From IMG/VR virus record IMGVR_UViG_3300032820_000089, positions 1 to 27,238 of that record: a stretch of DNA of 27,238 bases; one strand, written 5' to 3'. The DNA is from a virus. A model generated the notes under the pieces. The model was not told the DNA's origin. It worked only from the letters and a program-made list of their open reading frames with translations, and searched no databases. A program made the translations under genes and the position numbers. Of this stretch, positions 1 through 27,238 are shown piece by piece (within the stretch, counting starts at the first letter, position 1; the number at the start of each line of letters is the position of its first letter).

Positions 1-47
1 CCAGCAGAAGCATCTCCATTATGTGTGACAGTAGCATAGTATGGCAT
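1..47 (-). CDS. Start of probable tail fibre gene (T7 gp17 position), truncated by window
   Basis: Five bases after the gp16-like stop an ATG at 47 opens MPYYATVTHNGDASAG and runs off the window edge (15 full codons). Tail fibres of T7-like phages often begin with a short 'tVtyngDG...' beta segment that binds the tail, and the tail fibre is the next gene in T7. An AGGA about ten bases upstream can serve as ribosome site. Only the start is visible, so the call rests mainly on position. Confidence 0.55.
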   Translation of the reverse strand, partial: MPYYATVTHNGDASA

Positions 48-52
48 AGAAT

Positions 53-3000
53 CTATTCCTGTTTATTGGATCTTACTATAGGAATCCTTTTTGATAACTG
101 TTCATATCTAGCTTGGATCATCTCTGCTCTGAGTTCAGGATCTTCTGTCATGAGATTCTTCCAAGCTTGATTCCTAATCAATCTCATGACTCTTCTGAAT
201 ACTGACTTCTGCATCTCCGTAGGCATATGCGACCATTGATCATTTTCCGTTATTTTCTTTAGGATGCCTTCTACATCTAGTCTTCCAATGTAATTATTAT
301 ACTTCTGATATGCATTATTAAGTTTTATTCCATTGGGATCTCTTTCATCTATCTTGATATTTCTCAAGTCAACATCAAACTTATCTGTGCTAGGACCACC
401 AGCACCATATAGAAGTTCACTTATTTTCAGCATAGGATTCTCCTCATCTGGTACTGCTTCTGAGTACTTGAATGGTGAGAAGTGTTCCAAAGCTCGAAAT
501 CCTCCGGGTTTCCATGACTCATGCTGTTCAACAGGTTTCCCAGTTATCGTATTGTGCTCAACTCCAAAGTAATTCCATAACCCCGGAAATGCTGCCTGCC
601 AAGCACTCATGATCCCTTCTGTCTTCCTTCTGTAATTATCATTCAAGAACTCCATGCCGGGTATGGAAGAAAGAGGGTTCTGAGAGGCAATTCTAGGTAC
701 GAAACTCTTTACCATATTGGTCATGAAGTATTCAGCTTTCCCGCCTCCTTGACTCCAAGCACCTGCTGCATCTAGAGCACCCTTCATGTATGCTCCATCA
801 AGGACGTTTACCATTGCCATAACCATGAAGCCTACAATGTCTTGTCTCTGGTCATCTGTTAGATGGTCAGATAACTGCACATAATCTGCTGCTGCTATCA
901 AGAACATCTGCCAAGGATCACCTCTATCTATACTTATATATTTCTTGGTTCCATCCTCTGCTTCTATTTCAAAGGATTCTGCTAACCACCCTCCTGTCTC
1001 CATGATCCTTCTTTGATTTGAATCTGGAGGACCAGTTCCAATTAGGCGTACCTGACCAAGACCCTCAATCTTTATACCATCATTGGCTAGGATCACTGCT
1101 GATCCATAGAGTGTGAGTGCAGTTGATGCCTTACCTACAGCATTTGCTCTCCTTACACCTCCAGCTAACCAATCGTCTCTTATTGTTCTAAGTGCAGGAT
1201 TGAGTGCTGCTACAAGTTCTCCTATTCCCGGTATGAATGTAAGAGGTGCTAAGGATCTTCCAATGAATCCTCTGAATAGCCAAGCAGGAGTTCTGACAAA
1301 TGGCATGATTAGAGCCACAGAAGGATGCTTGTTCTTAGCAGCATTAACAGTGGCAGCAAATCCATCTACCAAAGGTTCTGCAAAGTTTACCTCTCTGGCA
1401 TATTGCATAGCCTCATCATTGATACCTCTACCCATCTTGTCGAAACCTGCCTCAAAATTGTCTACAACATATTGGGCAATTAGATCCTTTTGGGTCTTCA
1501 CATCAAACTTATCCATAGCCTGCTTTAGAAGTATCTCCCTCCACTTGGCCCTGAAAGAAATCTGATCATAGAACTCTTTCGATACCATTCGTAACCAACT
1601 AGGCCACCTTACAAAACGCCTTCCTATAAAATCTATAGTATTGCCTAGTGCATTATTCATATCATCAGAAACAAATAAAGACCTTGCAGCATTACCTAGA
1701 TCAGAGCGTGGTTTGTCAAACCCATAGCTTCGCATCTCTCCTCTCTCTGCATTCATGTACACATCCCCACCCTTTTTCTTGCCAAAACCGGGGAATACTT
1801 GTCCTATCCTCTCTGTTGTTATGGCATGCTGTGCTGTCTCTGTATGTCTGATTGTAGGATCTAGCTGTGGAATTTCAGTCTTCATTACTTTATGGGCAAT
1901 GGCTAAAGATTCTCTTATTGCATTTGCATACCCATAATAGAGACCTGCACCATCCTTTATGGACTGCATGTTTGCAGTGACAACTCCTCCAGCAATCCTC
2001 TCAGCAGGTAACAACAGAAGGTGAATACCTGTAGATACAACATCAATAGTCAGAGATTTCATGGAGGATAACAGACCATTTATCCTGAACTCATGAACCA
2101 TATCCCAAGCTAGCTTGCTCTTACTCATCATCCTCAAAGCTTTGAGACTAACCATGTTATTTGCAGGATTTCCAGCAGCAATAATATCTCTGGCAATCTT
2201 CAATGACTGCTCTTTACCTCCCTTGGACCTGATGATATCTTCCATTATGGATGGATCTAGACCTGCTACCTTTATGTTCCCTGCTTGAACTGTTCTTGCT
2301 GCTCCTCTATTTATTCTCAGTACACTTGTGTAAACATCTGCAAGCTTGTCTATAGCCAAGTGTAGCTTGGCAACATCTGCATCAGAACCTCCTGCTACTG
2401 CCTTATGAGCCATTGCATAGATAGACTTGGCATAAGTTGCCATGAGAATCTTTGCTTTTATCATGTGCATAGGGAGATCTTGAGTCTGATCAGCTATATT
2501 TTTTAAGTGTTTATGAACTAAACTATTCTCAACTCCCATTATATTTGCTATATCATCTAGCTGAGTATTTGTCTGTTGAGCTAGTTCTTCTTTTGCAGCA
2601 GCAAGTGTTTCCTCATTTGTGAGGACATCTCCGGGTTTCCTTGTACTTCTTCTAGTTTCAACACTAATGGTAGATGGACCTTGCTTGGGACCAAACCTAT
2701 CCATCAATTTCTCTTCTTCAATGAACTTACCAACTGCCTGCATGACATCTTCTACTTCCGTACCATCATCCCATGCCCTCATATTCATTCCGATTTCATC
2801 AACAATTCTTTCTACAGGGTCTCCTTTAGCAATTCCTGCATCTATAACTGCTCTGAGTGCTAGACGATCTTTACCTGTAAGGAATACAGGAGTACCACCC
2901 TTGCCAAATACCTGATCGAATAGCTGTTTGGTATCAGGTTGTATGGAAAGCTTCATAGGAGAGTTATGGACATTCCTATATAGCTCTTCCATCCAATCCT

Positions 3001-6000
3001 TCATCTTTCCAAAGTGAGGATTCAGTCCTTCCAATGATGTTCCAGCATCAGTCAGCCACTTCTCAAACTCCCTAGCAAACTTTTCTTCCATGTGTCTTGA
3101 CCACACCCCGTTCTTTATTCCTAAAGACTTTTCTAATGCTCGCAACTGCTCTTTAGGCATGTTCTTTCTGAACAAGTGTCCTATCTCATGGATTACAGTA
3201 GTGAAATCTGAAGGTTCATACTTTCTTCCATACTTGTCAAAGAAGGATCTAGTAATGAGGTGTATTCCTTGCTGACCCTCTTCACCAAAGGAGGTAGCAC
3301 CCCTTATTGCCCTATTTTCAGACAGTTGGGCAAGTACCATAGCAGTATTATCTATGTCACTATGCCCTGTATATCCTTGAATCTTATCCCACATCCATTG
3401 ATGAAGGATATGAGCATCCATATTCTTCAATCGAATGACATCGTCTGGCAATATAGTACCATCAGAAGGTATGTTGGCTTTTATGTGATCCAGCAAAGTT
3501 TGATTCTGATCTTGAAGTCTTTGGATCAGGTCTCTCTCATACTGATTGCCTTGGAAATGTACCTTTAGTGCTCTGTTGAGATCTTCAAGTCTTTTGATTT
3601 CCCCCTTGATTGCACGTTGCCCTCTAAGTTGTCCTGTTATCAAGAACCTTTGTTGAACAGAATCCATTGTGAAGGTATCACCAACACCTATATAATGCTT
3701 TAGGAAACCTTCTTTCCTTCTTTGTACCCCCTTGATATCTCGAATTATTTTCCCTAGAACCTTAGTATCATAGTCCTCACCAAACTGTTTCATGTGGTTG
3801 TTGACTTGATCTGTAATACCCTGAAGATCTGTGATGCCTCCTTGCAGTGACTTATGGGCTTTATCTCCTTTCACATTTCTATAGGCTGGAACACTGCTTA
3901 TCGGTTCAGGTCCTGCCTCTCTCATCCATGCAGGAAGGATATTTAGCCTTCTGAATGCTTCTCTACCACCTGCTGCTGCCCTCACTTGAACCAGTTCTTC
4001 CCAAAGTTCTCCTAAGTATACGTTGTGATTAGACAAGGCATCTAGAGCAACCTTGCCAGTGGGACTCATCAACCATAGTGAAGCAAGATCTTCAGGACGA
4101 ATTTTATCTTGTGCTGCTTTAGAAGAAACTGAATCTGAAAAGAAGGATTGATTTAAATACTTATTACCGCCAAGGTTACTTGTATCCTCTACCCAATCTG
4201 TAAACAGGACTATCTTGTCCAGTGCATCTGCCGATGTATTACCCTCTAGTTTCAATCCATGCTTTGCTTGAGACAGCATCTTACTGGTATTCAATGCACT
4301 ACTAAGCTTCACCCCCTTTGTTTCCCTATAGTACATAGGATTTCCTACTGCTCCTGCTCTAATCCTACCTACTACTGTTGCCCAAGATGCTCCACCTGTC
4401 TGTTGAGATGCAGCAGTTAGTAAGGTTGCCTTGATAGTATCTCTTACTGTAAGTTCACCATTCATAAGTTTTTCTCTTTGAAACCTTATGAATTTGGACA
4501 TCTTGTCTAGATATTCAGGAGGTGCTTTCCCTAGGAATGCAACCATATCTTCCATGTTGTTGAACTTCACAGAATTGAAGAAGTGCATGAGTTCATCAAG
4601 TGTTGTCTTGTGATCCAATGCAGTGGCAGGACCATAGCCAGTTTGTACTCCAGCTTTTGCTAATATTTCTTCTTGTCCCGGTGTAATGTTCCCATCCTTA
4701 TCCTTCATTGATTCTACATTGACACCGCCTTTTGAAGCAGGTCTTACGGAAGGATGTCCTTTTCCTTCATCAGGTATGCCTCCCCTTTGTGCTAAGTAAG
4801 ATCTATTTCCATCAAGAGGATGGAAAGGTTCTGGCACTGCTACAGGATCATAGTCAATCCTCCAATAATCACTGTCTACAGTTCCAATACTCTTTCTGTC
4901 AAATCCTACACCACCGGGACGGGTGACATATTCAAACTCTTCTTCAGTTCCCTTTAGGAAAAATACATTCTCCCCTTCTTTTACAGTTTCATTATTATCT
5001 AAAACATGAATGCCTGTCCTTTGTCGTATCTTTCCTTCATACTCTCCTGATAAATAATGAATTCCTTCTGAAGTGACTGCTATATCCTGACCGTTATCTC
5101 TTGCTATCTGCTTGGCTTGATCTGATAACATACCGGGAAATACAAATACATCATACTCAGAACCATCTGCTGCCTGTCGCGTATGAACTGCATAGCCTTT
5201 AGGAAGATTTAAAGTCTTTGCAACTTCTTCTATGTTAGGCATATCCTGTGAGGAGATAAGCGTATAGGGAGTTCCATCCCCCATGGGACCTTCTCTCCCT
5301 TTTGCCAAATCAGCTTTGTCCCAGAATCTATTTGGATCAAACTCAGGCAGAGTAAAGGCCCCTCTAGGCAAGGGCATGTTGAGAGTGGCTTCATTAAGAC
5401 CTTGTTGCAAGAATTGATTCAAGTCCTCAAACTTACCTGTCTTGGCAAGCGTCCTCATTATCTGCATGGTGACTTGCATCTTGGCAGGATTCATTCCCGG
5501 TACTAATGTAAGGTACTGCCTGAAGATATTCTCATCATGGAGATGAAGAACTGCTCTGCCCTCAATTACTTTGCTATGTAGTAATCTGAAGTCTTCTGCA
5601 TTAGTTCCAGCTAACTTTGCTGCTTTCTCATACTTACCTTTTGCAATAAGATCATTAACTCCTCGCCCTCCTTTGAGTATGGGTATGAGGAGAACTTCAG
5701 CAACCATACCTATTCCCATACCTTCTAAGACATTCTTCATCCTTCCTTCTAGCCATGCATCACTTTCATCTGCTGCTAAGTATCTAGTGACCGCATTATT
5801 CAACAAAGGCACTTCTGTCATGAAGTTTGACAACCTCTGTTCGTGCTCTTTGAAAGCAATAAGATCTGCTACAGCACCTATACTCATTCCCCTTCGGAAT
5901 TTCTGCCAAGTGAAGAATCCTGCACCAGCAGTATCTTTATTTGAAGCCCACTTTACGAACTGTCCTGCCCTAGATCCTGCTGCGTATGCACCTAATCTAG

Positions 6001-6613
6001 TACCTCCAAGTAGAGCACCAGCAGCACCTCCAGTACCTACAATTGCTGCATATGCCATGGCAATCTGGGTGATTCCTCCAATGATATCCCCCAACCAAGT
6101 CCTTGGCTTGAACTGATCATTCAGATCAATTTCACCAAACCTGAATCCTCCTTTTGCATTCAGTCCTGTAGCTTCAGCAAGCTTGATAGTACTGTTAGCT
6201 ACATCAGTTCCTAGATCGAGAATAGATTCAATGAATCCCAATCCACCATACGCTACCCCCCTTGCAGCATCCTCAAAGTAACTGACATCCTCCTGAGCTT
6301 CAGTTGGAAATGTTCTATCATCCCCATAGAAGTTCGAGTCTGTTCTATTATTAGAAGGATCTAAAGGGGAAGGTAATCCTCTTCCTTCTGCTGAAGGCAT
6401 ATGCTTTGGAAGGGGTATGGATGGACCTTCTGCATCAATGTCTTCAGGATCTTGGAATGGGTGAGGTTCTTCTGATGGAGGTGCAATTGGTAGCCAATTT
6501 GGAATAGGAGGAGTTGCTTCAGGTACTACAGGTGCTACAAGTGCTTCCTCTTCTTCCTCTTCTTCAGGAACAAGAGGACTGTCAATTGTAGGATCTAATT
6601 TATTCAGTTCCAT
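53..6613 (-). CDS. Internal virion protein D (T7 gp16-like), giant, with HExxH metallopeptidase-like motif
   Basis: 2186 residues (T7 gp16: 1318), the largest gene here; expected to be ejected into the host and to help translocate DNA. Residues 1-85 are acidic and proline-rich, with a run of seven Glu. Residues 175-205 form a Gly/Ala-rich hydrophobic stretch (GGITQIAMAYAAIVGTGGAA). In the middle is VIHEIGHLF, an HExxH zinc-site motif (H1142, E1143, H1146), followed by EEKFAREFE, where E1176/E1177 could be the third ligand. This resembles peptidase domains of phage polyvalent proteins. The C-terminal half has hydrophobic segments near 1528-1548 and 1766-1810 with MPFVRTP (1770-1776), a motif I associate with large ejected virion proteins. 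I do not see the N-terminal lytic transglycosylase of T7 gp16. An AAAGG site precedes the ATG. Confidence 0.88.
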   Translation of the reverse strand: MELNKLDPTIDSPLVPEEEEEEEALVAPVVPEATPPIPNWLPIAPPSEEPHPFQDPEDIDAEGPSIPLPKHMPSAEGRGLPSPLDPSNNRTDSNFYGDDRTFPTEAQEDVSYFEDAARGVAYGGLGFIESILDLGTDVANSTIKLAEATGLNAKGGFRFGEIDLNDQFKPRTWLGDIIGGITQIAMAYAAIVGTGGAAGALLGGTRLGAYAAGSRAGQFVKWASNKDTAGAGFFTWQKFRRGMSIGAVADLIAFKEHEQRLSNFMTEVPLLNNAVTRYLAADESDAWLEGRMKNVLEGMGIGMVAEVLLIPILKGGRGVNDLIAKGKYEKAAKLAGTNAEDFRLLHSKVIEGRAVLHLHDENIFRQYLTLVPGMNPAKMQVTMQIMRTLAKTGKFEDLNQFLQQGLNEATLNMPLPRGAFTLPEFDPNRFWDKADLAKGREGPMGDGTPYTLISSQDMPNIEEVAKTLNLPKGYAVHTRQAADGSEYDVFVFPGMLSDQAKQIARDNGQDIAVTSEGIHYLSGEYEGKIRQRTGIHVLDNNETVKEGENVFFLKGTEEEFEYVTRPGGVGFDRKSIGTVDSDYWRIDYDPVAVPEPFHPLDGNRSYLAQRGGIPDEGKGHPSVRPASKGGVNVESMKDKDGNITPGQEEILAKAGVQTGYGPATALDHKTTLDELMHFFNSVKFNNMEDMVAFLGKAPPEYLDKMSKFIRFQREKLMNGELTVRDTIKATLLTAASQQTGGASWATVVGRIRAGAVGNPMYYRETKGVKLSSALNTSKMLSQAKHGLKLEGNTSADALDKIVLFTDWVEDTSNLGGNKYLNQSFFSDSVSSKAAQDKIRPEDLASLWLMSPTGKVALDALSNHNVYLGELWEELVQVRAAAGGREAFRRLNILPAWMREAGPEPISSVPAYRNVKGDKAHKSLQGGITDLQGITDQVNNHMKQFGEDYDTKVLGKIIRDIKGVQRRKEGFLKHYIGVGDTFTMDSVQQRFLITGQLRGQRAIKGEIKRLEDLNRALKVHFQGNQYERDLIQRLQDQNQTLLDHIKANIPSDGTILPDDVIRLKNMDAHILHQWMWDKIQGYTGHSDIDNTAMVLAQLSENRAIRGATSFGEEGQQGIHLITRSFFDKYGRKYEPSDFTTVIHEIGHLFRKNMPKEQLRALEKSLGIKNGVWSRHMEEKFAREFEKWLTDAGTSLEGLNPHFGKMKDWMEELYRNVHNSPMKLSIQPDTKQLFDQVFGKGGTPVFLTGKDRLALRAVIDAGIAKGDPVERIVDEIGMNMRAWDDGTEVEDVMQAVGKFIEEEKLMDRFGPKQGPSTISVETRRSTRKPGDVLTNEETLAAAKEELAQQTNTQLDDIANIMGVENSLVHKHLKNIADQTQDLPMHMIKAKILMATYAKSIYAMAHKAVAGGSDADVAKLHLAIDKLADVYTSVLRINRGAARTVQAGNIKVAGLDPSIMEDIIRSKGGKEQSLKIARDIIAAGNPANNMVSLKALRMMSKSKLAWDMVHEFRINGLLSSMKSLTIDVVSTGIHLLLLPAERIAGGVVTANMQSIKDGAGLYYGYANAIRESLAIAHKVMKTEIPQLDPTIRHTETAQHAITTERIGQVFPGFGKKKGGDVYMNAERGEMRSYGFDKPRSDLGNAARSLFVSDDMNNALGNTIDFIGRRFVRWPSWLRMVSKEFYDQISFRAKWREILLKQAMDKFDVKTQKDLIAQYVVDNFEAGFDKMGRGINDEAMQYAREVNFAEPLVDGFAATVNAAKNKHPSVALIMPFVRTPAWLFRGFIGRSLAPLTFIPGIGELVAALNPALRTIRDDWLAGGVRRANAVGKASTALTLYGSAVILANDGIKIEGLGQVRLIGTGPPDSNQRRIMETGGWLAESFEIEAEDGTKKYISIDRGDPWQMFLIAAADYVQLSDHLTDDQRQDIVGFMVMAMVNVLDGAYMKGALDAAGAWSQGGGKAEYFMTNMVKSFVPRIASQNPLSSIPGMEFLNDNYRRKTEGIMSAWQAAFPGLWNYFGVEHNTITGKPVEQHESWKPGGFRALEHFSPFKYSEAVPDEENPMLKISELLYGAGGPSTDKFDVDLRNIKIDERDPNGIKLNNAYQKYNNYIGRLDVEGILKKITENDQWSHMPTEMQKSVFRRVMRLIRNQAWKNLMTEDPELRAEMIQARYEQLSKRIPIVRSNKQE

Positions 6614-9600
6614 TAGTCATAACCTTTGGGCCAAGTTGTGGTGGAGATATGGCAATACTAGCTCGAAGCATAGCCCGCCGAAGCCTCTCATCTTCAAGTC
6701 TTTTATCTTCCTTTATTCTCTTGGCACGATCTTTAGGTGATTCAAGTGCTTGGTTAACCATACCCATATAGGCATTGCTGCCTATTTTAGCTATTGTTCC
6801 TACTCCTCTATTCATCCACTGTATCCATCCTATTGGATCTATTTCTGCTAGAGTCCTCACCACTGATAAGTCTGGATAATCCTTTGATTGAAGACGATGG
6901 GGAAACTCTATATTTTCAGGAGTCCATTCAGGGTCTATAAGCTTCAACTTATCAACTTCTCTATCAAATACCTTTTTCCAGTTCTTCCTTATAGTTTCTC
7001 GGGATAGTAGAACTCCATTTTCATCTTGAATAACCCATCCATATTCAGCCAACCACGGCTGTGGTGCACCTTGTCCTTTATTCCATTGATCAAGAATAAC
7101 TTGGTGTCCCTCTGGTTTATCTGACAGTTTTTTCAAGGTAGCTGGATCTATTTCCACCATGAGAAATCTAGGTATGGAAAGTAGACTCTCAAGATTCTTA
7201 GCATATGGATACTCAGATCTGTTTTGCTGCTTATCAAATCCAAGAATTATATTGTCTGGGCTGATTGCCGAAGTAGGTATTATACGGGATCTACCTAGCT
7301 CCAAGTCTCTTTCATTCCTGAACCCACGAAACTTTGGTAGTATGCCCACTTGTGCCACATTCCTAGATGGCATAGAACGAGCTATAGGATAGTCAAGAAG
7401 ACTTACTTGTTTGTTCTTCAGTCTTTCTATCTCTTCACTAATAGAGCTTTCATTAATACCCTGTTTTTGTAGTAAAGAGTGCATCCTAGTAAAGTAATTT
7501 TTACCTGTATTACCTCCTCTTACTATCACAAATTTTGCATTATCAGAAAGACTATCAAAAGTAGATCTATCATGGGTAAGCCAACTCAAATATTCGGCAT
7601 GATCTCTCTCTATGTTTCCTATGGATGTAGCTTTGTCCCGTGGTATTGACTCTCCATCTGGACCTATAACTGACCCACCGTATACTCTAAAATCTTTAGT
7701 TTCTGCTGTGTATCTATTTATAGATGTGAGGGGAAATACAGGAATAACAGTGTTTTCTACATCAGTTACTCCTGACCCTTGAAGATTTATTAATGAATTC
7801 CTCCATAACTCTGCTCCTGCTTCTGCTGCTCTCCGATTCAAGGGACTAAGACTACTATCTTGTAATTGATCTAAAATTCTATTATACCCATTCCATACTG
7901 CTCGAATAGAAAGATTTCTACCTTCCTTTCTAAGACTTAGAATATGTTCTATTGTACTAGTAGTATATTGTCGTACTGCATTATCATCTGAATCTGGGGA
8001 AGCTACCCTACTATTTAGAAGGTCAAGCTCATTTACTAAGTAAGATATATTATGTCCAGAGGTTTCTTTATCTGGAACTGCTTGGGTTGGTGGAGATACT
8101 TCATCTGATATAGGTGGGGTTGCTTCACCAATGAGTCTATTAAGGCTATCAAGTATATTGTAGTTACTGGGTCCCTTAAATATCTCAGTGCCATCAGAAG
8201 AAATGACAGTAGTGGGTGCTCTTGGATCTACAGGAAGAACCAGATCTCCAGTATCTCCATAATAGGTGTTGAGAGGATACTTTCTTATTGCTGCCTCAAG
8301 TCCCCTAAGCTCAGCTGTATCTCCAAAGAAGTTAGATAAAAGATCCTTATGCAGAACCAGATCTGGATTCCAATCTTTACGAAGAGGACTATCTGGATCA
8401 CCTTCATTCAGTCTTATAAGGTATGCATCAAAATGAGAGGATATTGTCTCCTGAATTCTAGCAGTACTTGCTATTCTTTGGAACTTAGTAAGACTATCAA
8501 GTCTTGCAATATTAGCAGCTTGGTTTGTACCCGATTTCCCCGTACCTCCCGTAACGTAATCAATACCACCAGATTCTGCTAAAGATTTTTCTAGGTTATT
8601 CCTTTTATCACCAATAGGAAGATCTTTAAGGGATTGGCTGTAAGCAGTTGCTGCTAGAACTCCAATAAGTTGGTTGGTCAGTGCTTTAGCTTCGTCCGAA
8701 TTACTAAGTATAAGAGCTTCTGCCTTTGATCCAAATCTCTTTGCCATAGCATCTTGCGTAGCTTGATCTTTAACTGCATATAATGCCCATTGATTCTGTG
8801 CATCTGCCAAGTCAGCAGTAGTTGTTGCTGATCTTATGAGATCACTAGTATCACTAGTAGCATTAGCTATTTCTTGCGTAGTGAGTTCAGCAGGATTGGA
8901 GTAGTTTCTTGTCAGGAAATTTGCAGCTTCTTCTATAGCTTTCATGTCAGACCACCTTGGAGTACCATCCTCATTTTTCCAAGCTTTCAATGCTCGGACT
9001 AAAACTCTCGGATCTGAATTTCCAGCAATGAGTTCCATGACTTTGGGGTTCTGTGATACCGAAGCAACAATGTCATCTGGATCTGAAGTATTGTCTTCAC
9101 GCAACTGTGTGGCTATTCCCTCATTAAGTAGCTCTAGCTCATGTATCTGAGCTATCCCATATGTATCCTTTGTCCATATAGGTCTACCCTCTATCTTAAC
9201 TCCCTTGATTAACTCAAAAGCAGTATCTATTCGATCAATAATATCACTTATAATGGAAGGACTTTCCCCTGCTTTATATGCAGTTTTTAGTCTAGTTTGT
9301 TGTATCTTAAGAAATCCATCAAACCCCTTAATCATAGAAGCTCTGGTATGTAGACCCCAAGGGGATGGAGACTTATTAGAGATATTTTGCACCAATGTGT
9401 TAAAGTTGTCTTGAGCCTCTTGGTCCTTTACTATTCCCTGAGCAACAGCCGGATATGCAAGTGGATTAGCTCTAAGTACTGGACCGGGATGAACTAGTGC
9501 AGCACCATGTTGATCTCGAACTTCAGTACCATCATCACTAATAAGTAACGGGTTCTCTAGCTTGCTTTCCCCGCTAGGATCTGTTGCCTCCATAAATATA

Positions 9601-10205
9601 GAGGTGGTTTCAGCAGATTGTGCTGCTGCTATGCTACTTTGTAGGACTCTGTTATGCACATACCTGAAAGCTCTTTCTTTCTGACCAACATACTTATTTT
9701 CTTCCAAGCTGAAAGATTCCCGTGCTATAGGATTACTGCCCCATGGTTGACTATTCAGCCATGCATCTCTTTGCTCTTTAATATATTTTAGTGCTTCATC
9801 TTGAGTCATTTCAGCAGTATTACCAAGCTGTTGTGCAATCTGTTGGGCTTTAGGTTCCCATGTACCTGCTCCTCTTTCACCCATAGCCCTGAAGTACGCC
9901 TCTTCCAAGTGTCCCTGACCAAATGCCCCCTTGCCCTTACCTTTTAGAATATCTTGATTTGCATCCTGAAAAGCTAGACTTCTACCTAGAGCAGAAGACC
10001 ATTTAATATCCTCCTTCTCTTTTGTCATGCGAAGTTTGTGTACACCTTCTCCTAATTCTTTCATTCCCTCCAAGATATCTGTAGGAGTTCTTACTTGTTC
10101 TGTTGGTTGTAGCCGATCAGTACGACCTCTGTAACCTACCTTTGTTCCTCTTGCTTCGTTACGCAAAATATACTGTAGTTGTCGTAGGTCTCTGGCATTA
10201 GCCAT
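6600..10205 (-). CDS. Internal virion protein C (T7 gp15-like), very long
   Basis: 1201 residues against 747 for T7 gp15. In T7 this protein forms the periplasmic part of the DNA ejection conduit with gp14 and gp16. Here it begins MANARDLRQLQYILRNEARG and continues as a mostly helical, polar protein without signal peptide or membrane helices. Lower-complexity spacers occur (for example PPISDEVSPPTQAVPDKE around residue 700). I see no enzyme motif. Assignment comes from gene order, size class and general composition, since gp15 proteins diverge quickly. The start overlaps the gp14-like stop (TAATG) and the end overlaps the gp16-like gene by 14 nt. The extra 450 residues have no obvious domain identity. 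Confidence 0.82.
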   Translation of the reverse strand: MANARDLRQLQYILRNEARGTKVGYRGRTDRLQPTEQVRTPTDILEGMKELGEGVHKLRMTKEKEDIKWSSALGRSLAFQDANQDILKGKGKGAFGQGHLEEAYFRAMGERGAGTWEPKAQQIAQQLGNTAEMTQDEALKYIKEQRDAWLNSQPWGSNPIARESFSLEENKYVGQKERAFRYVHNRVLQSSIAAAQSAETTSIFMEATDPSGESKLENPLLISDDGTEVRDQHGAALVHPGPVLRANPLAYPAVAQGIVKDQEAQDNFNTLVQNISNKSPSPWGLHTRASMIKGFDGFLKIQQTRLKTAYKAGESPSIISDIIDRIDTAFELIKGVKIEGRPIWTKDTYGIAQIHELELLNEGIATQLREDNTSDPDDIVASVSQNPKVMELIAGNSDPRVLVRALKAWKNEDGTPRWSDMKAIEEAANFLTRNYSNPAELTTQEIANATSDTSDLIRSATTTADLADAQNQWALYAVKDQATQDAMAKRFGSKAEALILSNSDEAKALTNQLIGVLAATAYSQSLKDLPIGDKRNNLEKSLAESGGIDYVTGGTGKSGTNQAANIARLDSLTKFQRIASTARIQETISSHFDAYLIRLNEGDPDSPLRKDWNPDLVLHKDLLSNFFGDTAELRGLEAAIRKYPLNTYYGDTGDLVLPVDPRAPTTVISSDGTEIFKGPSNYNILDSLNRLIGEATPPISDEVSPPTQAVPDKETSGHNISYLVNELDLLNSRVASPDSDDNAVRQYTTSTIEHILSLRKEGRNLSIRAVWNGYNRILDQLQDSSLSPLNRRAAEAGAELWRNSLINLQGSGVTDVENTVIPVFPLTSINRYTAETKDFRVYGGSVIGPDGESIPRDKATSIGNIERDHAEYLSWLTHDRSTFDSLSDNAKFVIVRGGNTGKNYFTRMHSLLQKQGINESSISEEIERLKNKQVSLLDYPIARSMPSRNVAQVGILPKFRGFRNERDLELGRSRIIPTSAISPDNIILGFDKQQNRSEYPYAKNLESLLSIPRFLMVEIDPATLKKLSDKPEGHQVILDQWNKGQGAPQPWLAEYGWVIQDENGVLLSRETIRKNWKKVFDREVDKLKLIDPEWTPENIEFPHRLQSKDYPDLSVVRTLAEIDPIGWIQWMNRGVGTIAKIGSNAYMGMVNQALESPKDRAKRIKEDKRLEDERLRRAMLRASIAISPPQLGPKVMTNGTE

Positions 10206-10816
10206 TAGTCAGAACTCCTCGCACTAAATGCAGGTCGAGTACTTCGTGCTGATTGACGATGTGTGGGTGTAGAAGAAGTGGGGGTTTTTCCACCTCCTAA
10301 ACCCGCTATTGCTGCTGTGTGTGCTTCCAGTGATTTAAATGTCTTATGCATAACAAGCCCTGAAACAGCAGCATTAGCTACACCCATTATTTGTGAAGTT
10401 ACACTTGAAGTAGGTAGCTGAGATATCTGACCTGCTGCTGCAAGTGATATACCCTCTAGCTTATCTAGACCTTCAAGTTCAATCATATCATCTGCCTTGG
10501 TGAAAGACCATTCAGCTTCAGCAGCATCTACATACATCATTCTTTCTAGTTCATTCCTAGGAGTACCCATCACTTCTGCGAAGTTAGCCCTTAGTGTTCC
10601 TATGTTCTCAGCAGTCTTGACCCTTTCCTTGAACCTAGCCCGTGCATTCTCAGCAGCAGCAGTCAAGGTTTCGATGAGAGACCCTGCCATCTGGTTGTTA
10701 GCTTGAGTGGCTATTGCTTCTGCATTAGCTCTTGAAGCTTTATTCTGTGACATGCTAGCCATCATGCCGCCTGCGGCTGTCGTTGTTGCCATAGCAATTG
10801 ACAATGCATCACACAT
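10205..10816 (-). CDS. Internal virion protein B (T7 gp14-like)
   Basis: 203-residue core/ejection protein (T7 gp14: 196), expected to be packaged inside the head and to enter the outer membrane during infection. The N-terminus has an alanine-rich, weakly hydrophobic segment (ALSIAMATTTAAGGMMASM). It is followed by a long helical region (NNQMAGSLIETLTAAAENAR, then FAEVMGTPRNELERMMYVDA) and a Ser/Thr/Arg-rich disordered tail. GGAG lies about ten bases before the ATG. It starts five bases after the gp13-like stop and shares TAATG with the gp15-like start. The order 13-14-15-16 is exactly that of T7. Confidence 0.88.
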   Translation of the reverse strand: MCDALSIAMATTTAAGGMMASMSQNKASRANAEAIATQANNQMAGSLIETLTAAAENARARFKERVKTAENIGTLRANFAEVMGTPRNELERMMYVDAAEAEWSFTKADDMIELEGLDKLEGISLAAAGQISQLPTSSVTSQIMGVANAAVSGLVMHKTFKSLEAHTAAIAGLGGGKTPTSSTPTHRQSARSTRPAFSARSSD

Positions 10817-10821
10817 GGATA

Positions 10822-11340
10822 TTAGACTCCTATACGAACATACTCATGGAACTCAACATGAGGATCATGAAAAAATAATGGGTTGCCAGTTCTTTTGAAA
10901 CCTGTAGCTTTCAGCCAACGATGATGCTCCTTGTTCCTACTGTCAGTAAAGCAGTTCAGCTTAGTGAACTCCAATGAGGCTAACCAAACAATGGATATTC
11001 TGATAAAAGCAGACTTATGCTTGTCTATCTGGGTTGTAGCAAGGCACCATATTGAACTTCCAATGTTACCCCATATAACCCAAGGGCCATCATCACATAC
11101 ACCTACCCAACAAGGGTCTTCCAATGACATTGCTGCTTCTAAGCCTTCTTCAGGAGTATTACCACTTGATGCTTGTATCTCTTCCTTGTCCTCATTCCTC
11201 AAGTTGGCTACCAAGTAAGCAATATCATTCCTACTAGCCCTTCTGATATGACCATTACCTCCCGTATCCACGATATGCTTTGGGACTATAATGGGCTGTC
11301 CATTCGGAACTGATAATATGGTGTGGGATGTGAGAATCAT
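10822..11340 (-). CDS. Internal virion protein A-like (T7 gp13-like, acetyltransferase-like fold)
   Basis: Up to 172 residues. The core resembles T7 gp13 and GNAT acetyltransferases: a start-like RRASRNDIAYLVANLRNEDK, a middle PWVIWGNIGSSIWCLATTQI (T7 GGNCGDQCWFVTSDQV), and a C-terminal FTDSRNKEHHRWLKATGFKR (T7 VGNTSHIRFLKTIGAVF). T7 gp13 is needed for virion assembly; catalysis has not been shown for it and is not claimed here. The start is unresolved. The only in-frame ATG (11340) overlaps the nozzle gene by 86 nt and has no ribosome site, and a GTG at 11271 has none either. A strong GGAGG with TAATG at the nozzle stop is out of frame. The coding body from about 11245 down is secure. Confidence 0.8.
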   Translation of the reverse strand: MILTSHTILSVPNGQPIIVPKHIVDTGGNGHIRRASRNDIAYLVANLRNEDKEEIQASSGNTPEEGLEAAMSLEDPCWVGVCDDGPWVIWGNIGSSIWCLATTQIDKHKSAFIRISIVWLASLEFTKLNCFTDSRNKEHHRWLKATGFKRTGNPLFFHDPHVEFHEYVRIGV

Positions 11341-14113
11341 TATGAATGACCAGTCTCATGTCTTTGGCATTTGCTCTGACAGGAACTTTTAGCGTCCCAC
11401 TATTGAAGTTAGAGGTATTCAATGTGATACCTCCCAGTAGATTGTCCATCTCATACTCATAGGGGGTGGTGGTATACTCTTTAGGATACACCTTGACCTT
11501 ATAGTACCCTGAGTTATCGTGATGTAGGATAAAGTCTTGCACCTGCAACCTAGACTGTAGGTCAGGAGCACCTTCAGCACCAGATTTAGCAACTGGTCTA
11601 GATAATTCTAGTTCTGAATTATAGACCTCTCCCACATACACCTTACTTTCTGATGGGATATCTGACAGAACTACTGAAGATCCACTAAGAGAGTCTATAG
11701 TCAGTACCTTACCAGAAGAGTCAACAGCACTTATAGTTCCAGACTCTATCGTATAGGGAAGTGTAAGGGTGGCAGTACTGATGTCTGTTCCAGATAGTTC
11801 AACTCTCCTATCAAGGGAAGTCTTGTAGTCGCTGTCAGTATCCTTAGCACCAGCAGTAAGTACTATCTTATACAGTTCTGGGTTCTTCTGTCCTTCATCT
11901 GCCTGCATAATTAGATAGAGAACATCTTTGAAGAAGTGAGCAGATAATACATCAGATCCAAAAGTCCATTTACTCCATGAACTCTGAATCTTTTCATCCC
12001 CCTTCCAAAACCATGAGTAGAAGTATAGAGTCTTTAGATCAGGCTTATCTGATAGGACTATGAGAGAATCAGTTATGGCTGATACGGATAATTGTGTTAC
12101 TTCCCCTTCTATGTAATGCTCTATGTGACGAGTGTTCTCCATGACATACGCCATCTGATCCCTCTGTATGAAGTATTCAGAGATACCTGAGAACTCCCCT
12201 CTTGAGGTGGGAAAGGCCAAGGAAGATCCTAGGTTCACAGGTTGAGCAGTACTGGAGGATTCATACTTAGTGGTCTCAGTGACCATCACAGACATTGGAG
12301 TTAGGGTTGTGTCACTAGAAGAAAGGGAGAATTGACCGTCATTTGTGAATCCTACAAGTTCATCTTGAAAGATCCTGACAGAATGAAAGTCAGACATATG
12401 ACTTCCAGAAGCAGCAACATCAATACGAGCATCATCTAAAGAAGTTGCTACCGTAGTGGGCCAGAAGTTATTGTAGTAAGCACGCTCAGACAGAATGAAG
12501 TTCTGCCTAGAAATGAATCCTAAAGATTCCCTCCATTCAAACACATCATTGATTGTATTTCCTATGAATGAAGGTTCTGGAGCAGAGGTCTCATCTCCTA
12601 CTAATCTATCTGCCCATTTCAGTACCTCATTAGTACCATCATATACAGGATAGGTTCTTCCATCTGCTGGTAGAAACTGGAACTGGTATGTACCGTCAGT
12701 CTCATCCTGAACATTAGTTCGTATAAGGACATGGGGTAAAGTATCATACTTAAATCTATAGCTGATGTCAGGTTCAATGTCCTCTATCCATTTACCGGGG
12801 ACTAGACTAAGCCTGACTAGAGTAGCAGGTACGTGGTCATCTGCTGTACCGGGAGAATCATAAGTTACTCCATCTCCTCCTGTTATTGCAGGGTAAGCAA
12901 GAGCAATCTCAGCTTGTGTCTGAAAACTATAACCTCCAGCAGAGGGGCTAGAAGCTAGAAGTATAGTGTTTGCATCCTTTACTTCCACAAAGTAGACCTT
13001 GTTGGTGTCTAGAACTGCTGCTACACCATCATTCCAATTCACCTCTCCTTCTAGGAACTGAACTGCTTCACGCTCTCCACCAGAAGCAGTGGAACTTCCT
13101 TCAGAAATCTGTACTTTCCTACTCATGAAGGGATGACCTGTTATTGTGATCTCCCCACTTTCATCTGTTGAGAAAGAAGTACCGGGAACAGTTACTTCTT
13201 GATGACCATCACTATTGAAGGACAGGATTTTTTCACCATCAGCAACAAACTTTACCCAAAATCCCTCATCTGGATCATCAGCATTACCAGTTATCTTGAC
13301 CTGCATCCCCGGAACTGCTCTGCTTGTAAGTTCGGCTACACCAGTTACTTCATCTTTTATCACACTGATATACGTATCCGACCAATCATTGCCTACCGTA
13401 ATAGCAAAGTCTTCATCATCACTTTCTATGAGAATTATGTTGGTATATGTACCTGCTTTCCATGTATCTTGAACACTAGCAGCAACAAAAGCTTCATTGA
13501 GTCTCTCAGCAAGCTTTGATGCTGCATGATTCAAGTCTATTCTTGCTGCTTCAGCTTGCTCAAAGGCTACTGTGAAGTTATTAGAGGGAGAAGTTATCTG
13601 TATACGGTGAGATGCTAATTCTTTCTGAGACTTGATCCATACCAATGCCTTGTAGTTAGTCTTACTTGACTTCAGATCATTGTTCATCTCCACAATCTTA
13701 GTTCTGTTTACTATGAAGGTGGTATCTGCAATGGTATGTGCTCTGAATTCATCCCTTGGTTTCTTACCTTCCTCTATGTCTAAGTATCCACCAGTAGGCA
13801 CAGCATCTCTATTGACATTATGTTCTAGCCCATCAGGATCAAAGACTCTTATGGAATCATCTTGTATGACTACGAAGTACTTCTCATTATCATCCCTATT
13901 TATAGTGTGTACTTTAGCATCAGACCAATCTTCATTGGTTGCTAACTGCTTTATGAACTCAGTAGGTGGTCTCTTGGATACACCTGAGACTAAAGAGGAT
14001 ATACAGTTGATCTGCTCTGTAACCTGACTTGGAAGTCTAAGGACTTCTGACTGCTGACTTACCCCATTGATTAGCATTGGAACAGCTTCACCTACTAATC
14101 GAGATTTAGCCAT
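11255..14113 (-). CDS. Tail tubular protein B / nozzle (T7 gp12-like)
   Basis: 952-residue nozzle protein that forms the lower part of the short tail. The start at 14113 (MAKSRLVGEAVPMLINGVSQ) is favoured over the ATG two codons upstream because GAGGGG lies six bases before it and it overlaps the tail tube A stop as TAATG. The family signature is strong: PMLINGVSQQSEVLRLPSQV near the N-terminus, then SGVSKRPPTEFI, and later LVGDETSAPEPSFIGNTIND, FEWRESLGFISRQNFILSER and FFPT-like 'YYNNFWPTT'. It is longer than T7 gp12 (794), mostly through beta-rich middle segments. The stop codon sits next to a strong ribosome site discussed with the next gene. Confidence 0.95.
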   Translation of the reverse strand: MAKSRLVGEAVPMLINGVSQQSEVLRLPSQVTEQINCISSLVSGVSKRPPTEFIKQLATNEDWSDAKVHTINRDDNEKYFVVIQDDSIRVFDPDGLEHNVNRDAVPTGGYLDIEEGKKPRDEFRAHTIADTTFIVNRTKIVEMNNDLKSSKTNYKALVWIKSQKELASHRIQITSPSNNFTVAFEQAEAARIDLNHAASKLAERLNEAFVAASVQDTWKAGTYTNIILIESDDEDFAITVGNDWSDTYISVIKDEVTGVAELTSRAVPGMQVKITGNADDPDEGFWVKFVADGEKILSFNSDGHQEVTVPGTSFSTDESGEITITGHPFMSRKVQISEGSSTASGGEREAVQFLEGEVNWNDGVAAVLDTNKVYFVEVKDANTILLASSPSAGGYSFQTQAEIALAYPAITGGDGVTYDSPGTADDHVPATLVRLSLVPGKWIEDIEPDISYRFKYDTLPHVLIRTNVQDETDGTYQFQFLPADGRTYPVYDGTNEVLKWADRLVGDETSAPEPSFIGNTINDVFEWRESLGFISRQNFILSERAYYNNFWPTTVATSLDDARIDVAASGSHMSDFHSVRIFQDELVGFTNDGQFSLSSSDTTLTPMSVMVTETTKYESSSTAQPVNLGSSLAFPTSRGEFSGISEYFIQRDQMAYVMENTRHIEHYIEGEVTQLSVSAITDSLIVLSDKPDLKTLYFYSWFWKGDEKIQSSWSKWTFGSDVLSAHFFKDVLYLIMQADEGQKNPELYKIVLTAGAKDTDSDYKTSLDRRVELSGTDISTATLTLPYTIESGTISAVDSSGKVLTIDSLSGSSVVLSDIPSESKVYVGEVYNSELELSRPVAKSGAEGAPDLQSRLQVQDFILHHDNSGYYKVKVYPKEYTTTPYEYEMDNLLGGITLNTSNFNSGTLKVPVRANAKDMRLVIHNDSHIPHHIISSEWTAHYSPKAYRGYGR

Positions 14114-14706
14114 TACCATCCCCTCTTTCTCAATGATGCAGATCTGTTATACCTAATAAGGTTAGCATCATTGGTGTCAATCTCTTGGGACTTGAAGGCA
14201 TTCCATGCATGCAGTTGATCCTCTTGACCAAACTGATGAGTGATTGAACCTGATTCTGTATCATCTGCCATACGAATAGAAGAAGTGACCATGATATAAT
14301 TCTGTGCATGGGGAGGAAGTTCATCCCAAGGGACTAGCCATGTAACTGTAGCCTTGATACTCCCAGAGAAATCATAGGTTCGTCCATACCTGTTGTATAA
14401 CTGGCTACCCCTTATGACTACATCTAGCCTAGGATCAGCTTCCCTATCAACATCCACTGCCAGCATAGTATCACTGATACCAATCCTGTTATCACTGTCA
14501 GGAGTTAGAACATAATCATCATCTACATTGAAGGACCATCCTCTCATCTGAAGTTCTCTACTGGCATTACTAAGATGTCTAGTTGCCAGACCAATATCAA
14601 CTGAGTTCTCAGTAAGAGAATTGACAGGACTTTGTCCTATGTTTGCCAGAACTGAGTTCACTGCATCTAACTGAGTGATACGAGCAGTTGGATTTATAGA
14701 AGGCAT
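14113..14706 (-). CDS. Tail tubular protein A (T7 gp11-like)
   Basis: 197-residue adaptor/gatekeeper ring protein joining the portal to the nozzle. The ATG at 14706 gives MPSINPTARITQLDAVNSVL, which is the normal family start, and the length equals T7 gp11 (196). The frame remains open upstream to 14808, but that part runs through the terminator and is not coding. Family features: DAVNSVLANIGQSPVNSL, ASRELQMRGWSFN, and near the end PPHAQNYIMVTSSIRMADD. GGAG lies about ten bases before the start (CGGAGTTCACATAGG). The stop overlaps the next gene start (TAATG). Confidence 0.94.
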   Translation of the reverse strand: MPSINPTARITQLDAVNSVLANIGQSPVNSLTENSVDIGLATRHLSNASRELQMRGWSFNVDDDYVLTPDSDNRIGISDTMLAVDVDREADPRLDVVIRGSQLYNRYGRTYDFSGSIKATVTWLVPWDELPPHAQNYIMVTSSIRMADDTESGSITHQFGQEDQLHAWNAFKSQEIDTNDANLIRYNRSASLRKRGW

Positions 14707-14733
14707 CCTATGTGAACTCCGTTCTTTAGGAAG

Positions 14734-14769
14734 AAAAAAACAGGGTGGCCCCACGAAGAGGCCACCCTG
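14734..14769 (-). terminator. Intrinsic terminator after the capsid gene (T-phi position)
   Basis: On the minus strand a perfect 10-bp GC-rich stem (CAGGGTGGCC with GGCCACCCTG) with a 9-base loop is followed at once by seven T residues. It lies between the capsid stop and the tail tube A start, the same place as the T-phi terminator for phage RNA polymerase in T7, where partial termination sets high capsid and lower tail expression. Confidence 0.93.
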
Positions 14770-14780
14770 CCAAGGAGATC

Positions 14781-14806
14781 GCACCCCCACACGCTGTAGG
14801 GGATGC
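14781..14806 (-). promoter_or_regulatory. Second hairpin between capsid stop and terminator
   Basis: GCATCCCC pairs with GGGGGTGC across a 10-base loop on the minus strand: an 8-bp stem including one G-T (G-U in RNA) pair. It lies 12 nt after the capsid stop and 11 nt before the terminator stem. It could protect the capsid mRNA 3' end. No function is shown by the sequence alone. Confidence 0.4.
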
Positions 14807-14818
14807 ATGAGGAATGAA

Positions 14819-15922
14819 TCAAGTACCCACTAGAGCCATGCAAGCCTCCTCACGAAGCACGCCATGACCGACTGCCATCTTTGCGACCATGAGGGTTGCC
14901 TGCTTTTGGATCAAGTATTCATCTTCGTAAGTTAGATCCATTAATTTGACAGTGGCAAGACAAGTGGGATGAAGGATGAAACCCTTCAAGTTCCTAGTAG
15001 AGAAATCCCCAATGTACTTGGGACCACCACCCGGAGCAGCATCAGGAACACCTACTTCACCATCTGAAGGCAATGTACCATTCTCACTTTCATTCAGTTC
15101 CACACCATTGACTTCATGACCATCCTTACCAGCACCAGCAAGGAAGTTCTGAGTTGGCAGATTGTTAGACTTCAAGAGAGGAATGCCTGCAATAGTAGGC
15201 ACCGTACCAGAAGCAATCCCACCACCACCACCATAATCTCGATTGATGGCAATACTTCCTGTGCCATCACCATTCGTGATCAGAGTGTAGTAATCTGCTG
15301 GCTTGAGAACACAGACCAAACCTTCTGTAGGAACATCATATTCTTCAAGCTTTTCAAGAGCTTCATATATAGAAGTGATGATGTTTGCTGCTGTTCCAAA
15401 GCTACGTGAAGTGGTTTCTCGTGTAACACCCTTCCATGATGGTTCATTATCAACAGCAGTAGGATCTGCAAGACGATCATAGGCAGTCTGAGTGGCATTA
15501 TAAGCCAGACCCATCAACTGCTTATCATACGCCTGAGCAAGAGCAGCACCCTGCTGCTTCGCATACATACCACGAACATCAAAGTGGTTGATCAGTTCAT
15601 CAATCTCTGCAACTTTGATATCACTCATGAGTACACGATCCACAGTGATAACAATCTCATCGTGACGAACCTGATTAGTTCCATCAAGATCAGCAGTTAC
15701 ACCGGGAATGTGATACTGAGCATTGGTCTTCCAGAAGGTTGGAAACGTAGCAGACTTTCCGCTATCAATGCTTCGGGACTGAACAAGTCCAGACATGATG
15801 TTATTCTCTTGGAAGGCTTGAATGACTTCCGTAAGATACACCGTCCGAAACAGAGCAACTTCGTCTGCCCTAGTAGGAGGGGCAACAGTGGTGTTACGTA
15901 CACCAAGACGATTAAGTGCCAT
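14819..15922 (-). CDS. Major capsid protein (T7 gp10-like)
   Basis: 367-residue coat protein forming the icosahedral shell (HK97 fold by family). The ATG at 15922 is chosen because AGAAAGG stands about ten bases before it and the protein then begins MALNRLGVRN, a normal capsid start. An upstream ATG at 15988 would add 22 hydrophobic residues not expected in a capsid. The sequence shows the T7-family pattern: FRTVYLTEVIQAFQ, SRSIDSGKSATFPTFWK (T7 GKSATGRT), HDEIVITVDRVLMSDIKVAE and INHFDVRGMYAKQQGAALAQ (T7 MNHYDVRSEYTSQLGESLA). A glycine-rich stretch (NRDYGGGGGIASG) lies mid-protein. The gene is flanked by a structured leader and a terminator, suggesting high and separate expression. Confidence 0.96.
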   Translation of the reverse strand: MALNRLGVRNTTVAPPTRADEVALFRTVYLTEVIQAFQENNIMSGLVQSRSIDSGKSATFPTFWKTNAQYHIPGVTADLDGTNQVRHDEIVITVDRVLMSDIKVAEIDELINHFDVRGMYAKQQGAALAQAYDKQLMGLAYNATQTAYDRLADPTAVDNEPSWKGVTRETTSRSFGTAANIITSIYEALEKLEEYDVPTEGLVCVLKPADYYTLITNGDGTGSIAINRDYGGGGGIASGTVPTIAGIPLLKSNNLPTQNFLAGAGKDGHEVNGVELNESENGTLPSDGEVGVPDAAPGGGPKYIGDFSTRNLKGFILHPTCLATVKLMDLTYEDEYLIQKQATLMVAKMAVGHGVLREEACMALVGT

Positions 15923-16086
15923 TGTAAAGCACCTTTCTAGTAAGAATACAATTAGGACTACATAAGGAACACAACCTGTTGGTGTCAAGGAGACAGACAG
16001 ATTGGGTTGCCCGACGTATCGGACCCAATTATCTAGATTACTAGACTTACAACAGAAATAGATCCTCTAAAGGCTACCTTAAAGGA
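15923..16086 (-). promoter_or_regulatory. 164-nt leader of the major capsid gene
   Basis: The longest gap without a gene in the window. It holds a bulged 11-bp hairpin at 16001-16029 (listed separately), a small inverted repeat TCTAG-ATTA-CTAGA at 16032-16045, and the capsid ribosome site (AAGG about 10 bases before the ATG). In T7 the strongest late promoter (phi10) precedes this gene, so a phage promoter is expected here. I do not see a T7- or SP6-type promoter sequence. Confidence 0.4.
16001..16029 (-). promoter_or_regulatory. Strong hairpin upstream of the capsid gene
   Basis: Inverted repeat: 7 bp (ATTGGGT with ACCCAAT) plus 4 bp (CCGA with TCGG), separated on one side by a 3-nt bulge and closed by a 4-base loop. 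No T-run follows on the minus strand, so it does not look like an intrinsic terminator. An RNase processing site or a 5' stabilising structure for capsid mRNA is plausible by analogy with the RNase III sites of T7. Confidence 0.5.
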
Positions 16087-16350
16087 TCACTCTTTTATCT
16101 CTCTGATAGTATCATTTAGAATAGCTATCTGATTCAGATCATGACGTACATAAGAGGGCCAAGGACTCCTATCCAATAGCCACTCCTTAGTACTGTCACT
16201 GAATTCTATAGGTTGAAGCCATTCTAAATCATCATTGATAGGAGAGCACTTACATCCTATCAAGGATATCACTGTCATTACTAGGAGTATTACGCTTAGA
16301 AATCTTGGCAAATATGGCAGATCTCCTGATGGATTCTTTGAGTGATGCAT
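16087..16350 (-). CDS. Putative outer-membrane lipoprotein spanin subunit (Rz1-like)
   Basis: 87 residues with a lipoprotein signal: charged N-terminus, hydrophobic core (FLSVILLVMTVISL) and a lipobox LIGC with the lipidated Cys at residue 33. The mature 55-residue part (CKCSPINDDLEWLQPIEFSD, then TKEWLLDRSPWPSYVRHDLN) is short and proline-containing. 'W..PI.FSD.T..WL' followed by 'WP' is a pattern I associate with small lysis lipoproteins next to holin genes in environmental phages. The gene begins inside the Rz-like gene (101-nt overlap, different frame), with GGAAAGGG just upstream. The best interpretation is the o-spanin partner. An unrelated lipoprotein, for instance one acting in exclusion, is less likely given the neighbours. 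Confidence 0.65.
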   Translation of the reverse strand: MHHSKNPSGDLPYLPRFLSVILLVMTVISLIGCKCSPINDDLEWLQPIEFSDSTKEWLLDRSPWPSYVRHDLNQIAILNDTIREIKE

Positions 16351-16459
16351 TGACCCTTTCCAAGCGTCCCTTCTGTACCAAGGTTCTGCTATTCATGTAG
16401 GAGAATAGGGATTGGAATGCTGATAGTGCTAGGGTCACAATCCTAATAAGACCAAGCAT
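16250..16459 (-). CDS. Putative inner-membrane spanin subunit (Rz-like)
   Basis: 69 residues: an N-terminal hydrophobic segment (LIRIVTLALSAFQSLFSYM) followed by a basic helical region (QKGRLERVNASLKESIRRSAIFAKISKR) and a polar end (NTPSNDSDILDRM). This is the plan of a short i-spanin: membrane anchor at the N-terminus and a coiled-coil-prone periplasmic part. It starts seven bases after the holin candidate stop, with GGGG and AGG upstream. Its last third overlaps the lipoprotein gene below in another frame, the arrangement known for Rz/Rz1 pairs, which together fuse inner and outer membranes at the end of lysis. The assignment is by architecture and neighbourhood, not by clear sequence similarity. 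Confidence 0.6.
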   Translation of the reverse strand: MLGLIRIVTLALSAFQSLFSYMNSRTLVQKGRLERVNASLKESIRRSAIFAKISKRNTPSNDSDILDRM

Positions 16460-16465
16460 AGCTAC

Positions 16466-16663
16466 CTACCCCTCATTCTGTGGAGGAGTGATAGCTTCAA
16501 CCTTATTGGTTGCTATCTCTAGCTTATCCAATGCAGGCTTCAGTGCCTCTAGGATCTTGTCATCCTTCTTAGTGGGAGTGATCTTGACCACGATGGCAAT
16601 CAAGCCATACGCTGCAAGAAGTCCCGCACAAATTTCAGTCCAATTAGAAAATAACCATTCCAT
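16466..16663 (-). CDS. Small one-span membrane protein, holin candidate
   Basis: 65 residues with one hydrophobic helix (about 12-29, AGLLAAYGLIAIVVKIT), a short N-terminus starting MEWLFSNWTE, and a helical charged C-terminus (DDKILEALKPALDKLE). No signal-cleavage site is seen. Small one-span proteins with a charged helical tail beside spanin genes are usually holins, which permeabilise the inner membrane at lysis; T7 gp17.5 is 67 residues with one span. AAGGA stands nine bases before the ATG. The two genes directly downstream look like spanins, which supports a lysis role, but the location between scaffold and capsid differs from T7. A non-lytic membrane protein remains possible. Confidence 0.6.
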   Translation of the reverse strand: MEWLFSNWTEICAGLLAAYGLIAIVVKITPTKKDDKILEALKPALDKLEIATNKVEAITPPQNEG

Positions 16664-16668
16664 AGTAT

Positions 16669-17436
16669 CTATCCTTTATTGACAAAAGGTGAAGAACCTA
16701 CTCTTTGTTCCCATTCTGCCCTGTATGCAGGATCAAGCTCAAACCTCTTATCTTTCCTAGCCTCAACTGCTTCCTGAATACTGACAAATGGTTTGGGACC
16801 TGACTGCTGTGAAGAAGTAGTTCCAGCAAGAGACTTTGGTGCTGCCCCTACTGACTCACGATACTTATTGTTTAGTTTAAGTACAGCAACTCTTACAGCA
16901 TCTCTATCAGAAGATTCTAAAGTAGTGTTTATATCCGTTATCTCAGAAGCAGATAAGTGATTACTAGCCCATCCCATCAGGCTATTATAGGATTCCTCTC
17001 CTCCTGCCATACCAAATATCTCTTGAGTAAACTCCTCAACTTCACCCTGTCTATATTGAATATACTTATCCACTTCTCCCTTGCCTAAACCAAACTTAGA
17101 TTGCAATTCAGTATAAGTCTCTTCCTTAAGAGTGTTGTTGTTAGTACGAAACTCATCCTCGTACTTAGTTAGATTGAAGGAATCTTCTGATCCTTCTTTG
17201 GATACCTCCTCAGAAGCACTACTTTCCTGAGTAGTTTCTTCAGGCTTACCTACCTTCCTTTCCAATTCTACATAACTGGACAGCAAGGATACAGTATCAA
17301 TCTCTCCTGATTCCTTATTCCAGAACTTATCTGGAACACCATCAGGTTTCTCACTTGCATCGGGATCATTGCCAAGTGATACAGAGGAACCACCACCGGG
17401 AGGTCCATCACCTTCTAACTGTACTGACTCTACCAT
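16669..17436 (-). CDS. Capsid assembly scaffold (T7 gp9-like)
   Basis: 255-residue acidic protein expected to guide procapsid assembly and then leave the head. The N-terminal 90 residues are disordered, Gly/Pro/Ser/Glu-rich (GDGPPGGGSS, then PDKFWNKESGEID, which is common in phage scaffolds). The middle is helical, with LQSKFGLGKGEVDKYIQYRQ and EEFTQEIFGMAGG. The C-terminus is basic and ends ELDPAYRAEWEQRVGSSPF, where scaffolds usually contact the coat. GGAGA lies seven bases before the ATG at 17436. Its place between portal and capsid supports the call. T7 gp9 has 307 residues. Confidence 0.88.
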   Translation of the reverse strand: MVESVQLEGDGPPGGGSSVSLGNDPDASEKPDGVPDKFWNKESGEIDTVSLLSSYVELERKVGKPEETTQESSASEEVSKEGSEDSFNLTKYEDEFRTNNNTLKEETYTELQSKFGLGKGEVDKYIQYRQGEVEEFTQEIFGMAGGEESYNSLMGWASNHLSASEITDINTTLESSDRDAVRVAVLKLNNKYRESVGAAPKSLAGTTSSQQSGPKPFVSIQEAVEARKDKRFELDPAYRAEWEQRVGSSPFVNKG

Positions 17437-17454
17437 GGTCGGGTCTCCTTTGGT

Positions 17455-19119
17455 TTACTGAGGGGCCTCTTCTAGAGGAACTTCCGGTTGCCCCCCTTCT
17501 TGTGCCCCTTCTTGTGTCATTCTATCTCTAGCCATTCCTCCCATCTGATTGATGGCATTAGGTCCTAGCTTTGCCGCCATCTCTGCCATCTGCTTCTGTT
17601 GCTGCTTCTGCTGAATCTCTTCATCTGTATAGAATACATCAAGTTTATCCACACCATGACTAGTGAAGATTTGATTCATAGCCTTCTTACTATCCACTAC
17701 TTCTGCTACTGCTTCTGGTCCTAGAAGTTGTGTAGCTACACTGATAGCACTAGTCAAAGCATTCATCTCATGCCCCCTATCAATAGCTTCAAACCCAGTG
17801 ACAATAAGTATCTCCACATCTTCTTCAGCTAGTGGTTGTACTTGTCCTTGTGCTGATGCTCTGAAGGTAAGCCGTGCTGCCAATGGTCTCTGAACTTCTG
17901 CTTCTAGATTACTATAGGCACCCCCTAAAGCATCTTGAAGTTCTTGCATTACTGTCCTGATCTCTTCAGCAGTAACCCTTTCAGCTTGACGCTGAACAGA
18001 AGTATTCAATAAGAATGCATAACCAAGTGCTGTACGAAGATCTCTTTGGGTCTCCAATGCAACCCTGAAGTCTACCTGCTTATTTGTTTTCAGTGTCCAT
18101 AGGTCTCCTTCTTCACCATCGAAGAACCCTCCGTTGCGTACTTTCTCAAGTTCTTTAGGAGAAGTCATGGCATTAGGTCTGACTCCAAACTTGGTTTGAG
18201 CAGCAATAAGTGACCCCTCTACCAAAGCTTCACTCAAGTCCTCACATACTGACAAGTCTCCTGCATACTCTTCCACGTATCCCCTGCCATAGTCCTCTCC
18301 ACTTACCCTGATCATCCTAAGAGGGAACCATTGTGGGTCATCACCGGGAGACCAACCTTCACTATCTGGGATAGTGATTCCATTGATTTCTTGCCATGTC
18401 TCCCATCGGAATACTGCGGCTTTATTTCTAGTCTCCTCAGTTTGAATCTTCTTACATACATAGGTGTATAGATATACGGAATCTTCATCCCCATCTACAG
18501 AAGTAGCCTCTCCTACTGCTTCATCCTTAGCAGATTCCACCAATGCACGTACCTCATCAGGAAGGGTATATAAAGATACCTCCTCTCTGACAATGATCTC
18601 AAGTGGACTACCTGTTTTAGGATCTCGCTTACATACATAGTGGGTAAGTGGGAAGTATCTAGCAGGACCCCTGTTAGGTATGTTCAGAAGTACATTACCA
18701 CTTACTAATAGGTGCTTGAAGCACATGAACATAGTAGGTCGTAGCTCTGCACTATCTACTTGACGCAGAACAAATCGTTCATGAGCTACCAAGGACCTCT
18801 CAAATTCATCCTGCTCCTCTGGCGTCATATTCTTGATAAAGGTCTCTGCCTCTGGTGTAAGTCGGTACTGAAAGAATGCTCTTTGACTGGGCAAAGTTAC
18901 AAGTAGAAACTTAGATGCCAGATTGTTCACCCCTCTAGATCCAATAGATTGATATGGATCAGGCAGTGCCTCTGTACTACTAGAAGAATCAGGGGGGTAT
19001 AAGTAGGGTATAGTTAGAGCAGCAATATCCCTAGCACGATTAACATATGGTGTCCTTTCCTTAGAGAGTTCCTCATATCTATCATGTAAAGTACTGCCAT
19101 CACTAGACTTATATGACAT
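17455..19119 (-). CDS. Portal / head-tail connector (T7 gp8-like)
   Basis: Portal protein that forms the dodecameric ring through which DNA enters and leaves the head, and to which the tail tube attaches. From the ATG at 19119 it has 554 residues (T7 gp8: 536); a second ATG two codons upstream (19125) is equally possible, and neither has a strong ribosome site. Family features include the N-terminal LHDRYEELSKERTPYVNRAR, the PYLYPPD region, SIGSRGVNNLASKFLLVTLP, and the later VQRQAERVTAEEI typical of podovirus portals. The C-terminal tail is glutamine-rich (EIQQKQQQKQM) and then acidic. It sits between the gp7.3-like gene and the scaffold, as in T7. Confidence 0.95.
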   Translation of the reverse strand: MSYKSSDGSTLHDRYEELSKERTPYVNRARDIAALTIPYLYPPDSSSSTEALPDPYQSIGSRGVNNLASKFLLVTLPSQRAFFQYRLTPEAETFIKNMTPEEQDEFERSLVAHERFVLRQVDSAELRPTMFMCFKHLLVSGNVLLNIPNRGPARYFPLTHYVCKRDPKTGSPLEIIVREEVSLYTLPDEVRALVESAKDEAVGEATSVDGDEDSVYLYTYVCKKIQTEETRNKAAVFRWETWQEINGITIPDSEGWSPGDDPQWFPLRMIRVSGEDYGRGYVEEYAGDLSVCEDLSEALVEGSLIAAQTKFGVRPNAMTSPKELEKVRNGGFFDGEEGDLWTLKTNKQVDFRVALETQRDLRTALGYAFLLNTSVQRQAERVTAEEIRTVMQELQDALGGAYSNLEAEVQRPLAARLTFRASAQGQVQPLAEEDVEILIVTGFEAIDRGHEMNALTSAISVATQLLGPEAVAEVVDSKKAMNQIFTSHGVDKLDVFYTDEEIQQKQQQKQMAEMAAKLGPNAINQMGGMARDRMTQEGAQEGGQPEVPLEEAPQ

Positions 19120-19143
19120 TACCATTATGAGATCATTCTTTAG

Positions 19144-19347
19144 TTAGGTGTAAGATGAGGTAGCTACAGAAGCTCTACGAGGTACAGTAAGACCAACAGT
19201 AAGTCGTTCCCTACCTCTTACCTTTTTAGGTTGACCCCTAGCTGGCCTACCCTTCGACCCTATTACTACCTCTCCGGGCCTGTCTTCTGGTGGAGGATCT
19301 GCTGGAGGTGGGGGTGGTTCGGGAATGTTCGGACTCATGAAACACAT
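19144..19347 (-). CDS. Small proline-rich virion protein (T7 gp7.3-like, tail/host-range)
   Basis: 67 residues: MCFMSPNIP, then a proline-rich stretch (EPPPPPADPPPEDRP), then a basic tail ending RERLTVGLTVPRRASVATSS. Short proteins with a proline- or lysine-rich body and a basic 'R..LTV/LSV' tail lie directly before the portal gene in many T7-like phages; T7 gp7.3, a virion protein needed for adsorption and tail assembly, ends RKKARAGGKKSLSVARS. The start at 19347 has GGAG seven bases upstream, better than the internal ATG at 19338. It overlaps the upstream gene by 101 nt and stops 18 nt before the portal gene. Assignment rests on position and composition because the sequence is too short and biased for firm homology. 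Confidence 0.7.
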   Translation of the reverse strand: MCFMSPNIPEPPPPPADPPPEDRPGEVVIGSKGRPARGQPKKVRGRERLTVGLTVPRRASVATSSYT

Positions 19348-19540
19348 TATTTGTCTCCAGTATTTTACCAGAACTCTGCTTTAGGTATATAGATTCAAGC
19401 ACTTTTATTACGTCAGCACACCCTGCTCGATAGTAAAGTTCCTCCAAAGTTTCGGTAGGCTTAGGTGGTCCGACATCAAAGCGTTCCTTCAAGCATAGAA
19501 GCAGTACCTCTGTTATTAGGGGAAACTCTGTTGGTGGCAT
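19247..19540 (-). CDS. Unknown 97-residue protein
   Basis: Not recognised. The first 60 residues look like a small folded helical unit (LITEVLLLCLKERF, then ETLEELYYRAGCADVIKVLE). The last third is basic and Ser/Thr/Arg-rich with no evident fold. That tail (about 34 codons) overlaps the following gp7.3-like gene in a different frame, so the low-complexity tail may simply be read-through of DNA selected for the other protein. The start codon overlaps the upstream stop (TAATG), which argues that the gene is translated. No function can be proposed beyond its place between DNA metabolism and the head-tail genes. Confidence 0.6.
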   Translation of the reverse strand: MPPTEFPLITEVLLLCLKERFDVGPPKPTETLEELYYRAGCADVIKVLESIYLKQSSGKILETNNVFHESEHSRTTPTSSRSSTRRQARRGSNRVEG

Positions 19541-19962
19541 TACTTATCTTTCTTAAGGGGGGGACTAGTTATTCCTTGTCCTTCCTTGTCAAACATACTC
19601 TTCCGAAGTCTTTCAACAGCTTCATCTCTTTCCGTAGGAGGTTTGGATGCTACATAAGCATAGAGTAGGATAGAGTAGTTGATGATATCTAAGATCGTAT
19701 CCTTTAGACTCTCATCACTCACCTCAAAGCTACCCTCTTGACTGAACGTACTGAGCCGACTCATCTTATCGGTCAACCGTACCAAGAACCCCTTCTCTGT
19801 AGAGGTGATGCCCATGCTCTCGACCCGTGTAAAGTTGAGGAAGGGTTGGACTTCCGACTGCCCTCCGCTGTAGTCATGGTTCTTCCTTTCCATCAACTCC
19901 CTCGCTTCGCCGGTCAACTCACGGTGTAAGGCCAAGAGTTGTTTACGGTTCATGGTCGCCAT
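19540..19962 (-). CDS. Nmad1 (DUF1599) family protein, possible nucleotide-modification role
   Basis: 140-residue protein with the typical Nmad1/DUF1599 pattern: an N-terminal helix, then KNHDYSGG, a middle PFLNF..VESMGI, RLTDKMSRLS, and the helix LKDTILDIINYSILLYAYV. From memory this family ('nucleotide modification associated domain 1') occurs in phages and is linked by context to altered or degraded nucleotides; its all-helical shape recalls MazG-like NTP pyrophosphatases. No reaction is proven from this sequence. The start at 19962 is chosen over the ATG at 19953 because AAGGAG sits eight bases upstream of the former. It follows the exonuclease and shares a TAATG stop/start with the next gene. 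No partner hydroxymethylase, thymidylate synthase-like or glucosyltransferase gene lies in the window. The C-terminal 30 residues look disordered. Confidence 0.8.
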   Translation of the reverse strand: MATMNRKQLLALHRELTGEARELMERKNHDYSGGQSEVQPFLNFTRVESMGITSTEKGFLVRLTDKMSRLSTFSQEGSFEVSDESLKDTILDIINYSILLYAYVASKPPTERDEAVERLRKSMFDKEGQGITSPPLKKDK

Positions 19963-20723
19963 AGCGTGATCTCCTTGGTACTGAATGAGTAGTTGTCTGA
20001 TCTGAGAATGCGTGATACCCTAGCCTGAATCAACGCATCTTCCTCTGTCTTTCCTGCCTTCCTATAAGCGGTCACCACATTTGTCCATGCTCTATCCCCA
20101 TGAAGCTGGATCTTTCGAGCAGTCACAGGACCCACACCGGGACAGCCACTATACCCATCACTGCTATCTCCTACCAAGGTCTGGTGTAGGTGGTTCACAT
20201 TGCTTACCTCATCAGATATCCAAGTGATACCTTCATCAGGCTTATTAGGATTGTAGTGTCTACCCGGTATAGTCTGAAGATCTTTGTCTACTGATACCAT
20301 GACACAATCTTCAGGTATCAAGTGCTCATCTGTAGCTAAGATACCCAGTATGTCATCAGCCTCTAGATCCTTTATGCAATAGGTCTTGTATTCCTCAGTC
20401 ATCTTCTCCTTTAGAAAGCCTACTAGCATGGGTCCTTCACGGTTCTGTCTATTTGACTTATAGCTAGGCAACAGCTTATGCCTGAAGTACATCCTTCTTG
20501 GGTCTGAAAAGGCAAGGATAATAGGGGACTCTTCTATAGTTGTTCCCATCAAGGATGATACCTTGGCTTGCAGATCTGAGATATAATCCTGAACTTGTAT
20601 CCATGCTTCATTCCCATCTGCAAACATGGAGTACACTTCATCACTCCACTTGATAGGCACTTGAATTGCTGCTCCTATTTGAACAGCAATCGTATCCGCA
20701 TCCACAATGATACTAATTTTCAT
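19950..20723 (-). CDS. 5'-3' exonuclease, FEN/PIN family (T7 gp6-like)
   Basis: 257-residue flap/5' exonuclease expected to remove RNA primers and to take part in genome maturation and host DNA breakdown. It shows the metal-binding acidic clusters of the family: VDADT near the N-terminus (D8, D10), the central DLEADDILG, and SVDKDLQTI. These are followed by the helix-three-turn-helix DNA-binding region GDSSDGYSGCPGVGPVTARK. The start at 20723 has AAGGAGA eight bases upstream, and it lies 18 nt after the polymerase stop. Its 3' end overlaps the next gene by 13 nt. Length and position fit T7 gene 6 (about 300 residues). Confidence 0.93.
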   Translation of the reverse strand: MKISIIVDADTIAVQIGAAIQVPIKWSDEVYSMFADGNEAWIQVQDYISDLQAKVSSLMGTTIEESPIILAFSDPRRMYFRHKLLPSYKSNRQNREGPMLVGFLKEKMTEEYKTYCIKDLEADDILGILATDEHLIPEDCVMVSVDKDLQTIPGRHYNPNKPDEGITWISDEVSNVNHLHQTLVGDSSDGYSGCPGVGPVTARKIQLHGDRAWTNVVTAYRKAGKTEEDALIQARVSRILRSDNYSFSTKEITLWRP

Positions 20724-20741
20724 AGTGATCTCCTTGATATG

Positions 20742-22637
20742 TTAGTGGGTTTCAGCCCAGTTTTTTCCTAGCCTATACTCCCCCGTCAGGGGGCATCTGA
20801 AATCAAAATCCTCTCCAGCTTTAGTCATTGCCCTTTTAGCTATCTCGCCCAGTGTTGTTGCTCTCTCTTCAAGCAATGAATCTGATCGGCACTCCCATTG
20901 GAACTCATCATGTACATTTACTACCAACCAGTAGTCTTCCGTATGTCTCAGCCCTTTATTCTCAGCTAGATCATGGAAGTTTATGAGAGTCTTCTTCATC
21001 AAGATAGCACCAGCACTCTGGAACAACAGGTTAGGAGCACTGTGTTCAGATCTAATCCTTAACTTACGTCCATCTAATCCTTTCAAGTAACCATTCAACT
21101 CAAACCTACCCTTGATGGCAGATATAAGAGACTTGAAGGAAGGCATGTTGGCAAAGAATTTCTTCTTCAGTCCCTTACCGATAGCTACCTGTGTACTATC
21201 TGAGGCAGAGGAATCTACTATGGAACCTAGCTTCTGATAGCCAGCACCATAGATCAGAGCATAGATGAACAGCTTACTCTGATCTCTTGTAGCTAAACCT
21301 GCTGCCTTTTGATTTACTACATGAGGGTCTTGTTCAGTAACAGTCTTGACATACTTGCCACCATCGTATGGATAAAGGTAATGAGCCGCACACCTAAGCT
21401 CAAGACTAGAAGCATCAAACCCACAAAGAATATTACCGCTACGAGGAACGAATAGAGAACGACACTCTTTGCCGTAAGGATTACCAACTCTAGGAACGGT
21501 TGCCAGATTTGGCCTGATGTGAGTGACCCTGCCACTGACCGCACCGTTCGTGTTGCATCCTCCATGTATCCTTCCATCTTTGACCAAGCGTAACCAAGCT
21601 TGTTCTCCTTCAGCCAGTTGTCCAATTCGTTTCTCAATGAGGAATAACTTTGAGATATCTTTTGCTGGAGGATATGCCAAACTTGATAAGACTTTTTCAT
21701 CAACCTTTGCGTGTCCATCAGAAGTGTACTCCGTTGGTTTCCATCCATACTTATTCTTAAGTAGATCGGACACCTGTTGTCTGGAGGTAGGGTTGAAGGG
21801 GTAAGTCTTCACCCTCTTAGGACCTTCAACTAGATCCCCTCTCTTTACACCACTCAGTCTTGCATCCTTAATAGTGTTGTACCTAAGATCTGTAGTGGAA
21901 TCTATCCAGTGATCTGGTGACTTCATCTTCACTTCACTAGGAGGAATCTCCTTAATCAGTTTACTTCTTAACTGCTCTTTATCTTTTACAAGCTTACCAT
22001 ACAACTCACCTGCTGCCTCGACATTGAAACCAAACCCATTGTCCTCTTGATCAGCAATGAGTTCTGCAAAGGCATGCTCTAAATCTAATGCTCTGCCTGA
22101 GTAGTTCTTAGACTCTACAAGTTTCCACAATAGGTAGGTGATCTCCACATCACGCACACAATACGTCTGCATCTCTGGACTCCACTCACTGAAATCACTG
22201 GTATCAGAGAAGTCCCCCTTCAAGACACCCAGTCTATACCCCCATGATTTCAATGAGTGTCTTCCTACACAGTCTTTAGGGACACGACTTTTATTGCCCC
22301 AAGAACTAGAGGAATCTAACCGAGCCATGTCGGTGAACATTAATCTACTACACACAAGCAGGTCAGTATGTACTTGATTGAACTTGAAGAGAGGATGCAA
22401 CTTATTAAGCACAGGAAGGTCAAACCTTATAGAGTTGAATCCTACCAAACCATTAGACTGTCTCAATACAGCGAGACCCATATCTAAACCAAACCCATCC
22501 TTGCGATAAGCATCTGCATAAGATTTGACTTCACCTGTATCTATATCCTTGAGTACTATGGAGTGTAGCTTATCTACAGTATCCAAAAGTCCATTAGTTT
22601 CTATATCAAATACATACTTGCATTTGGATTTAGCCAT
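20742..22637 (-). CDS. Family A DNA polymerase with 3'-5' exonuclease (T7 gp5-like)
   Basis: 631-residue replicative polymerase. The exonuclease domain has Exo I FDIETNG (D11, E13), Exo II GFNSIRFDLP (D73) and Exo III YCVRDVEI (D163). The polymerase domain has motif A CGFDASSLELR (D408), motif B RDQSKLFIYALIYGAG (R451, K455, Y459) and motif C VNVHDEFQ (H576, D577). Tyr459 aligns with T7 Tyr526 and E. coli Pol I Phe762; tyrosine here is usual for T7-like virulent phages. It is about 70 residues shorter than T7 gp5. The thumb region that holds the thioredoxin-binding loop in T7 (here about 230-281) is present but looks about 20 residues shorter. AAGGAGA precedes the ATG, which overlaps the helicase stop. 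Confidence 0.97.
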   Translation of the reverse strand: MAKSKCKYVFDIETNGLLDTVDKLHSIVLKDIDTGEVKSYADAYRKDGFGLDMGLAVLRQSNGLVGFNSIRFDLPVLNKLHPLFKFNQVHTDLLVCSRLMFTDMARLDSSSSWGNKSRVPKDCVGRHSLKSWGYRLGVLKGDFSDTSDFSEWSPEMQTYCVRDVEITYLLWKLVESKNYSGRALDLEHAFAELIADQEDNGFGFNVEAAGELYGKLVKDKEQLRSKLIKEIPPSEVKMKSPDHWIDSTTDLRYNTIKDARLSGVKRGDLVEGPKRVKTYPFNPTSRQQVSDLLKNKYGWKPTEYTSDGHAKVDEKVLSSLAYPPAKDISKLFLIEKRIGQLAEGEQAWLRLVKDGRIHGGCNTNGAVSGRVTHIRPNLATVPRVGNPYGKECRSLFVPRSGNILCGFDASSLELRCAAHYLYPYDGGKYVKTVTEQDPHVVNQKAAGLATRDQSKLFIYALIYGAGYQKLGSIVDSSASDSTQVAIGKGLKKKFFANMPSFKSLISAIKGRFELNGYLKGLDGRKLRIRSEHSAPNLLFQSAGAILMKKTLINFHDLAENKGLRHTEDYWLVVNVHDEFQWECRSDSLLEERATTLGEIAKRAMTKAGEDFDFRCPLTGEYRLGKNWAETH

Positions 22638-24310
22638 CAGAAGTCTCCTTTATTATCATGTCCTCCATCTATAGCTTCAAAGGGAGATGATTCCTTTAGA
22701 TCTTCTGTCAATCTAGCAGTATCCCTGTCCCATACCAGCTTGCTGCACACACCAGTTTCCCCAGTGTGCCTGTTCTTTAGGATACGAAGTGTAGAGACAT
22801 CCTTCTCATTGTTATCTTCAGATTGCTGATTCCTCTCAGCACTTATGACAACATCAGATATCTGACCTATAGCATGTGAACCTCTAAGTAGATTCAATGA
22901 AGGTCTGCTCAGTCCCTCTTCTACACTACGTTCTGTACGCCTAAGATGACTGACAAGTAAAAGCCTACATCCTACTTCTTGAACTAGACTCCTCAACTCA
23001 GTCATGATATTGTCAATCATTCTACGCTCATCCCCATCAGCTTGACCGGATATCAAGATGGATAGGTGATCAACAAATACAGTCTTACAATTCAATCCTC
23101 TCACCAAGTACCTTACCTTGGATATTAGGTTGCTTGGATCTAATGCTCCATGATGATCATAGAGATACCATCGTCCTGACCCCAACGTATTGTCATATGC
23201 TTTCCTTAGTTCTTCCTTGTCTATAGTCTCTGTCTCTAGATGTATAGGCTTGCTCAACTCTGTTGCAAGTATGCCCAATGCTGTTCTTCTTAGACTCTCT
23301 TCCAATGCTATGTAACCTATAGTCTCTCCCTTACTAGCCCAGAAGTGGGCAAGCTCACGGCATATCGTACTCTTGCCAGTTCCAGTTGCCGCAGTTATTG
23401 TTACTATCTCATGGGTCCTACATCCCAATGTCATGTCCTGTAGTTTTGCCCAAGGATACTCAATAGAATCTGTATTACTTGGAGTAGACACTAGGTCCCA
23501 TAGGTCCTTACCATCCACAATACCATCAGGTCTCCATGCCCTAGTCTTGAAGATAGAAGATACCACCTCGCTGCCTCTCCCATTGAGGAGCATATCATTG
23601 GCATCCTTCATAGGAAGGGTAGCAATGAATGCCTTACCGGGTGGTAGTATTGCCGCTGCGGATGCTGCTGCTTCTTGTCCCTGCTTATCATTATCAAACA
23701 TGAACACTACTTCTTTGAATGAACTTAGCCATTCAATTTCATCTGATACAGCACGTTCAGCATGAGCAGCACCATGAGGTATGGATACTACAGGCCACTT
23801 ATGTGATTGGATTTGAGATACAGATAGGGCATCAATCTCTCCCTCAACTATCACTATCTTTGGGCCACCTGCTTTCCATAGGTGTTGCCCATACAACCCA
23901 GAATTCTTTGAGTCTCCTAACCATACGAACTTCTTATCTTTTCCTCGTAGCTTCTGTGCTATGATCTTGCCATTCCTATCCTTGTACTGTGCGACATGGA
24001 CATGATGGTTGTTATAGATACCTACACCATACTCCCATACCTTACAAGTATTCTCATCTAGACTTCTTGCTGGCAGTCCAACAAATTCCACATCAATCAA
24101 TCTCATTTCCTTTGATGTCACAATCTCAATCGACTTGTACCTTGTCATAGAGGGTGCTCCTTGATTATTGTTTCCACTCTCATAGTACTTGCATCCAAAA
24201 CAGAACCCATGCCCATCATCAAAACGTGCTAAGTTATCTTTACTTCCACAGCTAGGGCAAGGTTCATGTCTCAAAAAGCAACTGCTGCTTAGTTCTTTTG
24301 CTTGATTCAT
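22637..24310 (-). CDS. Primase-helicase (T7 gp4-like)
   Basis: 557-residue bifunctional replication protein: primer synthesis in the N-terminal half and 5'-3' hexameric helicase in the C-terminal half. The N-terminal zinc ribbon has Cys18, Cys21, Cys37 and Cys40 (CPSCG and CFGC). The Toprim domain shows IVEGEID around E156 and FMFDND around 203-208. The RecA-like DnaB/gp4 helicase core has Walker A ATGTGKST (308-315), Walker B VFVDHLS (around D414) and the H-motif LLVSHLRR (451-458). The acidic tail ends in Phe as in T7 gp4, where that residue contacts polymerase. Length is close to T7 (566). A ribosome site AAGGA precedes the ATG. The start lies inside the endonuclease gene and the stop shares one base with the polymerase start (TGATG), implying translational coupling. 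All catalytic motifs look intact. Confidence 0.96.
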   Translation of the reverse strand: MNQAKELSSSCFLRHEPCPSCGSKDNLARFDDGHGFCFGCKYYESGNNNQGAPSMTRYKSIEIVTSKEMRLIDVEFVGLPARSLDENTCKVWEYGVGIYNNHHVHVAQYKDRNGKIIAQKLRGKDKKFVWLGDSKNSGLYGQHLWKAGGPKIVIVEGEIDALSVSQIQSHKWPVVSIPHGAAHAERAVSDEIEWLSSFKEVVFMFDNDKQGQEAAASAAAILPPGKAFIATLPMKDANDMLLNGRGSEVVSSIFKTRAWRPDGIVDGKDLWDLVSTPSNTDSIEYPWAKLQDMTLGCRTHEIVTITAATGTGKSTICRELAHFWASKGETIGYIALEESLRRTALGILATELSKPIHLETETIDKEELRKAYDNTLGSGRWYLYDHHGALDPSNLISKVRYLVRGLNCKTVFVDHLSILISGQADGDERRMIDNIMTELRSLVQEVGCRLLLVSHLRRTERSVEEGLSRPSLNLLRGSHAIGQISDVVISAERNQQSEDNNEKDVSTLRILKNRHTGETGVCSKLVWDRDTARLTEDLKESSPFEAIDGGHDNKGDF

Positions 24311-24764
24311 TTAGCCATCCTTGAGGTATCTTCTTTTCAGCCCATATAAAACCATACCTATCACACCACTGACCATAAGTAGTGCTGCTATTCCTACTAA
24401 GCTTCTGTCTTGCATTGCTGAATACAAATCTTATATCTATATCAGGGTGCTGCTCCTTTATTCGTAGATGCTTGGCTCTGTCTGAAGGTTTGAACCATCC
24501 CTTGACTTCCACAAGCACTCCATTAGGCAACACAAAGTCAGGGACGTAGGAATGAGTAGAGGTAAACTTAATCCTAGTCGCCTCGTACCCATATCCTACG
24601 TCCCTACCAGTAAGGTCATCAGCTACATCACGCTCCAAGCGTGAACGAAAGAACTGATCTTTAGAAGCATACTTAGAAGGGGAGCGAATCGACCGAGGTG
24701 GTCTCTTCTTCTTTGCCTTCCATCGGTACTGCTTCTGACGAGTCGGTGAACGATTCATCTTCAT
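24264..24764 (-). CDS. Endonuclease I / Holliday-junction resolvase (T7 gp3-like)
   Basis: 166-residue nuclease of the T7 endonuclease I family, which resolves branched DNA and helps degrade host DNA. The core starts near residue 38 (FFRSRLE) and carries the PD-(D/E)XK residues E44, E61, D76 (VPDFVLPNG), E86 and K88 (VEVKG), matching T7 E20, E35, D55, E65 and K67. The C-terminal STTYGQWCDRYGF matches the T7 SPTSYGEFCEKHG region. Two ATGs are close together (24764 and 24758), with a GGA about eight bases upstream. Either start makes an N-terminal basic extension (KAKKKRPPRSIRS) of about 25 residues beyond T7 gp3 and overlaps the SSB gene by 86 to 92 nt. No later ATG precedes the core, so I keep the long start. 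Its 3' end overlaps the primase-helicase by 47 nt, leaving no room for the lysozyme gene that T7 has here. Confidence 0.93.
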   Translation of the reverse strand: MKMNRSPTRQKQYRWKAKKKRPPRSIRSPSKYASKDQFFRSRLERDVADDLTGRDVGYGYEATRIKFTSTHSYVPDFVLPNGVLVEVKGWFKPSDRAKHLRIKEQHPDIDIRFVFSNARQKLSRNSSTTYGQWCDRYGFIWAEKKIPQGWLNESSKRTKQQLLFET

Positions 24765-25347
24765 TTACAGCATCCTGCTGTACGAACCCGTCTTGCTTAG
24801 AGAATCCTAAAGATTCAGCATCAGCACCATTGCCACCCTCAACCAGTTCAATCACCTGAACTGCTACCAACCTGAAGGTAACTCCGTATGTGCTGCCTGT
24901 AGGATTAGCATAAGCAGACATGGTGTAAGCGACAGCCATCTTTGTACCTGAGTATGGATTGATGTCTGTCACCCTATTGCCTTGTGAGTCAAAGATCAGA
25001 ACGGACTTGTTGATCTCCCGTCCATCTCTTGTACGAAGTACTGCGGCCTGCTTGAATCGCACCACTACCATACCAGTGGCCTCACCATCCTGATTCGCAT
25101 CCTCAAGAAGAGGAAGATGAAGACCCCACTTCTTCCTTGCAGGATTAGTCTTCACATCATCCATCTTCAACTTGGATGCCAACTTCTTGGCAGCAGACTC
25201 AATAGTCTTAGCCTCACTAGGCTTGAGGATCAAGTCCACCTTGTAGATACCACGCTCATCGAACTTAGTATCAGGCTTGACGAGGTAGGGATACTTTGCG
25301 ATTCCAACAGGGGTGGTCAACTGCGTGTCATTATTAATATCGGACAT
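24673..25347 (-). CDS. Single-stranded DNA-binding protein (T7 gp2.5-like)
   Basis: 224-residue ssDNA-binding protein expected to coat replication and recombination intermediates and to recruit polymerase and helicase. The N-terminal two thirds has the alternating beta-strand look of an OB fold (VGIAKYPYLVKPDTKFDERG, then VVVRFKQAAVLRTRDGREI and VTFRLVAVQVIEL). The last 55 or so residues are acidic and disordered, ending SVDSLPF. An acidic tail with a terminal aromatic residue is the hallmark of gp2.5 (T7 ends DEDF) and of bacterial SSB (IPF). The ATG is preceded by AAGGAGA. The last 30 codons are overlapped in another frame by the endonuclease gene. Position between RNA polymerase and endonuclease I agrees with gene 2.5. 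Confidence 0.9.
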   Translation of the reverse strand: MSDINNDTQLTTPVGIAKYPYLVKPDTKFDERGIYKVDLILKPSEAKTIESAAKKLASKLKMDDVKTNPARKKWGLHLPLLEDANQDGEATGMVVVRFKQAAVLRTRDGREINKSVLIFDSQGNRVTDINPYSGTKMAVAYTMSAYANPTGSTYGVTFRLVAVQVIELVEGGNGADAESLGFSKQDGFVQQDAVNEDESFTDSSEAVPMEGKEEETTSVDSLPF

Positions 25348-25417
25348 TGAAAGGTCTCCTTGGTAGTTCTTGTTGCGTTACTGTTCTGAACAAACATCTA
25401 CTGCTTTCATAATCCAA
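25348..25417 (-). promoter_or_regulatory. 70-nt leader before the SSB gene with a short palindrome
   Basis: Largest gap in the replication block. It contains a strong ribosome site (AAGGAG, ending about 9 bases before the SSB ATG at 25347). It also contains a perfect odd palindrome TGTTC-T-GAACA at 25382-25392. No T7- or SP6-type promoter core is visible. A promoter or operator here is possible but is not shown by the sequence. Confidence 0.3.
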
Positions 25418-25702
25418 CTAGAAATCTCCTGTATCTACAGCCAGTGGCTTGATTGCGGGTGTCAGTTCCGACTCTATTATATCAGCTATCTCCCATACAT
25501 TTTCCTTCTTCAATGGATACGCTACTCGATACAATATTGGGAACCCCGGCATGTACATCGAACGAAGTATTATAACATCTTTTGCTGGTGTACACTTACT
25601 TCTAACTTTTCCCTTTGCTATAGCCAACTTAGATATATCAGATGCTATCTCTTCACCAGATGCACGACCAACTCTACTGGACTTTCCAAACATGTTATAC
25701 AT
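25418..25702 (-). CDS. Unknown 94-residue protein between RNA polymerase and SSB
   Basis: I do not recognise this protein. The frame can be opened earlier at a TTG (25717), but the ATG at 25702 is preferred because an AGGG ribosome site lies seven bases before it, overlapping the polymerase stop codon. The product is small and soluble-looking, with a basic first half (GKVRSKCTPAKD) and an acidic tail (IIESELTPAIKPLAVDTGDF). No signal peptide or membrane segment is visible. In T7 the space between gene 1 and gene 2.5 holds kinase, ligase and host-takeover genes; here only this gene occupies it. It could be a small host-takeover or nucleic-acid-metabolism protein, but that is position-based guesswork. 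A plus-strand open frame covers the same DNA and is taken as a shadow. Confidence 0.7.
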   Translation of the reverse strand: MYNMFGKSSRVGRASGEEIASDISKLAIAKGKVRSKCTPAKDVIILRSMYMPGFPILYRVAYPLKKENVWEIADIIESELTPAIKPLAVDTGDF

Positions 25703-25706
25703 ATCT

Positions 25707-27238
25707 TTACCCTGCAAAGTAATCTGAATCCAATACCCCAGAGATATCCAATGTTCCCATAGGTGGCAATGGTGGTATGGGTTTGTCTACCATGGACTGA
25801 AACTCATCACGTATAGATTCTAGGACAGGTTTCTTATACATAGTTACGAATGATTCCCTTATGATATCTCCTAACAATCCAACATTACAAGCATGAGTAC
25901 TGAACGAATCATGCACTACACCCAACTCCCTTATCCCCTCATTGTTGGCAGCACATACTGTCATCAACAGGACAGTTGCATCCAATGAATGAATCACATT
26001 AGGGGCAACCCCATTTACCTGTCGTATTTTGTCAGGCTTAGTAGATCCTGAAGACACCCTCAAGGTAGACTTGCAAGAGCTACCATCACCTAAAGATAAA
26101 CGTATCTGTTTAGCATGCATTGATTCATAGGTCTGTTCAACTGGGAACCCTATTGGGGTAGTCCACTTGACACACTTACCTTCCTTCACAATTACTTTCG
26201 CTGCCTTCCTGAACCAATCCATTCCTACCCTTGCAGCAACTACTGCTTCTCCCATGACATCCCAAATTACATCAGTCAACCATTGTGCTGCCTCTGGAAC
26301 CTTATCCTTGAAGGGATGGGACCCCTTGGAATTGATGGCATCCACTATGAATGTCCTATGGGAATACTTCTTTGATCCATAGGGAGTTGTCATCACTATC
26401 CTCTTGACTACACTACGATCAACACCAAAGGATAACCAGAGGGGAGCATACTCCTCTCCCATGGTATGCATCTTAGATGTAACTGCTTCTGCTACATCAG
26501 AGTAGATATCTTTAGGTACATCTGATGGTATCAGGTTAGTAGACATACCTGAAACAGGATCACGAAGCAATGCAGCATAGTGTTGTAACCCTGAACAAGT
26601 CTGATCCACACTGATAGGCAAGGAACTCTTATAGTCCAACCCATCAGAGTTCAGCCCTACCCAATCATGAGTCCATCTTAGAAATTGCCAAGGTTCATCT
26701 GCTTCCAACCACCATCTATTCTCATAGGGATCTGAAGCACACCTCTCTATGTCCTTGGTATTATCCTTGACCCATCTAACTCGATCATCATAAGATATCT
26801 TGTCGATCCCAAAGGTATTGGCACCATGTATAGCCAACCACTGCACCCCCTCATCAGTACCTATAGGAACTTCATCTGAGAACTGAAGCAATCCTCTACA
26901 TAGATCACTTCCTTGTACTGTCAAGGGATGAGGCACTGTATATACCCTACCCCTGAAATCTAACTGATGAGGGTAGAAGAACTTATTCTTACTGTACCTC
27001 TTAGCAGTAGTTATTATCTGCATTGCTGCTATACGTCTAGATCTTGAACGTATATTCTCTTCCCATACTACTGCTGCTTTTCTTTTCCATGCTATCTTTA
27101 CTTCCTTATTACTATCCATGTTGCTAGGTTTAGGAGGCAGTGGGATATCTTCAGCAGAAGGTAGAGTTCCTACTTCCCTTCCTAGATTCCAATGCTCCTC
27201 AACCACAGTCAGCACTGGATTATAGATAGACCAACCTA
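25707..27238 (-). CDS. T7-like single-subunit RNA polymerase, C-terminal part (5' end outside window)
   Basis: DNA-directed RNA polymerase of the single-subunit T7 family, which transcribes the middle and late phage genes. About 509 C-terminal residues are present. The frame stays open through the window edge, so the GTG at 27215 is an internal codon and not a start. T7 RNAP has 883 residues, so roughly 370 are missing. Visible hallmarks are VDQTCSGLQH (catalytic Asp at 26604-26606, matching T7 D537), RSVVKRIVMTTPYGSKK (matching the K631/Y639 region, Tyr at 26379-26381) and VVHDSFSTH (second catalytic Asp at 25908-25910, matching D812). The protein ends SDYFAG where T7 ends SDFAFA. It heads the gene order as in T7 and is followed four bases later by an unknown small gene. 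Family assignment is essentially certain; promoter specificity cannot be read from this fragment. Confidence 0.97.
   Translation of the reverse strand, partial: GWSIYNPVLTVVEEHWNLGREVGTLPSAEDIPLPPKPSNMDSNKEVKIAWKRKAAVVWEENIRSRSRRIAAMQIITTAKRYSKNKFFYPHQLDFRGRVYTVPHPLTVQGSDLCRGLLQFSDEVPIGTDEGVQWLAIHGANTFGIDKISYDDRVRWVKDNTKDIERCASDPYENRWWLEADEPWQFLRWTHDWVGLNSDGLDYKSSLPISVDQTCSGLQHYAALLRDPVSGMSTNLIPSDVPKDIYSDVAEAVTSKMHTMGEEYAPLWLSFGVDRSVVKRIVMTTPYGSKKYSHRTFIVDAINSKGSHPFKDKVPEAAQWLTDVIWDVMGEAVVAARVGMDWFRKAAKVIVKEGKCVKWTTPIGFPVEQTYESMHAKQIRLSLGDGSSCKSTLRVSSGSTKPDKIRQVNGVAPNVIHSLDATVLLMTVCAANNEGIRELGVVHDSFSTHACNVGLLGDIIRESFVTMYKKPVLESIRDEFQSMVDKPIPPLPPMGTLDISGVLDSDYFAG

What the first reader, a model, noticed from the sequence alone, without database searches (positions are those of the whole stretch)
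3140..3200. HExxH metallopeptidase-like motif inside the gp16-type ejection protein
The sequence shows VIHEIGHLF at residues 1140-1148, with EEKFAREFE about 30 residues later, a layout typical of zincin peptidases that use two His and a Glu. T7 gp16 instead carries an N-terminal lytic transglycosylase, for which I see no motif here. Inference: this phage may deliver a protease into the host envelope or cytoplasm with its DNA, or use it to process virion proteins. Similar domains occur in phage polyvalent proteins.
Basis: partly seen in the sequence, partly recalled or inferred. Interest (0 to 1): 0.6.

Follow-up and report, generated by a model that had tools for sequence, protein, structure and literature searches.

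The report
Protease domain inside a phage ejection protein
A T7-like phage carries, in the middle of the giant protein it squirts into the bacterium ahead of its DNA, what looks like a zinc-dependent protein-cutting domain; such domains are known from other phage proteins, but here the domain appears to be swapped repeatedly in and out of this injection protein, as interchangeable cargo would be.

Summary
The minus-strand 2186-aa ORF (53-6613) has one HExxH, at aa 1142-1146 (window 3176-3190), with E1177 35 residues on. It is a gp16-type ejection protein: gp13/14/15-position genes precede it, and its C-terminus matches annotated 'internal virion protein D'. Eight annotated phages from unrelated lineages carry the same domain with invariant H, E, H and E. 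Of 233 retrieved loci, 208 keep HExxH, 22 HExxxH, 3 neither. All 68 aligned members hit phrog_9880; no Pfam family covers the domain. The AlphaFold2 core puts HExxH and E1177 on successive helices behind three strands. Its best solved look-alikes are anthrax lethal factor and PPEP-1, zincins, though weakly (Z 4.8, 3.7). This matches the polyvalent-protein metallopeptidases of Iyer et al. 2017. Less expected: of 79 sampled T7-type gp16s, 7 carry this domain and 8 others a second HExxH type in the same inter-block region; carriers do not form one clade (AU p 7e-46), so the module behaves as accessory cargo. Peptidase activity is likely; the substrate (host protein or gp16 itself) is untested.

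The parts
53..6613 (-). gp16-type internal virion (ejection) protein, 2186 aa
   Evidence: Follows gp13-, gp14- and gp15-position genes; phrog_6651 'internal virion protein' E 1.8e-21; C-terminus matches annotated 'internal virion protein D' of Pelagibacter, Roseobacter and Desulfovibrio phages
5618..5893 (-). N-block, aa 241-332, shared with gp16s that lack the protease
   Evidence: 45% identity to HTVC200P gp16 164-258
2570..5617 (-). Extra region, aa 333-1348, between N- and C-block; 1016 aa here against 115 aa in HTVC200P gp16
   Evidence: blastp mapping
2876..3364 (-). Zincin-like metallopeptidase domain core, aa 1084-1246 (modelled stretch)
   Evidence: A1/A2/A4 alignments, phrog_9880, AlphaFold2 model mean pLDDT 77.7, 91-94 around the motif
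3176..3190 (-). HExxH, H1142-E1143-I-G-H1146: predicted zinc ligands H1142 and H1146, general base E1143
   Evidence: Invariant in A1; 208 HExxH + 22 HExxxH of 233 loci
3062..3085 (-). E1177-KFAREF-E1184: E1177 predicted third zinc ligand, E1184 second shell (or the reverse)
   Evidence: Invariant in A1, which was found without this pattern; on the next long helix of the model
3221..3256 (-). 12-aa insertion (aa 1120-1131) before the HExxH helix, absent from the other 101 aligned relatives
   Evidence: Column table
245..2569 (-). C-block, aa 1349-2123, gp16-type C-terminal part
   Evidence: HTVC200P 374-1113, HTVC011P 521-1143 (E 1.8e-28), ProddE, Syn5, CRP-361
6600..10205 (-). gp15-position protein, 1201 aa; no Pfam, PHROG or NCBIfam match, no HExxH
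10205..10816 (-). gp14-type internal virion protein
   Evidence: PF24072 T7_gp14 E 1e-8
10822..11340 (-). gp13-position protein
   Evidence: phrog_308 'internal virion protein' E 3.4e-25

Best explanation
A zincin-like metallopeptidase domain (aa ~1084-1246) of the phage polyvalent-protein type sits between the N- and C-terminal blocks of a T7-type gp16 ejection protein. Zn2+ would be held by H1142, H1146 and (most likely) E1177, with E1143 as general base. As part of gp16 it would be packed in the head and ejected ahead of the DNA. Because gp16s occur with it, without it, or with a different HExxH domain in the same region, it is best read as accessory cargo that most likely cleaves one or more host proteins at the onset of infection. 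Shown here: the motif, its conservation, the chassis, and recurrent gain or loss. Predicted: the fold. Inferred: zinc, peptidase activity, ejection, target. My probabilities: domain identity 0.9; active peptidase 0.8; host target rather than self-processing or another role about 0.5.
For: Invariant H, E, H and E in eight distant phage proteins; 208 HExxH + 22 HExxxH of 233 loci. Model: three strands, HExxH helix, then Glu helix at pLDDT 91-94, the layout described for polyvalent MPTases (PMC5512222). Structural neighbours: the top 14 rows are all lethal factor (Z up to 4.8) and PPEP-1 is at 3.7. BFVD neighbours are large phage polyvalent proteins (E 8e-6, TM 0.66). gp16 synteny and homology. 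Seven annotated gp16 homologues lack the domain. In 79 sampled gp16s, 7 carry this type and 8 others another HExxH type. A single clade of carriers is rejected (AU p 7.4e-46). MPTases borne by gp16 are scattered among those of other polyvalent proteins (7 changes, at least 5 forced). In L017 and L037 the excess over a plain gp16 (1467/1441 vs median 1225 aa) is little more than the protease, so no other effector is left to release.
Against: No activity, zinc or virion data exist. Z 4.8 is weak by the tool's own guidance, and Foldseek alone gave no significant PDB hit. N4 vRNAP carries an HExxH domain yet is packaged unprocessed (PMC5512222), which leaves room for a structural role. Nothing here identifies a host target. 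The window row is a long branch in both trees. The AU test used LG+G4 because the mixture-model test did not finish.
Confidence: 0.6

Rival explanations
1. Self-processing: the peptidase cuts its own gp16 chain, in the head or after ejection, separating N- and C-blocks or freeing the extra region.
For: Proposed by Iyer et al. for polyvalent MPTases; P1 DdrB is processed before packaging (PMC5512222). The window has some 700 further extra residues (aa 350-1040) that could be released. The domain is central, between the blocks.
Against: N4 vRNAP and the plasmid proteins ArdC and TraC1 travel uncut although they carry such domains. In L017/L037 the extra part is little more than the protease. Related gp16s lack it.
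Confidence: 0.3
2. Virion maturation protease: it acts in trans on other virion proteins during head assembly.
For: It is encoded in the structural cassette; packaging of gp16 would give access to capsid and core proteins.
Against: The structural genes around it (tail tube, scaffold-type and major head protein) have ordinary PHROG matches, and related T7-type phages manage without the domain. A required maturation protease should not be gained and lost so often.
Confidence: 0.08
3. Inactive fold: the HExxH domain is a structural or packaging module without catalysis.
For: In N4 vRNAP the region with the HExxH domain is required for encapsidation (PMC5512222). A few relatives have broken sites (L178 HDLGY, L048 without HE).
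Against: The His pair and general base are kept (as HExxH or HExxxH) in about 99% of loci, while positions conserved at 88-99% elsewhere have drifted in the window (A1190 for G, S1193 for P, S1163 for W), as expected if the active site itself is under selection.
Confidence: 0.12

Closest known systems
Zincin-like MPTase domains of phage polyvalent proteins (Iyer et al. 2017, PMC5512222)
   Same: HExxH helix then Glu helix behind a three-stranded sheet; HExxxH variant also present; within giant phage proteins; same phrog_9880 family as domains in proteins that carry LPD22, LPD23, PBECR1/5 and GNAT domains
   Different: The chassis is a T7-type gp16, a protein that the main text of that paper does not mention; its supplement was not readable, so a listing there cannot be excluded
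Large proteins at the end of the internal-virion-protein cluster of Bordetella phage BPP-1 (Bbp10), Xanthomonas phage CP2 (ORF24), Pseudomonas phages AF and UFJF_PfDIW6, Cobetia phage Carin1 (gp32)
   Same: Homologous domain, invariant active site, same place after the internal-virion or lysozyme genes
   Different: All five carry LPD22 at the N-terminus, which the window lacks; blastp finds no T7-type gp16 C-block in them
Phage N4 virion RNA polymerase, C1 domain (aa 2124-2375; PMC12633501)
   Same: An HExxH zincin-like domain inside an ejected giant protein; the motif and the preceding strand align in register
   Different: Only marginal sequence similarity (hhalign E 0.0055, probability 6.6%); attached to an RNA polymerase
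T7 gp16 / marine Autographiviridae internal virion protein D
   Same: Gene order and, for the marine ones, N- and C-block homology
   Different: T7 gp16 has SLT; the seven marine and Desulfovibrio-phage gp16s examined have no HExxH and no match to the domain profile
Anthrax lethal factor and PPEP-1 (M34-type zincins)
   Same: Best structural neighbours of the predicted core (Z 4.8 and 3.7)
   Different: No detectable sequence relation; a shared fold says nothing about substrate

Membership tests
Phage polyvalent-protein zincin-like MPTase | HExxH on the first C-terminal helix | tested here: met
   H1142-E1143-x-x-H1146 on model helix 54-68, pLDDT ~90
Phage polyvalent-protein zincin-like MPTase | Conserved Glu on the following conserved helix | tested here: met
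   E1177 (and E1184) invariant in A1, on model helix 90-109
Phage polyvalent-protein zincin-like MPTase | Three-stranded sheet preceded by a helix | tested here: inconclusive
   Three strands are present; the preceding helix appears only in the longer model at low confidence
Phage polyvalent-protein zincin-like MPTase | Sequence kinship with domains in polyvalent proteins | tested here: met
   phrog_9880 for all 68 aligned members; homologous domains in proteins with LPD22/LPD23/PBECR
Phage polyvalent-protein zincin-like MPTase | Other effector domains in the same chain | tested here: inconclusive
   No Pfam, PHROG or NCBIfam effector domain elsewhere in the window protein, although aa 350-1040 is unassigned
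Phage polyvalent-protein zincin-like MPTase | Zinc-dependent peptidase activity | not testable with these tools
   Needs purified protein
T7 gp16-type ejection protein | Last of a gp13-14-15-16 cluster downstream of the tail tube genes | tested here: met
   phrog_457 tail protein, phrog_308, PF24072 gp14 in order
T7 gp16-type ejection protein | Homology to annotated internal virion protein D | tested here: met
   E 6e-21 to 2e-28 over 480-830 aa of the C-block
T7 gp16-type ejection protein | N-terminal SLT transglycosylase, as in T7 | tested here: not met
   Absent in the window and also in HTVC200P, CRP-361 and ProddE, so not a defining feature of this wider group; membership is claimed for the wider group only
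T7 gp16-type ejection protein | Present in the virion and ejected | not testable with these tools
   Environmental contig
M34-type zincin (lethal factor / PPEP-1) | Common fold | tested here: inconclusive
   Z 4.8 over 102 residues at 4.1 A; best unrelated row 3.8
N4 vRNAP C1-type HExxH domain | Sequence-profile kinship | tested here: inconclusive
   hhalign E 0.0055, probability 6.6%

The most novel reading that the evidence does not exclude
The stretch between the N- and C-blocks of T7-type gp16 is a cargo bay. Unrelated or distantly related HExxH metallopeptidases are inserted, exchanged and lost there, so that many T7-like phages inject a protease effector with their DNA, each matched to a host target.
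Probability: 0.35. Interest if true: 0.68.

Novelty: new variant of a known kind. Interest (0 to 1): 0.45.

Why it matters
T7's ejection machine is the best-studied injector of short-tailed phages and is usually treated as a DNA tunnel plus a wall-cutting enzyme. If part of the wider gp16 family (15 of 79 sampled) carries exchangeable proteases, the same machine is also a protein-delivery device used in the first moments of infection. That can be tested with one point mutation, and it would give a concrete system for asking what phage-injected peptidases cut.

Tried and rejected
Single-sequence scan of IMG/VR with the domain: no relative found. DNA-level search of phages: none. Pfam, NCBIfam and PDB sequence searches of the domain: nothing convincing. 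'The protease replaces the transglycosylase' was rejected because gp16s without either exist. Chance origin of the motif was rejected by conservation. One shared origin of gp16 plus protease was rejected by the AU test; the same test under the mixture model did not finish. The 10-row gp16 C-block alignment was too diverged for a collection scan, and a first DNA pattern was too degenerate; a narrower one worked.

Full report
What is there. The window is a 27,238-base virus record with no other contig. It reads, on the minus strand, as a T7-like phage: RNA polymerase, primase/helicase, DNA polymerase, portal, scaffold-type protein, major head protein, tail tube, then gp13-, gp14-, gp15- and gp16-position genes. 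The last gene (53-6613, 2186 aa) holds the finding: VIHEIGHLF at aa 1140-1148 and EEKFAREFE at aa 1176-1184. A random protein of this size and composition has an HExxH in 5.8% of shuffles, so conservation has to carry the case.

Conservation. Plain tblastn of aa 1050-1260 against annotated phages gave weak matches (best E 1e-5), mostly inside very large proteins, several of which close the internal-virion-protein cluster of unrelated podoviruses: Xanthomonas phage CP2, Pseudomonas phages AF and UFJF_PfDIW6, Bordetella BPP-1 Bbp10, Cobetia Carin1, an archaeal-virus record, and cyanobacterial phages. Aligned with the window (18-24% identity), eight of them share eight invariant residues: H1142, E1143, H1146, E1177, A1180, E1184, F1201 and Y1212. 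That search was not conditioned on the motif. Pattern-based scans of IMG/VR and of genomes (conditioned mostly on the E[QK][FW]A[RK] stretch, so not independent for E1177; some in one scan on the stretch up to HE) gave 233 loci: 208 HExxH, 22 HExxxH, 3 neither. Some loci are repeats of one contig. All 68 members of the first alignment match phrog_9880; no Pfam family covers them. The window is divergent at several positions that are conserved at 88-99% in the family, yet keeps every predicted active-site residue (the alignment used there was itself chosen to have the motif).

Fold. AlphaFold2 on aa 1084-1246 with 101 relatives gives three strands, a helix with H1142/E1143/H1146, a short helix, a long helix with E1177 and E1184, and a further helix; mean pLDDT is 77.7 and 91-94 around the motif. 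Re-alignment of the highest-ranked PDB chains gives anthrax lethal factor in the first 14 rows (Z 4.8, 102 residues, 4.1 A, its C-terminal region) and PPEP-1 at 3.7, against 3.8 for the best unrelated chain. This is a coherent but weak signal. Iyer et al. 2017 also linked phage MPTases to lethal factor, by profile comparison. In the viral structure library the significant hits are large phage proteins, one annotated 'Crystallin beta/gamma motif-containing' (E 8e-6, TM 0.66).

Chassis. blastp splits the protein into an N-block (aa 241-332) and a C-block (aa 1349-2123), both shared with the internal virion protein D of Pelagibacter, Roseobacter and Desulfovibrio phages. Between them lie 1016 residues here against 115 in HTVC200P. 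None of seven such annotated gp16s (1181-1415 aa) has an HExxH or matches the domain profile. T7 gp16 has the SLT transglycosylase; HTVC200P, CRP-361, ProddE and the window have none. At least four other environmental gp16 lineages have the same N-block/protease/C-block order (L017/L037/L052, L023, L038/L050, L072/L077), most with T7-like tail tube and gp13 genes upstream.

Recurrence. A DNA pattern from the C-block, independent of the protease, retrieved 79 gp16s with their N-terminal side present: 7 carry this domain, and 9 others carry an HExxH upstream of the C-block. Eight of these 9 belong to a second type (HE[IL][WL]H, then DE[YFW] about 80 residues on), which also matches the first HExxH of CP2; L261 and CP2 have both types. 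On a C-block tree of 66 rows the window-type label needs 6 changes (at least 3 forced by well-supported branches), and one supported clade holds a type A, a type B and a plain gp16 side by side (L077, L349, L316). Holding all ten carriers in one clade costs 252 log-likelihood units (AU p 7.4e-46, LG+G4). In the domain tree the gp16-borne domains are scattered among those of other polyvalent proteins, and the window's most similar domain (38%) lies in a contig of a Capsulimonas MAG. The window row is a long branch in both trees, so its exact place is unsure.

How it most likely works. The chassis is built to be packaged and ejected (established for T7 gp16, PMC8954989; inferred here). A module that comes and goes, and can be exchanged for another HExxH type in the same region, is unlikely to be needed for ejection itself. 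In L017 and L037 the extra length over a plain gp16 is little more than the protease, so releasing some other effector is not needed there. I therefore favour an injected peptidase acting on host protein(s), at about even odds against self-processing and the other rivals together. The activity itself is inferred from the intact active site.

Comparison with the known. Zincin-like MPTases in phage polyvalent proteins, with the same layout and the HExxxH variant, were described by Iyer et al. 2017 (PMC5512222), who also proposed the self-processing and effector roles. The N4 virion RNA polymerase structure shows an HExxH domain in an ejected protein (PMC12633501). A review of ejection proteins mentions no protease (PMC8954989). 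The T7-type gp16 chassis and the repeated exchange are what I did not find described; the supplement of the 2017 paper was not readable, so priority is uncertain.

Noticed in passing
L349, L340, L339, L286, L281, L364, L302, L319 (gp16 ORFs): A second type of HExxH domain (e.g. HELWHxLSRYLPKADV ... DEYFAEEMTDAF) sits between the N- and C-blocks of other T7-type gp16s.
   Followed up: partly
L261 ORF aa 387 and 680; CP2 ORF24 (L002) aa 926 and 1265: Two HExxH domains of the two different types in one chain, in opposite order in the two proteins.
   Followed up: partly
L032, L036, L039, L041, L043, L044, L053, L056, L061 and others: HExxxH (HE..GH) instead of HExxH in 22 of 233 loci, the variant mentioned by Iyer et al. 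2017.
   Followed up: partly
L178, L048, L225: Domain copies without a detected HExxH (L178 reads HDLGY, L048 lacks HE); possibly inactive copies.
   Followed up: no
window 3494-5566 (aa 350-1040 of the gp16 ORF): About 690 residues of the extra region have no detectable homologue or family; possibly further cargo.
   Followed up: partly
window 16087-16663, minus strand: Three small overlapping or adjacent ORFs between the head and scaffold genes (one with a membrane segment, one with a lipoprotein-like LIGC); they look like a lysis cassette, but family searches give no named match.
   Followed up: partly
annotated relatives (PP438410, PP438424, OP947163, NC_005357): Homologous giant proteins are annotated 'lysin', 'methyltransferase' or 'crystallin beta/gamma motif-containing protein'; the protease domain is not mentioned in the annotations seen.
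   Followed up: no

Follow-up and report, generated by a model that had tools for sequence, protein, structure and literature searches.

A likely late lysis cassette, with a predicted overlapped spanin pair, between the scaffold and capsid genes of a T7-like phage

Three small genes set between the scaffold and capsid genes of a T7-like phage appear to form a late lysis module, a reading that we hold with good confidence: an overlapped spanin and a one-span partner, encoded at the end of the portal-scaffold transcript. We infer the membrane topology, complex formation, transcript structure and lysis function of this module. The 69-aa product of gene 2 would be anchored N-terminally in the inner membrane, and the lipoprotein encoded by gene 3 would sit in the outer membrane; their periplasmic parts (~48 and 55 residues, respectively) would bind each other and join the two membranes after the cell wall has been cut. 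Gene 1 would provide an LTPTxxDD-family protein that spans the inner membrane once and acts together with the spanins, most likely as a holin or a holin-regulating partner. The three genes would be read at the end of the portal-scaffold transcript, with a terminator-like hairpin limiting read-through into the capsid gene.

Gene content, conservation and chance level

The window, i.e. the whole stretch of DNA analysed, is a linear IMG/VR fragment of 27,238 bases from a T7-like phage, with its genes read from the minus strand. The gene order runs from RNA polymerase, ssDNA-binding protein, endonuclease I, primase/helicase, DNA polymerase, exonuclease, portal and scaffold through the three small genes to capsid, tail tubular proteins and internal virion proteins. 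The window ends directly past a 2186-aa virion-protein gene, short of the tail fibre, the terminase and any distal lysis genes, and the genome beyond this end may carry a second lysis set. The features discussed below are:

16669..17436, minus strand: scaffold (capsid assembly) gene, upstream of the cassette (phrog_1052, E 2.5e-38)
16466..16663, minus strand: gene 1, 65-aa one-span protein of the LTPTxxDD family, holin-like (hydropathy, phrog_9685/phrog_402, gene context)
16250..16459, minus strand: gene 2, 69-aa i-spanin-like protein (N-terminal hydrophobic segment; charged C-terminal domain ending DILDRM)
16087..16311, minus strand: gene 3, 74-aa o-spanin-like lipoprotein (probable TTG start; lipobox Cys codon 16254-16252)
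16061..16088, minus strand: hairpin with a 12-bp stem, a 4-nt loop and a T-rich tail, at the lipoprotein stop codon
14819..15922, minus strand: major capsid gene, downstream of the cassette (phrog_267, E 6.9e-63)

The initial annotation had read three consecutive small genes here, between scaffold and capsid genes, and both points hold: the open reading frames are present on the minus strand (16663-16466, 16459-16250 and 16350-16087), with PHROGs matches to phrog_1052 and phrog_267 on either side. Its lipoprotein also stands, as regards the lipobox LIGC and a start within the preceding gene in the +1 frame; what needs revision is the start codon. An in-frame ATG upstream at 16350 would give an 87-aa product (16350-16087). 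Related contigs start the gene with GTG, at which position the window has CCA, preceded one codon upstream by TTG (16311). This arrangement favours the 74-aa product (16311-16087), and judging from the aligned sequences the lipoprotein probably starts at TTG 16311 rather than at ATG 16350. With the TTG start, gene 3 overlaps gene 2 by 62 nt in the window; the overlap in the relatives is 59 nt.

Related contigs were obtained by capsid searches (L001-L005 and L012) and by a gene-1 search (L014). All five that span the scaffold-capsid gap (L002-L005 and L012) keep the trio in the same order, a favourable outcome of the synteny comparison suggested in the initial annotation, and L001 and L014 carry the portions of the cassette that lie within their reach. 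At the protein level, four relatives are 69-74% identical to the window in gene 1, and six are 55-67% identical in gene 2 and 53-64% in the mature lipoprotein; the seven gene 2 sequences align free of gaps. Median pN/pS values are 0.26, 0.23 and 0.41 for genes 1, 2 and 3 (six sequences each, overlapping stretch included), next to 0.36 for the neighbouring capsid gene and 0.40 for the scaffold gene (five sequences each). All three cassette genes are under purifying selection.

A strict detector was used that requires an ORF with an N-terminal hydrophobic segment and a lipobox ORF starting inside it in a different frame; it misses the embedded pair of T7 and several pairs visible by eye, and its counts are lower bounds. 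Applied to both strands of the whole window it reports one pair only, and it reports none in 100 dinucleotide-preserving shuffles of the window. The cassette with its overlapping pair is more than chance.

PHROGs was searched with the 22 main genes of the window and Pfam with 14 of those, and no hydrolase or endolysin is recognised among them. The endonuclease I and primase genes overlap, and hence there is no lysozyme gene at the place of T7 gene 3.5. Among the virion proteins, the 2186-aa protein (window 53-6613) matches phrog_6651 (E 1.8e-21) and, marginally, phrog_9880, and a 1201-aa protein (window 6600-10205) is without a PHROGs or Pfam family. Using the 2186-aa protein as a query toward the tail fibre end found no relative, and a capsid profile found no match in bacterial genomes.

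The predicted spanin pair and the family of gene 1

The best reading of genes 2 and 3 is a two-component overlapped spanin, which we consider highly probable. Architecture and conservation support the overlapping i-spanin/o-spanin (Rz/Rz1-like) pair proposed at the outset. In overlapped two-component spanins, membrane-localisation signals and gene architecture are more diagnostic than sequence. The N-terminal anchor of gene 2 has a 19-residue hydropathy of 1.72 (1.72-1.96 in the clade); on the same measure annotated Rz proteins or i-spanins score 2.25 (Pseudomonas phage AF), 2.42 (Proteus phage Saba) and 1.35 (T7 gp18.5). Lys and Arg are commoner after the hydrophobic segment than before it, as in the annotated i-spanins compared. 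All seven clade lipoproteins carry a lipobox-like motif, scored with a permissive pattern, with a Cys at residue 19-20 after a hydrophobic stretch. The usual lipobox residue three before the Cys is Leu; LIGC is found only in the window lipoprotein, and all six relatives have Ser at this position. Besides the lipobox Cys there is no position shared in the clade at which a periplasmic Cys could form an intermolecular disulfide; a second Cys in the mature lipoprotein occurs only in the window and L001, at differing positions. The predicted periplasmic lengths of 55 residues for the mature lipoprotein and ~48 for gene 2 add up to ~103, which falls inside the combined range of 62-300 residues given for overlapped spanins in the available portions of a published survey (PMC6139136).

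Known spanin and holin families, against which the initial annotation had proposed a search, give no significant match to genes 2 and 3 of the window in PHROGs or Pfam. Among the relatives, one of six lipoproteins reaches phrog_456 ('Rz-like spanin') at an E of only 0.39 and one reaches another family at E 0.26, and one of five gene-2 proteins reaches the holin family phrog_1350 at E 0.1. The window lipoprotein and the L005 trio proteins, each used singly as a query against the phage collection, produced no credible match, the window lipoprotein alone found nothing among viral contigs, and profiles of genes 2 and 3 recovered only the clade itself from those contigs. The same survey, a catalogue by Kongari et al. 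(2018), lists in the portions used here 228 overlapped spanin systems in 677 genomes, with singletons making up 80 of 143 i-spanin and 54 of 125 o-spanin families, and 196 o-spanin genes found unannotated and 64 with wrong starts (PMC6139136). A family match is not required by definition, since many families are singletons.

Gene 1 is probably a lysis membrane protein and perhaps the holin, a proposition to which we assign roughly even chances. The protein has one hydrophobic segment (19-residue hydropathy 2.15) and no second one, with no Lys or Arg before the segment and four within the 15 residues after it. An alignment of the window protein, four relatives and the homologue in the uncultured phage S45-C18 matches phrog_9685 with six of six sequences (best E 5.9e-15) and also phrog_402; the window protein alone reaches E 8.3e-4 and 2.6e-4, respectively. 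Both families are annotated as of unknown function. Gene 1 has no match to a PHROGs holin family and none to a Pfam family, and a four-protein search with the family profile gave no significant similarity to T7 gp17.5 (E 0.041) or to gp50 of Pseudomonas phage LUZ100 (E 0.053). In single-sequence searches of phage records, the best match of the window protein is not credible (E 2) and the L005 protein has none.

A gene-1 profile scan of viral contigs found at least 107 relatives, the best 80 of which were kept; four were too short, leaving 76 evaluable. In these IMG/VR loci (best 80 of at least 107), a spanin-type pair lies directly downstream of the gene-1 relative in 34 of the 76, as against one of 1,067 other ORFs (>=60 aa) in the same loci, with a detector devised after part of those loci had been viewed. 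Four loci failed by the detector (L017, L019, L026 and L036) show pairs by eye. It is important to point out that the sample is skewed: at 60% identity the 92 family members analysed form 18 clusters, the largest of which holds 61, and this largest cluster also accounts for 30 of the 34 positive loci, so that strict positives occur in only 4 of the 13 clusters with evaluable loci, or 6 of 15 scanned when the window clade and S45-C18 are added. Three further pair cases are recognised by annotation or by eye, namely Salicola phage CGphi29, Aeromonas phage phiARM81mr and L034. In CGphi29 the second of two genes that come after a weak gene-1 homologue (E 0.05) is annotated as an Rz-like spanin, and in phiARM81mr an annotated holin and endopeptidase directly precede a weak homologue (E 0.6). 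Among the selected neighbours scanned, 8 of the 18 clusters have hydrolase or peptidase genes adjoining the family gene or close to it; these genes comprise Phage_lysozyme, Amidase_3, M23 and C39-like types above the cutoff, CHAP and VanY below it, and two annotated cases.

That the overlapping lipoprotein frame is a chance ORF is exceedingly improbable and already disfavoured. The frame is short and its start codons (TTG or GTG) are weak, but it is kept well past the overlap in 7 of 7 sequences, with the median pN/pS given above, and the shuffles contain no such pair. It is also quite unlikely, though less so, that the three genes encode minor head or scaffold-associated proteins with a fortuitous lipobox. 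Their position within the head module would fit such proteins, as would the lack of a database family that assigns a function, the matches of single relatives being weak. Against this, the Cys, the signal-like N-terminus and the overlap are conserved in the clade, and gene-1 homologues adjoin spanin-type pairs or hydrolases in phages outside the scaffold-capsid setting.

A more serious contender, to which we give somewhat less than an even chance, keeps genes 2 and 3 as spanins and takes gene 1 to be a spanin-linked partner or antiholin, with the true holin encoded past the tail fibre, as in T7, and thus outside the window. Several observations point this way: LUZ100 carries a gene-1 homologue (gp37) as well as an annotated type II holin (gp50) after its tail fibre; phiARM81mr has its annotated holin and endopeptidase just before the weak homologue; in G007, a T7-like relative discussed below, a 73-aa protein beside the small terminase gene matches phrog_5225 (unknown function, E 7.7e-6) and, weakly, the holin family phrog_689 (E 0.02); and the family profile is not significantly similar to T7 gp17.5 or LUZ100 gp50. 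On the other side, a hydrolase gene directly adjoins the homologue in L015 and L068, with no other holin candidate noticed close by. The earlier designation of gene 1 as a holin candidate is thus retained in part: it is a one-span membrane protein whose relatives often precede spanin-type pairs, while its identity as the holin is not established given the separate annotated holin of LUZ100 and the weak candidate of G007.

Hairpins and expression of the cassette

The hairpin at the lipoprotein stop codon (16088-16061) recurs at this position in every one of the seven clade sequences, all of which fold. In the alignment 96.4% of cells are paired and both sides have changed in 7 of 12 pairs, a level reached in none of 500 shuffles. 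A terminator scan of 4.8 kb yields 6 terminator-like sites, compared with 2.9 in shuffles. The hairpin is most likely an intrinsic terminator; an RNA processing site is possible. With this hairpin between the lipoprotein and capsid genes, the cassette appears to close the portal-scaffold transcript and to be insulated in part from the capsid gene. The initial annotation had proposed that expression just ahead of the capsid leader would couple the cassette to the head genes. Coupling to capsid gene expression is doubtful, weakened as it is by a conserved hairpin with a T-rich tail at the lipoprotein stop in all seven sequences; coupling to the expression of scaffold and portal is plausible.

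Two other hairpins were observed nearby. One in the capsid leader (16026-16004, minus strand) is also conserved, with 97.5% of cells paired and changes on both sides in 3 of 8 pairs; its sample comprises six sequences (five distinct), L012 having been missed by the search pattern and left out. The other is a strong terminator-like hairpin directly after the capsid gene (14771-14739, minus strand), within the tail tubular A ORF when this is read in its long form (start 14808); the true start of that ORF is probably further downstream.

Lysis-type genes ahead of the capsid gene in T7-like phages

The scaffold-capsid gap of LUZ100 (OP329100) contains gp37, an unannotated N-anchored ORF (L094:20198-20434) and the overlapping lipoprotein gp38. 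gp37 is a homologue of gene 1 (E 2e-3 to the S45-C18 protein), and gp38 starts inside the unannotated ORF, the pair covering L094:20198-20540 (record about 20275-20617). Matches to gp38 at E up to 1 are found in 34 phage records, self included, and in 17 of these 34 (Pseudomonas AF, Proteus Saba, mEp390 and others; some duplicates) a spanin or Rz annotation underlies the match; the best non-self match among annotated Rz1 proteins or o-spanins has an E of 3e-3. Excerpts of the LUZ100 report state that no apparent spanin genes could be annotated (PMC10134795). Judged by sequence, LUZ100 apparently does have a spanin pair between scaffold and capsid, and placement together with the LTPTxxDD flag may correct this no-spanin case. 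The window-clade lipoproteins show a similarity to the LUZ100/AF type that is suggestive only (hhalign E 0.0023, probability 12.7%), and gene 2 shows none to its LUZ100/AF-type counterpart.

A wider comparison used 30 of 61 RNA polymerase relatives (all <=40% identical), 18 of which gave a capsid match. By eye, lysis-type ORFs stand ahead of the capsid gene in 11 of these 18 records, from roughly four lineages; the strict detector alone reports a pair there in 3 of 18. G007 has the same trio as the window in its scaffold-capsid gap, and a scan of ~41.3 of its 41.6 kb revealed no second spanin-type pair with a detector whose known misses include the T7 pair. Ahead of the capsid gene, G010 and G012-G016 have an N-anchored ORF overlapped by a lipoprotein ORF, along with a small membrane protein of another kind than gene 1, the scaffold gene of G012 lying outside the stretch compared. 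In G001-G003 (L159, L160 and L175) a 154-aa protein with hydrophobic stretches is encoded between scaffold and capsid, and in all three records a lipobox ORF is embedded in another frame of its gene. G008 (L165, reverse complement 302-721) encodes at this place a 139-aa lipoprotein with a C-terminal hydrophobic stretch, which resembles a unimolecular spanin. The remaining seven records (G004, G005, G009, G011, G017, G018 and G020) show no lysis-type ORFs before the capsid gene by eye, G020 being judged from a listing identical to that of G018. Just upstream of the capsid gene, G017 and G018 carry what we take to be a psbA-like photosystem gene, as does the G020 listing (L172-L174).

Among further phages, S45-C18 has the trio in the scaffold-capsid gap, with the lipoprotein ORF embedded in the second gene; Bordetella phage BB8 encodes in this gap a hypothetical protein of 130 aa that contains hydrophobic stretches; in HTVC019P and CRP-125 the gap encodes a short basic protein and nothing else. 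Published accounts, as far as the sections consulted extend, place several lysis genes of Roseobacter Autographiviridae inside the head-neck-tail module (PMC11092137) and lysis genes of cobaviruses next to internal virion protein genes (PMC6775973); the corresponding sections of a 2025 survey of lytic proteins say nothing on gene position (PMC12596118). Among the papers retrieved, no title or abstract opening announces a spanin pair between scaffold and capsid, and our claim to novelty is limited to that level.

Taken more broadly, several T7-like lineages may keep outer-membrane lysis genes in the scaffold-capsid gap, within the head module; the LTPTxxDD family (PHROG 9685/402) may represent an overlooked lysis protein of wide occurrence that accompanies overlapped spanins and shows where they lie; and LUZ100 may have its spanins in that gap. 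We regard this overall picture as evenly poised. Spanins are short, mutually dissimilar and often unannotated, and phages therefore get reported as being without them. Lysis genes of environmental T7-like phages would be easier to annotate with a position (the scaffold-capsid gap) and a flag gene (LTPTxxDD) to go by, and the placement, together with a terminator-like hairpin ahead of the capsid gene, makes the timing of lysis relative to head assembly testable.

Compared with known systems, the window pair resembles the overlapped spanins of the P2 type, as the accessible parts of the catalogue describe them, in pairing a small N-anchored protein with a lipoprotein whose +1-frame gene begins within that of its partner and stops past the partner's end (PMC6139136); it differs in being set between head genes and in having no significant PHROGs or Pfam match. 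Desulfovibrio phage ProddE (MZ666938), also T7-like, has annotated lysis genes in its scaffold-capsid gap; unlike those of the window, they encode an endolysin and a two-span putative holin, and the strict detector found no overlapping spanin pair in the 12.9-kb stretch scanned. LUZ100 shares with the window both the gap and the order of an LTPTxxDD protein, an N-anchored ORF and an overlapping lipoprotein, whereas its spanin sequences are not demonstrably homologous and it has a T7-like amidase (gp17) and the distal holin gp50. T7 itself, with the holin gp17.5 and the spanins gp18.5/18.7, offers the same predicted set of functions in a T7-like phage; its lysis genes follow the tail fibre, as the initial annotation had rightly noted in calling the place of the cassette different, and its o-spanin is fully embedded, whereas the predicted o-spanin of the window extends beyond its partner and stands just ahead of the capsid gene.
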